DNA from: Rubrivivax sp.
Lineage (GTDB): Bacteria > Pseudomonadota > Gammaproteobacteria > Burkholderiales > Burkholderiaceae_C
DNA: 64,000 nucleotides
Direction: 5' to 3'
NCBI GenBank assembly: GCA_020852865.1
Contig: JADYZZ010000032.1
Coordinates: 1-64,000, forward strand
Shown here: positions 1 to 64,000 of the stretch, in pieces
How the letters are laid out: each line of letters starts with the position of its first letter
Position numbering within the stretch: position 1 is the stretch's first letter
Translations under genes and position numbers: made by a program
Notes under the pieces: model-generated
Databases searched by the model: none
The model's input: the letters and a program-made list of their open reading frames with translations, nothing else
What the model was told of the DNA's origin: nothing

Positions 1-985
1 AGCCGCGCTTGATGTCGATGCCCGCGGGCATCGCACCGACGGCGACCATCGAGTCGTAGAAGCTCTTCCAGCGCGCATCGCTCATCGCGCCGATGCCCAT
101 CTTGGCGGCATCGCCCGAGTCGAACACTCCGCGCTCCTTCAGCGTCTTGCGCCCGAACGCGAGGAACTCGTCGTTCATGTTCGGGTTCGCGCGCTTGATG
201 CCTTCGTTGCCCGGCGTCGGATCCTCGTTGAGCCAGGTGCGCCAGCCCTTGATCGTGGCGTCGACGAAGCGCTGCACCACGTCGGGCTTCTCGGCCACCA
301 TGTGCGGGTGCGCCAGCGTGACGCTGCTGTAGTTCTCGTAGCCGTGGTCGGCCAGCACGTGGATCACCGGGTCGACGCCGGCGCGTCGGATCTCGATCGG
401 CTCGGTGTTCACGAAGCCCTCGATCGTGAGCTCCTTGCTGACGAGGAACTGCCCGTAGTTGGGATTCTTCGGGCGCATCTGGTCGTCGCTGTAGCCGTAC
501 TTGCCCTTGAGCCAGTTCCAGAAAGTCTGGCGGCCGATCGCCGACACCTGGATCGGCTTGCCCTTGAGCGCCGCGAGCGAGTCGTTGCCGACGCCGGGGT
601 GCGAGAACAGCGCCGTGAGCGACTTCTGGCCCATCGCGGCCACCGCGATCGCGGGCAGGCCCTCCTTGGCAAAGTTGAGGACGCGGAAACTGTCGGAGTC
701 GGCGAAGTCGACCTTGCGCGCCAGGAAGATCTGGTTGACGTTGAGTTGCGGTCCGCCGCTGCGGATCTCGACCTCGAGGCCGTAGTCCTTGTAAATGCCG
801 GCGCCCACGGCCTGGTACAGGCCCGCCTTGTCGGTGCCGGCCAGCCAGCCGGTCTGGTAGGCCAGCTTGACGAGCCCCTGCGCGCGTACCTGCCGCAGGA
901 ACGCCGGCGCCGCCAGCGTCGACGCGCCGGCCAACACACCCAGCGTCGCGCGCCGGGTAACGAGAGAGCCTTTCGGGTGGGTCAT
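1..985 (-). CDS. ABC transporter solute-binding protein, NMT1/SsuA-like (partial, C-terminus off window)
   Basis: Periplasmic binding protein for an ABC importer of the nitrate/taurine/pyrimidine-precursor (NMT1/THI5-like) type. The start at 985 follows a strong AGGAGG six bases upstream. Residues 1-36 form a twin-arginine-type leader (VTRRATLGVLAG, then AxA-like QVRAQG), suggesting Tat export. The mature part opens with VKLAYQTGWLAGTDKAGLYQA and continues with YGLEVEIRSGG and a region matching the two-lobed binding fold. The frame stays open for about 328 codons and has no stop before base 1, so the end and any permease or ATPase lie outside the window. It sits 139 bases downstream of the Ldh-family gene on the same strand, so it may import the substrate of that small cluster. 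The ligand cannot be read from the sequence. Confidence 0.8.
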   Translation of the reverse strand, partial: MTHPKGSLVTRRATLGVLAGASTLAAPAFLRQVRAQGLVKLAYQTGWLAGTDKAGLYQAVGAGIYKDYGLEVEIRSGGPQLNVNQIFLARKVDFADSDSFRVLNFAKEGLPAIAVAAMGQKSLTALFSHPGVGNDSLAALKGKPIQVSAIGRQTFWNWLKGKYGYSDDQMRPKNPNYGQFLVSKELTIEGFVNTEPIEIRRAGVDPVIHVLADHGYENYSSVTLAHPHMVAEKPDVVQRFVDATIKGWRTWLNEDPTPGNEGIKRANPNMNDEFLAFGRKTLKERGVFDSGDAAKMGIGAMSDARWKSFYDSMVAVGAMPAGIDIKRG

Positions 986-1124
986 ACGAACCTCCTCTGT
1001 GAATCAAGCAAGTCGTTGCAGGTGCCCGGGCGCGCCGGCGCGCCGCCGGCCGCCGCCCGGCATGACCCGCGCGGGTCCGCCCCCGGCCCGGGCCCGGTGC
1101 GCAGCGCAGCCAGGCGCGCCGCGC

Positions 1125-2204
1125 TCATGGCGTGCCGGCCGCCTCGCGCACACGGCGCTCGTCGACACCCAGGCTCGCGGCGGCCTGGAGGATCTGCTGC
1201 CAGCTCGCGGCATCCACCGGCACGCCCTGGGCGCTGCGGCGCGCACGCTGCTCGCGCTCGGGGTCGCCGGCGATGCGCACATGGTCGACGCCGGGCGCGG
1301 CCGGCACGTCGAGCAGGCTGTGCACGAAGGCCAGCGCCTCGTGCTCGAAGGCGGCCACGCCGCCCAGCGCGGCCGGGTCGACGAGCACGCTCAGCATGCC
1401 GTTGAGGATGCGCTTCTTGCTGCCGTCTTCGCGGTGGCCCACCATGCCGGCGGCCAGCGCGCCGCCGAGCAGCTCGCTCAGCACCGCCATGCCGTAGCCC
1501 TTGTGCACGCCGAAGGTGAGGATGGCGCCGTAGGGCTCCTCCATCGTCCAGCGCGGGTCGTCGCTCGGGCGGCCCTGGTTGTCGATCAGGCAGCCGGCGG
1601 GCACCTTCTGGCCCTTGTTGTAGGCCACGCGCGTCTTGCCGTGCGCGATCATGCTGGTGGCGAAGTCGAGGATCAGCGGCTCGCGCCCGGCCAGCGGCAC
1701 GCCGGCCGTGAACGGATTCGTGCCGAAGCCGGCGCGCGCGCCGCCGAAGGGCGCGACGATCGGCGGCGCCAGGACGTTGACGAAGTGCAGCGACACCAGA
1801 CCGGCAGCCGCCGCCTGCTCGGCCCAGGCGCCGATGCGCCCGAGGTGGTGTGAATTGCCCAGCGCGACGATGGCGCTGCCGTGGCGGCGCGCGCGCTCGA
1901 TGCCCAGGGCCATCGCCTCCTTGCCGATCACCTGGCCGAAGCCGGCGCCGCCGTCCAGGCGCAGCAGCGCACCGGCGTCGAGCACGGTACGCACATGCGT
2001 GTTGGGCGTCAGCCCGCCTTCGAGGTAGGCCTGCGCGTAGCGCGGCAGCATGCCGATGCCGTGCGAGTCGTGCCCGGTGAGGTTGGCGTCGATCAGATTG
2101 CCGACCACGGCCTCGATCTCGTCGGGTGCGCTGCCGAAGCCCGCCACCACGAGGCGCATGGCCCGCGTGAGCGCCGCGAGCTCGATCAGATGTACGTCAG
2201 CCAT
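1125..2204 (-). CDS. Ldh family NAD(P)-dependent oxidoreductase (malate/L-lactate/ureidoglycolate dehydrogenase type)
   Basis: A 359-residue member of the Ldh2 family, which includes ureidoglycolate dehydrogenase AllD, malate dehydrogenase and sulfolactate dehydrogenase. Family marks are visible: GHDSHGIGMLPRY at residues 44-56 with the conserved His, NSHHLGRIG near 117-125, and the TNPFTAGVPL and DFATSMIAHGKTR stretches that line the nicotinamide and substrate sites. Length is normal for the family. It starts 33 bases after the stop of the adenine-deaminase-like gene and probably shares its transcript. Because the window is rich in purine catabolism, ureidoglycolate is a reasonable substrate guess and would help explain the absence of ureidoglycolate lyase. 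That is inference from context only; other 2-hydroxyacids are equally possible. Confidence 0.85.
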   Translation of the reverse strand: MADVHLIELAALTRAMRLVVAGFGSAPDEIEAVVGNLIDANLTGHDSHGIGMLPRYAQAYLEGGLTPNTHVRTVLDAGALLRLDGGAGFGQVIGKEAMALGIERARRHGSAIVALGNSHHLGRIGAWAEQAAAAGLVSLHFVNVLAPPIVAPFGGARAGFGTNPFTAGVPLAGREPLILDFATSMIAHGKTRVAYNKGQKVPAGCLIDNQGRPSDDPRWTMEEPYGAILTFGVHKGYGMAVLSELLGGALAAGMVGHREDGSKKRILNGMLSVLVDPAALGGVAAFEHEALAFVHSLLDVPAAPGVDHVRIAGDPEREQRARRSAQGVPVDAASWQQILQAAASLGVDERRVREAAGTP

Positions 2205-2237
2205 GGTTCCTTCCGCGGACGTTTCGGGCGGGCTGAA

Positions 2238-4007
2238 TCACTTCATGAACCCGAAGCGGTCCAGCGAAATGAACAGCGTGAGCAGCTTGTTGACGACCGG
2301 CTCGCCTTCGTTGTGGTGGCCCAGCGCGGCCAGCGCGGCGTCGATGGCGCGCGTCTTGGCGAGCAGTTCGTCCAGGCCGGTGTTGGCCATGACGCCGTAG
2401 ATCTCGAGCGGCAGCAGCGCCTTGACCTTCCCGCCGTCGGTGACCACGCAGCCGCCGACATGGCTGTCGACCTCCTTCAGGCAGCGGCACATCTCGGCGC
2501 TGTCGCTGCCCACGGCAACGAAGTACGGCTTGGGCGCGGGCCAGAAGGTGGCGACGGCGCCGCGCTCGATGCGCACGCCCTTGAACAGGCCGTTGACGAC
2601 ATGGCGCCGGCCGTCGGCGTAGCGCTGCACGACCGCGATGCGGTTGAGCGTCTGGCCGTCGTGCAGCGGCACGACCCGGCCGTTCTCGTACGGGACCCAG
2701 ACTTCCTGGTGGAACTTGGCGTGGCCGCGGCCGTAGACGTCGAACAGAACGACCTTGGCGCTCTTGCCGTCGGCCGTGACTTCGAGCGGCTCGAGATCGA
2801 GCTGGCCGGGCTCGAGGTCGGCCAGGCCCGGCACGGGCTTCTTGACCATGGCCGAGTAGTCGATCTCGACCTTCGCGAGCATCTGCCGGTCCTTGGCCAC
2901 GAGCTTGCCGTCCTTGAAGACATACAGCGGGTCGATCTTCGACAGGCTGTCGGTCAGCACGATGTCGGCGTAGCGGCCCGGCGTCAGCGAACCGATGCGG
3001 TTGTCCATGCGGAAGGCGCGCGCCGTGTACAGCGTCGCCATCTTGATGGCCTGGATCGGGTTGATGCCCATCTCGGCGCACAGCGAGACGACCCAGTCCA
3101 TGTGGCCGCGCGTGAGCAGGCGGTCGACCGAGATGTTGTCGGCGCAGAGCTGGAAGTTCTCGGCCGGCCATTTGCGCTTGACGATGGCGCGCAGCATGAT
3201 CTTGATGACCTCGGCGCTGCCGACGCCGAACTTGATCTGCGTCTGCAGGCCCCAGCGCACGCTCTTCTCGATGTCGTCTTCCTTCCAGACATCGTGGTTG
3301 GCGAAAGCGCCGATCGCCGGCATGTAGTTGAGCATCATGTCCGACAGCGCCGTCACGCCCCAGTGCGTGTTCATGAAGCCGCCCCGCGCGCGGCCGAGCG
3401 CCGACTTGCGGAAGTCGTCGTCGTTGCCCACGCTGTAGGTCAGGTGCGCGAGCTCGCCCAGCCCGATCACCGGCTCCATGCGCAGCAAGGCCTCGGTCAC
3501 CGCGACCGAGGTCTTCTTGCCCGGCGCGAAGGCGAACACCCGGTAGGGCAGGCGCTCGTAGTCGCGGAACAGGTTGGCGGTGGCCTCGACGGCCTCGTCG
3601 CCGGCCGCGCTCACCAGGTCCAGGCACTCGGAGAAGATCGTGGTCGTGCCGCAGGGCACGATGGCCTCGCCGAAGGCCACCGGATGCGCCAGTTGCGCGT
3701 CGAAGTGGATGTGCGCGTCGATCAGGCCGGGGATGGCATACAGGCCGCCGCCGTCGAAGACCTCGCGCACCTTGAGGATCGACTCGTCGGGGTTGAGCGC
3801 GACGATGCGCTTGTCGTACACCAGGATCGAGCCCTGGTAGACGCTCTCGCTGTGCACGTCGAGGATGTTCAGGTTGCGCAGCAGCAGGTCGGCCTCGCGC
3901 CGGCCCTCGAGGATGTCGAAGATCGCGCGCACCTGGTCGTAGTGCGCCGACACCAGGTCGGCGCCGCCGGGGATCTGGTCGTGCCACACGCTCGCGTCTT
4001 GGTACAT
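2238..4007 (-). CDS. Adenine deaminase-like amidohydrolase (divergent)
   Basis: 589 residues, the size of bacterial adenine deaminase, which converts adenine to hypoxanthine. The start is placed at MYQDASVWHD (4007); the upstream open frame is GC-rich filler without family similarity. The amidohydrolase metal motif PGLIDAHIH is at residues 93-101, a TTT turn at 121-123, His215 in a THWG context, CADN at 288-291 and the C-terminal MATLYTARAF and GRYADIVL block typical of adenine deaminases, followed by an adenine deaminase C-terminal domain ending LFISLDRFGFMK. The normal IESSM after the HxH is replaced by FDAQL, and HE is HD near 238, so the substrate may not be adenine. It is transcribed divergently from the LysR gene at 4274, a likely regulator. 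Confidence 0.75.
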   Translation of the reverse strand: MYQDASVWHDQIPGGADLVSAHYDQVRAIFDILEGRREADLLLRNLNILDVHSESVYQGSILVYDKRIVALNPDESILKVREVFDGGGLYAIPGLIDAHIHFDAQLAHPVAFGEAIVPCGTTTIFSECLDLVSAAGDEAVEATANLFRDYERLPYRVFAFAPGKKTSVAVTEALLRMEPVIGLGELAHLTYSVGNDDDFRKSALGRARGGFMNTHWGVTALSDMMLNYMPAIGAFANHDVWKEDDIEKSVRWGLQTQIKFGVGSAEVIKIMLRAIVKRKWPAENFQLCADNISVDRLLTRGHMDWVVSLCAEMGINPIQAIKMATLYTARAFRMDNRIGSLTPGRYADIVLTDSLSKIDPLYVFKDGKLVAKDRQMLAKVEIDYSAMVKKPVPGLADLEPGQLDLEPLEVTADGKSAKVVLFDVYGRGHAKFHQEVWVPYENGRVVPLHDGQTLNRIAVVQRYADGRRHVVNGLFKGVRIERGAVATFWPAPKPYFVAVGSDSAEMCRCLKEVDSHVGGCVVTDGGKVKALLPLEIYGVMANTGLDELLAKTRAIDAALAALGHHNEGEPVVNKLLTLFISLDRFGFMK

Positions 4008-4273
4008 GGATTTGCCTCGTTGTCGCTCGATGCCATCGAGCCGGGATGTGTCGGGGAGCTGCGGCGCGCGCGGCGGCCTCTCGCCCGCACCGGCGGCACC
4101 GCAGGCCGCTCGCCCGCTCGGCTTGCAAGCGCACCGGCCGATGCACTCGCCTCGCGGGCGGGGGCGATGAGACCGCAATGCACCGCGCGTGACAAGCAGT
4201 CTTTTGCGCACGGAGCGTGCGCTTTTCGAGAGCACAATCGCCCGCGACTCCGCCGCCGCCGAAGGAACCGCCG

Positions 4274-5176
4274 ATGCTGCACTCACGGCTGTTGCGCTAC
4301 CTCGACGAGGTCGCGCGCTGCGGCTCGATCCGCGCCGCCGGCGACAAGCTTCACGTCGCGCCCTCGGCGATCAACAAGCACCTGCTGCAGCTCGAGCAGG
4401 CGATCGGCGAGCCGCTTTTCGAGCGCCTGCCGCGCGGCCTGCGGCTGACCCCGGCCGGCGAGATCCTGATCGCGCATGCGCGGCGCACGATGATGGAGTT
4501 CCGCCAGGTCGAAGCCGAGATCCGCGAGCGCCGGACGCTGCCCAGCGGCGAGGTCGTCATCGCCACGATGAGCGGCCTGGCCAGCAGCATCGTGCCCAAG
4601 GCGGCGGCCGGCTTCAGTGCGCGCTATCCGCACATCCGCATCGCGATCCGCGTGCTGCTCGCCAGCGAGATCCTGCGCGCGCTCGTCGACGGCGAGGCCG
4701 ACCTCGGCCTGGGCTTCAACCTGCCGCCCTCGCCGGCGCTCGAGAGCCTGTGGGAAGTCGACACCAGCTTCGGCGCCATCCTCGCGCCGACGCACACGCT
4801 GGCCGGCATGGAGTCGGTCTCGCTGGCCGACTGCGCGTCGTTCCCGCTCGTCTTCGCCGACCGCTCGATGCTGATCCACGGCATCGTCGCCGAGGGTTTC
4901 GCCGGCGCCGGCATCCGCGTCGAGCCGACCTTTCGCACCGGCTCGATCGAGGCGATGAAGCGGCTCGCGGCGATCGGCGAGAACGTCGCCTTTCTCAGCC
5001 GCTTCGACATCGCGGAGGAATACCACGCCGGCGTGCTCACGTTCCGCAAGATCCGCGACGCCGCGTTTCGCACCAACACGCTCGCCCTCGTGCGCCGCGC
5101 CAAGCACGGCCGCGGCCTCGCGGGAACGCGGCTGGCCGAAGAGGTGATCGGCGTTCTGGACGCGATGATCGCTTAG
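4274..5176 (+). CDS. LysR family transcriptional regulator
   Basis: 300 residues. The start at MLHSRLLRYL (4274) is preceded by GAAGGA eight bases upstream and puts the helix-turn-helix in the usual LysR position: residues 5-40 contain YLDEVARCGSIRAAGDKLHVAPSAINKHL, followed by the linker helix and a substrate-binding domain from about residue 90. A longer frame begins at 4217, but its first 19 residues are Pro-rich and unlike the family. The gene is divergent from the adenine-deaminase-like gene with 266 bases between the starts, the classic arrangement for a LysR protein and its target. The inducer cannot be deduced. I saw no convincing T-N11-A operator in the spacer. Confidence 0.85.
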   Translation: MLHSRLLRYLDEVARCGSIRAAGDKLHVAPSAINKHLLQLEQAIGEPLFERLPRGLRLTPAGEILIAHARRTMMEFRQVEAEIRERRTLPSGEVVIATMSGLASSIVPKAAAGFSARYPHIRIAIRVLLASEILRALVDGEADLGLGFNLPPSPALESLWEVDTSFGAILAPTHTLAGMESVSLADCASFPLVFADRSMLIHGIVAEGFAGAGIRVEPTFRTGSIEAMKRLAAIGENVAFLSRFDIAEEYHAGVLTFRKIRDAAFRTNTLALVRRAKHGRGLAGTRLAEEVIGVLDAMIA

Positions 5177-5211
5177 CGTCCGCGCGATCCCTGGACGTCG
5201 GCGGCCCGTGC

Positions 5212-5796
5212 TCAGAGCTGCCGCAGCGAACGCTCGACGCGACCGATGAACGCCTTGCGCTGCCCTTCGGTGGCGACATTGAGGTGATACAGGGCCAGGT
5301 AGTCGACGCGCGCCCTGCCGCCGGTGAACCATCGCAGGTAGCGCGTCACCATCTTGCGCGGCGGGTCGCCCATCCACTTCGCCATGTACCAGGGACGCCC
5401 GTACGTCACGACGCCGACGATCCTGCGCAGGTTCGAAAGCGTGGGCTTGACGTGTGCTGGGTCCGACAGGTCGAACGCCACGCCCGGCATGAGCAGGCGC
5501 TCGCAGTACCCCTTCAGCATCGCCGGCATGCCGAAGCACCAGGTGGGGAACTGCACCACGAGCGCCTCGGCCCGCGTCAGCCGATCGATCTGGGATTCGA
5601 GGCCGAAGCGGTTGTGCGGGATGTCGTGATAGTGCCGCCTGGCATCTTCCGACAGCACGGGATCGAAGTTCTCGGCATACAGATCGAGAAGATCGACCTC
5701 GTGTCCGGTTTGTGCCAGCGCGGCGAGCGCTGCGGCGCGGATGCCGGCGTGGAAGCTCTCAGGCAGCGGATGGCAATAGACGTAGAGGATCTTCAC
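5212..5796 (-). CDS. NAD(P)H-dependent oxidoreductase, flavodoxin-like fold (MdaB/KefF-type)
   Basis: 194 residues, a flavin-dependent NAD(P)H:quinone/flavin reductase. It begins with a beta-strand and phosphate loop KILYVYCHPLPESFHAG (residues 2-18), which binds FMN or FAD, and has the family stretch VVQFPTWCFGMPAMLKGYCERLLMPG near residues 79-104. Length fits the family. It lies 72 bases after the BMP solute-binding gene on the same strand and so may be the last gene of the long molybdenum-hydroxylase/UbiD operon, where it could supply reduced flavin or quinone; that role is inference. Its 3' end faces the LysR gene 35 bases away. Confidence 0.8.
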   Translation of the reverse strand: MKILYVYCHPLPESFHAGIRAAALAALAQTGHEVDLLDLYAENFDPVLSEDARRHYHDIPHNRFGLESQIDRLTRAEALVVQFPTWCFGMPAMLKGYCERLLMPGVAFDLSDPAHVKPTLSNLRRIVGVVTYGRPWYMAKWMGDPPRKMVTRYLRWFTGGRARVDYLALYHLNVATEGQRKAFIGRVERSLRQL

Positions 5797-5868
5797 CGAT
5801 TCGGAGGGTAGGTGCGGGCTCGCGCGGCGGCTCGCGCGTCCGGGCAGCGCGCGCCCCGCGCCGGACCG

Positions 5869-6966
5869 CTATTGCTTGGGCAGCAGCCCCTCGACGCCCT
5901 GCACCAGGTAGTTCATGTTGTTCAGATCGGCCGCCGAGATGACCTGGCCGGCCGGCACGCGCACCTTGCCGTCCTGATCGGTGATCGGGCCCGCGAAGGG
6001 CTGCAGCTTGCCGTCGGCGATGTCCTTGCCGAGCTTGGCGACCTTCTCGCGCACGTCGGCTGGCACGGCGGTGTTGATCGGTGCCAGTTTGATCATGCCC
6101 TCCTTCAGGCCGCCCATGACGTTGTCCGACTTCCAGCGGCCGGCCAAGACGTCCTCGACCACCTTGATGTAGTAGCCGCCAAAGTTGTGCACGACCGAGG
6201 TCAGGTTGGTCTTGGGGCCGAGCTTGGACATGTCGGAATAGTAGCCAAGCGTGTAGATGCCCTTCTCCTCGCCTGTGGTGACGATCGACACGCCCGAGGT
6301 CGCGTAGGCCAGGGTGTCGGCTCCCAGCTTGAGCAGCGCGTTGGCGGCATCGCGCTCCTTGCCCGGGTCGTACCAGGAATTCACCCAGATCAGACGCAGC
6401 TGCGCCTTCGGATTGACGCTGCGCATGCCGAGCGCAAACGCGTTGATGCCTTGCAGGACTTCGGGAATCGGGAACGCGCCGACGTAGCCGACCACCCCGC
6501 TCTTGCTCATGTGGCCGGCGATCACGCCTTCGAGGTAGCGTCCCTCGTAGTAGCGCGCGTTGTATACACCGAGGTTGGGCGCGGTCTTGTAGCCGGTGCC
6601 GTTCATGAAGATCACGCCCTTGGGCGCCGTACGCGCGACCTTGACGGTCGGCTCCATGAAGCCGAACGACGGCGTGAAGATGAGCTTGCAGCCCTCCTGC
6701 ACGAAGTTGCGGATCACGCGCTCGGCATCGGGGCCCTCGGCGATGTTCTCGACGTACTTGGTTGTGATCTTGTCGCCCATCGCGGCCTGCAATTCCTTGC
6801 GCGCGAGCTCCTGCTGGTAGGTCCAGCCGCTCTCGCCGATCGGGTTGGAATACAGGAAGCACGTGCGCAGCGGCTCGGCATGCGACGAAACGGCGAACGC
6901 GCACAAAGCGGCAGCGGCCAGCACGGCGCGGCCCGGACCGCGCTTGAAAAGAGGGACGAGGGTCAT
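5869..6966 (-). CDS. BMP family ABC transporter substrate-binding protein
   Basis: 365-residue periplasmic lipoprotein-like binding protein of the BMP/Med (PnrA) family, which typically captures purine nucleosides or related heterocycles. The start at MTLVPLFKRG (6966) gives a Sec-type leader: KR, a hydrophobic stretch VLAAAALCAFAVSS, then HAEP. There is no lipobox Cys at the end of the leader, so a soluble periplasmic protein is more likely. Family marks include IGESGWTYQQELARKELQ, KLIFTPSFGFMEPTVKVA, the central GVIAGHMSKSGVVGYVGAFPIPEV and GADTLAYATSG. It follows two permeases and an ATPase in one operon, 41 bases from the preceding permease. The molybdenum hydroxylase, UbiD and amidohydrolase genes upstream suggest that this ligand is what they degrade. 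Confidence 0.9.
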   Translation of the reverse strand: MTLVPLFKRGPGRAVLAAAALCAFAVSSHAEPLRTCFLYSNPIGESGWTYQQELARKELQAAMGDKITTKYVENIAEGPDAERVIRNFVQEGCKLIFTPSFGFMEPTVKVARTAPKGVIFMNGTGYKTAPNLGVYNARYYEGRYLEGVIAGHMSKSGVVGYVGAFPIPEVLQGINAFALGMRSVNPKAQLRLIWVNSWYDPGKERDAANALLKLGADTLAYATSGVSIVTTGEEKGIYTLGYYSDMSKLGPKTNLTSVVHNFGGYYIKVVEDVLAGRWKSDNVMGGLKEGMIKLAPINTAVPADVREKVAKLGKDIADGKLQPFAGPITDQDGKVRVPAGQVISAADLNNMNYLVQGVEGLLPKQ

Positions 6967-7007
6967 CGCAGGAGTCTCCGTTGCTCTTGGTGGAAAAGGA
7001 ACCGCGC

Positions 7008-7940
7008 TCAGCGGTCGGGGCGGAAGGGCTGGCCCAGCGAAGCCGGGGAATTCAGCCGGATCGTGGCCGGGTTGCGCGAGATCAGCACCAGCACGACGAT
7101 GGTGGCGAGGTAGGGCAGCATCGAAAGCCATTGCGCGGGGACTTCGATGCGCAGACCCGAGCCCTGCACGAACAACTGCGAAACGAGCACGCCGCCGAAC
7201 AGGTATGCGCCCAGCATCACGCGCAGCGGCCGCCAGGTGGCGAACACCACCAGCGCGAGCGCGATCCAGCCACGCCCGGCGACCATGCCCTCGGCCCAAA
7301 GCGGTGTGTAGAACACCGACATGAATGCGCCGCCCAACCCCGCCATCGCACCGCCGAAGGCGACGGCCGCATAGCGGATGGCGATCACCGGGTAACCCAC
7401 GGCGTGCGCCGCCGAAGGCGATTCGCCCACCGCGCGCAGCACCAGCCCGCCGCGACTGCGGTCGAGAAACCAGGCCGTGCCCGCGACCAGGAGCCAGGAC
7501 GCATAGACCAGCGCCTGCTGGTTGAACAGCGCCGGGCCGACCAGCGGAATATCGGCCAGCAGCGGGATGGCCACGGTCGGCACCGCCGGTAGCGGAGCCG
7601 ATTCGTAGGGCTTGCCGAAGAACGCCGCCAGCCCGACGCCGAAGATGGCCAGCGCCAGCCCGGACGCCACCTGGTTGGCCAGCATCGTGAGCGTGACGTA
7701 GCCGAACAGCAAAGCCGCAGCGGCGCTCGCCGCCATGCCCGCCAACGCCGCTGTCCAGGGCCCCAGCCCGGCATGGGCTGCAGCGAAGGCCGCGACGGCA
7801 CCCACCGACATCATGCCTTCCGCACCCAGATTGAGCACGCCAGCGCGCTCGGTGACGAGCTCGCCGATGGCGACGATGATGAGCGGCGTGCCCGCCACCA
7901 GCGTGGCGGCGATGACCGAGGAAATCAGCGTGGCATCCAC
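7008..7940 (-). CDS. ABC transporter permease (BMP-linked, second permease)
   Basis: 310-residue inner-membrane permease of the RbsC/YufQ-like class, partner of the permease at 7925-9013. No ATG is available; the start is GTG at 7940 (VDATLISSVIAATLVAG), which overlaps the end of the upstream permease by 16 bases and implies translational coupling. Hydrophobic segments alternate with short loops; the family signature GELVTERAGVLNLGAEGMM lies at residues 26-44. The C-terminal SRNPATIRLNSPASLGQPFRPDR is cytoplasmic. Together with the ATPase and BMP protein it forms a full importer. Confidence 0.87.
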   Translation of the reverse strand: MDATLISSVIAATLVAGTPLIIVAIGELVTERAGVLNLGAEGMMSVGAVAAFAAAHAGLGPWTAALAGMAASAAAALLFGYVTLTMLANQVASGLALAIFGVGLAAFFGKPYESAPLPAVPTVAIPLLADIPLVGPALFNQQALVYASWLLVAGTAWFLDRSRGGLVLRAVGESPSAAHAVGYPVIAIRYAAVAFGGAMAGLGGAFMSVFYTPLWAEGMVAGRGWIALALVVFATWRPLRVMLGAYLFGGVLVSQLFVQGSGLRIEVPAQWLSMLPYLATIVVLVLISRNPATIRLNSPASLGQPFRPDR

Positions 7941-9013
7941 GGCAGGCGCCTCCACGCGGTGCCGTCCCAGCGCAGCCGGTAGGCGATGAACAGATCCGCG
8001 GCGAGCAGGAAGAACAGCAGCATCCCCTGGAAGACCTTGGAAATCGACGACGGCAGGTTCAGATGCTGCTGGGCCTGCTCGCCACCGAGGAAGAACAGCG
8101 CCATCAACAGGCTGGCGCCGAGGATACCGGCCGGATGCAGCCTGCCGACGAAGGCGACGATGATGGCCGCGAAGCCGTAGCCGGCCGAGATCTGGCTGGT
8201 GAGCTGCCCCATCGGGCCGGCCACCTCGGTCATCCCCGCCATACCCGACAGCGCTCCACCAACCAGCAGTCCGACCCAAACGGCGTGTGCGGCCGAAAAC
8301 CCGGCGTAGTGCGCGGCTTCGGGCGCCTGGCCGCCCACCTGCATCTGGAAGCCGCGGAAGCTGCGCAGCATGAACACGTAGCCCGCCAGCAGCACCGCCA
8401 GCGCCAGCACGAAGCCGGCGTGCAGCCGTGTGCCTTCGACGAGGATGGGCAAGAGTGCGCTGTCGCCGAAATTGCGTGTCTGCGGAAAGTTGTAGCCGGC
8501 AGGGTCCTTCCATGGACCGTAGATCAGCCACGAGGCCAGCAGCTGCGCCACGTACACCAGCATCAGCGACACCAGGATCTCGTTCGTGCGCCAGCGCGTG
8601 CGCAGCCAGGCCGGTATCGCAGCCCACAGCGCGCCGCCGATGGCGCCGGCGACCACCATCGCCGGCACCGCCCAGGGCGCGGCCGTGTCGCCCACGCGCA
8701 GCGCGATGCCGGTGGCGAACAGTGCGCCGACGATGAACTGCCCCTCGGCGCCGATGTTCCAGACCCCGGCTCGGAAGCCGACCGCCAGGCCCACGCCGAT
8801 GAGCATCAGCGGCGTCGCCTTGAGCAGCAGTTCACTCAGACCGTAGAGGTCGTACAGCGGCTGGAGGAAGAACACGCGCAGGCCCAGCAGCGGGTGCTGG
8901 CCGAGGGCGGCGAACAGCAGCAGCCCGCACAGCACCGTCAGGCCCACCGCGAGCAGCGGCGAGAGCCAGCTCATGCGGCGCGAGGCCTGCGCGCGCGCTT
9001 CGAGCCTAAGCAT
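7925..9013 (-). CDS. ABC transporter permease (BMP-linked, first permease)
   Basis: 362 residues with about eight to ten hydrophobic helices, of the YufP-like permease class found with BMP binding proteins. The signature AGVWNIGAEGQFIVGALFATG is near residues 82-102 and SLMLVYVAQLLASWL is typical of the family. The start at 9013 overlaps the ATPase stop by eight bases, and its own stop overlaps the next permease, so the three membrane-complex genes are translated as a coupled block. It should pair with the second permease as a heterodimer in the inner membrane. Confidence 0.88.
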   Translation of the reverse strand: MLRLEARAQASRRMSWLSPLLAVGLTVLCGLLLFAALGQHPLLGLRVFFLQPLYDLYGLSELLLKATPLMLIGVGLAVGFRAGVWNIGAEGQFIVGALFATGIALRVGDTAAPWAVPAMVVAGAIGGALWAAIPAWLRTRWRTNEILVSLMLVYVAQLLASWLIYGPWKDPAGYNFPQTRNFGDSALLPILVEGTRLHAGFVLALAVLLAGYVFMLRSFRGFQMQVGGQAPEAAHYAGFSAAHAVWVGLLVGGALSGMAGMTEVAGPMGQLTSQISAGYGFAAIIVAFVGRLHPAGILGASLLMALFFLGGEQAQQHLNLPSSISKVFQGMLLFFLLAADLFIAYRLRWDGTAWRRLPWMPR

Positions 9014-10601
9014 GCGACACCTGCACCTGCGCGGCGGGCGCCAGCTGTCCCACGCCGCTTTCGGGCCACAGTCCGCTCATCCACAGGCCGACCGTCTCGA
9101 CATCGGTGTGCCGGGTCGGCACCGAGGGCGACAGGCGGCCGTTGGCGATCACGGCGATGCGGTCGCAGATCTCGAACAGTTCCTCCAGCTCCTCCGACAC
9201 CACGAGCACGGCTGCTCCGGCGTCGCGCAGCGCCACCAGCGCCTGACGGATGAAAGCCGCCGCCCCCACGTCCACGCCCCAGGTGGGCTGCGCCGCCACC
9301 ATGATCCCGGGTTCTTGCAGCAGCTCGCGCCCGACGATGAACTTCTGCAGATTGCCGCCGGACAAGGACTGCGCCGGCGCCAGCGCGCCACTGCACTTGA
9401 CTTTGAACTCGGCGATGCAGCGTTCGGCGAAGCTGCGCACGGCGGCGCGCCGGATCAGACCGCGCCGCAGCAGGCTCCGGCGGTGTGCCGTGAGCAAGGC
9501 GTTGTCCGCCAGGCTCATCGCCGGCACCGCGCCGCGGCCCAGCCGCTCCTCGGGGACGAACCCAAGCCCGCGTCGGCGCCGTGCCGCGCTGCCCAGGTGG
9601 CCGACGTCCTGGCCGCCGAGCTGCACCATCGCGGCATGGCGGCGCGGCAGCGGCGCCTCGCCCGAAATCGCCTGCAGCAGCTCCTGCTGGCCGTTGCCCG
9701 AGATGCCGGCGATGCCGACGATCTCGCCGGCGCGCACCTCGAGCTCGATGTTCTGCAGCGCCGTGCCGAAGGGCTGCAAGGCCGGCTGCGTGAGGCCGCG
9801 CAGCGCCAGCCGTGGCGCGCCCGCTGTGGCGGCTTCGCCGCGCGTGCACGCCACCAGCTCCTTGCCGATCATCATGCGCGCCATCGAAGCCGGCGTTTCG
9901 TCGGCCGGCGTGCACTCGCCGCTCACGCGGCCGTTGCGCAGCACGGTGGCTCGATGGCACAGCTCGCGCACCTCGTCGAGCTTGTGGCTGATGTAGAGAA
10001 TGCTGCAGCCCTCCTGCGAGAGCTGGCGCAGCGTCTCGAAGAGCTTGCGCACGGCCTGCGGCGTGAGCACCGATGTGGGCTCGTCCATGATCAGCAGGCG
10101 CGGGTTCTGCAGCAGGCAGCGGATGATCTCGACGCGCTGCCGCTCGCCGACCGACAGCGCGTGCACGAGGCGGCGCGGATCGACGGCGAGGCCGTAGCGC
10201 TCGCCGACGGTATCGATGCGCCGCGTCAGATCACCCAGGTCGGGGCGGCCCGGCAGCGCCAGCGCGATGTTCTGCACCACCGTCAGCGTCTCGAACAGTG
10301 CGAAGTGCTGGAACACCATGCCGATGCCCAGACTGCGCGCATGGCCGGGGCTTCGCACCTGCACCGGCTCGCCGCACCAGTAGATGCAACCCGACGTCGG
10401 TGCGGTGACGCCGTAGATGATCTTCATCAATGTCGATTTGCCGGCGCCGTTCTCGCCCAGCACGGCCTGGATCTCACCGGGCTCGACGGTGAGGTCGATG
10501 CCGTCGTTGGCGACGACCGACCCGTAGACCTTGCGGATCCCTTCGAGCCGCAACTGCGAGGCGCCGCGCCAGGGTCTGGTCGGTCGCGGCTCGGCACTCA
10601 T
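9006..10601 (-). CDS. ABC transporter ATP-binding protein, duplicated sugar/nucleoside type
   Basis: 531 residues with two fused ATPase domains, as in the RbsA/YufO/NupA family. The first domain is complete: Walker A GENGAGKST at residues 49-57, signature LSVGERQ at 149-155 and Walker B LLIMDEPTS at 169-177. The second domain, from about residue 265, keeps the signature LSGGNLQK but has degenerate Walker motifs (GISGNGQQEL in place of GxxGxGKS, and MVAAQPTWGVDVG), as is normal for the family. The start is ATG at 10601, 14 bases after the UbiD gene stop; earlier in-frame codons belong to the UbiD region. It energises the BMP-type importer encoded downstream. Confidence 0.9.
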   Translation of the reverse strand: MSAEPRPTRPWRGASQLRLEGIRKVYGSVVANDGIDLTVEPGEIQAVLGENGAGKSTLMKIIYGVTAPTSGCIYWCGEPVQVRSPGHARSLGIGMVFQHFALFETLTVVQNIALALPGRPDLGDLTRRIDTVGERYGLAVDPRRLVHALSVGERQRVEIIRCLLQNPRLLIMDEPTSVLTPQAVRKLFETLRQLSQEGCSILYISHKLDEVRELCHRATVLRNGRVSGECTPADETPASMARMMIGKELVACTRGEAATAGAPRLALRGLTQPALQPFGTALQNIELEVRAGEIVGIAGISGNGQQELLQAISGEAPLPRRHAAMVQLGGQDVGHLGSAARRRRGLGFVPEERLGRGAVPAMSLADNALLTAHRRSLLRRGLIRRAAVRSFAERCIAEFKVKCSGALAPAQSLSGGNLQKFIVGRELLQEPGIMVAAQPTWGVDVGAAAFIRQALVALRDAGAAVLVVSEELEELFEICDRIAVIANGRLSPSVPTRHTDVETVGLWMSGLWPESGVGQLAPAAQVQVSHA

Positions 10602-10615
10602 GCAGATCGCCTCGA

Positions 10616-12022
10616 TCAGCGGCCCGCGCCCGGGGCCGTACGCGCCAGCAGCGCCGCGGCGCGCTCCACCGCCGCCTCGTCGATGCGCGCGCGCACGCCT
10701 TCGAAGGCCGGGCCACGCGTCGCGTCCAGCCCCATACGCGAGGTGGTGCCCACGCCCGAGGCCGAAGGGTCGAGCGCGCTGCCGGGCAGACCGTCGACCA
10801 CCACCACGTCCAGGTGAGGCTGGAAATGCGTGGCCAGCGCCCACAGCACGTCTTCGTCGCGCGTCACGTCGACGTCGGCGTCGACCGCAACCACGGTCTT
10901 CAGATACGCATCCCAGCCCAGCAGGCCCAGCATGACCTGGCGCGCCTCGCCGGGCCGGCTCTGCTTCAACGCGACGTAGGCGTGGAAATGGGTGCCCGAG
11001 TTCGGGTAGTGCACCGCCGTCACGCCCGGGAACCGCTCCTTGAGCTTTTCGACCATCTCCGACTCGCGCGGGATGCGCCCGAGGTTCAGATGCTCGGCCG
11101 AATTGCCGCCGACGACGTCGAGCAGCCAGGGCTCGCGCCGGTGCATGAGCGTGCACACGCGCAGCAAGCTGCGCGTCGAGCGGTCCGACGAGTAGCCGGT
11201 AAATTCGCCGAACGGGCCCTCCTCGGCCTTGGCCTCGGGGTCGATCTCGCCTTCGAGCACGTACTCGGCGTGCGCCGGCACCGCGATGCCGTGGCGCGGC
11301 GTGCGCACCACGTCGAGCGGCGCGCCGAACAGGCCGCCGGCGAGATGGCGCTCGTCGACGCCGTAGGGCAGCCGCGCGGCGGCGGCGAGCATGAACAGCG
11401 GATGCGCACCGATCACCATCGCCACCGGCAGCGGCCGGCCGCGGGCCTGCGCCGCCTGCAGCATGCGCCACAGGTGGCCGCGCGAGTGCAGGCTCGTGCC
11501 GACCGCCTGCGGCCCGTTGAGCATCGAGCGGTGGTAGCTGACGTTGCCGATGCCGGCGTCGCCGTCCTCGGCCACGATCACGGCATTGGTGATGTAGGGG
11601 CCGCGGTCGGTGGCGAAATGCCTGATCGTCGGCAGCACGGCCAGGTCGAAGTCCGGGCCGTGCACCACCTCGGTGACCGCGCCCTGGCTCACCTCGCGCG
11701 GCGGCGTCATGCGCCGGCTGCGCGCCTGGTATTCGGCATGGATCCCGGCCGGGGCCACGCCGCCCAGCATGCGGCCCACGCGCTCGCGCGAGGCGAACAG
11801 GTTGGTGAGCAGCGGCACGCCGAGCCCCTGCACCTGCTCGAACTCGAGGGCCGGATGGCGGCCCTCGGCGGCCAGCGCCCAGACCAGCGCGGTGACGTCC
11901 TGGTCGCGCCCGAGCGGCTCACGCACCGTGAGCACATCGTGCCCGAAGTGCTCGCGGTACGCGGCCCAGAACCGGTGCAGGTCCTGGCCGGCCGCGGCCA
12001 GCGCGTCGGCGGGCGCGCCCAT
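10616..12022 (-). CDS. UbiD family decarboxylase (prenylated-FMN type)
   Basis: 468 residues, the length of UbiD/Fdc1-family (de)carboxylases, which use prenylated FMN to remove or add carboxylate on aromatic, heteroaromatic or alpha,beta-unsaturated acids. The catalytic R-E-E set is visible: Arg165 in NVSYHRSMLNG, and Glu268 and Glu273 in EEGPFGEFTGY, with the usual spacing of five. VIGAHPLFMLAAAARLPYGVDE and the C-terminal TSRMGLDAT also fit. The start is ATG at 12022, three bases after the upstream amidohydrolase stop; a GTG at 12028 overlapping that stop (GTGA) is an alternative. No ubiX (prenyl-FMN synthase) is in the window. In ubiquinone synthesis ubiD is usually apart from transporters; this setting favours a catabolic role. 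Confidence 0.88.
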   Translation of the reverse strand: MGAPADALAAAGQDLHRFWAAYREHFGHDVLTVREPLGRDQDVTALVWALAAEGRHPALEFEQVQGLGVPLLTNLFASRERVGRMLGGVAPAGIHAEYQARSRRMTPPREVSQGAVTEVVHGPDFDLAVLPTIRHFATDRGPYITNAVIVAEDGDAGIGNVSYHRSMLNGPQAVGTSLHSRGHLWRMLQAAQARGRPLPVAMVIGAHPLFMLAAAARLPYGVDERHLAGGLFGAPLDVVRTPRHGIAVPAHAEYVLEGEIDPEAKAEEGPFGEFTGYSSDRSTRSLLRVCTLMHRREPWLLDVVGGNSAEHLNLGRIPRESEMVEKLKERFPGVTAVHYPNSGTHFHAYVALKQSRPGEARQVMLGLLGWDAYLKTVVAVDADVDVTRDEDVLWALATHFQPHLDVVVVDGLPGSALDPSASGVGTTSRMGLDATRGPAFEGVRARIDEAAVERAAALLARTAPGAGR

Positions 12023-12024
12023 CG

Positions 12025-12936
12025 TCACAGCGTCGCGTACGAGTCGGTGAGGCGCAGCCGGGCCTCCTCGGCGTTGCGCGGCGGCGGCGAGGTCCGGATG
12101 CCGGCCAGCCGCGCGATGTTGTTGCCCAGGTAGTCCTCCAGCGTGTCCTCGTCGGTGCCGATGCCGTGCGGCGGCTTGCGGCACAGCATCTCGAGCTCGC
12201 GCAGCCACATGCCCGGCTCGTTGGGCGGGCTGTCGGTGCCGAACACCAGCTTGTGGCGCGGCAGCTCCTTGGCGAATTCGGCGATGCGCGCCTGGAAGCA
12301 CCAGCCCGACTCGACGTAGACGTTGGGCGTGTCCATCGCCATCCAGAAGGTCTCGAACGAGTAGTTGCCGCCGGTCTGGATGCCGAAGTGCGCGATCACG
12401 AAGTTCACCATCGGGAACTCGCGGATGATCGGATAGAACATCGTCGGGATCGTGAACGGCCCGTCGCCGGTGTGGATGAGGACGACGATGTTGTACTTGG
12501 CGCACATCTTCATCGCCGGGCGCAGCCAGTCGAGCGCGCGATCCGGCCGGTAGCCGTGCATGTTGGCGTGCAGCTTGATCATCTTGAAGCCGTACGCCTT
12601 GTGGTGGTGCTCGATCTCGAGCGCGCCGTTTTCCGGGCCCCAGCGCGGGTTGTAGGTGAAGTTGCCGATGAAGCGGTCGGGATACTTCTGGCACAGCTCG
12701 GCGATGTAGGCCATGTAGTCGCGGATGCCGTCGCGGCCGCGCCGGTTGCCGTCGCGGTAGCCGGTGTTGCCCGGCGGCGGCTGGATGAAGCCCATGTCGA
12801 TGCGGCGCGGCTTGCCGTTGATCATGTAGGGGCCGTCCATCAACTTGAGCATGCGCTCGCCGTTGAACGGCGTGCCGGTGTGGCGCCAGGCCTCGTCGAC
12901 GAGGTTGGTGGGGTGCAGGTGGGTGTCGATGATCAT
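12025..12936 (-). CDS. Amidohydrolase family protein (ACMSD-like), metal site intact
   Basis: 303 residues, Amidohydrolase_2 family, which holds ACMSD, gamma-resorcylate decarboxylase and related hydrolases and decarboxylases. All expected metal ligands are visible: His6 and His8 in DTHLH, His155 in LIHTGDGP, His183 in IAHFG and Asp235 in FGTDSPPNE. A conserved CxF motif (ESGWCFQARIAEFAKELP) precedes the Asp. It is about 60% identical by eye to the next gene upstream (12954-13898), a tandem duplicate that lost its HxH. The pair is followed immediately by the UbiD gene. Likely reaction is hydrolysis or decarboxylation of a cyclic acid formed by the molybdenum hydroxylase; the substrate is unknown. 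Confidence 0.85.
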   Translation of the reverse strand: MIIDTHLHPTNLVDEAWRHTGTPFNGERMLKLMDGPYMINGKPRRIDMGFIQPPPGNTGYRDGNRRGRDGIRDYMAYIAELCQKYPDRFIGNFTYNPRWGPENGALEIEHHHKAYGFKMIKLHANMHGYRPDRALDWLRPAMKMCAKYNIVVLIHTGDGPFTIPTMFYPIIREFPMVNFVIAHFGIQTGGNYSFETFWMAMDTPNVYVESGWCFQARIAEFAKELPRHKLVFGTDSPPNEPGMWLRELEMLCRKPPHGIGTDEDTLEDYLGNNIARLAGIRTSPPPRNAEEARLRLTDSYATL

Positions 12937-12953
12937 GATCGGGACTCGCGGCT

Positions 12954-13898
12954 TCAGTACAGCGGGATGGTCGGTTGCGGCTCCAGGCCGCGGCCGCGCT
13001 CACCGAGCAGCGCGCGCGCCTCCTCGAAGCTGGCCGGCACCGGGGTCGGCTCGATGCCGACCATGCGGGCGATGTTGTTGCCCAGGTAGTCCTCGAGCGT
13101 CGCCTCGTCGAGGTTGAGGCCCTGCGGCGGGTTGGTGCACAGCACCTCGAGCAGGCGCAGCCACATGCCCGGCTCGTTGGGCGGCGTATCCGAGCCGAAG
13201 ATGATCTTGTGCTTGGGCAGGGTCTTGGCGAACTCGACGATGCGCGACTGCAGGCACCAGCCGGATTCGCAATAGACGTTGGGCAGCTCCATCGCCCACT
13301 GGTACGGCTCGAAGCAGTACACGCCGCCGGTCTGCACGCCGAAGTGCGCCATGATGAAGTCGACCTGCGCGAACTCCTTGATCATCGGCACCCACTCGGT
13401 CGGGATGCTGTAGGGGCCGTCGCCGGTGTGCAGCTTCACCGGCACCTTGAGCTCGGCCGCCTTGGCCAGCGCCGGGCGCACCCAGTCGAGCGCGCGGTCG
13501 GGCCGGTAGGCGTGCATGTTGGCCTGCATCTGCACCATGCGAAAGCCGTGCTGCCGGACGTAGCGCTCCATGCCTTCGACCGCGGCCTTGACGCCGCAGC
13601 GCGGGTTGTAGACATAGCAGCCGATCAGGCGGTCGGGGTGCCTGCGCACCGCCTCGAGCACGTAGGCGTGATAGCGGTCGATGCTCTCGGGCCCGCTCAG
13701 ATCGCCGTCGGTCCAGGTGTAGATGGTGTTGCCCTGCGGCGGCTGCACGAAGGCCTTGTCGATGCGGCGCGGCTTGCCGTTGACCCAGTACGGGCCGTCC
13801 ATCGTCTCGAGCAGGCGCTCGGTGCGGTAGGGCTCGCCGTCGTGCCACCAGGCCAGGTCGACCTGGTCGGTGGGGTAGCAGCTGATGTCGATGATCAT
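12954..13898 (-). CDS. Amidohydrolase family protein paralogue lacking the HxH metal motif
   Basis: 314 residues, a tandem paralogue of the 303-residue protein encoded downstream, collinear along nearly its whole length (GKPRRID, QANMHAYRPDRALDW, HTGDGPYSIPT, HFGVQTGG, LEDYLGNNIARM). At the N-terminus, where the partner reads DTHLH, this one reads DISCY, so the His pair at positions 6 and 8 is Ser and Tyr. The later ligands remain: His157, His185 and Asp237. The start at 13898 (MIIDIS) is fixed by alignment with the partner. It may be a regulatory or structural subunit, or an enzyme with a changed or absent metal site. It starts 29 bases after the CobW gene. Confidence 0.82.
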   Translation of the reverse strand: MIIDISCYPTDQVDLAWWHDGEPYRTERLLETMDGPYWVNGKPRRIDKAFVQPPQGNTIYTWTDGDLSGPESIDRYHAYVLEAVRRHPDRLIGCYVYNPRCGVKAAVEGMERYVRQHGFRMVQMQANMHAYRPDRALDWVRPALAKAAELKVPVKLHTGDGPYSIPTEWVPMIKEFAQVDFIMAHFGVQTGGVYCFEPYQWAMELPNVYCESGWCLQSRIVEFAKTLPKHKIIFGSDTPPNEPGMWLRLLEVLCTNPPQGLNLDEATLEDYLGNNIARMVGIEPTPVPASFEEARALLGERGRGLEPQPTIPLY

Positions 13899-13927
13899 GG
13901 GATCGCTCTCCTTGTCGCGAATGGGGG

Positions 13928-15096
<1,169 letters not shown>

Positions 15097-15100
<4 letters not shown>

Positions 15101-17385
15101 GGCTGGGCTGCGGCGCCGCCGGCGCGCTGCGCGCGCAGCGCCTGCAGCACCTGTTCGGGTTTGATGGGGTAATGGCGCAGACGCACGCCGATCGCGTCGT
15201 ACACGGCGTTGGCGATCGCCGGGCCGATGGCGATGATCGGATCCTCGCCCACGCCCTTGGCGCCGAAGGGTCCGCCGGGGTCGGGCGCGGTCTCGAGGAT
15301 CACGGTGCGGATCGGCGGCATGTCCATCGACAGCGGCATCTTGTAGTCGACGAAGTTGGCGTTGAGCGAGCGCCCGGTCTGCGCGTCGATCTGATAGTCC
15401 TCGTACAGGGTGTGGCCGATGCCCTGCTGGATGCCGCCTTCGATCTGGCCGGCCGCGGCGATGGGGTTGATGACCTTGCCGATCTCGTGCACCGGCACCA
15501 CCTGCAGCACCGTGATGCGCCCGGTCTCGGTGTCGACCTCGACCTCGACGAAATGCGCCGCGAACGAGTACGACTTGGTCGGCTCGTAGCTGGCGTTGGC
15601 GACGAACTGCCGCGCCGGCAGCCCCAGGCGCGGCGCCACCGCGTCGCGCACGCTGAGCGCGCGGTCGGTGCCGCGCACGCGGATCACGCCGCGCACGATC
15701 TCGAGGTCGCAGGCGGCCGCCTCGAGCTGCCCGGCGGCATGGTCGAGGAGCTGGCGCTTGACCTCGCCGGCGGCCATTTGCGCCGCGCGGCCGCCAAGAT
15801 AGGTGGTGTGGCTGGCAAAGGCGCCGATGTCCCAGGGCGTGACGCCGGTGTCGCCGTGCACCACGCTCACGGCCTCGAACTCGAGCCCCATCTCCTCGGC
15901 GACGATCTGCGCCAGCGCGGTGTGCGCGCCGGTGCCCAGGTTCGAGGTGCCCGTGTAGAGCACGGCACCGCCCGCCTCGTTCAGGCTGACGAGAGCGTTG
16001 CCCTGCTCACGGATCCCGGGGTAGGCGCTCGAGCCGTGCATCTCGCAGCCCATGCCCCAGCCGCGGCGCAGCACGCCCTGCGGGCGCGGGCGTTGCCGCA
16101 GCGCGCTCCAGCCGACTTCGTGCATGCCGCGGCGGATGCAGTCCTCGAGCCCGTGGCCGATGATCGCGTGACCCGAAGGCGAGAGGTCGCCCTCGCGCAC
16201 GGCGTTGAGCAGCTTGAGCTCGGCCGGATCGACGCCCAGCCGCGCGGCGGCCTCGTCCATCTGGATGTCGAGCGCGTAGGTCGCCTGCAGCACGCCGAAG
16301 CCGCGGTAGGCCCCGGCGATCGGGCTGTTGGTGTAGACGCACAGGCCCTCGAGGTCGACGTTGTCGCAACGGTACAGCGACGTGAGCCCGTTGGTGCCGA
16401 CATTGGTGACCCCGGGCCCGTGCGAGCCGTAGGCACCGGAATCGAAGACCAGCCGCGCGCGCCGCGCGCTGATGCTGCCGTCGCGCCGGAAGCCCTGTTC
16501 GAGCCGGATCTTCACCGGATGGCGCGAGCGCCCGCCGAGGAAGGTTTCCTCGCGCGTGTACTCCAGGCGCACCGGGCGGCGGGTGCGCTGCGCCAGCAGC
16601 GCACAGAGGAACTCGCTCTGGAACAGGTCCTGCTTGGCGCCGAAGCCGCCGCCCATGTGTTCGCACAGCACGCGCACCTTGTGCAGCGGCAGCCCCAGCA
16701 CCTCGGCCAGGATGCCGCGCACCATGAAGGCGGTCTGGGTCGAGATCCACACGGTGAGGCCGCCGCCGGCGTCCCACTGGCACATGCAGACGTTGGGCTC
16801 CATGTACGCCGGGGTCGGACGGCCGCATTCGTAGTCGCCGGCGATGACGAAGTCGGCCTCGGCGAAGCCGCGCTCGATGTCGCCGCGGCGCACGCGCACC
16901 GGCGGCAGCACGAGGTTGCCGCCGGGCTCGCGCTCGTGCACGAGCGGCGCGCCGGGGGCAAGCGCGGCCTCGGGCGTGAAGACCGCCGGCAGCGGCTCGT
17001 ACTCGACCTCGATCAGCTCGAGCGCCTGTGCGGCGACTTCCTCGCTCACCGCGGCCACCACGGCCACCGTCTCGCCCCAGTAGCGCACCTTGCGGTCGAG
17101 GATGTATTGATCGGGCGTGACCGAGGCCGAGCGCGGGTGCGGCGAACCGGCGTGCAGCACGCGCGGCACGTCCTCGTGCGTCAGCACCGCCCTGACCCCG
17201 GGCAGGGCGCGCGCACGGCTCGCATCGATGCGGCCGATGAGCGCGTGCGCCACCTCGCTGCGCTTGCTGCGCGCGTACAGCATCCCGGGCAGCGCGAGGT
17301 CGGCGACGTACCTGGCCTCGCCCGTGACCTTGGCCAGCACGTCGTGGCGCTGCACGCTGCGCCCGACCACCGAGCCGGCCGTCAT
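15097..17385 (-). CDS. Molybdenum hydroxylase, molybdopterin-binding large subunit (xanthine dehydrogenase family, not XDH)
   Basis: 762 residues, catalytic subunit of a three-part aldehyde oxidase/xanthine dehydrogenase family enzyme. Visible family marks are [10 protein letters not shown] in the middle, [34 protein letters not shown] and GAKGVGEDP near the C-terminus, whose Glu is the catalytic base. The purine-specific QEQFYLE signature seen in the xdhB product of this window is here replaced by [11 protein letters not shown], and the RGFGGPQ is RGFGVLQ, so a different ring substrate is expected, for example a nicotinate-, isoquinoline- or pyrimidine-like compound. The start at 17385 overlaps the Fe-S subunit stop by four bases. 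Confidence 0.9.
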
Positions 17386-17888
17386 CGCGCCGCCTCCGCC
17401 TGTGCCGCCTGTGCCGCCTGTGCTGCCTGTGCTGCCTGCTCGATGGCGTCGAGGATCTTCGTGTAGCCGGTGCAGCGGCAGATGTTGCCGGCGATCGCGA
17501 AGCGGATTTCCTCGCGCGTGGGCCTGGGGTTCTCGTCGAGCAGCGCCTTGGCCGCCATCAGGATGCCGGGCGTGCAGAAGCCGCATTGCGCAGCGCCGCA
17601 GTCGACGAAGCTCTGCTGCAGCGCATGCAGGCTGCCGTCGGCCGCGCGCAGGCCCTCGACGGTGCGGATCTCGGCGCCCTCGGCCTCGACCGCCAGCACC
17701 AGACAGGCGTTGACGGGGCGGCCGTTCATGATGACGGTGCACGAGCCGCATTCGCCGACGTCGCAGCCCTTCTTGGTGCCGGTGAGATCGGGCTCGCTGC
17801 GCAGCGCATCGAGCAAGCTGCGCTGGGGCGGCACCGCGATGCGGCGCGCCTCGCCGTTGACCTGGAGCGAAACGAGCCGCAACGTCAT
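17382..17888 (-). CDS. Molybdenum hydroxylase, [2Fe-2S] small subunit
   Basis: 168 residues carrying the two [2Fe-2S] clusters that pass electrons from the molybdenum centre to FAD. The first cluster motif is GCDVGECGSCTV with a further Cys in PVNAC; the second is CGFCTPGIL plus NICRCTGYTKI. The C-terminus ends in a run of AAQ triplets encoded by a 9-bp tandem repeat at 17401-17436, beyond the conserved domain, likely a variable tail. It overlaps both neighbours by four bases (FAD subunit upstream, molybdenum subunit downstream), fixing the gene order FAD, Fe-S, Mo as in CoxMSL/NicAB-like systems. Confidence 0.92.
   Translation of the reverse strand: MTLRLVSLQVNGEARRIAVPPQRSLLDALRSEPDLTGTKKGCDVGECGSCTVIMNGRPVNACLVLAVEAEGAEIRTVEGLRAADGSLHALQQSFVDCGAAQCGFCTPGILMAAKALLDENPRPTREEIRFAIAGNICRCTGYTKILDAIEQAAQAAQAAQAAQAEAAR
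17401..17436. repeat. 9-bp tandem repeat in the Fe-S subunit gene
   Basis: Four copies of TGTGCCGCC/TGTGCTGCC in a row within the 3' end of the molybdenum hydroxylase Fe-S subunit gene, encoding repeated Ala-Ala-Gln. Unit length is a multiple of three, so copy-number change would keep the frame. The tail is outside the conserved domain. Confidence 0.85.
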
Positions 17889-18748
17889 GACTGGGCCTCG
17901 CGGATGGCTTGTTGCAGCGCGCGCGCGGTGAGCACGCGCACCATGTCGCGCCGGTAGGCGGCGCTGGCGCGCACGTCGCCGATCGGCCGCGCTTCGTCGC
18001 CGGCCTGCTCGGCCGCGGCGGCCAGCGCCTGGGCGTCGGGCAGGCGCCCGCGCAGCAGCGCCTCGGCGGCATGCGCGCGCAGCGGGGTCGGCGCCACCGC
18101 GGCCAGCACGATCGCGACATCGGCCAGCCGGCCGTCTGCGTCCAGCGTGGCATGCGCGGCCACGCCCACCGTCGCCAGCTCCATCTGCGCGCGCCGGCCA
18201 TGCTTGATGTAGACCTTGCCGGTGTGCGGCGCCGGCGCCGGGACCTCGATGTGGGTGACGAGCTCGCCGCGCGCCAGCGCCGTGCGGCCCGGTCCGGTGC
18301 AGAACCCCTCGAGCGGCGTGCGCCGCGTGCCGGCGGGCCCGTGGATGCGCAGGCGCGCACCGTCGGCGATGAGCGGCGGCAGCGTGTCGGCCGACGGCGA
18401 GGCGCGGCAGACGTTGCCGACCACGGTGGCGCGATGCCGCACCTGGATCGACGCGAAGTCGGTCGCGGCACGCGCCAGGCTGGCGTAGTGGCGCCGCACC
18501 ACCGGCGAGGTCTCGACCTGGCGCGTGGTCACGAGCGCGCCGAGCACGAGCCCGCCGCGCGCGTCGAAGCCGAAGTCGTCGAGGCCGGCGATCTTCTTGA
18601 TGTCGACCACGCGCGCCGGGCGGCGCACGCCTTCCCTCATCTGCACGATGAGGTCGGTGCCGCCGGCCAGCACGCCGGCGTCGTCGGCGCCGAGCAGCGC
18701 CACGGCCTCGTCGAGTGCCCTCGGCGCGAAGTACGCGAAGTCCTGCAT
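17885..18748 (-). CDS. Molybdenum hydroxylase, FAD-binding medium subunit
   Basis: 287 residues, the CoxM/XdhB-type FAD subunit. Residues 26-37 contain AGGTDLIVQMRE, the pyrophosphate loop for FAD, and VRHRATVVGNVCRASPSAD near 104-122 is the second FAD contact (usual TxGGNLxxxSPxxD, here TVVGNVCRASPSAD). It is the first gene of the long operon; the 239 bases upstream to uraH contain no gene that I can support and should hold the promoter or read-through from uraH. Its stop overlaps the Fe-S subunit start (ATGA). Confidence 0.9.
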   Translation of the reverse strand: MQDFAYFAPRALDEAVALLGADDAGVLAGGTDLIVQMREGVRRPARVVDIKKIAGLDDFGFDARGGLVLGALVTTRQVETSPVVRRHYASLARAATDFASIQVRHRATVVGNVCRASPSADTLPPLIADGARLRIHGPAGTRRTPLEGFCTGPGRTALARGELVTHIEVPAPAPHTGKVYIKHGRRAQMELATVGVAAHATLDADGRLADVAIVLAAVAPTPLRAHAAEALLRGRLPDAQALAAAAEQAGDEARPIGDVRASAAYRRDMVRVLTARALQQAIREAQS

Positions 18749-18987
18749 GCGAAGTCGAGCCTCGGTTCAGCTCGCTCCTGCGGTGGGCTGCGGCGCAGCG
18801 CGGCCCCGCATCGGCTCATCCCGGCGGATCCGCCCGCCACGGGCACCGGCCGATGCTCGCAGGATCAGCGCCCGCCGAACAGCGGCGAAGTTCTATATGC
18901 CGATCGCGATTCGTGATGAATGGGCCCGGCGCGGCCGGCTGGTCGCGCGCGGCCGCGCCGCCGGCCGCGGACAGCGCCGCAGCGGGC

Positions 18988-19347
18988 TCAGGAACCGCGA
19001 TAGGTGCTGTACGCGAACGGGCTGACGAGCAGCGGCACGTGGTAATGCCCGTTCGCATCGGCGATGCCGAAGTCGAGCGACACGCGGTCGATGAAGGGCG
19101 GCTCGGGCAGCGCCACGCCGCGCGCGCGGAAATAGGCCGCGACCTCGAAAACGAGGCGCCAGCGACCCGCCGCCATGGCCGCCGCGTCGAGCAGCGGGCC
19201 GCCGTCGTTGCGGCCGTCGGCGTTGAGCGTGATGCTCGCCAGCGTCTGCGCGCTGCCGTCGGCCAATACGCGCTGCAGCGTGACTTGCATGCCCGCGGCC
19301 GGGCAGCCATGGGCGATGTCGAGGACATGGGTGCTGAGGTGTCCCAT
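18988..19347 (-). CDS. uraH: 5-hydroxyisourate hydrolase
   Basis: 119 residues, the transthyretin-like enzyme that hydrolyses 5-hydroxyisourate, the product of urate oxidation, to OHCU. The N-terminal STHVLDIAHG and C-terminal AYSTYRGS are the diagnostic end motifs, the last tetrapeptide YRGS being specific for the hydrolase rather than transthyretin. The start MGHLSTHVLD (19347) places the motif at the usual position; upstream in-frame codons are unlike the family. It acts after PuuD and before the UraD domain encoded at 34973. It is the last of the minus-strand purine genes and may run into the molybdenum hydroxylase operon. Confidence 0.95.
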   Translation of the reverse strand: MGHLSTHVLDIAHGCPAAGMQVTLQRVLADGSAQTLASITLNADGRNDGGPLLDAAAMAAGRWRLVFEVAAYFRARGVALPEPPFIDRVSLDFGIADANGHYHVPLLVSPFAYSTYRGS

Positions 19348-19470
19348 CGAGCGGTTCTCCTGGTGTTGGTCTTTGCTGCGTTGCTGCGTTGCTGAGTTGC
19401 CGCGCGGTGGGCGCGGGTCAGAGCCCGCGAGGACACGAGTCGCGTCCGCGCCTCGTGCCGTCACAGGCTC

Positions 19471-20892
19471 TCAGGCCATGCCGATGCGCATCAGGTTGGT
19501 CGTGCCCGATCGGCCGAAGGGCATGCCGGCGATCGCGACGAAGGGCTGCCCGCTCTCGGCGTAGCCCTCGCGGCGCGAGAGCTCGGCCGCCACGGGCTCG
19601 ATCTGTTCGGCGCCGGTCAGATCCGCCACCTGCACCGAGTGCACGCCCCAGGCCAAGGCCAGGCGGCGCGCGGTGGCAGCCAGCGGCGTCAGGCTGAGGA
19701 TCGGCGCCTCGGGCCGCTCGCGCGCCGCGCGCAGGCTGGTATGGCCCGAGTACGTGAAGCAGACGATCACGCGCGCGGGCAGCAGCGCCGCGGCGTGCCG
19801 CATCGCGCTGCACACGACATCGGCGATGTCGGTCGCGCCGGGCAGGTTCGGGCTGTGCGAGGCCTCGATGAACTGGCGATACAGCGGATCGGCCTCGACC
19901 TGGCCGATGATGCGGCTCATGATCTCCACCGCCTCCGCCGGGTGCCGGCCGACGGCCGATTCGGCCGACAGCATCACCGCGTCGGCGCCGTCGTAGACCG
20001 CGGTCGCCACGTCGGAGGCCTCGGCGCGCGTGGGCACCGGGCTGTCGATCATCGACTCGAGCATCTGCGTGGCCACGATCACCGGTCGCCCGCGCCGGCG
20101 GCAGGCGCGCACGATGCGTTTTTGCAGCGTCGGCACCTGTTCGGCGGGCATCTCCACGCCGAGGTCGCCGCGCGCGACCATGACCGCGTCGCTGACCTCG
20201 ATGATCTCGTCGAGGCGCTCGATCGCCGCCGGCTTCTCGAGCTTGGCGACGATTCCGGCACGGCCGTCGATCAGCCCGCGCGCCTCGGCCACGTCCTCGG
20301 GGCGCTGCACGAAGCTGAGCGCGATCCAGTCGGCGCCGAGCTCGAGGGCAGCGGCCAGATCGCGCCGGTCCTTGTCGGTCAGTGCCGAAATCGGCAGCAC
20401 GACGCCCGGCACGTTCACGCCCTTGCGGTCGGAGAGCCTGCCGCCATCCAGCACCGTCGTGTCGGCGCTGCGCGCGTCGCAGCGCTGCACGCGCAGGCGC
20501 AGCTTGCCGTCGTCCAGCAGCAGCTCGGTGCCGGGCTGCAGCGCGGCGAAGATCTCCGGGTGCGGCAGCGTCACCGCGCGCGCGCCGCCCTCGACGGGAT
20601 CGAGCTGCAGCCTGAAGTCGGCGCCGGCAGCGAGTTCGACCGGCCCCGCGGCGAATGTGCCCACGCGCAGCTTGGGGCCCTGCAGGTCGGCGAGGATCGC
20701 GATCGGCCGGCCGTGCTTGCTCTCGACCTCGCGAATCGCGGCGGCGCGCGCGCGGTGGTCGTCGGCGCTGCCGTGGCTGAAGTTGAGGCGGAAGACATCG
20801 ACGCCGGCGAGGAAGAGCCGTTCGATCATCGCGGCGGCCGAACTCGCCGGCCCGAGCGTGGCGACGATCTTGGCGTTACGCGTGCGGCGCAT
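19471..20892 (-). CDS. pyk: Pyruvate kinase
   Basis: 473 residues, full length. Phosphoenolpyruvate plus ADP to pyruvate plus ATP. Visible motifs are TKIVATLGPAS-like RNAKIVATLGPAS at residues 5-17, FRLNFSHG, the substrate loop KLEKPAAIERLDEI, and VMVARGDLGVEMP with the metal-binding residues, followed by ATQMLESM and AVMLSAESAVGRHP. It overlaps the glycerate kinase gene by 17 bases, so the pair completes the glyoxylate-to-pyruvate branch: glycerate kinase gives 2-phosphoglycerate, enolase (elsewhere) gives PEP, and this enzyme gives pyruvate. A second general pyruvate kinase probably exists elsewhere in the genome. Confidence 0.95.
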   Translation of the reverse strand: MRRTRNAKIVATLGPASSAAAMIERLFLAGVDVFRLNFSHGSADDHRARAAAIREVESKHGRPIAILADLQGPKLRVGTFAAGPVELAAGADFRLQLDPVEGGARAVTLPHPEIFAALQPGTELLLDDGKLRLRVQRCDARSADTTVLDGGRLSDRKGVNVPGVVLPISALTDKDRRDLAAALELGADWIALSFVQRPEDVAEARGLIDGRAGIVAKLEKPAAIERLDEIIEVSDAVMVARGDLGVEMPAEQVPTLQKRIVRACRRRGRPVIVATQMLESMIDSPVPTRAEASDVATAVYDGADAVMLSAESAVGRHPAEAVEIMSRIIGQVEADPLYRQFIEASHSPNLPGATDIADVVCSAMRHAAALLPARVIVCFTYSGHTSLRAARERPEAPILSLTPLAATARRLALAWGVHSVQVADLTGAEQIEPVAAELSRREGYAESGQPFVAIAGMPFGRSGTTNLMRIGMA

Positions 20893-22210
20893 GGGGGTCC
20901 TTCGGTGCGGGCGCCGCAGCGGCGGCGGGCTCGATCAGCAGCGCCCTGAAATCGTTGACGTTGGTGCCGGTGGGCCCGGTGACGATCGAATCGCCCAGGC
21001 GCTGGAACAAGCCGTGCGCGTTGTGGCCGGCGAGCTCGTCGCCGGGTCGCAGGCCCTGCGCCCAGGCGCGCGCCAGCGTGTCGGGGCCGATGAGCGCGCC
21101 GGCGATCTCCTCGGCGCCGTCGACGCCGTCGGTGTCGCCGCCGATGCCGTACACGCGCGCGTGGCCGTCGAGCGCGATCGCCTGCGCGAGCAGGCATTCG
21201 ACGTTGCGCCCGCCGCGGCCTCGAGGCGCATCCGCGCGCAGAGTGACCGTGGTCTCGCCGCCCGAGAGCAGCACGCAGGGCGGCGTGAACGGCTGTCCGC
21301 GCCCGGCGACCTGCAGCGCGATGCCGGCGAGCACCTTGCCGACGTCGCGCGCTTCGCCCTCGATCGCGTCGCCGAGGATATGCGCGGCGTAGCCGGCCTC
21401 GCGCGCGACCGCGGCCGCGGCCTCGAGCGCGATCTGCGGCGCGGCGACGATCTCGGTGCGGGCCTGCGCCAGCCGCGGGTCGCCGGGCCTGACCGTTTCG
21501 CCGCGGCCGCTTTGCAGCAGTTCCTGCGCCGCGCGCGGCAGCTGGATGCCGAAGCGCCGCACGATGGCAAGCGCGTCCGCGCAGCTCGTCGGGTCGGCGA
21601 CCGTGGGCCCGGAGGCGATGTCGATCGGCCGGTCGCCGGGGACGTCGGAGATCAGCAGCGTGAGCACCCGCGCCGGGTGGCAGGCGGCGGCGAGCCGTCC
21701 GCCCTTGATCGCCGAGAGATGCCGGCGCACCGTGTTCATCTCGCCGATGGCGGCGCCGCTGGCCAGCAGCGCGCGGTTGATGGCCTGCTTGTCCTGCAGC
21801 GTGAGCCCGGGGCCGGGCAGCGGCAGCAGCGCCGAGCCGCCGCCCGAGATCAGGCAGATCACCAGGTCGTCGGCGGTGAGCCCCGTCACCCGTTGCAGCA
21901 TGCGCCGCGCCGCGGCTTCGCCGGCGGCGTCGGGCACCGGGTGCGCGGCCAGCGCGATCTCGATGCGCTCGCAGGGCGCGCCGTAGCCGTAGCGGGTGAC
22001 GACGTAGCCCTCGACGCGCTCGAGCCCGCGGCCGCGCCAGTGATCCTCCAGCGCCTTGGCCATTGCCGCCGAGGCCTTGCCCGCGCCGATCACGATGACG
22101 CGCCCGCGCACCTCGGCCAGGTCGGGCAGGAAGCGCGGCACGCACAGCGCGGGCTGCGCCGAGGCGATCGCCGCATCGAACATGCGGCGCAGGAGTTGTT
22201 GCGGTTTCAT
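20876..22210 (-). CDS. ttuD: Glycerate 2-kinase (DUF4147/MOFRL type)
   Basis: 444 residues. The family phosphorylates D-glycerate at the 2-position (TtuD/GckA type). The start at 22210 gives MKPQQLLRRMFDAAI. Conserved segments include VIVIGAGKASAAMAKALE, ICLISGGGSALLPLPGPGLTLQDKQAINRALLASGA with the Gly/Ser nucleotide loop, LISDVPGD, LLSGGETTVTLRADAPRGRGGRN and the C-terminal MOFRL motif GIGGDTDGVDGAEEIAGA. It is linked to hyi and pyk, typical of the glyoxylate-glycerate operon used for growth on purines or allantoin. An in-frame extension to 22597 overlaps hyi on the same strand and is not coding. Confidence 0.92.
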   Translation of the reverse strand: MKPQQLLRRMFDAAIASAQPALCVPRFLPDLAEVRGRVIVIGAGKASAAMAKALEDHWRGRGLERVEGYVVTRYGYGAPCERIEIALAAHPVPDAAGEAAARRMLQRVTGLTADDLVICLISGGGSALLPLPGPGLTLQDKQAINRALLASGAAIGEMNTVRRHLSAIKGGRLAAACHPARVLTLLISDVPGDRPIDIASGPTVADPTSCADALAIVRRFGIQLPRAAQELLQSGRGETVRPGDPRLAQARTEIVAAPQIALEAAAAVAREAGYAAHILGDAIEGEARDVGKVLAGIALQVAGRGQPFTPPCVLLSGGETTVTLRADAPRGRGGRNVECLLAQAIALDGHARVYGIGGDTDGVDGAEEIAGALIGPDTLARAWAQGLRPGDELAGHNAHGLFQRLGDSIVTGPTGTNVNDFRALLIEPAAAAAPAPKDPHAPHA

Positions 22211-22331
22211 GCCGAGCTCCGTCGCTCGGGCGGCGGCGCCCCCAGGGCCAAGCGCGGGCCGCTGAAGTCGGGTTCGGACGCGGCCGTGCCCATCCAGTAC
22301 CCTCCTCGCCGCGGTGCCGCAGACGCGGCCG

Positions 22332-23111
22332 TCAGAGACCAAGCCGCCGGCGCCAGTCGAGGCCGGCCTGCGTCGTCGTCGCCGGCTTGTATTCGCAGCC
22401 GACCCAGCCCGAGTAGCCGATGCGATCGAGCCAGCCGAGCAGGAACGCGAAGTTGATCTCGCCGGTGCCCGGCTCGTGACGGCCGGGGCTGTCGGCGAGC
22501 TGGATGTGCGCGATGCGCACCCGCTCGCGCTCGAGCGTGAGGGCGAGCTCGCCTTCCATGCGCTGCATGTGGTAGATGTCGTACTGGAGGTAGGCATTGT
22601 CGGCCCCCACCTCGTCGAGCAGCGCCAGGGTCTGGCCGCTGCGGTTGAGGTAGAAGCCCGGAATGTCGTGGACGTTGATCGGCTCGACGAGCAGCTTCAG
22701 TCCGGCCCGGCCGAACGCGGCGGCGGCGTAGCGGAGGTTGGCGACGAGGGTCGCGCGCAGCAGCGCGTCTGGCACGTCGGCGGGCGCCTTGCCCGCCAGG
22801 CAGTTGAGCTGCGGCGCGCCCAGCGCCAGCGCGTACCCGATCGCCTGGTCCACGCTGCGGCGGAACTCCTGCTCGCGCCCGGGCAGGCAGGCGATGCCGC
22901 GCTCGCCGGCCTCCCAGTCGCCGCCGGGCAGGTTGTGCAGCACGAGCTGCAGACCGTTGTCGTCGAGCCGCCGACGGATCTCGGCCGCCGGCCAGGCATA
23001 GGGGAACTGGACCTCCACCGCGTCGAAGCCGGCGGCGCGCGCCAACGCGAAGCGCTCCAGGAAGGGCACTTCGTCGAAGAGCATCGAGAGGTTGGCTGCG
23101 AGCTTGGGCAT
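22332..23111 (-). CDS. hyi: Hydroxypyruvate isomerase
   Basis: 259 residues, TIM-barrel AP endonuclease 2-like fold. It interconverts hydroxypyruvate and tartronate semialdehyde in glyoxylate assimilation. The start at 23111 (MPKLAANLSMLFDEVPFLERF) matches the typical Hyi N-terminus. Metal and catalytic residues are in LLVEPINVHDIPGFYLN (Glu near 142), YLQYDIYHMQRMEG, IAHIQLADSPGRHEPGTGEIN and the C-terminal VGCEYKPATTT (Glu near 240). In related Burkholderiales it sits between gcl and glxR; here neither is adjacent, and guaD lies upstream. Confidence 0.92.
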   Translation of the reverse strand: MPKLAANLSMLFDEVPFLERFALARAAGFDAVEVQFPYAWPAAEIRRRLDDNGLQLVLHNLPGGDWEAGERGIACLPGREQEFRRSVDQAIGYALALGAPQLNCLAGKAPADVPDALLRATLVANLRYAAAAFGRAGLKLLVEPINVHDIPGFYLNRSGQTLALLDEVGADNAYLQYDIYHMQRMEGELALTLERERVRIAHIQLADSPGRHEPGTGEINFAFLLGWLDRIGYSGWVGCEYKPATTTQAGLDWRRRLGL

Positions 23112-23327
23112 GCATCGGATCCTTCGCGCCGGGCGTCCGCGTGCACCGGGCCGGCCGGGCAGCGATGGCCGGCGGCATGGCGTCGCGGCAGCCGCCTGGC
23201 CCTGCGCACGCCGGCGCATTGTCGATCCGGACGCGCCGCGGGCGCTTCGGCGGTGTGTGTCGGGCCCGGGCCGATCGGCGTGGCCGCCGGTGTGCGGCAA
23301 CCCGGGCATCGGATCGCCGATGACGCG

Positions 23328-24644
23328 TCAGCACGCGGCGCCGCGCCGCCAACGCTCGATGCCGGCCACCCGCACCGACACCAGGTTTCGCTCGTCGGCG
23401 AGCATGAGCCAGGCGTAGAGCCGCTCGTGCAGACCCTTGGCCAATGCGTCGCGACGCGCGGCGACGGCGCCGCAGGCCCAGTCCCACACGCACAGGTCGG
23501 CGCAGCAGCCGGGCTCGAAGCTGCCGATTTCGCTTTCGAGGCCCAGCGCACAGGCCGCGCCGCGCGTCGCTGCGTGCAGCGCGACCCAGGCCGTGAGCCG
23601 CTCGCCGCGCAGCGCCTGCACCTTGCAGGCGTCGGCCAGCGTGCGCTGCATCGACAGGCTGGTGCCGGCCCCCACATCGCTGGCCGCGGCGACGGCGGCG
23701 CCGCACTCGGCCAACGCGCGCCAGTCGAACAGGCCGCTGCCGAGGAACAGGTTCGACGAAGGACAGTGCGCGATCAGCGCGCCGCTGGCAGCCAGCGCGG
23801 CGCGGTCGTCGTCATCGAGCCAGACGCCGTGCGCAAGCACGCTGCGCCGGTGCAGCAGTCCGGCGCGCGCGTAAACGTCGAGGTAGCTGCGCGCCTCGGG
23901 GTAGAGCGCGCGCACCCAACGCACCTCGTCATGGTTCTCGGCGACATGGGTGTGCAGGTACAGCGTCGAGTCGGCCGCGCACAGCGCGCCGGCCAGCGCC
24001 ATCTGTTGCGGCGTGCTGGTCGGCGCGAAGCGCACCGTCACCGCATAGGACAGACGGCCACGGCCATGCCAGCGCCCGATCAGCTCGACGCAGTCGCGCT
24101 CGGCCTGGGCGACGTTGTCGAGCAGCCCGGCCGGCGCGTTGCGGTCCATCAGCACCTTGCCGGCGATGAGCCGCATGCCGCGCGCCTGCGCGGCGGCGAA
24201 CAGCGCCTCGGCCGACGCCCTGTGCACGGTGGGCATCACCACGGCCGCGGTCGTGCCATGCGCGAGCAGCGCGTCGACGAAGCGCTCGGCGCCGGCAGCG
24301 GCGCGGTCGGGGTCGGCGTGGCGCAGCTCGGCCGGGTAGGTGTGCAGCTGCAGCCAGTCGAGCAGCCCGCCGCCCCAGCTGGCGATCATGTCGATCTGCG
24401 CCGAGTGCACATGTGCATCGACGAATCCCGGCAGCACGAGTCGGCTGCCGCAGTCCACGCGCGGCCATCCGGCGTCGGGCGCGCCGGCCTGCGCGCGCAC
24501 GATCCGCCCGCCCTCGACGAGCAGCCAGTGCGCCGGCCGAAAGCGCGGGGCGGCGGAATCGACGTCGCCCCAGGCCGGCGTGCCGACGAAGTCGAGCAGG
24601 TCGCCGCGCAGGGCAAACCGGTCGTCCGACGGCGTCTGCGTCAT
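23328..24644 (-). CDS. guaD: Guanine deaminase
   Basis: 438 residues. Hydrolyses guanine to xanthine and ammonia, feeding the divergently encoded xanthine dehydrogenase. Metal ligands are visible in PGFVDAHVHSAQ, HTHVAENHDEVRWV, VLAHGVWLDDDD and ASDVGAGTSLSM; the last is a guanine-deaminase hallmark. Length is normal. It lies 83 bases downstream of the LysR gene on the same strand and 216 bases upstream of hyi. Confidence 0.94.
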   Translation of the reverse strand: MTQTPSDDRFALRGDLLDFVGTPAWGDVDSAAPRFRPAHWLLVEGGRIVRAQAGAPDAGWPRVDCGSRLVLPGFVDAHVHSAQIDMIASWGGGLLDWLQLHTYPAELRHADPDRAAAGAERFVDALLAHGTTAAVVMPTVHRASAEALFAAAQARGMRLIAGKVLMDRNAPAGLLDNVAQAERDCVELIGRWHGRGRLSYAVTVRFAPTSTPQQMALAGALCAADSTLYLHTHVAENHDEVRWVRALYPEARSYLDVYARAGLLHRRSVLAHGVWLDDDDRAALAASGALIAHCPSSNLFLGSGLFDWRALAECGAAVAAASDVGAGTSLSMQRTLADACKVQALRGERLTAWVALHAATRGAACALGLESEIGSFEPGCCADLCVWDWACGAVAARRDALAKGLHERLYAWLMLADERNLVSVRVAGIERWRRGAAC

Positions 24645-24727
24645 CTCACCGCCCCCGCGCCGCAGCCGGCCATCCGGGGCGCCGCGTCGGCGCGGCCGGG
24701 GCGGATGGCGGCGCAGTTCGATTCACC

Positions 24728-25681
24728 TCAGGGCCGCGCCAGTTCATGCGCCACCGTGCGCACCGTCTCGCGCAGCCAGCGCCCGGCGGCCGAGGCGTGC
24801 GTCAGTTCGTGCCAGAGCTGGTAGTAGCTGAGCCGCGGGAAGTCCACCGGGCAGGCCAGGATGCGCACCGGGTACTGCCCGGCGTAGCGCTCGCAGTACT
24901 GGCGCCCGGTGGTCAGCACGAGCTGCGTGCGCGCGACCATGCGCGGCGCCAGTGCGAAATGCGAGGTGCGCACGACGATGCGGCGCGCCAGCCCGCGTGC
25001 CGCCAGGTGGTCGTCGATGATGCCGCGCGCGCCGGCATGGAACGCGGTCGGCGCCAGGTGTTCGCTCTCGAGGTAGCGCTCGACCGTCCATTGCCGCGGC
25101 CGACGCAGCGCGGGGTGATCGGCCGCGACCAGGCATACGACCTCGTCGCTGACGAGCCGCCCCAGGTGCAGCTCGCCGGGCGGCTCGAGCCAGTTGCCGA
25201 TCACGAGGTCGACCTCGCCGCGCGCCAGCGCGCGGCGGTAGTCGTAGTCGGCCGACAGCGCGAGCAGCTCGACGCGGGCGGCCGGTGCGCGCGCGCGCAG
25301 GCGCGCCACCAGCTCGGGCAGGAAGAGCGGATCGAGGAAATCGCTGGCAGCGACGCGAAAGACCTGGGTCGCGCGCGCCGGGTCGAACGAGCGCGCCGGC
25401 GCGTGGCCGCCGAATAGCTGCTGCGCGCCTTGCAGCACCTGCGCCGCGACCGGCAGCAGCGCGAGCGCGGTTTCGGTCGGCTCCATGGTCTGGCCGGCAC
25501 GCACCAGGAGGGCGTCGCCGGTGAGCGCGCGCAGCCGCTTGAGCTGCGCGCTCACGGCCGGCTGCGTCGAACCCAGCTTGAGCGCCGCGCGCGAGACGCT
25601 GCGCTCGCCGATCACGGTGTGCAGGACCTTGACGAGCTGCAGCTCGATGCGTCCGAGGCGGGCGTCTGGTTCCATAACCAT
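24728..25681 (-). CDS. LysR family transcriptional regulator, divergent from xdhABC
   Basis: 317 residues from ATG 25681 (MVMEPDARLG); a second ATG at 25675 is nearly as good. Helix-turn-helix in residues 13-50 (LQLVKVLHTVIGERSVSRAALKLGSTQPAVSAQLKRLR), then an effector domain with FRVAASDFLDPLFLPELVARL. The group resembles NodD/NahR-type LysR proteins. Its start is only 65 bases from the start of xdhA on the other strand, so it probably controls xdhABC and, being upstream of guaD on the same strand, guaD too. A perfect 14-bp palindrome (25678-25691) covers its start codon. Confidence 0.88.
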   Translation of the reverse strand: MVMEPDARLGRIELQLVKVLHTVIGERSVSRAALKLGSTQPAVSAQLKRLRALTGDALLVRAGQTMEPTETALALLPVAAQVLQGAQQLFGGHAPARSFDPARATQVFRVAASDFLDPLFLPELVARLRARAPAARVELLALSADYDYRRALARGEVDLVIGNWLEPPGELHLGRLVSDEVVCLVAADHPALRRPRQWTVERYLESEHLAPTAFHAGARGIIDDHLAARGLARRIVVRTSHFALAPRMVARTQLVLTTGRQYCERYAGQYPVRILACPVDFPRLSYYQLWHELTHASAAGRWLRETVRTVAHELARP

Positions 25682-25691
25682 GCATGCATGG
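25678..25691. promoter_or_regulatory. Perfect palindrome CCATGCATGCATGG in the LysR/xdhA spacer
   Basis: Fourteen bases identical to their reverse complement, covering the LysR ATG and lying 56 bases before the xdhA start. In a 70% GC region such an AT-containing palindrome stands out and could be the autoregulatory operator of the LysR protein. The sequence is seen directly; the role is inferred from position. It does not closely follow the LysR T-N11-A consensus. Confidence 0.35.
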
Positions 25692-25746
25692 CCATCATAA
25701 GCATTCCAGCATTCCGTCGCCCCGCCGGCCGCGGTACCTTCGGCCG

Positions 25747-27330
25747 ATGCCGAACTCCGCTGCCCGCTCCACCCCGTCGGCCGCCGCGGCGCTGCGCCCG
25801 ATCCGCTTCCTGCACCGCGGCGCCGTCGTCGAGGTCGACGGGCTGGCGCCCAGCACCACCGTGCTGGCCTGGCTGCGCGAGCACGCGCACTGCACCGGAA
25901 CCAAGGAGGGCTGCAACGAGGGCGACTGCGGCGCCTGCACCGTGGTGGTGGCCGAACGGGCCGCGGCCGCACCGGGCGGCGCAGGGGCCACCGTGGTCGG
26001 CGAGCTGCAGTTGCGGCCGGTCAATGCCTGCCTGCGCCTGCTGCCCACGCTCGACGGCAAGGCCCTGCTCACGGTCGAGGACCTGCGGGCGATCGCCGGC
26101 GGCGCGCTGCACCCGGTGCAGCAGGCGCTGGTCGAATGCCACGGCTCGCAATGCGGCTTCTGCACCCCGGGCATCGCGATGACGATGGCGGCCACGTACG
26201 AGCAGCACTGCGAGGCCGCAAGCCGGCCGACGCGCCAGCAGCTGGCCGACGCGCTGGCCGGGAACCTGTGCCGCTGCACCGGCTACCGGCCGATCCTCGA
26301 CGCCGGCCAGCGCATGTTCGAGCTGCCGCCCGCGCGGCTCGACACGGCCTCGATCGCGGCCGCGCTGCGCGCGCTGGCGCAGGACCCGCCGCTGGCCTAC
26401 GCGGCCGTCGACCCGGCCTTCGGCGGCCTGCGCCGCTTCGATGCACCGCGCACGCTCGCCACGCTGGCCGCGCTGCGCCTCGAGCGGCCCGAGGCTCGCC
26501 TGCTGGCCGGCGCCACCGACATCGCACTGTGGAGCAACAAGGGCCTGCGCGATCTGGGCGATCTGATCGATCTCGGCGAGGTCGGCGAGCTCGAGCGCAT
26601 CGAGTCGCGCGACGGCGAGCTCGAGATCGGCGCCGGCGCATCGCTCGAGGACGCCTGGGCCGCGCTCGCGCGCCGCGTGCCCGAGCTCGCCGAAGTCTGG
26701 CTGCGCTTCGCGGGACCGCCGGTGCGCCACGCCGGCACCATGGGCGGCAACGTCGCCAACGGCTCGCCGATCGGCGACAGCGCCCCGGTGCTGATCGCGC
26801 TCGGCGCGCAGATCGTGCTGCAGCGCGGCAGCCGGGAGCGCTCGATGCCGCTCGAGGACTTCTACGTCGACTACATGAAGAACCGCCTGGAGCGCGGCGA
26901 GTTCGTGCGCGCGCTGCGCGTGCCGCTGCCCGCCGCCGGCGCCGCCGTGCGCTGCTGGAAGATCACCAAGCGCTACGACTGCGACATCTCGGCCGTCTGC
27001 GCGGCCTTCGTGCTCGAGCGCGACGGCGAGGTCGTGCGCTCGGTGCGGCTGGCCTACGGCGGCATGGCCGCGATCGTCAAGCGCGCGAAGGCCGCCGAGG
27101 CGGCGCTGCTGGGCAAGCCCTTCTCCGAGGCGAACGTGCGTGCCGCGATGGCGGCGCTGGCCGGCGACTTCACGCCGCTGTCGGACATGCGCGCCAGCGC
27201 CGGCTACCGCATGAAGGTGGCGCAGCGCCTGCTGCTGCGCCTGTGGCACGAGACGCGCGCCGACGCGCCGCTGGCCGGCAGCCGGACTTCGGTCTGGAGC
27301 GTGCTGCCGCGGCCACTGACCGCGGCCTGA
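25747..27330 (+). CDS. xdhA: Xanthine dehydrogenase small subunit (Fe-S and FAD domains)
   Basis: 527 residues. N-terminal [2Fe-2S] ferredoxin domain with CTGTKEGCNEGDCGACTV (about residues 49-66), then the helical Fe-S domain with CGFCTPGI and NLCRCTGYRPI, then a FAD domain from about residue 200 with LLAGATDIALW and GTMGGNVANGSPIGDSAP. This is the XdhA arrangement of bacterial XDH, where Fe-S and FAD domains share one chain, unlike the split subunits at 17382-18748. The start is placed at 25747 (MPNSAARSTP); an earlier in-frame ATG at 25684 would overlap the LysR start region and adds His/Pro-rich residues. It oxidises xanthine and hypoxanthine to urate with XdhB. Confidence 0.94.
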   Translation: MPNSAARSTPSAAAALRPIRFLHRGAVVEVDGLAPSTTVLAWLREHAHCTGTKEGCNEGDCGACTVVVAERAAAAPGGAGATVVGELQLRPVNACLRLLPTLDGKALLTVEDLRAIAGGALHPVQQALVECHGSQCGFCTPGIAMTMAATYEQHCEAASRPTRQQLADALAGNLCRCTGYRPILDAGQRMFELPPARLDTASIAAALRALAQDPPLAYAAVDPAFGGLRRFDAPRTLATLAALRLERPEARLLAGATDIALWSNKGLRDLGDLIDLGEVGELERIESRDGELEIGAGASLEDAWAALARRVPELAEVWLRFAGPPVRHAGTMGGNVANGSPIGDSAPVLIALGAQIVLQRGSRERSMPLEDFYVDYMKNRLERGEFVRALRVPLPAAGAAVRCWKITKRYDCDISAVCAAFVLERDGEVVRSVRLAYGGMAAIVKRAKAAEAALLGKPFSEANVRAAMAALAGDFTPLSDMRASAGYRMKVAQRLLLRLWHETRADAPLAGSRTSVWSVLPRPLTAA

Positions 27331-27535
27331 CCGCGATCCGAATGACCCCCTTGCGACACGAAGGCGACGCGGCGGCGGCGCCGGCTCGGCCCGCCGCAGC
27401 GCCGCGCGCGCCCGCACGCACGCACGCGGGCGCCCCAGGCGCTGCTCGAGGCGGCGCTGGCGATGCTGCCGCACGCCCGCACGCCCGCGAGCGCCCCAAC
27501 GCCCACCGCAGCCTGCGCTGCCGGAGCCCCGAGCG

Positions 27536-29986
27536 ATGAACCAGCCCCTCGACGCCTTCCTGCGCACCCCGCCGCAGGCCGAACCCTACGCCGACCATCG
27601 TGCGATGCGCGCGCGGCGCTTCGATCCCGAGGCCGAGGCCAGGCGGCGCAGCGACGGCGCGCGCGTGGGCATCGGCCAGGCCCATGAGTCGGCCGCGTTG
27701 CATGTGAGCGGCGAGGCCACCTACGTCGACGACCTGCCCGAGCTCGAAGGCACGCTGCACGTGGCGCTCGGGTTGTCGCCGGCGGCGCACGGGCGCATCG
27801 GCGGCATCGACCTGGCGCTGCTGCGTGCCCAGCCGGGCGTGGTGGCCGTACTGACGGCCGCCGACATCCCGGGCCGCAACGATTGCGGGCCGCTGCAGCA
27901 CGACGATCCCATCCTCGCTGCGCTGAACCTGCACCCCGACGGCGGCGTCGACGGCGAAGTGCACTACCTCGGGCAACCGGTGTTCGCGGTCGTCGCCACC
28001 AACCGCGACCTGGCGCGGCGGGCGGCGGCGCGTGCCCAGGACGCGCTCGTGATCGAGCCGCTGCCGGCCCTCCTCACCGCGCGCGAGGCGCACGCGCAGC
28101 AGCGCTACGTGATCCCGCCGATGCACCTGGCGCGCGGCGACGCGGCCGCAGCGATCGCCGCGGCACCGCACCGCGAGCGCGGCACGCTCTCGGTCGGCGG
28201 CCAGGAGCAGTTCTATCTCGAAGGCCAGATCTCGTACGCGCTGCCGCAGGAGGGCGGCGGCATGCGCGTGCACTGCTCGACGCAGCATCCGAGCGAGATG
28301 CAGCACGCGGTGGCGCAGGCGCTGGGCGTGGCCGCGCATGCGGTGGTGGTCGAATGCCGCCGCATGGGCGGCGGTTTCGGCGGCAAGGAGTCGCAGTCGG
28401 CGCTGTTCGCCTGCGTCGCGGCGGTGGCGGCGCGCCGGCTCGGCCGCCCGGTCAAGCTCAGGCTCGACCGCGACGACGACTTCATGATCACCGGACGGCG
28501 CCACGGCTTCGAGTTCGACTGGGAGGTCGGATACGACGACACCGGCCGCATCCTCGGCGTCGAAGTCACGCTGATCGCCAACGCGGGCTTCTCGACCGAT
28601 CTCACCCCGCCGGTGATGACGCGCGCGATCTGCCACTTCGACAACGCCTACTGGCTGCCCGACGTCGCGCTGCACGGCTACTGCGCGCGCACCAACACGC
28701 AGAGCAACACGGCGTTCCGCGGCTTCGGCGGGCCGCAAGGCGCGTTGGCGATCGAGTTCATCATGGACACGATCGCGCGCCGGCTCGGGCGCGATCCGCT
28801 CGAGGTGCGGCGCGCGAACTTCTACGGCGTCGGCGAGCGCGATATCACGCCCTACGGGCAGCCGGTCGAGGACAACATCCTCGAGCCGCTGGTCGCGCAA
28901 CTGCTCGCCGATTCGGACTACGCCGCGCGCCGCGCACAGATTGCGGCCTGGAACGCGACGAGCCCGCTGCTCAAGCGCGGCATCGCCTTCACGCCGTTGA
29001 AGTTCGGCATCTCGTTCAATGTCCAGCACCTCAACCAGGCCGGGGCGCTGGTGCACGTCTACACCGACGGCAGCGTGCTCGTCAACCACGGCGGCACCGA
29101 GATGGGACAGGGGCTCGACACCAAGGTGGCGCAGGTCGTGGCGCACGAGCTCGGCATCGACAGCGCACGCGTACGCTGCAGCGCGGCCGACACGAGCAAG
29201 GTCGCCAACACCTCGGCCACCGCGGCGTCCACCGGTGCCGACCTCAACGGCAAGGCGGCCCAGGCCGCGGCAAGCCGCATCCGCACGCGGCTGGCCGAGC
29301 TCTTCGCCCGGCGCCACGGGGTCGCGGCGCAGGACGTGCGCTTCGCCAACGACCGCGTCGGCGCGGCCGGGGCCGACGAAGCCTTCGCCGAGCTCGTGGC
29401 CGCGGCCTACGAGGCGCGCATCCAGCTCTGGAGCGACGGCTTCTACGCCACGCCCGGCCTGAGCTGGGACCGCGCGACGATGACCGGGCGCCCGTTCTTC
29501 TACTTCGCATACGGCGCCGCGGTCTCCGAAGTGCTGCTCGACACGCTCACGGGTGAATGCAAGCTGCTCGCCGCCCATGTGCTGCACGACGTCGGCCGTT
29601 CGCTCAACCCGGCGATCGACATCGGCCAGGTCGAGGGCGGGTTCATCCAGGGCATGGGCTGGCTCACGAACGAAGAACTTCGGTGGCACCCCACGAGCGG
29701 CAAGCTGATGACGCACGCGCCCTCGACGTACAAGATCCCCACGGCCAACGACTGCCCGCCGGTGTTCGACGTGCGCCTGTACGACGGCGCGAACGTCAAG
29801 GACTCGATCCACCGCAGCAAGGCGGTCGGCGAGCCGCCGCTGCTGCTGCCGTTCTCGGTGCTGCTCGCGATCCGCGATGCCGTCTCGGCCGTCGGCGCCC
29901 ACCGCATCGACCCGCCGCTGCGCGCGCCGGCCACGGCCGAGGCGATCCTCGAGGCGATCGACTGCGTCCAGGCCGCCGTGGCGTGA
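27536..29986 (+). CDS. xdhB: Xanthine dehydrogenase large subunit (molybdopterin-binding)
   Basis: 816 residues. Molybdenum catalytic subunit of xanthine dehydrogenase. The purine-binding signature GGQEQFYLEGQ is at residues 221-231, GGGFGGKESQ follows, FRGFGGPQGALAIEFI carries the substrate Arg, GGTEMGQGLDTKVAQV is the cofactor loop and KAVGEPPLLLP near the end holds the catalytic Glu. These distinguish it from the second molybdenum hydroxylase at 15097-17385. The gap to xdhA is 205 bases, longer than usual for this pair, of low complexity and without a supportable gene. The stop overlaps the xdhC start (GTGA). Confidence 0.95.
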   Translation: MNQPLDAFLRTPPQAEPYADHRAMRARRFDPEAEARRRSDGARVGIGQAHESAALHVSGEATYVDDLPELEGTLHVALGLSPAAHGRIGGIDLALLRAQPGVVAVLTAADIPGRNDCGPLQHDDPILAALNLHPDGGVDGEVHYLGQPVFAVVATNRDLARRAAARAQDALVIEPLPALLTAREAHAQQRYVIPPMHLARGDAAAAIAAAPHRERGTLSVGGQEQFYLEGQISYALPQEGGGMRVHCSTQHPSEMQHAVAQALGVAAHAVVVECRRMGGGFGGKESQSALFACVAAVAARRLGRPVKLRLDRDDDFMITGRRHGFEFDWEVGYDDTGRILGVEVTLIANAGFSTDLTPPVMTRAICHFDNAYWLPDVALHGYCARTNTQSNTAFRGFGGPQGALAIEFIMDTIARRLGRDPLEVRRANFYGVGERDITPYGQPVEDNILEPLVAQLLADSDYAARRAQIAAWNATSPLLKRGIAFTPLKFGISFNVQHLNQAGALVHVYTDGSVLVNHGGTEMGQGLDTKVAQVVAHELGIDSARVRCSAADTSKVANTSATAASTGADLNGKAAQAAASRIRTRLAELFARRHGVAAQDVRFANDRVGAAGADEAFAELVAAAYEARIQLWSDGFYATPGLSWDRATMTGRPFFYFAYGAAVSEVLLDTLTGECKLLAAHVLHDVGRSLNPAIDIGQVEGGFIQGMGWLTNEELRWHPTSGKLMTHAPSTYKIPTANDCPPVFDVRLYDGANVKDSIHRSKAVGEPPLLLPFSVLLAIRDAVSAVGAHRIDPPLRAPATAEAILEAIDCVQAAVA

Positions 29987-30810
29987 ACGAGACCGCGCTG
30001 CGCAGCACCGCGCTGCGCTGGCTCGCCGAGGGCCGCGCCGGCATGGAGGTGCAGGTGCTCTCGACCCGCGGCTCGGTGCCGCGCGGCACCGGCACGCGCA
30101 TGCTCGTCGCCGCCGACGCGGTGGCCGGCACGATCGGCGGCGGGCATCTCGAGCAGCGCGCGATCGAAGCGGCCCGGCGCTGGCTGGCCGCCGGCGACGA
30201 CGCGCCGCCGGACGTTCCCATCGCGCTCGGGCCGAGCCTGGGCCAGTGCTGCGGCGGCACGCTCGTGCTGCGCACGCGCCGGCTGGCCGGCGCGACGCTG
30301 GCGCAATGGCCGGCCGCGACGCCGCGCTTCGTGCTGCAGCTGTACGGCGCCGGGCATGTCGGCCGCGCGATCGCTCGGCTGCTCGCCGACCTCGAGTGCC
30401 GGGTCCAGTGGATCGACGAGCGCGAGGACGAATTCCCGCCCACGCCGGCGCCGCCGCACATCGAGCGCCTGTGCGTCGAGCCGGTCGAGGCCGAGGTCGC
30501 GCAGGCGCCGGCGGGTGCGGCCTACCTCGTGCTCACGCACAGCCACGATCTGGACCTGCGCATCACCGAGGCGATCCTGCGCCGCGGTGACTTCGCCTAC
30601 CTGGGCCTCATCGGCTCGAAGACCAAGCGCGCGCGCTTCGTCCACCGGTTGCAGGCGCGCGGAATCGAAGCCGCAGCGCTGGCGCGCATGACCTGTCCGA
30701 TCGGCGTGGCCGGCATCGCGGGCAAGGAGCCCGAGGTGATCGCCGTCGCAGCCGTGGCCCAGTTGCTGCAGCTCGGCGCACCGCACGCGCCGGGGCCGCC
30801 CCGCCTGTGA
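29983..30810 (+). CDS. xdhC: Xanthine dehydrogenase accessory protein XdhC
   Basis: 275 residues from GTG 29983, which overlaps the xdhB stop by four bases. XdhC binds molybdenum cofactor, promotes its sulfuration and inserts it into XdhB. Visible features are VLSTRGSVPRGTGTRMLV in the N-terminal XdhC/CoxI domain, GTIGGGHLEQRAIEAA, GQCCGGTLVLR (Cys pair proposed to hold Moco), and the C-terminal Rossmann part QLYGAGHVGRAIARLLADL and FAYLGLIGSKTKRARF. This protein could also serve the second molybdenum hydroxylase, which has no XdhC of its own nearby. Confidence 0.93.
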   Translation: MNETALRSTALRWLAEGRAGMEVQVLSTRGSVPRGTGTRMLVAADAVAGTIGGGHLEQRAIEAARRWLAAGDDAPPDVPIALGPSLGQCCGGTLVLRTRRLAGATLAQWPAATPRFVLQLYGAGHVGRAIARLLADLECRVQWIDEREDEFPPTPAPPHIERLCVEPVEAEVAQAPAGAAYLVLTHSHDLDLRITEAILRRGDFAYLGLIGSKTKRARFVHRLQARGIEAAALARMTCPIGVAGIAGKEPEVIAVAAVAQLLQLGAPHAPGPPRL

Positions 30811-30850
30811 AGATGCGAATCGCGGGCGTGATTCCTGCTTCCACGGGTGC

Positions 30851-31366
30851 TCAGGGCGCCGCCAGCCGTCCGGTGAGCAGCAGGTAGCCCGGCAGCCAGG
30901 CCGTGACGACGGCCTCGCCGATGCTGAGCCAGGCCACGGGCCGAACCCAGGCCTTGCGCTGCAGCGCGCCGACGCCGAAGTGCCCGGCCCACAGCACCGA
31001 CCACAGGCCCCAGCAAGCAGCCAGCCAGGCGCTGCCCGGCGCCGCGCCGGCGCCGGACAGATCGGCGGCGATCGCCGCAGCGGTGACGGCGACGAAACCG
31101 CAGAACCAGCCCAGGCCGCGTCCGTCGTGGCCCGCGAACTGGTTCCATGCCACCCACAGGTACGTCAGGCCGAACAGCAGCCCGAAGGCGCCGTCGCGGA
31201 TCGATGCCGCGGTGCCGGCGCTCGCGATCGCGGCCGATCCGGCCACGCTGATCGCGCCGACGAAGACGTTGAGCACGGCCGCCTCGCGTGCCGCGATGCG
31301 CCCAAGCGCGGCCAGCCCGTTGACCAGCAGCACCGCGCCGACGTAGAGCAGCACCAGGCCCAGCAT
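30851..31366 (-). CDS. AmiS/UreI family transporter (urea/amide channel)
   Basis: 171 residues with about six hydrophobic helices and the AmiS/UreI N-terminus MLGLVLLYVGAVLLVNGLAALG, FVGAISV and the central FGLTYLWVAWNQFAG. The family forms proton-gated urea channels (UreI) or amide permeases (AmiS) in the inner membrane. It lies 12 bases downstream of the tautomerase gene and near puuD, so it may move urea or a small amide released during allantoin breakdown. It converges on xdhC, 40 bases apart, with only a weak inverted repeat between. Confidence 0.82.
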   Translation of the reverse strand: MLGLVLLYVGAVLLVNGLAALGRIAAREAAVLNVFVGAISVAGSAAIASAGTAASIRDGAFGLLFGLTYLWVAWNQFAGHDGRGLGWFCGFVAVTAAAIAADLSGAGAAPGSAWLAACWGLWSVLWAGHFGVGALQRKAWVRPVAWLSIGEAVVTAWLPGYLLLTGRLAAP

Positions 31367-31378
31367 GGGTGGCGCGCC

Positions 31379-31597
31379 CTACGCTGCCGCGCCGGGCTCG
31401 GGCGGCGCGGGCGCGCGCGCACTCCACAACACGCCGCCCGTCGCCCAGTCGTGGCGCGCCACGTCGTGGAACACAACCTGCACCGCGTCGGCCGGGCTGC
31501 CCAGGACGGCGACACAGGCATCGGTGAGCGCGCGCGCCAGCTCGGCCTTGACGGCGGGCGGGCGTCCGGCGAAGAGTTCGACGTGCAAGGTGGGCAT
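31379..31597 (-). CDS. 4-oxalocrotonate tautomerase family protein
   Basis: 72 residues, with the initiator Met expected to be removed to expose the catalytic Pro (MPTLHVELFAGRP). The rest, VKAELARALTDACVAVLGSPADAVQVVFHDVARHDWATGG, follows the 4-OT-like fold with the usual HDV and W positions. The family catalyses keto-enol tautomerisation or dehalogenation. Located between puuD and the AmiS-like gene, a role in urate or hydroxyisourate chemistry is conceivable but unproven. The tail APAPPEPGAAA is beyond the conserved core. Confidence 0.8.
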   Translation of the reverse strand: MPTLHVELFAGRPPAVKAELARALTDACVAVLGSPADAVQVVFHDVARHDWATGGVLWSARAPAPPEPGAAA

Positions 31598-31666
31598 GAG
31601 AAGGGCCTCGACGGCGCTGCGGCAGCGGGTGCCGGCGATCGTACCCGGCGCCGCGGCCGCGCCGGG

Positions 31667-32890
31667 TCACTGCACCGGCGCCCCGGCCTCGTACCAGCGC
31701 TTGATGACTTCGCGCTCGGGCTCGGTGATCTGGGTCGCGTTGTTGAGCGGCATGAGCTTGAGCACGCCGACCTGCTGGTACACGTTCTGGGCGTTCTTCT
31801 TCAGGCCCGCGGCGTCGTGCAGGTCGACGTTCTTCTGCTGCAGCTGCGGGTTGTGACAGACCACGCAACGTGCGTCGACGATCGCACGCACCTGGGCATA
31901 GCCGGCCGGCGCCGTGGCTGCGGCGCGCGCCGCGGCGAGCTGCCCGGCGCTGGGCGGCGGCGGCGCCAGCCAGACCGCCAGCGCGACGATGACGAGGGTG
32001 CCGACGGCGGCGTATTCCCACGGCGTGCGCCGGCCCTGCACCTGCGCCTGGTGGCGCGCGACGAAGCTGTGGCGGATGAGCGCGCCGGCGAGCATCAGCA
32101 GCACCAGCACGACCCAGTTGTACGGCCCCTGGTACAGCCAGCCGTAGTGGTTGGTCAGCATCGCCACCAGCACCGGCAGCGTGAAGTAGGTGTTGTGCAC
32201 GCTGCGCTGCTTGCCGCGCCGGCCGTGGATCGCCTCGGGCGTGCGCCCCGCGCGCAGCTGCGCCACCACCTTGCGCTGGCCGGGAATGATCCAGAAGAAC
32301 ACGTTGGCGCTCATCGTCGTGGCCAGCATCGCGCCCACGAGCAGGAAGGCCGCGCGCCCGGCGAAGAGCCGGCAGGCCAGCCAGGAGGCGAAGACGACGA
32401 ACACGAAGACGCCGATGCCGACGACGAGGTCGCCGTTGCGGCGCTGGCCGAAGGCGCGGCAGATGAAGTCGTAGATCAGCCAGAAGGCGACCAGGAAGCC
32501 GAGCGCGCCGGCGATCGCGGCACCGGCCGACCAGTCGTGCACGCTGCGGTCGACGAGGAAGCTGCCGGCGTTGAACAGGTACAGCACCGTGAACAGCGCG
32601 AAGCCGGTGAGCCAGGTCGAGTAGCTCTCCCAGTACGACCAGTGCAGGTTGTCGGGCAGCGGCCGCCAGCGCGGCGCCACCATGTACTTCTGCGAGTGGT
32701 AGAAGCCCCCGCCGTGCACGGCCCAGAGCTCGCCGTCGACGCCCTTGGCCTTCAGGTCGTCGCTTTCGGGCCGGGTGAGGCTGGTGTCGAGCAGCACGAA
32801 GTAGAACGACGCTCCGATCCAGGCGACCGCCGTGATGACATGGGCCCAGCGCAGCAGCAGGTTGACCCAGTCGAACAGATAGGCTTGCAT
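31667..32890 (-). CDS. puuD: Membrane urate hydroxylase PuuD with C-terminal cytochrome c domain
   Basis: 407 residues. Converts urate to 5-hydroxyisourate, passing electrons to the respiratory chain rather than making peroxide. The N-terminal 290 residues hold about eight membrane helices, starting WVNLLLRWAHVITAVAWIGASFYFVLLD, with the PuuD-specific GELWAVHGGGFYHSQKYMVAPRW and NVFFWIIPGQRKVVAQL. The C-terminal 90 residues contain a heme c motif CVVCH followed by a distal KLMPLNNAT region, a periplasmic cytochrome c. It is divergent from the GntR gene, and a 315-base spacer with two palindromes separates them. Confidence 0.95.
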   Translation of the reverse strand: MQAYLFDWVNLLLRWAHVITAVAWIGASFYFVLLDTSLTRPESDDLKAKGVDGELWAVHGGGFYHSQKYMVAPRWRPLPDNLHWSYWESYSTWLTGFALFTVLYLFNAGSFLVDRSVHDWSAGAAIAGALGFLVAFWLIYDFICRAFGQRRNGDLVVGIGVFVFVVFASWLACRLFAGRAAFLLVGAMLATTMSANVFFWIIPGQRKVVAQLRAGRTPEAIHGRRGKQRSVHNTYFTLPVLVAMLTNHYGWLYQGPYNWVVLVLLMLAGALIRHSFVARHQAQVQGRRTPWEYAAVGTLVIVALAVWLAPPPPSAGQLAAARAAATAPAGYAQVRAIVDARCVVCHNPQLQQKNVDLHDAAGLKKNAQNVYQQVGVLKLMPLNNATQITEPEREVIKRWYEAGAPVQ

Positions 32891-33053
32891 CGGGAGACAC
32901 CCGGATCGTCGGCCGCGGCCTTGCAGCGGAGAGGCGCGCGACCGCTGGTCGCCTCACCACGGCGGGCGCTGTGAGGCTCGGGGGTCGCGCCCCGGTGCGC
33001 GCCCGCCGCGGCCGCTGCCGGGCGGGCCGCCCGAACCCGCGGCGACCTCGGAT

Positions 33054-33067
33054 AACTGTATACAGTT
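33054..33067. promoter_or_regulatory. GntR/FCD-type operator, distal palindrome
   Basis: AACTGTATACAGTT is a perfect 14-bp palindrome with the TGTATACA core typical of operators bound by FCD-class GntR regulators. It is 164 bases from the puuD start and 139 from the gntR start, so it most likely governs the puuD side or acts with the second site through looping. Binding by the adjacent GntR product is inferred. Confidence 0.6.
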
Positions 33068-33167
33068 CAGTCCACTTCAGAATTCCGGGAAAACCCGGCC
33101 CCGGGCCGCCGGGCGAAGCGCGCGCTCGTCGGTGTGCCGCTCGCCGCCGCTTGTCCGATCAGGAATT

Positions 33168-33179
33168 AGTGTATACACT
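33168..33179. promoter_or_regulatory. GntR/FCD-type operator, proximal palindrome
   Basis: AGTGTATACACT, a perfect 12-bp palindrome sharing the GTATAC core with the distal site and ending 27 bases before the gntR ATG. Its place over the expected -10 or transcription start fits autorepression of gntR and, through the same transcript, of puuE and the uraD-allC fusion. Confidence 0.6.
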
Positions 33180-33205
33180 TCTGTCTCCCAACGCGAGGGC
33201 ATGCC

Positions 33206-33940
33206 ATGGCCAGAAGACCTGCCGCCGCCTTGCGCCTCGTCGACGCGCCCCGTCCCGTGCGGGCCACCGGCAGCGCCACCGACCGCATCGTCGAGTCGAT
33301 CACCAGCGCCATCGTCGAACGCCGCCTGATGCCCGGCACCAAGCTCGTCGAGCAGCAGATCGCCGACGTGTTCTCGGTCTCGCGCACGGTCGTGCGCCAG
33401 GCGCTGAACCGGCTCAGCCGCGATCGCCTGGTGACGCTCGAGCCGGCGCGCGGCGCCTTCGTCGCGATGCCGAGCATCGACGAGGCGCGCCAGGTGTTCC
33501 AGGTGCGCCGCCTGGTCGAAGGCGGTATGGCGCGCCGGCTCGCACAGGCGATCGGCGACGAGCAGATCGCACGGCTGCGCGCGCACCTGCGCGACGAGCG
33601 TCAGGCCGTCGCGCGCGACGACGTTCCGGGCCGCACGCGGCTGCTGGCCGACTTCCACGTCATCCTGGCCCGGCTGCTGGGCAACGAGGTGCTTGCCCGG
33701 CTGATCGCCGACCTGCTCTCGCGCTCGCAGCTCATCGCGCTGATGTACCAGTCGGGCCATTCGGCCGGCCATTCGCAGGCCGAGCATGTGCAGATCGTCG
33801 AGGCGCTGGCGCGGCGCGACGGACGCGCCGCGGCGCGCCTCATGGAGCAGCACATCACCAGCGTCGAGCGCAACCTGCGGCTCGACCCGCGCACCCCCGA
33901 CCTGGCATCGGTGCTCAGGCCCCGGGGGGCCGGCGCATGA
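33206..33940 (+). CDS. GntR family (FCD domain) transcriptional regulator
   Basis: 244 residues. Winged helix-turn-helix at about residues 28-85 (LMPGTKLVEQQIADVFSVSRTVVRQALNRLSRDRLV), then an FCD ligand domain with metal-type residues spaced as D/H-H-H (FHVILARLL, SGHSAGHSQAEHVQIVEAL, MEQHI). It heads a plus-strand operon with puuE and the uraD-allC fusion and faces puuD, so it is the probable purine/allantoin-responsive repressor of both. Its stop codon TGA (33938-33940) lies inside the first codon pair of the 74-nt intercistronic module. Confidence 0.9.
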   Translation: MARRPAAALRLVDAPRPVRATGSATDRIVESITSAIVERRLMPGTKLVEQQIADVFSVSRTVVRQALNRLSRDRLVTLEPARGAFVAMPSIDEARQVFQVRRLVEGGMARRLAQAIGDEQIARLRAHLRDERQAVARDDVPGRTRLLADFHVILARLLGNEVLARLIADLLSRSQLIALMYQSGHSAGHSQAEHVQIVEALARRDGRAAARLMEQHITSVERNLRLDPRTPDLASVLRPRGAGA

Positions 33941-34010
33941 GCGCCGCCCGGCCGCTCCGAAGGCGCTCATTCCCCCTTGGGGGGACGGCGCGCAGCGCCA
34001 AGGGGGCGAC
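33937..34010 (+). repeat. 74-nt intercistronic module, single copy between gntR and puuE
   Basis: Exactly 74 bases from the ATG overlapping the gntR stop (ATGA) to the base before the puuE ATG. It contains two inverted repeats: ATGAGCGCC at the 5' end with GGCGCTCAT further on (9-bp arms), and CCCCCTTGG with CCAAGGGGG (9-bp arms). The last arm carries the Shine-Dalgarno-like AAGGGGG just upstream of the puuE start. puuE itself begins ATGAGCGCC, so the module is flanked by a 9-base direct repeat. Four closely similar units of the same length lie at 42222-42517 between hoxF and hoxU. Confidence 0.85.
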
Positions 34011-34014
34011 ATGA
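33937..34014 (+). CDS. 25-residue mini-ORF in the 74-nt module (putative)
   Basis: ATG to TGA, 26 codons. The peptide begins MSAARPLRRRSF and ends ARSAKGAT; its start overlaps the gntR stop as ATGA and its stop overlaps the puuE start as ATGA. Almost the same peptide is encoded four times in the hox array. It is very basic and probably matters as a coupling leader rather than as a protein. Translation is not proven by sequence alone. Confidence 0.35.
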   Translation: MSAARPLRRRSFPLGGTARSAKGAT

Positions 34015-34976
34015 GCGCCGGGCAGCCCGTCCCCCGGCCGCGCTACGCGCGCGACCTGCGCGGCTACGGCCGCCACGCGCCGCACGCGCGCTGGCCGGGC
34101 GACGCCCGCGTGGCGCTGCAGTTCGTGCTGAACTACGAGGAAGGCGGCGAGAACTGCGTGCTGCACGGCGACGCCGCGAGCGAGCAGTTCCTCTCCGAGC
34201 TGTTCAACCCGGCCGCCTACCCGGGGCGCCACCTGAGCATGGAAGGCATCTACGAGTACGGCGCGCGCGTGGGGGTGTGGCGGCTGCTGCGCGAGTTCGA
34301 GCGCCGCGGCCTGCCGCTCACCGTGTTCGGCGTCGGGATGGCGCTCGAGCGCTGCCCCGAGGTGACGGCCGCCTTCGTCGCGCTCGGCCACGAGATCGCC
34401 TGCCACGGCTGGCGCTGGATCCACTACCAGGACGTCGCCGAGAGCGTCGAACGTGAGCACATGGCGCTGGGCATGCAGGCCATCGAGCGCCTGACCGGCA
34501 CGCGCGCGCTGGGCTGGTACACCGGGCGCGACAGCCCGAACACACGCCGGCTCGTCGCCGACTACGGCGGCTTCGAGTACGACAGCGACTACTACGGCGA
34601 CGACCTGCCGTTCTGGCTGCAGGTGCGCCGGACCGACGGCACGCTCGCGCCGCAGCTCGTCGTGCCCTACACGCTCGACTGCAACGACATGCGCTTCGCG
34701 CTGCCGCAGGGCTTCAGCCACGGCGACGCGTTCTTCCAGTACCTGCGCGACGCCTTCGACCTGCACTACGCCGAGGGCGACGAGCGGCCGTCGATGATGA
34801 GCATCGGCATGCACTGCCGGCTGCTCGGCCGCCCCGGGCGCATGCGCGCGCTGCAGCGCTTCCTCGACCACGTGCAGGCGCACGAGCGGGTCTGGATCGC
34901 GCGCCGCCTCGACATCGCGCGCCACTGGAAGCAGGCGCATCCGTTCGACGCGCGCACGGCCTTCGTGTGGGAATGA
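34011..34976 (+). CDS. puuE: Allantoinase PuuE (polysaccharide-deacetylase-like)
   Basis: 321 residues. Hydrolyses allantoin to allantoate without metal, using a NodB-like fold. Typical PuuE segments are visible: RDLRGYGRHAPHARWPGDARVALQFVLNYEEGGENCVLHGD at the N-terminus, SMEGIYEYGARVGVWRLLREF, GHEIACHGWRWIHYQDV and GWYTGRDSPNTRRLV. The start ATG 34011 follows AAGGGGG provided by the 74-nt module. It overlaps the uraD-allC fusion by four bases. Together with that fusion it takes OHCU via allantoin to ureidoglycine or ureidoglycolate. Confidence 0.95.
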   Translation: MSAGQPVPRPRYARDLRGYGRHAPHARWPGDARVALQFVLNYEEGGENCVLHGDAASEQFLSELFNPAAYPGRHLSMEGIYEYGARVGVWRLLREFERRGLPLTVFGVGMALERCPEVTAAFVALGHEIACHGWRWIHYQDVAESVEREHMALGMQAIERLTGTRALGWYTGRDSPNTRRLVADYGGFEYDSDYYGDDLPFWLQVRRTDGTLAPQLVVPYTLDCNDMRFALPQGFSHGDAFFQYLRDAFDLHYAEGDERPSMMSIGMHCRLLGRPGRMRALQRFLDHVQAHERVWIARRLDIARHWKQAHPFDARTAFVWE

Positions 34977-36757
34977 CCATGCCGCTCACGCTCGACCGAC
35001 TCAACGCCGCCGGGCGCGACGAATTCAGCGCGCTGCTCGAGGGCACCTACGAGCATTCGCCCTGGATCGCCGCCGCGGCCTGGCAGGCGCGCCCCTTCGC
35101 CACGCGCGCCGCGCTCGAGCGCGCGCTCGTCGTCGCCGTGCGCGAGGCCGGCCGCGAGGCGCAGCTCGTCCTCATCCGCGCCCACCCCGAACTGGCCGGC
35201 AAGGCGATGGTGGCCAAGACGCTCACGGCCGAATCGACGCGCGAGCAGGGCAAGGCCGGGCTCACCGAGTGCACGCCCGAGGAGTTCGAGCGCATCCAGC
35301 GCCTGAACGCCGAGTACAACGCCAAGTTCGGCTTTCCCTTCATCCTCGCCGTGCGCGGGCCGCGCGGCGCCGGCCTGGCCAAGGCGCAGATCATCGCCGC
35401 CTTCGAGCGCCGCCTGGGCCATCACCCCGACTTCGAGTTCGCCGAAGCGCTGCGCAACATCCACCGCATCGCGCAGATCCGGCTCGACGACAAGTTCGGC
35501 ACCGAGCCCGCGCTCGGCCACCGGGTCTGGGACTGGGCCGAGCGGCTGGCGGCGCACAGCGAGCCGCCCTACGCCGAGCGCGGCGAACTGACGGTGACCT
35601 ACCTGAGCGATGCCCACCGCGCCGTCGGGCAGCGCCTGGCGCACTGGATGCGCGCCGACTGCGGCTTCGACGAGGTCGAGATCGACGCCGTCGGCAACGT
35701 GGTCGGCATCTACCACGGCAGCGACCGCCAGGCGCGGCGCCTGCTGACCGGCAGCCACTACGACACCGTGCGCAACGCCGGCAAGTACGACGGGCGGCTG
35801 GGCATCCTGGTGCCCATGGCCTGCGTGCGCGAGCTTTCCCGCGCCGGTCGGCGCCTGCCCTTCGGGCTCGAGGTGATCGGCTTCGCCGAGGAGGAAGGTC
35901 AGCGCTACCCGGCGGTGTTCCTCGGCTCGGGCGCCCTCACCGGCCACTTCGACCCGGCCTGGCTCGAGCAGCGCGACGCCGAGGGCGTGACGATGCGCCA
36001 GGCGATGGAGCAAGCCGGCCTGTGCGTGGCCGACATTCCCAGGCTCACGCGCGACGCCGCGCGCTACCTCGGCTTCGTCGAGGTGCACATCGAGCAGGGC
36101 CCGGTGCTCGCCGAGCTCGACCTGCCGCTGGGCGTCGTCAGCTCGATCAACGGCAGCGTGCGTTACCTGGGCGAAGTGCTCGGCATGGCCAGCCACGCCG
36201 GCACGACGCCGATGGGCCGGCGCCGTGACGCCGCCGCCGCGGTGGCCGAGCTGCTGCTCTATGTCGAGCGGCGCGGCGCCGCGGTGCCCGACCTCGTGGC
36301 CACGGTCGGCGTCCTCGAGGTGCCCGACGGCTCGATCAACGTCGTGCCCGGGCGCTGCCGCTTCAGCCTGGACATCCGCGCCAGCGCCGACGCGGTGCGC
36401 GACGCCTGCGCGCGCGACGTGCAGGCCGAGCTCGAGGCGATCTGCGCGCGCCGCGGCCTCACCGCGCACCTGGAAGAAACGATGCGCGCCGCGGCCGCGC
36501 CCTGCGCGCCCGAATGGCGCGCGCGCTGGGAGCGTGCCGTCGCCGCGCTCGGCCTGCCGGTGCACCGCATGCCCAGCGGCGCCGGCCACGACGCAATGAA
36601 GATGCACGCTCTGCTGCCGCAGGCGATGCTGTTCACGCGCGGCGAGAACGCCGGCATCAGCCACAACCCGCTCGAATCCACCCACAGCCACGACATGGAG
36701 CTCGCGGTGCGGGCGATGCAGTCGCTGCTCGATCAACTGGCCAGCGAGACACCATGA
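34973..36757 (+). CDS. Bifunctional OHCU decarboxylase / allantoate amidohydrolase
   Basis: 594 residues, two enzymes in one chain. Residues 1 to about 165 are OHCU decarboxylase (UraD), with LIRAHPELAGKAM carrying the catalytic His, then TAESTREQGKAGL, FPFILAVRG and the C-terminal RIAQIRLDDKFG. From about residue 175 an M20-type allantoate amidohydrolase follows: LLTGSHYDTVRNAGKYDGRLG (metal His and Asp), GFAEEEGQRYP (Glu), FVEVHIEQGPVLAEL and ISHNPLESTHSHDME. Start chosen at ATG 34973, which overlaps the puuE stop (ATGA); GTG 34967 and ATG 34979 are alternatives. The fusion joins non-consecutive steps, since allantoinase PuuE works between them. Confidence 0.93.
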   Translation: MTMPLTLDRLNAAGRDEFSALLEGTYEHSPWIAAAAWQARPFATRAALERALVVAVREAGREAQLVLIRAHPELAGKAMVAKTLTAESTREQGKAGLTECTPEEFERIQRLNAEYNAKFGFPFILAVRGPRGAGLAKAQIIAAFERRLGHHPDFEFAEALRNIHRIAQIRLDDKFGTEPALGHRVWDWAERLAAHSEPPYAERGELTVTYLSDAHRAVGQRLAHWMRADCGFDEVEIDAVGNVVGIYHGSDRQARRLLTGSHYDTVRNAGKYDGRLGILVPMACVRELSRAGRRLPFGLEVIGFAEEEGQRYPAVFLGSGALTGHFDPAWLEQRDAEGVTMRQAMEQAGLCVADIPRLTRDAARYLGFVEVHIEQGPVLAELDLPLGVVSSINGSVRYLGEVLGMASHAGTTPMGRRRDAAAAVAELLLYVERRGAAVPDLVATVGVLEVPDGSINVVPGRCRFSLDIRASADAVRDACARDVQAELEAICARRGLTAHLEETMRAAAAPCAPEWRARWERAVAALGLPVHRMPSGAGHDAMKMHALLPQAMLFTRGENAGISHNPLESTHSHDMELAVRAMQSLLDQLASETP

Positions 36758-37992
36758 GCAAGCACGACACCTACGCCGCGCTCGACGACTTCGTCGACGC
36801 CCACTTCGACGAACAGGTGCGCTTCGTGCAGGAGCTGGTGCGCGTGCCCACCGACACGCCGCCGGGCGACAACACGCCGCACGCCCGGCGCACGCGCGAG
36901 CTGCTCGCCGCGTTCGGTTTCGAGGCGCAGGCGCACGAGGTGCCGGCGGCGCTGGTGCACGACTACGGCCTGCAGTCGCTCACCAACCTGGTCGTGCAGC
37001 GGCGCTACGGCCCGCTCGGGCGCATCGTCGCGCTCAACGCGCATGGCGACGTGGTGCCGCCCGGCGAAGGCTGGAGCCACGATCCCTACGGCGGCGTCAT
37101 CGTCGACGGCAAGCTGTACGGGCGGGCGGCGGCGGTGAGCAAGTGCGACTTCTCCACCTTCGCCTTCGCGACGCGCGCGCTCGAGGCGGCCGGCCGGCCG
37201 CGGGCCGGCGGCATCGACCTGCTCTTCACCTACGACGAGGAGTACGGCGGCCTGCTCGGCCCCGGCTGGCTGCTCGAGCAGGGTCTCACGCGGCCCGATC
37301 TCGAGATCGCCGCCGGCTTCAGCTACCAGGTCGTGACCGCGCACAACGGCTGCCTGCAGCTCGAAGCCGCCGTGCACGGCAAGATGGGGCATGCCGCGGT
37401 GCCGCACACCGCGGTCGACGCGCTGCAGGCGGCCAACCGCGTGCTGAGCGCGCTGTACGAGGAGAACCGCCGCCTCGAGCAGCACCGAAGCGCGGTCAAG
37501 GGCATCAGCCACGGCTACGTCAACGTCGGCCAGATCGCCGGCGGCACGAACACCAACGTCGTGCCGGGCAAGGTCGTGCTGAAGATCGACCGGCGCATGA
37601 TCCCCGAGGAGGACCCCGCGCAGGTCGAGGCCGCGCTGCGCGCGCTCATCGAGCGCGCGGCGACCGGCCTGCCCGGCGTGCGCGTCGAGATCCGGCGCCT
37701 GCTGCTGGCCCATGCGATGAAGCCGCTGCCCGGCAACCGGCCGCTGGTCGAGGCGCTGTGCCGGCACGCCAGCGCCGTCTTCGGCGAACCGGTCGAGGCC
37801 TGGGGCACGCCGCTGTACACCGACGCGCGCCTGTTCAGCGAGCGCGGCATCCCGGCCGTGATCTACGGCGCCGGCCCGCGCACCGTGCTCGAATCGAACG
37901 CCAAACGCGCCGACGAGCACATCGTGCTCGAGGACCTGCGCCGCGCGACCAAGGTGGTGGCGCGCACGCTGGCCGATCTGCTGGGCGGCTGA
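36754..37992 (+). CDS. M20 family metallohydrolase (ArgE/DapE-like)
   Basis: 412 residues. Starts with a four-base overlap (ATGA) on the fusion gene, so it belongs to the purine operon. Metal sites are visible in LNAHGDVVPPGEGWSHDPYGG (His, Asp), the linker KLYGRAAAVSKCDFSTFAFATRALE (bridging Asp), FTYDEEYGGLLGPGWLL (catalytic Glu pair) and ISHGYVNVGQIAGGTNTNVVPGKV in the lid. The normal GxGAxDMKG is GRAAAVSKCDF, which marks a subgroup. It could hydrolyse ureidoglycolate or another N-acyl/carbamoyl intermediate left after allantoate; this is inferred from operon membership. Confidence 0.85.
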   Translation: MSKHDTYAALDDFVDAHFDEQVRFVQELVRVPTDTPPGDNTPHARRTRELLAAFGFEAQAHEVPAALVHDYGLQSLTNLVVQRRYGPLGRIVALNAHGDVVPPGEGWSHDPYGGVIVDGKLYGRAAAVSKCDFSTFAFATRALEAAGRPRAGGIDLLFTYDEEYGGLLGPGWLLEQGLTRPDLEIAAGFSYQVVTAHNGCLQLEAAVHGKMGHAAVPHTAVDALQAANRVLSALYEENRRLEQHRSAVKGISHGYVNVGQIAGGTNTNVVPGKVVLKIDRRMIPEEDPAQVEAALRALIERAATGLPGVRVEIRRLLLAHAMKPLPGNRPLVEALCRHASAVFGEPVEAWGTPLYTDARLFSERGIPAVIYGAGPRTVLESNAKRADEHIVLEDLRRATKVVARTLADLLGG

Positions 37993-38003
37993 AGACGCGC
38001 GCG

Positions 38004-38031
38004 GCGGCCGCCCCGGGTTGGCGGCGGCCGC
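38004..38031. terminator. Hairpin between convergent M20 and pcp genes
   Basis: GCGGCCGCC at 38004-38012 and GGCGGCCGC at 38023-38031 are perfect inverted repeats of nine bases with a ten-base loop, lying in the 84-base gap between two genes that end towards each other. There is no U-tract, so if it terminates it does so in both directions without a classic tail. Confidence 0.35.
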
Positions 38032-38076
38032 GGCGATCCGATTGTCGAGGCCCGGGCGCGCGCGCCGGCGCAGCGA

Positions 38077-38703
38077 TCAGTCGACGCTGCCGCCGGCGGC
38101 GGGCAGATCCTGCGCGACGCCGAGCGCGACTTCGAGCGCGATGCGGACCGCCTCCTCCTGGCGCGCGGCCGCCGCATCCGCCGGCACCGGCAGATGCACG
38201 AAGCCGGCGCGCACCGTGCGGCGCCGGCGCAGCGCGTGCATCAACGCGTAGAAGACATGGTTGCACACGAAGGTGCCGGCGCTGTGCGACACCTCGGCTG
38301 CGAAGCCGGCCTCGCGCAATGCGGCGACGATGGCCTTGATCGGCAGGCGCGCGAAGTACGCCGCCGGTCCGCCCGCCACGATCGGGCAGTCGATCGGCTG
38401 CCGGCCGGCGTTGTCGGCGATGCGCGCATCGTCGACATTGATCGCCACGCGCTCGACGCGGATCGCCGCGCGCGCCGGCGCGGCGCCGAGCGCCAGCACG
38501 AGGCGCGGGCGCAGCGCCGCGAGCGTCGCCTCGAGCTGCCGGCGCGAGAGCTCGAACACCGTCGGCAGCACGAGCGCATGAACGCGGCTGCCCTGCACCG
38601 ACTGCCCGGCCAGCGCCTGGGCGACGCGGCGCGAGGGGTTCGCCGGCACGCCTTCGAAGGCGTCGAAGCCGGTCAGCAGGATGGGCGCCTTCAGCGCGGC
38701 CAT
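38077..38703 (-). CDS. pcp: Pyroglutamyl-peptidase I (C15)
   Basis: 208 residues. Cysteine peptidase removing N-terminal pyroglutamate. The catalytic triad is visible: Glu in VERVAINVDDARIADNAG, Cys in HSAGTFVCNHVFYALMH and His in RAGFVHLPVPAD. The N-terminus ILLTGFDAFEGVPANPSRRV is the family signature (GF-PF-G type). Start at 38703 overlaps the hoxW stop region by 13 bases. The free pyroglutamate could be used by the 5-oxoprolinase encoded upstream of the hydrogenase genes. Confidence 0.9.
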   Translation of the reverse strand: MAALKAPILLTGFDAFEGVPANPSRRVAQALAGQSVQGSRVHALVLPTVFELSRRQLEATLAALRPRLVLALGAAPARAAIRVERVAINVDDARIADNAGRQPIDCPIVAGGPAAYFARLPIKAIVAALREAGFAAEVSHSAGTFVCNHVFYALMHALRRRRTVRAGFVHLPVPADAAAARQEEAVRIALEVALGVAQDLPAAGGSVD

Positions 38704-39320
38704 GGTGCGCCCGGTGCGGCCGCGCCCGGTTCGCGCGCGGCGCGCGCAGGGGCACACCCGGCCTCATCCGCCCCCTCGGGCAGCGCGCCGGGCGACGGCT
38801 GCGCCCCGGGGATGCCGGAACGAGGGCGCGGCCATCGCCGCGCAGCACCCGACGGGTTGCGGCGGCAGGCAAGCCAGGCGCCCGCCAGCGCCTGCGCCCG
38901 CGCCAGCCGCAACCGGGCCGTCGCACTGAGCGGCGCCCCGAGCTCGAAGCACTCGCCTGCGATCGACAGCAGCCAGGCCGGCGGCGGCGGCACGTCGAGC
39001 ACACGCACGCACAGCTCGAGCAGCGCCGCCGGCGCCATTGCGTGGGTGAACGCGCCGGGCCGCTGCGCGCCCGGCGACGGCACCAGCGGCGCGAGCGCTG
39101 CCGCTGCCGCGCCGCGCCGCGCCGCGTCGACGAACAGCACGGCACGCCGCCCGACGAGCGCCAGCGCGTCCTCGATCTGCAGCTGATAGGCCTCGAGCAG
39201 CTCGACTTCGCCGCCGTCGAACCAGCCCGCGTCGCGCAGCGCGGCGGCAAGCGCCGGGCCGAGCGCGTCGTCGCCGCGGCTGGCGTTGCCGATCGCGACG
39301 ACGAGCAGCGGCGCCGTCAT
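38691..39320 (-). CDS. hoxW: [NiFe] hydrogenase maturation protease
   Basis: 209 residues. Endopeptidase that removes the C-terminal extension of the hydrogenase large subunit after nickel insertion. The N-terminus LLVVAIGNASRGDDALGPALAAALRDAG holds the conserved GN-x-RGDDALG, and VLFVDAARRG and FTHAMAPAALLEL supply the other Ni-sensing Asp and His. The core covers about 155 residues; the last 55 (ending PGAAAPGAPWPR) are Pro/Arg-rich and extend into pcp, longer than usual. The start overlaps the hoxH stop by four bases (ATGA). Confidence 0.87.
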   Translation of the reverse strand: MTAPLLVVAIGNASRGDDALGPALAAALRDAGWFDGGEVELLEAYQLQIEDALALVGRRAVLFVDAARRGAAAAALAPLVPSPGAQRPGAFTHAMAPAALLELCVRVLDVPPPPAWLLSIAGECFELGAPLSATARLRLARAQALAGAWLACRRNPSGAARRWPRPRSGIPGAQPSPGALPEGADEAGCAPARAAREPGAAAPGAPWPR

Positions 39321-40870
39321 CGCCGGCTTCGGGCGTCGGCGCCCGGTTCGGCCGGCGCGGCGACGTCGGCCGCGGCCGCAGCGCGGCCGCCGGCGCGCAC
39401 GATATGCCCGTCGCCGTCGCGCCGCAGCCGCTCGCGCGTGCGGCCGTCGGCACCTGCCAGCACCACCTCGAGCGGCATCGCACCCAGCGCGTGCGTGGCG
39501 CACGACAGGCAGGGATCGAAGGCGCGGATCGCCACCTCGATGCGGTTGAGCAGGCCCTCGTCGAGCGCGCGACCGTCGAAGTACTCGTCGGCCACGGCGC
39601 GCACCGCCTCGTGCATCGCCTGGTTGTTGTGCGTGGTGCTGACGATGAGGTTGCACCAGCGCACGAGGTCGTCCTCGCCGATGCGGTAGTGGTGGATCAG
39701 CGTGCCGCGCGGCGCCTCGATCACGCCCACGCCCTCGCCGGGGCGGGCGGCGGCGAGCGGCGCCGTCAGCGCGCCGCCGACGAGCGCCTCGTCGGCCAGC
39801 AGCGCTCCGATCACCTCGGCCGCGTGCAGCATCTCGATCATGCGCGCGTGGTGCGTGGCCAGCGCGCCGTGATGCAGCATGCCGCCGGCGACGAAGGCGC
39901 GCCGCCGCGCCTCGGCGCGCGGCGTGGCGATGCGTTCGCAGTTCTGCACGCGCGCCAGCGGCCCGACGCGGTACCAGCCGGCGTCTTCGCCGAAGGCGCG
40001 CAGGTAGGGGAACTTCATGTACGACCAGGGCTTCACCGCCTCGTCGATCAGCTCGAGGTAGCGCGCCGGGTCGACGCCATCGAAGCCGATGCGGCCCTCG
40101 GCGTCGCGATGGCGCAGCCGGCCGTCGTAGAGCTCGAGCGCGCCGTCGGGCGCCACCAGCGACAGCATGCCGGTCTCGACGCGGCCGAAGCGCTCGTGCA
40201 GCAGCGGATCGGCCCCGCGCATCCGCTCGATCAGATCGACCGCCTCCTCGCACCAGTCGAGCACCTGCGGCAGCTCGGCGGCGAGCGCGTCGCGCTCGGC
40301 CGGCGTCGGGCAGCGGTTCACGCCGCCGGGCACCGAGCCGGTGCCGTGCACGCGCTTGCCGGCGCTCACGCGGATGATCTCCTGGCCGAAGCGGCGCAGC
40401 AGCACACCCCGGCGCGCCACTTCCGGGTGGGCGGCGGCCAGCGCCAGCACGTTGCGCCGCGCCGGCTCGGCGTCGAACCCGAACAGCAGGTCGGGCGCGG
40501 CGAGGTAGTAGAAATGCAGCGCATGCGACTGCAGGATCTGCCCGTAATGCATGAGCCGCCGCACGAGCTGCGCCGTGCGCGGCAGCGCGCCGATGCCCAG
40601 TGCTGCATCGAGCGCCTTGCTCGCCGCCAGGTGGTGCGAAACCGGGCAGATGCCGCACAGGCGCTGCACCATCACCGGCACTTCCCAGTAGGGCCGGCCG
40701 ACGATGAAGGCCTCGAAGCCGCGGAACTCGACGATGTGCAGCCGGGCCTGGCGCACGCGGTTGGCCGCGTCGAGCAGCAGCGTCACCTTGCCGTGGCCCT
40801 CGACGCGCGACAGCGGGTCGATGGCGACGCGGCGCAGCCGCTCGGGTTCGCGCTGCAGGCCTTCGTCCAT
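39317..40870 (-). CDS. hoxH: NAD-reducing hydrogenase large subunit HoxH
   Basis: 517 residues, the [NiFe] catalytic subunit of the soluble bidirectional hydrogenase. Nickel-ligand motifs are RLCGICPVSHH near residues 69-79 (L1) and DPCLSCATH near the C-terminus (L2). RVEGHGKVTL and HGTGSVPGGVNRCP are HoxH-typical. Processing by HoxW is expected after the His of the L2 motif; about 57 residues follow it, roughly twice the usual tail, ending in an Ala/Pro/Arg-rich run. The start ATG shares its A with the hoxY stop (TGATG). Confidence 0.95.
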   Translation of the reverse strand: MDEGLQREPERLRRVAIDPLSRVEGHGKVTLLLDAANRVRQARLHIVEFRGFEAFIVGRPYWEVPVMVQRLCGICPVSHHLAASKALDAALGIGALPRTAQLVRRLMHYGQILQSHALHFYYLAAPDLLFGFDAEPARRNVLALAAAHPEVARRGVLLRRFGQEIIRVSAGKRVHGTGSVPGGVNRCPTPAERDALAAELPQVLDWCEEAVDLIERMRGADPLLHERFGRVETGMLSLVAPDGALELYDGRLRHRDAEGRIGFDGVDPARYLELIDEAVKPWSYMKFPYLRAFGEDAGWYRVGPLARVQNCERIATPRAEARRRAFVAGGMLHHGALATHHARMIEMLHAAEVIGALLADEALVGGALTAPLAAARPGEGVGVIEAPRGTLIHHYRIGEDDLVRWCNLIVSTTHNNQAMHEAVRAVADEYFDGRALDEGLLNRIEVAIRAFDPCLSCATHALGAMPLEVVLAGADGRTRERLRRDGDGHIVRAGGRAAAAADVAAPAEPGADARSRR

Positions 40871-41451
40871 CAGTCGTAGCGGATCGCGTCGCGCCCGAGC
40901 GCGGGCCGGCGGCCCGCGAGCAGCGCGCTCACGACGGCCCAGATGGCATCGGCGCCGGGCGGGCAGCCGGGCAGGAAGTGATCGACCTGCACGAGCTCGT
41001 GGATCGGGTGCACGTGCGCCAGCGGCAGCGGCAGCTCGGGGTCGTCGGGCACGCGCGGGCCCGGCGCCAGGCCCGGCCGCCGCGTGTACACGTCCTGCAG
41101 CAGCTCGCCCACGTCCAGCGCGTTGCGCTGCGCCGGCAGGCCGCCGTTGACGGCGCAGGCGCCCACCGCCACCAGCACGCGGCAGTGGCGGCGCAACGCG
41201 CGCAGCACATGCACGTTCTCGGCGTTGCACAGGCCGCCTTCGACGAGGCCGATGTCGCAGGGCCCGCAGCGCTTGATGTCGGTGAGCGGGCTGCGGTCCA
41301 AGCGCACCACCTCGGCCAGCGCGAACAGGCGCTCGTCGATGTCGAGCAAGGACATGTGGCAGCCGAAGCAGCCGGCCAGCGACACGGTGGCCACACGCGG
41401 CCGAGGCGCGTCGTCGCGCCCGGGTGCGGCCTCGGGTTGCCCGCGCCTCAC
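40870..41451 (-). CDS. hoxY: NAD-reducing hydrogenase small subunit HoxY
   Basis: 193 residues. Small subunit with the proximal Fe-S cluster; ligands are in LAGCFGCHMSLLD, RCGPCDIGLVEGGLCNAENV, VAVGACAVNGGLPA and FLPGCPPGAD. The start is GTG 41451, overlapping the hoxU stop (GTGA); there is no suitable ATG. The N-terminus has about 20 extra residues (RRGQPEAAPGRDDAPRPRV) before the conserved core. Together with HoxH it forms the hydrogen-activating half of the enzyme. Confidence 0.93.
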   Translation of the reverse strand: MRRGQPEAAPGRDDAPRPRVATVSLAGCFGCHMSLLDIDERLFALAEVVRLDRSPLTDIKRCGPCDIGLVEGGLCNAENVHVLRALRRHCRVLVAVGACAVNGGLPAQRNALDVGELLQDVYTRRPGLAPGPRVPDDPELPLPLAHVHPIHELVQVDHFLPGCPPGADAIWAVVSALLAGRRPALGRDAIRYD

Positions 41452-42221
41452 GTGCGCTCCTGCGCGCGCGGCGACGCCGCCGCGGGCGAAACCGGCGCCG
41501 CCGCCGCAGGCGCTGCCGGCGCCGCTGCCGCCGGCGCCGAGACCGGCGCGAGGTCGTAGCGCCGCGCGCCGATCGGCACCGCGAAGCCGCGGCGCTTGGG
41601 CAGGATCGCTCCCACCGGGCAGACCTGGGCGGCGAAATCGCCCGCGGCGAAGCGGCTCGCGCCCAGCAGCCCGCTCGGCGCGTCGACGATGAGGTGGCAG
41701 CCGATGCCGTGGCCGCCGATGGCGAACACGTCCTTGCGGTCGACCTCGTGGCTGGCACGCACGCACAGCTTGCACAGGATGCAGCGGTTGAGGTCGAGCC
41801 AGCAGTCGGGGTGGCTCGCGTCCACCGGCCGGCGCGGGTGGAACTCCTCGAACTGCGGCCCGAGCATGCCGAGTTCGTAGGCGGTGGCCTGCAGCAGGCA
41901 GGCGCCGCTCTTCTCGCAGCTCGGGCAGAAATGATTGCCTTCGACGAACAGCATCTGCAGCAGCAACAGGCGACGGGCGTCGAGCTCGGGCGTGCGGTTG
42001 CGCACCTCGAGCCCGGGCTGCGCCGGCGTCGTGCAGGCGGCGGCGAAGTGCCCGTCGAGCTGCACCACGCACAGGCGGCAGGCTCCGCTCTGGCCGAGCC
42101 GCTCGTGCCAGCACAGGTGCGGGATGTAGTGCCCGGCGCGCCGCGCGGCCTGCATGATCGTCTCGCCCTCGACGAAGGCGACGGCGGCGCCGTCGAGCGT
42201 GAAGCTCGCGCCGGCGCTCAC
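41448..42221 (-). CDS. hoxU: NAD-reducing hydrogenase diaphorase small subunit HoxU
   Basis: 257 residues, homologous to the N-terminal part of NuoG. Fe-S ligands are in CWHERLGQSGACRLCVVQL (2Fe-2S), HFCPSCEKSGACLLQ and the ferredoxin-like CILCKLCVRASHE and CPVGAILPKR. The C-terminal 40 residues are an Ala/Pro-rich tail beyond the usual length of about 235. The start is GTG 42221 (peptide MSAGASFTLDG), directly after the fourth 74-nt module, whose mini-ORF stop overlaps this GTG. Confidence 0.93.
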   Translation of the reverse strand: MSAGASFTLDGAAVAFVEGETIMQAARRAGHYIPHLCWHERLGQSGACRLCVVQLDGHFAAACTTPAQPGLEVRNRTPELDARRLLLLQMLFVEGNHFCPSCEKSGACLLQATAYELGMLGPQFEEFHPRRPVDASHPDCWLDLNRCILCKLCVRASHEVDRKDVFAIGGHGIGCHLIVDAPSGLLGASRFAAGDFAAQVCPVGAILPKRRGFAVPIGARRYDLAPVSAPAAAAPAAPAAAAPVSPAAASPRAQERT

Positions 42222-42517
42222 CTTGCCCCCTGGGCGCTGCGCGCCGTCCCCCCGAGGGGGAACGAGCGCCTTCGGAGCGGCCGTGCGGCGCTCATGCCGC
42301 CCCCTGGGCGCTGCGCGCCGTCCCCCCGTGGGGGAACGAGCGCCTTCGGAGCGGCCGTGCGGCGCTCACCTTGCCCCCTGGGCGCTGCGCGCCGTCCCCC
42401 CGTGGGGGAACGAGCGCCTTCGGAGCGGCCGTGCGGCGCTCACCTTGCCCCCTGGGCGCTGCGCGCCGTCCCCCCGAGGGGGAACGAGCGCCTTCGGAGC
42501 GGCCGTGCGGCGCTCAT
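42222..42517 (-). repeat. Four tandem 74-nt intercistronic modules between hoxF and hoxU
   Basis: Exactly 4 x 74 bases: 42444-42517, 42370-42443, 42296-42369 and 42222-42295. The units differ at only a few positions (ATG or GTG start, CTC or CAC in the middle, CAAG or CGGC end). In transcript sense each begins (A/G)TGAGCGCC, contains GAGCGCC/GGCGCTC and CCCCC...GGGGG inverted repeats and ends in CAGGGGG shortly before the next start. Each encodes a 25-residue peptide (MSAARPLRRRSFP-L/H-GGTARSAQGA...), with stops overlapping the following start: mini-ORFs at 42440-42517, 42366-42443, 42292-42369 and 42218-42295. The hoxF stop overlaps the first unit (ATGA), and the last mini-ORF stop overlaps the hoxU GTG. 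A fifth copy lies at 33937-34010. Confidence 0.93.
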
Positions 42518-44355
42518 GCCATGCGCTCCAGGTGCGCGCCGGGGTCGTCGCGGCCGGTGACGCGGCGCGCCGGCTCGAGCTCGGCATCGAGGTCGAAGGC
42601 GGGCACGAAACGCGGCTGCACCAGGCGTCGCTCGTACGCCGGGCGAAAGCGCGCCAGCGTGTCGCGCAGCGGGTTGCTCGCGTTGGCGCCCAGTCCGCAG
42701 TGCGTCGAGCCGTGCAGCAGTTGCTCGAGCGCATGCAGCTCGGCCTCGTCGAACAGGCTGCCGAAGCCGGCGGCGAGCTTGTCCATGCGGCGCACGATGA
42801 GTTCGGTACCGACGCGACACGGCGTGCAGAAGCCGCAGCTCTCGTGCGCGAAGAACCGGGCGTAGCCGCGCGCCACTTCGAACAGGTCGCGCGTGCGGTC
42901 GAAAACGGTGAAGGCGCCGGTGCTGGCCAGGTCGTCGAAGTCGATGCGACGATCGAACTCGTGCGCGGCCAGGCAGACGCCCGAAGGGCCGCCCACCTGC
43001 ACCGCCTGCGCATCCGGCGCGCCGGCGGCCTCGAGGATCTCGCGCACGCTCACGCCGAACGGGTACTCGTAGACGCCGGGCCGCGCGACGTCGCCGCTCA
43101 CCGAATGGATCTTGGTGCCGCTGCTGGCGGCGGTGCCGCTGCGCGCGAACCAGGCGCCGCCGCAGCGCGCGATCTGCGCCGCCGCACACAGGGTCTCGAC
43201 ATTGTTGACGACCGTCGGCTGGCCGAGGTAGCCGTGCGTCACCGGATACGGCGGGCGGATGCGCGGCGTGCCGCGCTTGCCCTCGAGCGACTCGATGAGC
43301 GCGCTCTCCTCGCCGCAGACGTAGGCGCCGCAGCCGACGTGGATGGCGATGTCGAAATCGAAACCCGCGCTGCCGAGGATGCCCTTGCCGAGCAGCCCTG
43401 CGGCGCGGCGCGCCGCCAGCACCGCTTCGAGCGCCTCGAGCAAGAAGCGGTACTCGCCGCGCAGGTAGACGAAGCCCTGGCGCGCGCCCAGCACCCAGGC
43501 CGCCACCGCCATGCCCTCGAACAGCGTGTGCGCCTGGCGCGCCAGCAGCACGCGGTCCTTGAAGGTGCCGGGCTCGCCCTCGTCGGCGTTGCACACGACG
43601 ACGCGCGTGCCGCCTTCGGGCACCGCCGCGCGTCGCGCGAGCCGCCACTTGGTGCCGGTGGGAAAGCCCGCGCCGCCGCGCCCGCGCAGGCCCGAAGCCT
43701 CGATCTCGCCCAGCGTGGCCTCGGCGCCGCGCGCCAGCGCCGCACGCAGCGCCTCGCCCGCGAGCGGCGCCGCGGCGAGCAGCATGTCGGCGCGCTGCAC
43801 GTTGTCGTCGACGCGCTGCCACTCGGCCGGCCATTCGGCCGGCGGCACCTCGGCGAGCACGAGGTCGGCCAGTTCGGCCACGCGCTCGCTGTCCATGCGC
43901 GTCAGCACGCGATGGTGGTTGACGAGCAGCGCCGGACCCTGGTCGCCGAGGCCCGTGCAGGAGGTGGTGCCGATGCTGGCCAGGCCGTCGGCACGCACCA
44001 GGCCGGGCGCCACGCCCAGGCGGCGGTGCAGCTCGCGCGCCAGCACGCGGCTGCCGGCCTGGCGGTCGGTGACGTTGTCGCTCCACAGCAGGTGGCAGCG
44101 CCCCACCGGCTCGAGATGCAGGAAGCGGTAGAAGCCGGCCACGCCCTGCACGACGGCCGGCGTCAGGCCCACGCCGGCGGCAATGCGCCCCAGCACGGCG
44201 CGCGGCAGCCAGCCGGTATGCGACTGCACCTCGCGCAGGATCTGCACCAGCTCATGGCGCAGCGCGCGCCCGGGCACGGCGCGCGCGGCCAGCACCTGCT
44301 CGACGGCAGCGAAGGCGGCACCGGCGTCGAACGGGATTGACGCCGCAGGATTCAT
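42514..44355 (-). CDS. hoxF: NAD-reducing hydrogenase diaphorase large subunit HoxF
   Basis: 613 residues. NAD(H)- and FMN-binding subunit. Residues 1 to about 160 are NuoE-like; only one of the usual Cys ligands is obvious (TTSCTGLGDQGPA), so that cluster is probably absent, as I recall for some other HoxF proteins. From about 215 the NuoF-like part has SGLRGRGGAGFPTGTKW (FMN site), NADEGEPGTFKDR (NADH site), YVCGEESALIESLEGKRG and ESCGFCTPCRVG plus a Cys near THCGLGA ([4Fe-4S]). It starts 46 bases after the 5-oxoprolinase stop, so transcription from that gene may continue into hox. No hyp, hoxI or nickel-uptake genes are in the window. Confidence 0.95.
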   Translation of the reverse strand: MNPAASIPFDAGAAFAAVEQVLAARAVPGRALRHELVQILREVQSHTGWLPRAVLGRIAAGVGLTPAVVQGVAGFYRFLHLEPVGRCHLLWSDNVTDRQAGSRVLARELHRRLGVAPGLVRADGLASIGTTSCTGLGDQGPALLVNHHRVLTRMDSERVAELADLVLAEVPPAEWPAEWQRVDDNVQRADMLLAAAPLAGEALRAALARGAEATLGEIEASGLRGRGGAGFPTGTKWRLARRAAVPEGGTRVVVCNADEGEPGTFKDRVLLARQAHTLFEGMAVAAWVLGARQGFVYLRGEYRFLLEALEAVLAARRAAGLLGKGILGSAGFDFDIAIHVGCGAYVCGEESALIESLEGKRGTPRIRPPYPVTHGYLGQPTVVNNVETLCAAAQIARCGGAWFARSGTAASSGTKIHSVSGDVARPGVYEYPFGVSVREILEAAGAPDAQAVQVGGPSGVCLAAHEFDRRIDFDDLASTGAFTVFDRTRDLFEVARGYARFFAHESCGFCTPCRVGTELIVRRMDKLAAGFGSLFDEAELHALEQLLHGSTHCGLGANASNPLRDTLARFRPAYERRLVQPRFVPAFDLDAELEPARRVTGRDDPGAHLERMA

Positions 44356-44401
44356 CTGGCGAGCATTTCACCGCAGGGCCGCGGCCGGCGATTGAGGCGC
44401 G

Positions 44402-48220
<3,819 letters not shown>

Positions 48221-48354
48221 CGGATCGGACTCCCGGGGCACGGCGCCGGCACCCTGGGGCGCAGGACGCGCAGGCGCGGGCCCGGGATTCTCCATCACGC
48301 CGCGCATCGGCCGTGCGCCGCCGGTGCCGGCCGGGACGCGCGCGCTCGACCTCT

Positions 48355-49026
48355 TCACGGGCTCGCGGCGGCGAGCGCGGCCATGCGCGCCTCGAGCAGC
48401 GTCGTCACGTCGCGCACCGCGCGGCCGGTGGCCGCGCGCAGCGCCTGGGCGTAGGGCGGCAGGTTGGTGCACTCGAGGACGAAGGTGTCGAGCGCGGGCA
48501 CGCGTGCGAGCAGGCGCCGGCCGGCCGCCACCACCTGCGCCGCCGCGTCGGCCGCGTCGAGCGTCGGCAGATCCTCGAGCAGCGTGCGGTGCAGCCGCGA
48601 GCCGGGCGCGATGCCCTCCACCGGCGGCGGCACGCGCACGCCCACGGCCTCGAACTCGGGCGCGCCGAGCGCGGCGGCGTCGATGGTGATGACGCCGCAG
48701 CGTCGCGCAGCCGCGGCCGGCCCGGCCAGCTCGAGCAGCGCCGAGCTCCACACCGGCACCGGCAGCGCGTCCTGCAGCTCGCGCTGCCAGCGCGCGAGGA
48801 AGCCGCAGCTCGTGGCGATGGCGTCGGCGCCTTCGGCGACGAGCGCGTGCGCCGCCGCGACGAAGGGCGCCAGCAGCGCCGGGTCGCGCGTACGCACGAC
48901 GCGCGCCGGCGTCGCGCCCGCGACCGTGCGGCGCAGCACCGGGAAGGCGAAGGTGCCGGGATGCCCGATGTCCCCCGGCGGACGCGCGAAGCGCGTTTCG
49001 AGCATCAGCAGTCCGAGCGTCGGCAT
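48355..49026 (-). CDS. Aspartate/glutamate racemase superfamily protein
   Basis: 223 residues. Two catalytic Cys are placed as in the superfamily: [10 protein letters not shown] near residue 85 and [11 protein letters not shown] near 186. The N-terminus [30 protein letters not shown] defines a subgroup unlike glutamate racemase MurI or allantoin racemase HpxA. It lies upstream of the 5-oxoprolinase in the same direction, 134 bases apart, so it may racemise a hydantoin, 5-oxoproline or amino acid used by that enzyme. The substrate cannot be told from sequence. It is divergent from the TRAP transporter genes. Confidence 0.75.
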
Positions 49027-49112
49027 GCGCGGGCGGGTCGGGCAAGTCCGGGGCGCAGCGCCCCGGTCCAGGCCCTATGCTAGCCCTCCCCTCCGCACCC
49101 ACCGGTCCCGCC

Positions 49113-50084
49113 ATGAAGCCCATCCATCGCCTCCTGGCCGGCGCGCTCGTCGCCGGCGCCGCCCTCGCCGCCCAGGCGCAGACCCGGTGGGATCTGCCGG
49201 CGGCCTACCCGGCCACCAACTTCCACACCGTCAACCTGCAGCAGTTCGCCGACGAGGTCGACAAGGCCAGCGGCGGCAAGCTGAAGATCACGGTCCACGC
49301 CAACGCCTCGCTGTTCAAGGCGCCCGAGATCAAGCGCGCCGTGCAGGGCGGGCAGGCGCAGGCCGGCGAGATCCTGCTCGTGAACTTCCAGAACGAGTGG
49401 CAGATCTACGGCGCCGACGGCATCCCCTTCCTGGCCGACAGCTGGGACGCGGCGATGAAGCTGTGGCGCGCGCAGAAGCCGCTGCTCGAGAAGAAGCTCG
49501 CCGAGCAGGGCATGCTGGTGCTGTACGCGGTAGCCTGGCCGCCGCAGGGCATCTACAGCAAGAAGCCGCTGGCCGGCGCCGCCGACCTCAAGGGCATGAA
49601 GTGGCGCGCCTACAGCCCGGCCACCAGCCGCATCGCCGAGCTCGTGGGCGCCCAGCCCGTCACGGTGCAGGCGGCCGAGGTGAGCCAGGCCTTCGCCACC
49701 GGCGTCACCGAGAGCATGATGAGCAGCGGCTCGACCGGCTGGGACGCCAAGCTGCACGAGCACGTGAAGTACTGGTACGACACCCAGGCCTGGCTGCCGA
49801 AGAACGCGCTGCTCGTGAACAAGGCCGCCTTCGACGCGCTCGACGCCGGCACGCGCCAGGTCGTGCTCAAGGCCGCGGCCGCGGCCGAGACGCGCGGCTG
49901 GGCCGCGGCGCAGCGGGCCAACGGCGAGACGCTGGACAAGCTGCGCGCGGGCGGCATGCAGATCCTGCCGCCCAGCGCACAGCTCAAGGCCGACATGAAG
50001 AAGGTCGGCGACATCATGCTCAGGGAATGGCTCGACAAGGCCGGCCCCGAGGGCAAGGCCCTGATCGACGCGTACGCGAAGTGA
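49113..50084 (+). CDS. TRAP transporter substrate-binding protein (DctP family)
   Basis: 323 residues. Periplasmic binding protein for a carboxylate or related acid. A Sec leader [23 protein letters not shown] is cut near AQA, then [39 protein letters not shown], a typical DctP start. The substrate-gripping Arg region is [24 protein letters not shown]. It heads a three-gene transporter operon and is divergent from the racemase, 86 bases apart; its ligand may be the acid handled by the racemase or 5-oxoprolinase. Start chosen at 49113 because the shorter form gives a proper leader. Confidence 0.92.
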
Positions 50085-50184
50085 GCCGCCGGCCGCGCGC
50101 GCCCGCGCCACGCCAAGCCGGTGCGCGCAGGCGGTTTGCGCCCGCTGCGGCGCGGCCGCCGTCGCACCCGGCGCGCCGCCGCTG

Positions 50185-50694
50185 ATGCGCCGGCTGCTCG
50201 AGGCCCTGTACGACGGCGCGGCCGCGCTCGCCGCGCTGTGCATGGTGGGCCTGCTCGCGATGGTGCTGCTGGCGATCCTCGGCCGCGAGCTGCACTTCCA
50301 CCTGCCCGGCACCGACGCCTACGCCGGCTACCTGATGGCCGCCGCCGGCTTCCTCGCGCTGGCGCATACGCTCAAGCGCGGCGAGCATATCCGCGTCACG
50401 CTGCTCGTGCAGGCGCTGGCCGGCCGCGCACGCAAGGCGATCGAGCTGTGGGCGCTCGCTGCCGCCAGCGCGCTGGCGGCGCTGTTCGCTTGGTTCAGCG
50501 CGCGGCTGGTCTGGCAGTCGTACCGGTTCAACGACGTCTCGACCTCGAACGACGCCACGCCGCTGTGGATCCCGCAGCTCGCGATGGCTGCGGGCACGCT
50601 CGTGCTGCTGGTGGCCTTCGTCGACGAGCTGGTGCTCGAGCTGCGCGGTCGGCGCGGCACGCGCGTCGGCGACGAAGCGCTGCACAACGAGTGA
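50185..50694 (+). CDS. TRAP transporter small permease (DctQ family)
   Basis: 169 residues with four hydrophobic helices (ALCMVGLLAMVLLAILGREL, AGYLMAAAGFLALAHTL, ALAAASALAALFAWF, MAAGTLVLLVAFVDELVLEL) and the DctQ-typical KRGEHIRVTLLVQAL loop after helix two. It partners the large permease starting 36 bases downstream. A 100-base gap, including a GC-rich stretch, separates it from the binding protein gene. Confidence 0.9.
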   Translation: MRRLLEALYDGAAALAALCMVGLLAMVLLAILGRELHFHLPGTDAYAGYLMAAAGFLALAHTLKRGEHIRVTLLVQALAGRARKAIELWALAAASALAALFAWFSARLVWQSYRFNDVSTSNDATPLWIPQLAMAAGTLVLLVAFVDELVLELRGRRGTRVGDEALHNE

Positions 50695-50729
50695 GCCTGT
50701 GACGCCATGAACGGCAGCCGCCGGCCCCG

Positions 50730-52031
50730 ATGAGCGACCTCGGCATCGCGCTGCTGCTCGTCGCGGCGCTGTTCGCGATCCTCGCCAGCGGCGTGTGGAT
50801 CGGCCTGGCGCTGGCCGGCGTGGCCTGGATCGGCATGGAGCTGTTCAGCGCACGGCCGGCCGGCGACGCGATGACGGTCACGATCTGGGGCAGCGCGTCG
50901 AGCTGGACGCTCACCGCGCTGCCGCTGTTCGTGTGGATGGGCGAGATCCTGTTTCGCACGCGCCTGAGCCAGGACATGTTCCGCGGCCTGGCGCCGTGGG
51001 CGCAGGCGCTGCCCGGGCGCCTGCTGCACGTCAACGTCGTCGGCTGCGCGATCTTCGCCGCCGTCTCGGGCTCGAGCGCCGCCACCTGCGCCACCATCGG
51101 CAAGATGAGCCTGCCCGAGCTGGCGCGGCGCGGCTACCCGGACGCGATCGCCATCGGCTCGCTGGCCGGGGCCGGCACGCTCGGCCTGCTGATCCCGCCT
51201 TCGATCATCATGATCGTCTACGGCGTCGCCGCCGAGGTCTCGATCGCGCAGCTGTTCATCGCCGGCGTGCTGCCGGGCGTCGTGCTGGCGCTGCTGTTCT
51301 CGGGCTACCTCGTGGTCTGGGCCTGGCGCCACCCCGGGCAGGTGCCGCCGGCCGACCGGCGGCTGCCCCTGGCCGCCAAGCTGCGCGAGGCGCGCTGCCT
51401 GATCCCGGTGGTGCTGCTCATCGTCGCCGTGCTCGGCAGCATCTACAGCGGCATCGCCACCGCCACCGAGGCGGCCGCGGTGGGCGTGCTGGGCTCGCTC
51501 GTGATCGCGGCCGCGCAGGGTACGCTCGACTGGCGCACGTTCCAGGCGAGCCTGCTCGGCGGCACGCGCCTGTATTGCATGATCGCGCTCATCCTCTGCG
51601 GCGCCGCCTTCCTCACGCTGGCGATGGGCTACATCGGGCTGCCGCGCCACCTCGCCGAGTGGATCGCGTCGCTCGGCCTCACGCGCTTGCAGCTGCTGCT
51701 CGCGCTGATGCTGTTCTACATCGTGCTCGGCTGCTTCCTCGACGGCATCTCGATGGTGGTGCTGACCATCGGCGTGCTGCTGCCGACGATCCAGAAGGCC
51801 GGCATCGACACCTTGTGGTTCGGCATCTTCGTCGTGCTCGTCGTCGAGATGGCGCAGATCACGCCGCCGGTGGGCTTCAACCTGTTCGTGCTGCAGGGCA
51901 TGACCCGGCGCGAGATCGGCTGGATCGCGAAGGTGACGCTGCCCTTCTTCTTCCTGATGATCGCCGCGGTCGGGCTCATCTACGCCTTTCCGCAGCTCGT
52001 GACCTTTCTGCCGCAGCAGATGCGCGCTTGA
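50730..52031 (+). CDS. TRAP transporter large permease (DctM family)
   Basis: 433 residues with about a dozen hydrophobic segments. DctM hallmarks are visible: GSSAATCATIGKMSLPELARRGYPDAIAIGSLAGAGTLGLLIPPSI in the first half and EMAQITPPVGFNLFVLQGM in the second, the two inverted halves of the ion-coupled transport path. Sodium-driven uptake of the ligand bound by the DctP-like protein is the known family role. Confidence 0.93.
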   Translation: MSDLGIALLLVAALFAILASGVWIGLALAGVAWIGMELFSARPAGDAMTVTIWGSASSWTLTALPLFVWMGEILFRTRLSQDMFRGLAPWAQALPGRLLHVNVVGCAIFAAVSGSSAATCATIGKMSLPELARRGYPDAIAIGSLAGAGTLGLLIPPSIIMIVYGVAAEVSIAQLFIAGVLPGVVLALLFSGYLVVWAWRHPGQVPPADRRLPLAAKLREARCLIPVVLLIVAVLGSIYSGIATATEAAAVGVLGSLVIAAAQGTLDWRTFQASLLGGTRLYCMIALILCGAAFLTLAMGYIGLPRHLAEWIASLGLTRLQLLLALMLFYIVLGCFLDGISMVVLTIGVLLPTIQKAGIDTLWFGIFVVLVVEMAQITPPVGFNLFVLQGMTRREIGWIAKVTLPFFFLMIAAVGLIYAFPQLVTFLPQQMRA

Positions 52032-52153
52032 GCGACCGCGGGCCGGACACGGTGCGGCGTGCGCAGCGCGCGCCGCACCGGATCGCCTGCGGCCGACCGG
52101 GCGCGCCGACCGGAATGGAACCGATTGCCGACGGACCGCGAACTCGTGACGGT

Positions 52154-54652
52154 ATGACGCTGCGCCGCATTCTCTTCCTGCTGATCGCGTGGTGCGTGCT
52201 GCCGCTGTTCGTGCTGGCCACCGCGCTCGCCGGCTGGCATGTGGTGAGCGCACGCAGCGAACACGAGGAGCGCTCGGCGCGCCTGGCGGCCAACGCCGCG
52301 GCGGTGGTCGACCGCTACGTGCAGGCGCGCGTCGAGGCGCTGGCCCTGCTGGCGCGCTCGCCGCTCGCCGACGATCCCGCGCAGCCCGAAGGCCTGTATC
52401 GCCAGGCGCAGGCCTTCGTCCAGACCTTCGACGGCAACGTGGCGCTGGTGAGCGCCGAGCGCCGCATGATCTTCAACACCAACCTGCCGCTGGGCTCGGC
52501 CGCGCTCGCGGTGCCGCGACCCGAGGGACGCTCGGCCTTGCAGGGCGCGCTCGACAGCGCCGCCCCGGCCGTCGGCGACCTGTTCCGCGGCGCGCAGCAA
52601 GGTGAGCCGCTGGTGGCCATGGCCGCGCCGGTGCTGCGCGCCGGGCGGCCCGCGTTCGTGCTGCTGAGCCTGGCCGGGCCGCGTCAGTTCGAGCGCAGTC
52701 TCGCTCAGGTCACGCTGCCTTCCAATGCCGCGCTCGCGCTGCGCGACAGCCGCGGCCAGCTCATCGCCCGGGTCGGTGCCCCGGCGCCCGAGGCGGCGGT
52801 GACCTACCGCGCAACGCTCGGGCACGCCCCCTGGCAGATCGATCTCGTGCTGCCGCGCGCCGAGATCGTGACGCCGCTGGCCCAGATGGCCGGCGCGCTG
52901 GCCGCCGCGCTGCTCGTCGCGACGCTGGCCGGCATTTCGGGCGGCCTGTGGGCCGCGCGCCGCCTGGCCGGTGCCGTGGGCTCGCTGGCCGCGGGCGACG
53001 ACCGGGCGCGGCCGCCGGTGGACATCACCGAAGTCGAGGCGGCGCGCGCGACGCTGCGCCGCAGCGCGGAGGCCCGCGCCGAGGCCGAGCAGCGGCGCCG
53101 CGCGAGCGACGCGCAGTACCGGCAACGGCTCGAGCAGGCCTCGCTCGCGCTGCAGGCCAGCGAGGCGACGCTGCGCGGCGTGTTCGACGCCGCGTCCGAA
53201 GCCATCGTGAGCGCCAACGCCGCGCAGTTCATCGTGATGGCCAACCCGGCCGCGGCCCGCATGTTCCGCTGCCCGGCAGCGCAGCTCGTCGGCCGGCCGC
53301 TGGCCAGCCTGCTGCCCGAGCGCCACCGCGGGACGCACGAGCCGCTCGTGCGCCGCTACGGGCAAGGCGGCGACGGCGCGCGCCGCATGCGCCCCGAGGC
53401 CGACGTCATGGCGCTGCGCGCCGACGGCGAAGAGTTCCCGGTCGAGGTCGGCATCTCGCATGTCCACATCGACGGTCGCGAGCTGTTCACCGCGATCGTG
53501 CGCGACGTCACCGAGCGCCGCCGCGCCCAGGCCGAGCTGCTCGCCAGCAAGACCAAGCTCGAGACGGCGCTGGCGAGCATGAACGACGCGGTGATGATCA
53601 CCGACGCCGCCGGCCGCATCGTCGAGTTCAACCAGGCCTGCGTCGGCTTTCATCGATTCACCAGCCGCGCGCAATGCCGCGCGACGCTCGACGCGATGGC
53701 GCAGGAGATCGAGCTCTGCCACGCCGACGGCAGCCCGGCCGCGCCCGCCGACTGGCCGGTGGCGCGCGCGCTGCGCGGCGAGGCCGTCTCGATGGCCGAA
53801 TACCGGCTGCGGCGCAAGGCCGGCGGCGAGCCGTGGATCGCGAGCTACGGCTTCGCCCCGATCCGCAGCGCCGACGGCGGCATCGACGGCGCCGTCGTCA
53901 CCGCGCACGACATCACCGAGCTCAAGCGCTCGCAGGCCGCGCTGCAGAGCTCGCACGAGGCGCTGCAGCGTCTGCTGGCGGCGCAGGACCGGGTGCAGGA
54001 GGACGAGCGCCAGCGCATCGCGCGCGAGCTGCACGACGACTTGCAGCAGACGCTGGCGGCGATCACGATGGAGGTGGCCGCAGCGCGCCGCGACGCCGCC
54101 GCACGCAGCGACGCCGAGGCCACGCTGGCGCGCATCCACGCGCTGGCCACGGCCGGCATCGTCTCGACGCGCCGCATCGTCAACGACCTGCGGCCGCGCA
54201 TCCTCGAAGACCTCGGCCTGGCGCCGGCGCTCGAGGCGCTGGCGGCCACCTTCGCGCAGCGCAGCGGCATCGCCTGCGAATTCCACACCGACCTCGCCGA
54301 AGCCGACATGGCCGAGCAGCCGCCGGCGCTGGCCACCTGCCTGTACCGCGTCGCCCAGGAGGCGCTGAACAACGTCGGCAAGCATGCCGGCGCGCGCCGG
54401 GTGCGCATCGCGCTGGTGCACCTCGCAGCGCTGCCAGGCAGCGGCGCGGCGCGGCGCGGCCGGCTGCGTCTGGTGGTGGCCGACGACGGCCGCGGACACG
54501 CGCCGGGCGACCTGCGCAAGCCCGGCAGCTACGGGCTGCTCGGCATGGGCGAGCGCGTGCGCGCGCTCGGCGGCACGCTGCGCGTGGCGGCGCCCGACGC
54601 GGGCGGCACGACGGTCGAAGTCGAGGTCGAACTGCCGCCGGCGGCGGCATAG
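52154..54652 (+). CDS. PAS domain sensor histidine kinase (HisKA_3/NarX-UhpB type)
   Basis: 832 residues. Helix at residues 6-28, periplasmic sensor region to about 240, second helix ALAAALLVATLAGISGGLW, coiled coil, two PAS domains (about 345-465 and 470-600) and a HisKA_3 kinase: phosphoacceptor His in DERQRIARELHDDLQQTLAAITMEVA (near residue 625), N-box EALNNVGKHAGARR and G-boxes VVADDGRGH and YGLLGMGERVRALGG. HisKA_3 kinases normally pair with a LuxR-type response regulator, but none is adjacent: the next gene is a convergent EamA transporter. It follows the TRAP genes by 122 bases and may sense their substrate. Start ATG 52154 chosen; ATG 52114 is possible. Confidence 0.9.
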   Translation: MTLRRILFLLIAWCVLPLFVLATALAGWHVVSARSEHEERSARLAANAAAVVDRYVQARVEALALLARSPLADDPAQPEGLYRQAQAFVQTFDGNVALVSAERRMIFNTNLPLGSAALAVPRPEGRSALQGALDSAAPAVGDLFRGAQQGEPLVAMAAPVLRAGRPAFVLLSLAGPRQFERSLAQVTLPSNAALALRDSRGQLIARVGAPAPEAAVTYRATLGHAPWQIDLVLPRAEIVTPLAQMAGALAAALLVATLAGISGGLWAARRLAGAVGSLAAGDDRARPPVDITEVEAARATLRRSAEARAEAEQRRRASDAQYRQRLEQASLALQASEATLRGVFDAASEAIVSANAAQFIVMANPAAARMFRCPAAQLVGRPLASLLPERHRGTHEPLVRRYGQGGDGARRMRPEADVMALRADGEEFPVEVGISHVHIDGRELFTAIVRDVTERRRAQAELLASKTKLETALASMNDAVMITDAAGRIVEFNQACVGFHRFTSRAQCRATLDAMAQEIELCHADGSPAAPADWPVARALRGEAVSMAEYRLRRKAGGEPWIASYGFAPIRSADGGIDGAVVTAHDITELKRSQAALQSSHEALQRLLAAQDRVQEDERQRIARELHDDLQQTLAAITMEVAAARRDAAARSDAEATLARIHALATAGIVSTRRIVNDLRPRILEDLGLAPALEALAATFAQRSGIACEFHTDLAEADMAEQPPALATCLYRVAQEALNNVGKHAGARRVRIALVHLAALPGSGAARRGRLRLVVADDGRGHAPGDLRKPGSYGLLGMGERVRALGGTLRVAAPDAGGTTVEVEVELPPAAA

Positions 54653-54680
54653 GCCGCCTGAGCGCCTGAGCGCCCAACCA

Positions 54681-54698
54681 CTCGGCTGCGCGGCCGAG
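54681..54698. terminator. Hairpin between convergent kinase and EamA genes
   Basis: CTCGGC (54681-54686) and GCCGAG (54693-54698) form a perfect six-base stem with a six-base loop, flanked by GCCCA and TGGGC that could extend the structure. It lies between the ends of two convergent genes. No U-run is present, so the terminator assignment is tentative. Confidence 0.3.
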
Positions 54699-54729
54699 GC
54701 GGCGCTGGGCGAAACCTGCTCTCCGCCGC

Positions 54730-55632
54730 TCAGCGCCGCCGCCGCAGGCCGAGCGTCATCACCGCGGCGACGACGACGAGGCCGCCCAGGACCTGCACCG
54801 CGGCGATCCTCTGATCCAGCAGCACCCAGGCGAGAACGAGCGCGAACACCGGCTCGACGTTCAGGATCGGCGAGCTGCCCACCACGCCCAGCCGCGGCAG
54901 CACCGTGAACATGATGGTGAAGGCGGTGCCGTAGAGCGCCGTCAGCAGCGCCAGGCCCCACCAGCCGGCGGCGGCGCGCGGCAGCTGCGGCCCGCCCTGC
55001 AGCGCGACGAGCAGCAGCGCGAGCAGCCCGACGATGGCCATCGTCACGGCGGTGCGCAGCCTTCCGTCGAGCCGGCCGGCCTCGTGCTGCGTCAGCACGA
55101 GCGCCAGGCCGAAGACGGCCGCCGCACCGAGCGCGAAGGCCACGCCGGCGCCGATGCGGCCCCACTGCGCACCCGCCCCCAGGCCGGAGGCGGCGCCGAA
55201 CACGTCGAGCGCGAGCGCCAGGCCCGCCACCAGCACCGGCATCGCGAGCAGCACGCGTCGCTCGGCACGATGCCGGTACAGCAGGCGCGCCCACAGCGCC
55301 GTCCACAGCGGATAGGTGTTGAAGGCCAGCAGAGCCAGCGCCACCGGCAGCCGCGCCACCGACGAATACAGGCACCAGCTCTGCACCGCCACCAGCGCGC
55401 CGATGAGCGGCAGCGCGCGCCGCTCGCGCGGCTCGAGCCGGCAGGGCACGCGCCGCAGTGCCAGCACGAGGCCGACCGCGAGCGCCGTCACGCCGCTGCG
55501 CAACGCCACCGCGGTGGCGACGTCGGTGCCGTGGTCGAAGGCCAGGCGCGCCGCCACATGGTTGACACCCATCATCAGCGCGATCAACAACAGCGTCGCG
55601 AACGCGGTGCGTGACAGGGCGGCGGCGGACAT
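54730..55632 (-). CDS. EamA/DMT family transporter
   Basis: 300 residues with ten predicted membrane helices in two EamA repeats, beginning LSRTAFATLLLIALMMGVNHVAARLAFDHG and with AFNTYPLWTALWARLLYRHRAERR at the end of the first repeat and GSSPILNVEPVFALVLAWVLLDQRIAAVQVLGGLVVV in the second. The family exports amino acids, nucleobases or other metabolites; the substrate is unknown. The C-terminus GLRRRR is positive, as expected for a cytoplasmic end. Start at 55632; divergent from the DUF364 gene, with 115 bases between. Confidence 0.88.
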   Translation of the reverse strand: MSAAALSRTAFATLLLIALMMGVNHVAARLAFDHGTDVATAVALRSGVTALAVGLVLALRRVPCRLEPRERRALPLIGALVAVQSWCLYSSVARLPVALALLAFNTYPLWTALWARLLYRHRAERRVLLAMPVLVAGLALALDVFGAASGLGAGAQWGRIGAGVAFALGAAAVFGLALVLTQHEAGRLDGRLRTAVTMAIVGLLALLLVALQGGPQLPRAAAGWWGLALLTALYGTAFTIMFTVLPRLGVVGSSPILNVEPVFALVLAWVLLDQRIAAVQVLGGLVVVAAVMTLGLRRRR

Positions 55633-55747
55633 CGAAGCATTGTCGCGGCGCCGCGGCGCCCGAAAGACCGCGGCGCGCAGACGGCGGGGCCGCTCAGCAC
55701 AATGCGGCGGCACCAGGCCCCGACCCGATCCCAGGCATGCCGTCCCG

Positions 55748-56599
55748 ATGACCCTCGAGCAGGACACGCTCGCTCTGCTCGCGCGCGCTGCGGCACACCG
55801 CCGGCCGCCGCGCGTGCGCGCCCTGCACTTGCCGCCGGCGCCGGCGCCGGCGCCGGGGGCGGACGCGCCCGGCAGCAGCTGGTGCGCGCTCGAGCTGGCC
55901 GACGCATCGCTCGGCCTGGCCTACCTCGGTTCGGGCGGCTCACCTGCGGCGCTGCGCCGGTCCGCCGGCGGCCTGGCCGGCGCCGATCCGCTCGCGCTCG
56001 CCGAGGGCCTGCGCGCGCCCGCCGCGGCCGCCGACGGCGCCACGCGTGCGCTCGGCTTCGCTGCCGTGCACGCGCTTTCCAACTGGCTGTGGCGCGCTGC
56101 CGGCTGGGCGCCGCCGGCGGCGCACGATTCGATGGGCGGGCTCGTGCCGCGGCCGGGCGAGAAGATCGGCATGATCGGACTGTTCGGCTCGCTCGTGCCG
56201 CGGCTCGCGGCCGGCGGAGCGCGGCTCGTCGTCGTCGAGTTGCGGCCCGAGCTGCACGGCCTGCGCGACGGCGCGCTCGTGACCGGCGAACGCGCCGAGC
56301 TGGCCGACTGCACCCAGGTGCTCGCCACCGCGACGCTGGTGTCCAACGGCAGCTTCGAGGCGATGCGCGCCGCCTGCCGCGCGGCGCGCCGCTTCGTGCT
56401 CGTGGGCCCCAGCGCCGGCATCCTGCCCGACGCGCTGTTCGCGCGCGGCGTCACCGCGCTCGGCGGCACCTGGATCGAGGATCCGACGGCCTTCCTGGCC
56501 AGCCTCGTGCAGGGTACGCGGCGCGGCGCTTCGGCACGCAAGTTCGCCCTCGGCGCGGCCGACTACCCCGGCACGCCGGCCCTGATCGCGCGTCTGTAG
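55748..56599 (+). CDS. DUF364 Rossmann-like protein (putative heavy-metal chelation family)
   Basis: 283 residues. The C-terminal half matches DUF364: RPGEKIGMIGLFGSLVPRL, LVVVELRPE, DCTQVLATATLVSNGSFEAM, FVLVGPSAGILPDALFARGVTALGGTWIEDP, a Rossmann-like fold proposed to handle heavy metals such as molybdenum. The N-terminal part contains ALGFAAVHALSNWLWR, in keeping with the DUF4213 partner domain. Its neighbour two genes down is moeB, and the window holds two molybdoenzymes, so a link to molybdenum cofactor use is plausible. Start at 55748. Confidence 0.65.
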   Translation: MTLEQDTLALLARAAAHRRPPRVRALHLPPAPAPAPGADAPGSSWCALELADASLGLAYLGSGGSPAALRRSAGGLAGADPLALAEGLRAPAAAADGATRALGFAAVHALSNWLWRAAGWAPPAAHDSMGGLVPRPGEKIGMIGLFGSLVPRLAAGGARLVVVELRPELHGLRDGALVTGERAELADCTQVLATATLVSNGSFEAMRAACRAARRFVLVGPSAGILPDALFARGVTALGGTWIEDPTAFLASLVQGTRRGASARKFALGAADYPGTPALIARL

Positions 56600-56672
56600 G
56601 GCTGACGGCCCGTCGCCTGCGACGGCAGGCAAAATGCCCTCTGCGGCTCCGTCCGAGCCCGAGAGGATGCCC

Positions 56673-57260
56673 ATGACGACCCCGTTTTCCCGCTATCCGG
56701 TGCCGGCGCTGGCCGACCTGCCCGAGGACATCCGCGCCCGCATCCTCGAGGTGCAGGCCAAGACCGGCTTCGTTCCCAACGTCTTTCTCGCGCTGGCGCA
56801 CCGGCCCGACGAGTGGCGCGCCTTCGTCGCCTACCACGACATCCTGATGCTCGGGCAAGGCGGCGGCCTGACCAAGGGCGAGCGCGAGATGATCGTCGTC
56901 GCCACCTCGGCCGCCAACGGCTGCCTGTACTGCGTGGTGGCGCATGGCGCCATCCTGCGCATCTACGAGAAGAAGCCGCTCGTGGCCGACCAGGTGGCGA
57001 TCAACTGGCGCAAGGCCGACATCACGCCGCGCCAGCGCGCCATGCTCGAGTTCGCGATGAAGGTCTGCCTGCGCTCCGACGAGCTCGGCGAGGCCGACTA
57101 CGCGGCGCTCGCGGCGCACGGCTTCAGCGCCGAGGACGCGTGGGACATCGTCGCCATCACGGCCTTCTTCGGCATGAGCAACCGCATGGCCAACGGCATC
57201 GGCATCCTGCCCAACGACGAGTTCTACCTGCTCGGCCGCATGCCGCGCGCCAAGGGCTGA
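56673..57260 (+). CDS. AhpD-like peroxidase-related protein (carboxymuconolactone decarboxylase fold)
   Basis: 195 residues. Alpha-helical CMD/AhpD family with the redox motif CLYCVVAHG (C-x2-C-x3-H) near residues 92-100. FVPNVFLALAHRPDEWRAFVAYHDILMLGQGGGLTKGEREMIVVATSAANGC and FFGMSNRMANGIGILPNDEF are typical of the peroxidase-related subgroup. GAGAGG at 56661-56666 supports the ATG at 56673 over the upstream ones. Start of moeB follows 24 bases after the stop. Role unknown: peroxide reduction or a protein partner for thiol exchange. Confidence 0.85.
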   Translation: MTTPFSRYPVPALADLPEDIRARILEVQAKTGFVPNVFLALAHRPDEWRAFVAYHDILMLGQGGGLTKGEREMIVVATSAANGCLYCVVAHGAILRIYEKKPLVADQVAINWRKADITPRQRAMLEFAMKVCLRSDELGEADYAALAAHGFSAEDAWDIVAITAFFGMSNRMANGIGILPNDEFYLLGRMPRAKG

Positions 57261-57284
57261 GCCGGCGCGGCGAACGGCGGGGGC

Positions 57285-58091
57285 ATGGACGACGCCCAGC
57301 TGCTGCGCTACTCGCGCCACCTGCTGCTGGGCGAGATCGGCATCGAGGGGCAGCAGCGGCTGCTCGGCGCGCGCGCGCTCGTGGTCGGCGCCGGCGGCCT
57401 GGGCTCGCCGGCGGCGATGTATCTGGGAGCGGCCGGCGTCGGCCGGATCGATCTGGTCGACGACGACACGGTCGACGCCACCAACCTGCAGCGCCAGATC
57501 GCGCACGACCTCTCGCGCCTGGGGCTGCCCAAGGCCGATTCGCTGCGCACGCGCATCGCCGCGCTCAACCCCGATGTGCAGTTGCGCAGCTTCGTGCGCC
57601 GCGCCGACGCGGCGCTGCTCGACGAACTGGCGGCCGCGGCCGACGTCGTGCTCGACTGCAGCGACAACTACGCCACGCGCCAGCAGATCAACGCGGCCTG
57701 CGTGCGTCGCCGCCGCGCCCTCGTCGCCGGTGCCGCGCTCGGCTTCGCCGGCCAGATCTCGGTCTACGACCTGCGCAGCGCCGCGGGGCCGTGCTACGCC
57801 TGCGTCTTCGCGCCCGACGCGCAGGTGCAGGAAGCGGCCTGCGCGACGATGGGCGTGTTCGCGCCGCTGGTGGGCATCGTCGGCACGCTGCAGGCGGCCG
57901 AGGCGCTCAAGCTGCTGGCCGGCATCGGCGAGCCGCTGGCCGGCCGCCTGCTGATGCTCGATGCGCGCACGATGCGCTGGGACGAAGTGCGCCTGGCGCG
58001 CCGACCGGGCTGCACGGTGTGCGGCGGCACGCGCACGAGCGAGGCCGAGGGCGGTCGCGATGCCGCCCCTCGCCGACGGCAGGATGCATGA
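57285..58091 (+). CDS. moeB: Molybdopterin-synthase adenylyltransferase (ThiF/MoeB family)
   Basis: 268 residues. Adenylates the C-terminus of MoaD so that sulfur can be added for molybdopterin synthesis. LRYSRHLLLGEIGIEGQQRLLGARALVVGAGGLGSPAAMYLGAAGVG shows the ATP-binding GAGGLGSP, NLQRQIAHD the arginine finger region, DCSDNYATRQQINAAC the activating loop, and CYACVF with CTVCGG the zinc-binding Cys pairs. No rhodanese domain is attached. It supports the two molybdoenzymes of this window. ThiF for thiamin is the main alternative. Confidence 0.87.
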   Translation: MDDAQLLRYSRHLLLGEIGIEGQQRLLGARALVVGAGGLGSPAAMYLGAAGVGRIDLVDDDTVDATNLQRQIAHDLSRLGLPKADSLRTRIAALNPDVQLRSFVRRADAALLDELAAAADVVLDCSDNYATRQQINAACVRRRRALVAGAALGFAGQISVYDLRSAAGPCYACVFAPDAQVQEAACATMGVFAPLVGIVGTLQAAEALKLLAGIGEPLAGRLLMLDARTMRWDEVRLARRPGCTVCGGTRTSEAEGGRDAAPRRRQDA

Positions 58092-58180
58092 CCGGGCGCC
58101 GGCGCGCCATTGCCCGGCGGCGGCCGAAGCCCGGCGCGCTCACCCCATTGGCACGGCGGATCCGGCGCCGTTCGTGCGCT

Positions 58181-58199
58181 GAACGCGGGCGCCGCGTTC
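58181..58199. terminator. Hairpin between convergent moeB and pilE
   Basis: GAACGCGG (58181-58188) and CCGCGTTC (58192-58199) form a perfect eight-base stem with a three-base loop, in the 120-base gap between two genes that end towards each other. Strong stem, no U-tract; a bidirectional terminator is likely but not certain. The rest of the gap shows no gene. Confidence 0.45.
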
Positions 58200-58211
58200 G
58201 AGGCACGAGGA

Positions 58212-58652
58212 TCAGCGCCAGCACGCGGCCACGGTCGCCGCGCCGCTCTTGGTGCGCGCGTTCGCCTGGTCGATTCCGAGCGTGCCGCAGGCCGTGTCGC
58301 GCGCGGCCTGGACCCCCTGCGGCACGGCCTGCACGACGAAGCTGCGCTCGCCCGGCTGCCCCGCGCCGAACGCGAAGGCGTAGACCCCGCTCAGCTCGGT
58401 CCGGCACGGCGTCGCGGGCAGGGCCGTCGCCGCGCCCCCGTTTTGGTCGTAGCGCATGTTGGTCGCGTAGACGCGCTCCATGAACTGTGCCTGCTGCAGC
58501 AGGCAGCCCACGGCCGCCGCGCGGTTGGTGCGCACGACGTAGGCCGTGTATTGCGGCGCGGCCACCATGACCAGGATCGCGACGACGGCCACCGCGATCA
58601 TCAGCTCGATCAGCGTGAAGCCGCGCCGCAGGGGACACGAGGGTGCAGACAT
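58212..58652 (-). CDS. pilE: Type IV pilin-like protein (PilE family)
   Basis: 146 residues. Prepilin leader with cleavage after Gly in RRGFTLIELMIAVAVVAILVMVAAPQYTAY; the mature protein starts with N-methylated Phe and has Glu5. TACGTLGID near the C-terminus and Cys pairs fit a minor pilin (PilE/ComE class). It is the last gene of the pilV-W-X-Y1-E cluster, 36 bases after pilY1, and assembles with them at the pilus tip. Confidence 0.92.
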   Translation of the reverse strand: MSAPSCPLRRGFTLIELMIAVAVVAILVMVAAPQYTAYVVRTNRAAAVGCLLQQAQFMERVYATNMRYDQNGGAATALPATPCRTELSGVYAFAFGAGQPGERSFVVQAVPQGVQAARDTACGTLGIDQANARTKSGAATVAACWR

Positions 58653-58688
58653 GTCGTCGCGCGATGGGTTGCTTGCAGGTGACGTTGT

Positions 58689-61600
58689 TCAGCGGCCGAC
58701 GACTTCGCGCCACGAGATGCGGCCGCTGCGTATCGGGTTGTTGATCGACTGGCTGCTCATTCCGCCGGAGGTTCCGCTGGCAATCATGCGGTTGCCGATG
58801 ACGATGGCGTCACTCGGCAGATTGATCTTCGGCGCCACCGACGAGACGTTGCGCAAGGGCGCGCCGATGCGGTCGAGGTCGTTGAAGACGAGGTCGTTGT
58901 TGAGGTCGAAGAACAGATTGACCGGCGGCGCGCCCGTGAACGGATCGACCGCGTTGAGAAAGCCGTCGCCGCCGGGCACGCAGACGTTGGAACTGGGCAC
59001 CATCGAACTGGCGATCAAAACCGTGCCGAGGAACTTCTGCTCGCCCAGCATGCGCTCGCCTTGCGCGGCGCCGGCGGCGCTCGTGAAGTCGAGGTACCAG
59101 CCGGCCTTGCCGTTCATGTCGCCGGCGACCGCGCTCGAGAAGGCTCGGGTGAGCGTGCCGTTGACCGTCTGCTCGAGCGCGACGGTGCGCTCGCGCAGCG
59201 CGGCCCGGCCGGCGATCGGCACGCCTTCGTCGATCAGCCCGTACCAGCTCTGCACGGCGGTATTGGCAACGTCGTCGCTGGTGAGGTAGCGCCCGCTGCC
59301 GATGAAGACATAGCGCTTGCCGAAGTTCGCGTCGCCCTTGCGGCCGTTGATGCCGAGGCCGACCATGCCGGTGATCGGCTGGCGCACGCCGCCGGCGTCG
59401 CGGGCGACGAAGAAGGGCGCAGGCGCGCCGCCGCTGTAGAACGACGAATCCCAGACCGCGGGCGTCACGGAGCCGAGGTCGAAGCGCCAGAGGTTGCCTT
59501 GCAGGTCGCCCGCATAGACCAGGTCGACCGTGCCGTTGCCGTCGCTGTCCCAGCCGCGCGGTGTGGACATCCCGTTGGCGGCGGCAGCGCCGGGGCCGCC
59601 CGTCAGGGTGTCGATCTTGCGGATCAGCGCACCGGTGTCGAGGTTGATGACGAACAGCAGCGCCCGGTTGTTGGTGCTGTTGATGCCGTTGCCGACGATG
59701 ACGGCGGCGTCGCCGTTGTTGAGTTTGACGATGACGGGTTTGCCCAGCACGAGGCCGAGATCGGGGTCGGTGAATTCCCACTTGACATTGCCGGCCCCGA
59801 ACGTAGATGGGCTCGTCACGTCCAGAGCGAACAGCGCGCGCGCGCCTCGGCCCGTGGCGGCGACGAGCACGGATCGGCCCGGGGTCTCGAAATCGGTGGA
59901 CACCGCGATGTCGCCATCCATCAGGTACGCGTGCGCGTAGTTGTTGGCCGCGAGGCTGGGAATCCGGGCGATCGCCGAACTGGGCGCAAAGGCGAACAGC
60001 TCGTTGCCGCTGGCCGCATCGATGGCGTGCAGCATGCCGTCGTTGGCGCCGACATAGACCGTGTTCGTGGCCTTCACGTAGTACGGCGAGCTGCTGATGA
60101 TGTCGCCCAGCAGGCGCGTGCGGCGGCGCAGGGGGCCTGCCGGATCCTCTTGCGCGCGCACGCCGCGCAGCCAGTCGATGCGCGCCTGCGCGCACGGCGC
60201 ACCGGTGAGCACGGCACTGCAGTCGGGCGTCGCGAGCGCGGTCTGCTGCGCCGCCGACAGATCGGCCAGGTTCTGCAGCGCGCTTCCGCCCACGCCCGGA
60301 ACCATCGTGAACACCTTGCGCGCGGCCGGCGCCGCGATGCGCCCGGCCTCGCTGGTGGACCACAACGCGGTCAATGTGCCGTCGGCGTTCGGGCGCATCG
60401 CCACCAGCTCGCCGCTCCAGTCGGTGCTGTCGAAGCGGCCCTGGAAGACCATCGAGCCGGTATTGATCGAGGTCGAGTTCTGCGACACCGCACCGAACGA
60501 CGAAGTCCGGCGGAACACGTCTTCGAAGATCCGGTCGAAGGCGGCCTGCAGCGTGGCCGTGTCGCTCGCCGAATAGGCCGTCGCGGTGCCCCCGGCCGCG
60601 GCCAGCGTGTCGAGCGTGGCCGGATCGACGCCATAGGGCAGCGCGAAGCCGATCACGTAGGTCAGGACGCCGGCGTTGCGCAGCTGCGTCGCGGCGGCCG
60701 CGGCCCGGTTGATGGCTGTCGCCGGATCGGCAAGCGTGTTGCCGTTGGCGTCGGTCGAGGGCAAGCCGTCGGTGAGCAGGATGACGAAGTTCTTGCCGCA
60801 CGACTGCGGCAGCGGGTAGCAGGCCGGCTTGTAGCCCTCGGCGACGGTCGACCAGCCGCCGGCGAAGTAGTCCTTGGCGGTGAGCAGCGTTCCCTCGATC
60901 GGCGTCAGGCCGGCGTTGGCGATGCCTGCGGCGCTGCACGGGGCGCCCGCACCCGGAATGTTGCAGGCGAGCTTGGCCTTGATCGCGGCGGCCTGCGCGG
61001 CATCGAGATTGCCGATCGGGATATGCAGGTAGCCGCGGCCCGGCGAGCTGTTGTTGAACCAGGTCGTGCTGACCCAGTTCCATGTGAGGAAGCGGCCGAA
61101 GTCGAGGATGCCTTGCGCGAAGTCGCTGTCGGTCGGGAAGAACGCCGAGTTGAACCAGTAGCCGCTCCAGCCGTTGGCCGTCTCGCTCGCGCCGTCGCCC
61201 CAGACGGGCAGCGCATTGCTGGTGTTGGTCTTGCGCGTGAAGCAGCGGTAGTTGTCCCAGGGGCCGGCGTTCGGGTTCTCGCCGTTGTTGAAGTCGTTCG
61301 ACGCGTTGGCGGTGGCCGAGTAGCAGAAGGCGCTGCCCAGGTTGTTGTTCGAGTACATCGGCAGGGCGACGTTGTAGTAGACGAAATTCCCCGGCGACGA
61401 CGTGTTGGGCGTGCGGAAGCGCTTGTGCAGCGCACTCGAACGTGCGCCGACCCAGGCCGGGTCGAAGGTGGCCGGGTCGAAGCTCGCGTCATAGGGCGAG
61501 CTGTGCAGGTGGTTCGCCGCGAGCGCGCCCTGCTGGTAGGCCATCAGGCCCATGTTGACGCGGCTGCGGTACTGGTCGGTAAGGCCGCGGATGACGCCGC

Positions 61601-61871
61601 GCGCGATCTCGCTCTTGCTGGCGGCGGCGTTGCTGCCCACCGCCGCGCCGTGCGCGTCTTCGTCCATCGAGTTGGAGTTGTCGAGGACGACCAGCATGTT
61701 GGCCTTGGCTGCGACAAGGTACAAGGGGTTGTTGCCGATCGCCAGCTGGGCGTGGATCGGCGCAGCCGCCAGCGCGAGCGCCGCTGCAACGACAGCGGCC
61801 AGCCCTGCGTTGCCGCGGGGGGGCGCAAAGGATCGCGTTGGAAGCGCGCGGGTGACTCGAATCGTCGTCAT
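58689..61871 (-). CDS. pilY1: Type IV pilus tip adhesin/assembly protein PilY1
   Basis: 1060 residues. Start at 61871 gives a leader ending AAAPIHAQL. A von Willebrand A-like region begins at about residue 55 with MLVVLDNSNSMDEDAHG, a MIDAS-type DxSxS, and includes VILLTDGLPS. The C-terminal half is the PilY1 beta-propeller (PYYVKATNTVYVGANDGMLHAIDAASGNELFAF). Two Ca-binding loops of DxDGNGxxD type are visible, DSDGNGTVD near residue 777 and DLNNDLVFND near 990, as in other PilY1 proteins where Ca controls twitching. It sits between pilX and pilE. Confidence 0.93.
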   Translation of the reverse strand: MTTIRVTRALPTRSFAPPRGNAGLAAVVAAALALAAAPIHAQLAIGNNPLYLVAAKANMLVVLDNSNSMDEDAHGAAVGSNAAASKSEIARGVIRGLTDQYRSRVNMGLMAYQQGALAANHLHSSPYDASFDPATFDPAWVGARSSALHKRFRTPNTSSPGNFVYYNVALPMYSNNNLGSAFCYSATANASNDFNNGENPNAGPWDNYRCFTRKTNTSNALPVWGDGASETANGWSGYWFNSAFFPTDSDFAQGILDFGRFLTWNWVSTTWFNNSSPGRGYLHIPIGNLDAAQAAAIKAKLACNIPGAGAPCSAAGIANAGLTPIEGTLLTAKDYFAGGWSTVAEGYKPACYPLPQSCGKNFVILLTDGLPSTDANGNTLADPATAINRAAAAATQLRNAGVLTYVIGFALPYGVDPATLDTLAAAGGTATAYSASDTATLQAAFDRIFEDVFRRTSSFGAVSQNSTSINTGSMVFQGRFDSTDWSGELVAMRPNADGTLTALWSTSEAGRIAAPAARKVFTMVPGVGGSALQNLADLSAAQQTALATPDCSAVLTGAPCAQARIDWLRGVRAQEDPAGPLRRRTRLLGDIISSSPYYVKATNTVYVGANDGMLHAIDAASGNELFAFAPSSAIARIPSLAANNYAHAYLMDGDIAVSTDFETPGRSVLVAATGRGARALFALDVTSPSTFGAGNVKWEFTDPDLGLVLGKPVIVKLNNGDAAVIVGNGINSTNNRALLFVINLDTGALIRKIDTLTGGPGAAAANGMSTPRGWDSDGNGTVDLVYAGDLQGNLWRFDLGSVTPAVWDSSFYSGGAPAPFFVARDAGGVRQPITGMVGLGINGRKGDANFGKRYVFIGSGRYLTSDDVANTAVQSWYGLIDEGVPIAGRAALRERTVALEQTVNGTLTRAFSSAVAGDMNGKAGWYLDFTSAAGAAQGERMLGEQKFLGTVLIASSMVPSSNVCVPGGDGFLNAVDPFTGAPPVNLFFDLNNDLVFNDLDRIGAPLRNVSSVAPKINLPSDAIVIGNRMIASGTSGGMSSQSINNPIRSGRISWREVVGR

Positions 61872-61900
61872 GTCATGCCTCTGCTCTGAGGTCGCCGGAC

Positions 61901-62449
61901 TCAGGGCGCCGCCACCTGGCTTTGCACCGTCACGGAAGCACGGCCGTCGGCCGCGCTGCGCGCGGTGACGCGGTAGCGCTGCGTGCTGCAGTTGGGCTGG
62001 CGCGGAATCTCGTTCTCGCAACCGGGCCAGTTGGGAGCCGTGCCCATGTTCTCGGCAATCACTTCGGGCGCCGGCGCGTCCGACGGCACGGCTGCGCTTG
62101 CGGCGCGCCAGCCGGCAAACGCGCTGTCGAGCCAGCGCGGCGTGTCGCCGACGGCGGGCGTGGCGCAGTTGCCGCCGACGCAGTTGGCCGCCGGGAAACT
62201 CGCCGGGCTGGCCGCGGCTGCTGCCCGCTCGCCCTCGCGCAGGGCGGCCTCGGCAGCCTGGAACGCGAGGCTGCGGTCGTGCGCCGCACCGCCCATGCGC
62301 GTCTGCAGCACGGCCCCGCGCAGGCCGCTCGCCACCACGACCAGAATCAAGGCGAGCAGCAGCAGACTGGCGACAAGCGAAATGCCGCGCGCCGGCCGGC
62401 GCAGGACATGGCCGCGGCCGCGAGCAGGGCGAAGGGGGCAGTCATCCAT
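61901..62449 (-). CDS. pilX: Minor pilin assembly protein PilX
   Basis: 182 residues. N-terminal PilX helix RGISLVASLLLLALILVVVASGLRGAVLQTRMGG with a prepilin-like Gly before Ile/Ser, then AFQAAEAALREGERA, the PilX signature. Start at 62449 (MDDCPLRPARGR) and a 13-base gap to pilW. Minor pilins of this set form the priming tip complex with PilY1. Confidence 0.88.
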   Translation of the reverse strand: MDDCPLRPARGRGHVLRRPARGISLVASLLLLALILVVVASGLRGAVLQTRMGGAAHDRSLAFQAAEAALREGERAAAAASPASFPAANCVGGNCATPAVGDTPRWLDSAFAGWRAASAAVPSDAPAPEVIAENMGTAPNWPGCENEIPRQPNCSTQRYRVTARSAADGRASVTVQSQVAAP

Positions 62450-62462
62450 GATTCGGGCGGAC

Positions 62463-63473
62463 TCAAGGCATGAGGTTGCGCACATTCGCGACGAAGGTCA
62501 CCGTGCGCTGCAGGCGCTGGCCGGCAGCGGCCGTGCTGGTGCTGGCGTCGTGCGTCTCATAGGTCAGGTCGACGCGCACGGCGAGCACCGCGGACCAGTC
62601 GGTCACCGCAGCCGCGGTCACGTAGTCGCCGCCGCCGGCCGGCAAGAAGGCGAGCTGCATGTCGCGCACGCCCTCGGCCACCTCCTCGGCGCCGCCGCGC
62701 GTGACGCGGTACAGCGAGCGCCCTCCGGTCTCGGGCCGGCCGTTGTTGCCGATGTACCAGCCGGCGGCGACGAAGCGCGCGGCGAGCGAGCCCGGGGTGA
62801 ACTGGAGCGTCGTGCCGCCGACGCAGTCGACGGGCAAGCCGAGCTTGCTGGTGCAGTTCGACGGCGTTCCGAGCCCGGCGGCGTGCGTGAAGGTCCCGGC
62901 CACGGGGTTGGCGGCCGTCGCCGTGAAGATCGCCTGCTGGCGGTAGCTGCACACCATCACGAGGTCGCCGACGGCGACGCCGTGGTTGGCGGGGTTGACC
63001 GTGAAGACCGCGCCGGCCGGGTTGTGCGCACTCACGCGCACGCCGTCGAGCGTCTGTCCGTAGCGCACGACGACGGCCTGCGTGCCGGCCACACGCTCGC
63101 CGACGCCGCCGCCGAAGGCCGCGCCGTCGAAGTCGGCTGCGCCGTCGAAGCCGCGCAGCGGCTCGCCCCAGGTCGCCCACCAGGCGGGGGCAGCGCCCTG
63201 CGCCTGGGTCAGCACGTTGGCCGTCAGCACCTGGGCGTCGCAGGGCGAGGCGCCGGCCTCGCGCACCTCGCGCACCATCAGGTCGTAGCTGGTGCGCACC
63301 GACTCGGCCATGCGCGAGAGGTTGTCGCTGGTGTGGCCGGCCACGATCGTGCCGCTGAACAGCATCGCCGCCGCGCCGACCACCACGAGGCCGAGCGCGA
63401 GCGCGACCATCAGCTCGACCAGGCCGAAGCCACACGCCGGCACCCCGGCTCGGCGGCCACGTCGTGCACCCAT
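62463..63473 (-). CDS. pilW: Minor pilin PilW
   Basis: 336 residues from ATG 63473; a GTG at 63479 overlapping the pilV stop (GTGA) is an alternative. Prepilin motif CGFGLVELMVALALGLVVVGAAAMLFSGT with Glu5, then a large globular region with PilW marks (VRTSYDLMVREVREAGASPCDA, GGRSLYRV, EEVAEGVRDMQLAF). Part of the minor pilin operon. Confidence 0.9.
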   Translation of the reverse strand: MGARRGRRAGVPACGFGLVELMVALALGLVVVGAAAMLFSGTIVAGHTSDNLSRMAESVRTSYDLMVREVREAGASPCDAQVLTANVLTQAQGAAPAWWATWGEPLRGFDGAADFDGAAFGGGVGERVAGTQAVVVRYGQTLDGVRVSAHNPAGAVFTVNPANHGVAVGDLVMVCSYRQQAIFTATAANPVAGTFTHAAGLGTPSNCTSKLGLPVDCVGGTTLQFTPGSLAARFVAAGWYIGNNGRPETGGRSLYRVTRGGAEEVAEGVRDMQLAFLPAGGGDYVTAAAVTDWSAVLAVRVDLTYETHDASTSTAAAGQRLQRTVTFVANVRNLMP

Positions 63474-63475
63474 GC

Positions 63476-63952
63476 TCACAGTTGCGCCGCCATCTCGACC
63501 ACATGGGCGGCGCTGCCGCCGGTGGCGCGCGAGTCGTCCCAGCGCACGCGCACCGTGCACGCTGCGGCGGCGCAGGAGACGCTGCCGCAGGCCGAACTGC
63601 CCATCTGCGACTGCAGCGTGGTGATCCAGCGGGCGAGGTCGCGCGCGGCCAGGGCGGCACCGTTGGGCGCGTTGCAGACGTAGCCCGCGGTGTCGTAGGC
63701 GCCGCCGGTGACGCCCGCCGGGTTGGCGCGCATCGCGTCGAGGATGCTCTGCGTCAGGATCGAGGTCTGCGTGTACTCGTAGCTGCCCTGGTTGTCGCGC
63801 AGCATGACCGCCTGCATCGCCGCGGCGCCGAGCAGCCCGACGGTGATCACAAGTACCGAGACCAGCACCTCGATCAGGGTGACCCCGCGTCGACGCCGTC
63901 CGCAGCCGGCGGGATTGCGGCGGCGCAGCGACGCTGCGGAATGCGCGTTCAT
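63476..63952 (-). CDS. pilV: Minor pilin PilV
   Basis: 158 residues. Prepilin motif RRGVTLIEVLVSVLVITVGLLGAAAMQAVMLRDNQGSYE, the well-known PilV opening, with Glu5; Cys-rich C-terminal region SSACGSVSCAAAACTVRVRWDD. Start at 63952 overlaps the stop of an upstream gene (ATGA). Confidence 0.92.
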   Translation of the reverse strand: MNAHSAASLRRRNPAGCGRRRRGVTLIEVLVSVLVITVGLLGAAAMQAVMLRDNQGSYEYTQTSILTQSILDAMRANPAGVTGGAYDTAGYVCNAPNGAALAARDLARWITTLQSQMGSSACGSVSCAAAACTVRVRWDDSRATGGSAAHVVEMAAQL

Positions 63953-64000
63953 GAATCGGCCGGTGCGGCGCAGACACCGCCGGTGGCGCGCGCGCGCACC
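63949..64000 (-). CDS. C-terminal end of an upstream gene, probably FimT/GspH minor pilin (partial)
   Basis: An open frame enters from the right edge and ends TGGVCAAPADS-stop, with its TGA overlapping the pilV ATG. In this operon type fimT or gspH precedes pilV. Only about 16 residues are in the window, so the identity rests on position. Confidence 0.4.
   Translation of the reverse strand, partial: VRARATGGVCAAPADS

Follow-up and report, generated by a model that had tools for sequence, protein, structure and literature searches.

REP and BIME elements, which go with RAYT transposases, are short dispersed palindromes with an abutting tetranucleotide. Mycobacterial interspersed repetitive units (MIRUs) use 'DTGA' sites and were reportedly described by Supply et al. 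in 1997. A recent review, in the part covered here, gives MIRUs as its example of a repeat that exploits translational coupling: they are apparently mobile, inserted at start codons, and contain an internal open reading frame (ORF) that is coupled to the next gene at −4, which is said to minimise the impact of insertion (PMC12548453). According to part of a second source, MIRUs are 40–100 bp long, interspersed, often in tandem, and present at 41 places in H37Rv (PMC2734929). The Beta-proteobacterial repeat element (BRE) of Bordetella is GC-rich, 75–91 bp at full length, and tandem in variable number; the portion of the BRE paper covered places it mostly between co-directed genes, with some copies overlapping ORF ends by a few bases, lists it also in Rhodoferax, Polaromonas, Delftia, and Acidovorax, and mentions neither a stop/start architecture nor a mini-ORF nor any coupling (Hot et al. 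2011, PMC3110155). Bor-1 is an intergenic stem-loop family of 93–117 nt from Bordetella (PMC2267715, in part). Finally, the RTGA (−4) overlap is the commonest coupled junction, and coupling is nearly gone at a distance of about 20 nt (Huber et al. 2019, 2023; PMC10666635, in the part covered); these measurements were made on gene pairs in H. volcanii and E. coli, not on repeat inserts.

The repeat that we describe here, found between hoxF and hoxU of a Rubrivivax sp., resembles MIRUs as these partial accounts portray them. It consists of short, interspersed, and partly tandem units at start codons with an internal ORF coupled at −4, as judged here by sequence only. The units are mostly 74 nt long (range 62–101), and 22 of 128 unique arrays contain two to four of them. 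Unlike MIRUs, the repeat belongs to another phylum, has three covarying hairpins and a Shine–Dalgarno (SD)-like end, and has distant relatives in both orientations. We would therefore class it as a MIRU-like element of Burkholderiales and not as a MIRU, the two being likened by description and not by sequence. The initial annotation knew of no named system of this design, but one exists, the MIRU. With BRE, again as partly covered, the repeat shares the order, one genus (Rhodoferax), the GC-richness, and the tandem arrangement. The commonest unit length of 74 nt and the 79–83 nt of distant relatives stand beside the 75–91 bp of BRE, and BRE may be kin from the same superfamily, although this comparison also uses descriptions only. 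REP and BIME share the short dispersed palindromes with an abutting tetranucleotide; the Burkholderiales repeat differs from them by its stop/start placement, its mini-ORF, and a copy number without a link to Y1_Tnp. Judged by title and abstract, none of the open-access papers listed deals with stop/start repeats of this kind in Burkholderiales, and the BRE paper was the closest among them.

The array between hoxF and hoxU

The window, by which we mean the whole stretch of 64,000 nucleotides analysed, contains the following features:

hoxF (diaphorase subunit), 42514..44355, minus strand: ORF with Pfam Complex1_51K and NADH_4Fe-4S matched in frame
Unit 1, 42444..42517, minus strand: 74 nt, starts ATGAGCGCC; mini-ORF 42517–42440
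Unit 2, 42370..42443, minus strand: 74 nt, starts GTGAGCGCC; mini-ORF 42443–42366
Unit 3, 42296..42369, minus strand: 74 nt, starts GTGAGCGCC, tail GGC; mini-ORF 42369–42292
Unit 4, 42222..42295, minus strand: starts ATGAGCGCC, same as unit 1; mini-ORF 42295–42218; SD-like AGGGGG at 42231–42226
Final GTGA, 42218..42221, minus strand: stop of mini-ORF 4 and start (GTG) of hoxU
hoxU, 41448..42221, minus strand: ORF with Pfam Fer2_4 and NADH-G_4Fe-4S_3 matches
Single unit of the same family, 33937..34014, plus strand: ATGA to ATGA, between the genes of a GntR/FCD regulator and a polysaccharide deacetylase

We could confirm the initial observation of four 74-nt units running from RTGA to RTGA between hoxF and hoxU, and assign them to the minus strand. 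The array opens with an RTGA that includes the TGA stop of hoxF (42516–42514), and the minus-strand end of hoxF reads ATGGCATGA. Each unit contains a 25-codon ORF from RTG to TGA, and this TGA overlaps the following RTG by 4 nt. Units 1 and 4 are identical, and unit 2 differs from them at two and unit 3 at five bases. The four peptides, described initially as the same in every unit, are near-identical only, with L/H and R/A differences. Tandem Repeats Finder reports the array with a period of 74, 4.1 copies, 95% matches, and a score of 568 (second-best repeat of the window: 102). Short tandem repeats with a period of 24 nt occur at 41469–41539, in hoxU near the C-terminus, and at 45304–45375, in a long hydantoinase-like open frame. 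Rfam covariance models gave no match between 42100 and 42700 up to an E value of 1. The array is not a product of chance, because a search of the same genome with one unit returns 22 copies spread over 14 places, the weakest being a 29-nt piece.

Dispersal, placement, and orthologous sites

One of these places is the single plus-strand unit of the window, which is flanked by the open frame of the regulator (33170–33937) and by the start of the deacetylase gene at 34011. A DNA search detected the family in 15 of 41 genomes including its own, namely in 14 of 24 others of the genus and in none of 16 from other families. With the covariance model R1, the family was found in 78 of 81 genomes of the genus and in 26 of 300 genomes of the order, the own genome counted in both. 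A core-pattern search of named records returned 98 stretches, with source names for 80. Most of the 80 matches listed are from Burkholderiales (Rubrivivax, Aquabacterium, Ideonella, Rhizobacter, Rivibacter, Inhella, Rhodoferax) or carry only the name 'Proteobacteria', and no mycobacterium is among these 80 of 98. Five listed matches name other groups: L086, a Brevundimonas MAG, holds an array; L087, L113, and L129 gave none; and L120 is a match at chance level only. An array is also present in L072, a Vitreoscilla MAG. A plasmid search gave one weak match to a Variovorax plasmid (76%), and a phage search with the repeat family gave no match.

At 107 of 120 array left ends examined the array starts with TGA, and this TGA is preceded by A or G in 105 of the 107, compared with 175 of 438 TGA stops away from copies. 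Coding in the flanks was judged by a codon-usage score trained on 285 long frames; after L120 had been dropped from the 128 arrays as a chance match, the flank test used the 123 with a score of at least 30. Upstream, the frame that the TGA of the unit closes is the coding one in 92 of 117 testable arrays; downstream, the frame that the final RTGA opens is the coding one in 100 of 123; and 77 of 123 arrays fit the predicted frames at both flanks. As a background, coupling by RTGA is seen at 88 of the 533 gene ends that lie away from copies. The 25 upstream flanks that fail comprise 8 in the right frame without TGA, 11 in another co-directed frame, 3 in the opposite direction, and 3 that are non-coding. 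Pfam domains were found in the predicted frame for 19 of 20 flanking frames submitted, the exception being the 218-aa frame of L024; eight of 28 frames were left out, of which seven were short or doubtful (L007, L008, L026, L027, L028) and one was the pyrC of L043, which had served as query. Genes flanking the copies include those for complex-I-like 49 kDa and 24 kDa subunits, dipeptide ABC ATPases, and pyrB/pyrC. The initial annotation could have fallen on the position of copies relative to stops and starts and on the conservation of the frame; this test, run in part, did not refute it. At L047, L107, and L133 the copy ends in ATGC instead of ATGA downstream of apparently the same gene, and the neighbour may be convergent.

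We compared orthologous junctions with and without the repeat. HoxU matches occur in 21 of the 81 genus genomes; 22 hoxF/hoxU loci were used, not counting a weaker second match in one genome (G001, L186), and 21 of the 22 junctions could be parsed. The own genome (G000) has the four units. A bare RTGA overlap in frame with hoxU is present at 17 of the 20 other parsed loci, and G095 carries a different unit of 62 nt that runs from GTGA to GTGA with a 21-codon frame, again at −4. L167 reads ATGA, ten bases, ATGA, and L182 has CTGA and a short gap. The RTGA-to-RTGA spacer of L167, like those of L346 and L347 at pyrB/pyrC, measures 14 nt (2 mod 3) and contains a 5-codon frame. At the nuoD/nuoE-like junction, where the analysis covered 15 of the 30 loci returned, the own genome has three units; of 14 relatives (L387–L400), nine have a bare RTGA, one (L389) has another repeat after its RTGA, and the other four have no RTGA.

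At the pyrB/pyrC junction, a plain RTGA overlap is found at 49 of 81 loci (79 genomes), a count that takes in L278, L280, L290, L298, and L337 and leaves out L283, L320, and L356, in which pyrB runs through a repeat. The remaining 32 loci are 12 short gaps, 14 measured inserts, 3 extended pyrB genes, and 3 long spacers outside the measured set (L319, L341, and L345, the last with CTGA on its left). Units of the family, or inserts with its length and ends, lie exactly at ATGA/GTGA in L276, L295, L304, and L310 (74 nt), in L302 (101 nt), and in L317 (74 nt, strongly diverged). The last is the pyrB/pyrC junction of the own genome (G000:C25:2057-2557), and its unit was missed by the single-unit search. 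Another GC-rich repeat is found at this junction in L283, L320, L356, L291, L303, and L332; in the first three, the pyrB frame stays open across this repeat and its end is still an ATGA. L353 holds a second pyrC-like gene without the diverged unit of L317. Taken together, the empty and filled orthologous sites suggest that the repeat is apparently mobile and was inserted at start codons.

Terminal inverted repeats were not seen by eye. Copy number is unrelated to Y1_Tnp, with medians of 9 in the 33 of 81 genus genomes that have a Y1_Tnp match and 10 in the others (p 0.23). RAYT as a general mobiliser was rejected on this ground and because the own genome has a single partial gene at a contig end. 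A target duplication longer than RTGA was rejected as well: the three bases before RTGA agree between the two sides of the array in 4 of 102 cases (2.0 after shuffling), and any target duplication would thus be RTGA alone, which is too short for certainty. Tandem units often share the same three-base tail, as fits local duplication.

Hairpins, reading frame, and origin of the inserts

From the 83 selected units, 77 were aligned (L002 twice, L026, L109, L123, and one unit of L162 were left out). This alignment supports three hairpins (7+3, 6, and 5 pairs), with pairing in 98.1% of cells, and 12 of the 21 hairpin pairs contain double changes. The core pattern fixes 20 bases of hairpins 1 and 2, which partly imposes conservation there on 56 of the 77 rows; hairpin 3, which the search pattern does not cover, shows double changes in 4 of its 5 pairs. 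Overall, 72 cells with double changes were observed, as opposed to 19.7 after shuffling and 5–10 in slid controls. The covariation indicates that the three hairpins are held by compensatory changes. The arms GAGCGCC/GGCGCTC, proposed initially as pairing partners, indeed covary; CCCCC pairs with the adjacent GGGGG, and these C–G pairs hardly vary, so that they speak neither for nor against the initially proposed hiding of the SD-like GGGGG. In the covarying fold the SD-like 3′ end is predicted to be single-stranded. In a 101-nt form of the unit (L263–L265), the loop of hairpin 2 is longer by an insertion of 27 nt, a length divisible by three.

The reading frame is maintained along with the hairpins. 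Among 148 units, 31 gave our script no RTGA, which leaves 117. The length is 2 mod 3 in 107 of these (74 nt in 93, 77 nt in 12, and 71 nt in 2), and 99 of the 117 have a start codon and a stop at exactly −4. The ten units that are not 2 mod 3 break the frame; one of them is the middle unit (75 nt) of the nuoD/nuoE-like array. The unit 3′ ends are mostly CAAGGGGGC, CAAGGGGGT, or CCAGGGGGC (66 of 83 units), and in 98 of 117 the SD-like run ends four bases short of the following start. We discarded the stop-free frame as evidence for an ORF: across the three forward frames, interior stops occur in 0, 1, and 3 of 89 units, and openness alone proves little because the forward frames of such GC-rich units are nearly stop-free anyway.

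The pyrB/pyrC inserts extend this pattern to other sequences. Fourteen inserts of more than 20 nt were measured. RTGA stands to the left of 13 of them, and all 13 are 2 mod 3 and contain an open mini-ORF of 21–42 codons, the stop of which overlaps the pyrC start by 4 nt. Their lengths are 62, 71, 74 (five times), 80 (twice), 101, 116 (twice), and 125 nt, and they comprise several sequence types. The one other insert, L324, has a CTGA at its left and does not keep the frame. The 13 are a count of loci and not all independent events: L295/L304, L291/L303/L332, and L349/L352 look alike. Since clearly different insert sequences share the frame property, common descent of one unit cannot explain it.

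A first possibility to be weighed against these data is that the unit is a repeated small gene, with the 25-residue basic peptide as its product. In its favour, 99 of 117 units have an open frame that begins at a start codon and ends at the exact stop, and the frame is kept. The peptide, however, is not conserved: the 83 distinct units encode 79 distinct peptides, the non-synonymous fraction is 0.644 in the mini-ORF frame versus 0.641 in frame 1 (expected: 0.698), compensatory changes in the helices often alter mini-ORF residues, and inserts of other sequence encode other peptides. This explanation is very improbable. With covarying hairpins, a frame that is kept, and no conservation of the peptide, it is structure and frame, and not residues, that appear to be under selection. 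A REP-like palindrome with a structural role in DNA or mRNA, such as 3′ protection or a polymerase or gyrase site, would have come to its position for lack of other space. The three hairpins with their compensatory changes speak for it, as do some copies outside coupled junctions and the folding of the four-unit array, which is better than that of shuffled sequences (z −3.2). A single unit, by contrast, folds no better than shuffles (z −1.4), a link to Y1_Tnp or RAYT is missing, and a palindrome of this kind leaves unexplained why RTGA stands at either end, how the units are oriented with respect to the genes, and why inserts of different sequence have a length of 2 mod 3; we consider it unlikely.

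The exact stop/start geometry and the presence of four units at hoxF/hoxU could also reflect a translational control specific to the hydrogenase, in which a four-step ladder tunes HoxU relative to HoxF, and the different 62-nt unit of G095 at this very junction is in keeping with it. However, the same unit occurs between many unrelated gene pairs, and the bare overlap prevails at the other parsed hoxF/hoxU loci. The special role in setting HoxU against HoxF that was proposed initially is thus unsupported, and we judge it quite unlikely. The more general idea of a termination–reinitiation ladder is supported as a design, by the frame. The other initial proposal, a mobile palindromic repeat that brings its own start and ribosome site and so avoids polar damage, is well supported by the dispersal, the empty RTGA sites, the hairpins, and the preserved frame. 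Our preferred reading, to which we assign a probability of about 0.85, is that a short interspersed repeat, mobile now or formerly, enters the RTGA overlaps of operons and leaves RTGA, about 70 nt, and RTGA behind, and that it would survive because its mini-ORF and SD-like end keep the two genes coupled in translation; the four hoxF/hoxU units would be one array of this dispersed family and not a dedicated hox regulator. According to this reading, ribosomes that finish the upstream gene would restart on the mini-ORF, read through the hairpins of the unit while translating it, stop at the next RTGA, to which the SD-like AAGGGGG or CAGGGGG lies close, and begin again on the downstream gene. As reinitiation is almost nil at gaps of about 20 nt, a frameless insert of 70 nt should uncouple the two genes; a mini-ORF that bridges both RTGA would not break the coupling, and the reported loss of coupling with distance (PMC10666635, in the part covered) would explain the need for it. 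Inserts that break coupling would be removed by selection, and tandem units would arise mostly by local duplication.

Relatives across the Burkholderiales

We lean towards a broader statement, namely that Burkholderiales harbour a wide class of mobile repeats, which differ in orientation, comprise several unrelated sequences, and occupy stop/start overlaps by way of a bridging mini-ORF; their frames would be a natural experiment showing that termination–reinitiation coupling is actively kept by selection at such junctions. If true, a second and apparently unrelated lineage of coupling repeats, after MIRU, would generalise the idea. Orthologous junctions with no, one, or several units make selection on coupling testable, the units constitute natural bicistronic linkers of known length, and they may lie behind some of the very small genes that are predicted within operons of these genomes.

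Three-hairpin relatives were also collected order-wide. Among 64 copies, which were picked by hand from the covariance-model matches and are not all copies, 18 have the same orientation as the genes and 46 the reverse. An end at −4 is found in seven of the 18, the units being 62, 74, 77, and 83 nt long, and several others of this orientation lack RTGA at one end. In the genus g71, the reversed unit is mostly 82 nt long, and in 13 of 15 copies its mini-ORF ends 1 nt ahead of the following start. In the genus g38, 9 of 22 reversed copies end between −4 and +3 of the start, and the others run past it or have no start within reach of the script. On these counts of copies ending near a start, the bridging frame is clear in one reversed lineage (g71) and only partial in the other (g38). 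In both genera (g71: L248–L253, L357–L362; g38: L254–L257, L363–L378) the mostly reversed units lie at ATGA/GTGA right after the stop and measure about 82 or 78–79 nt.
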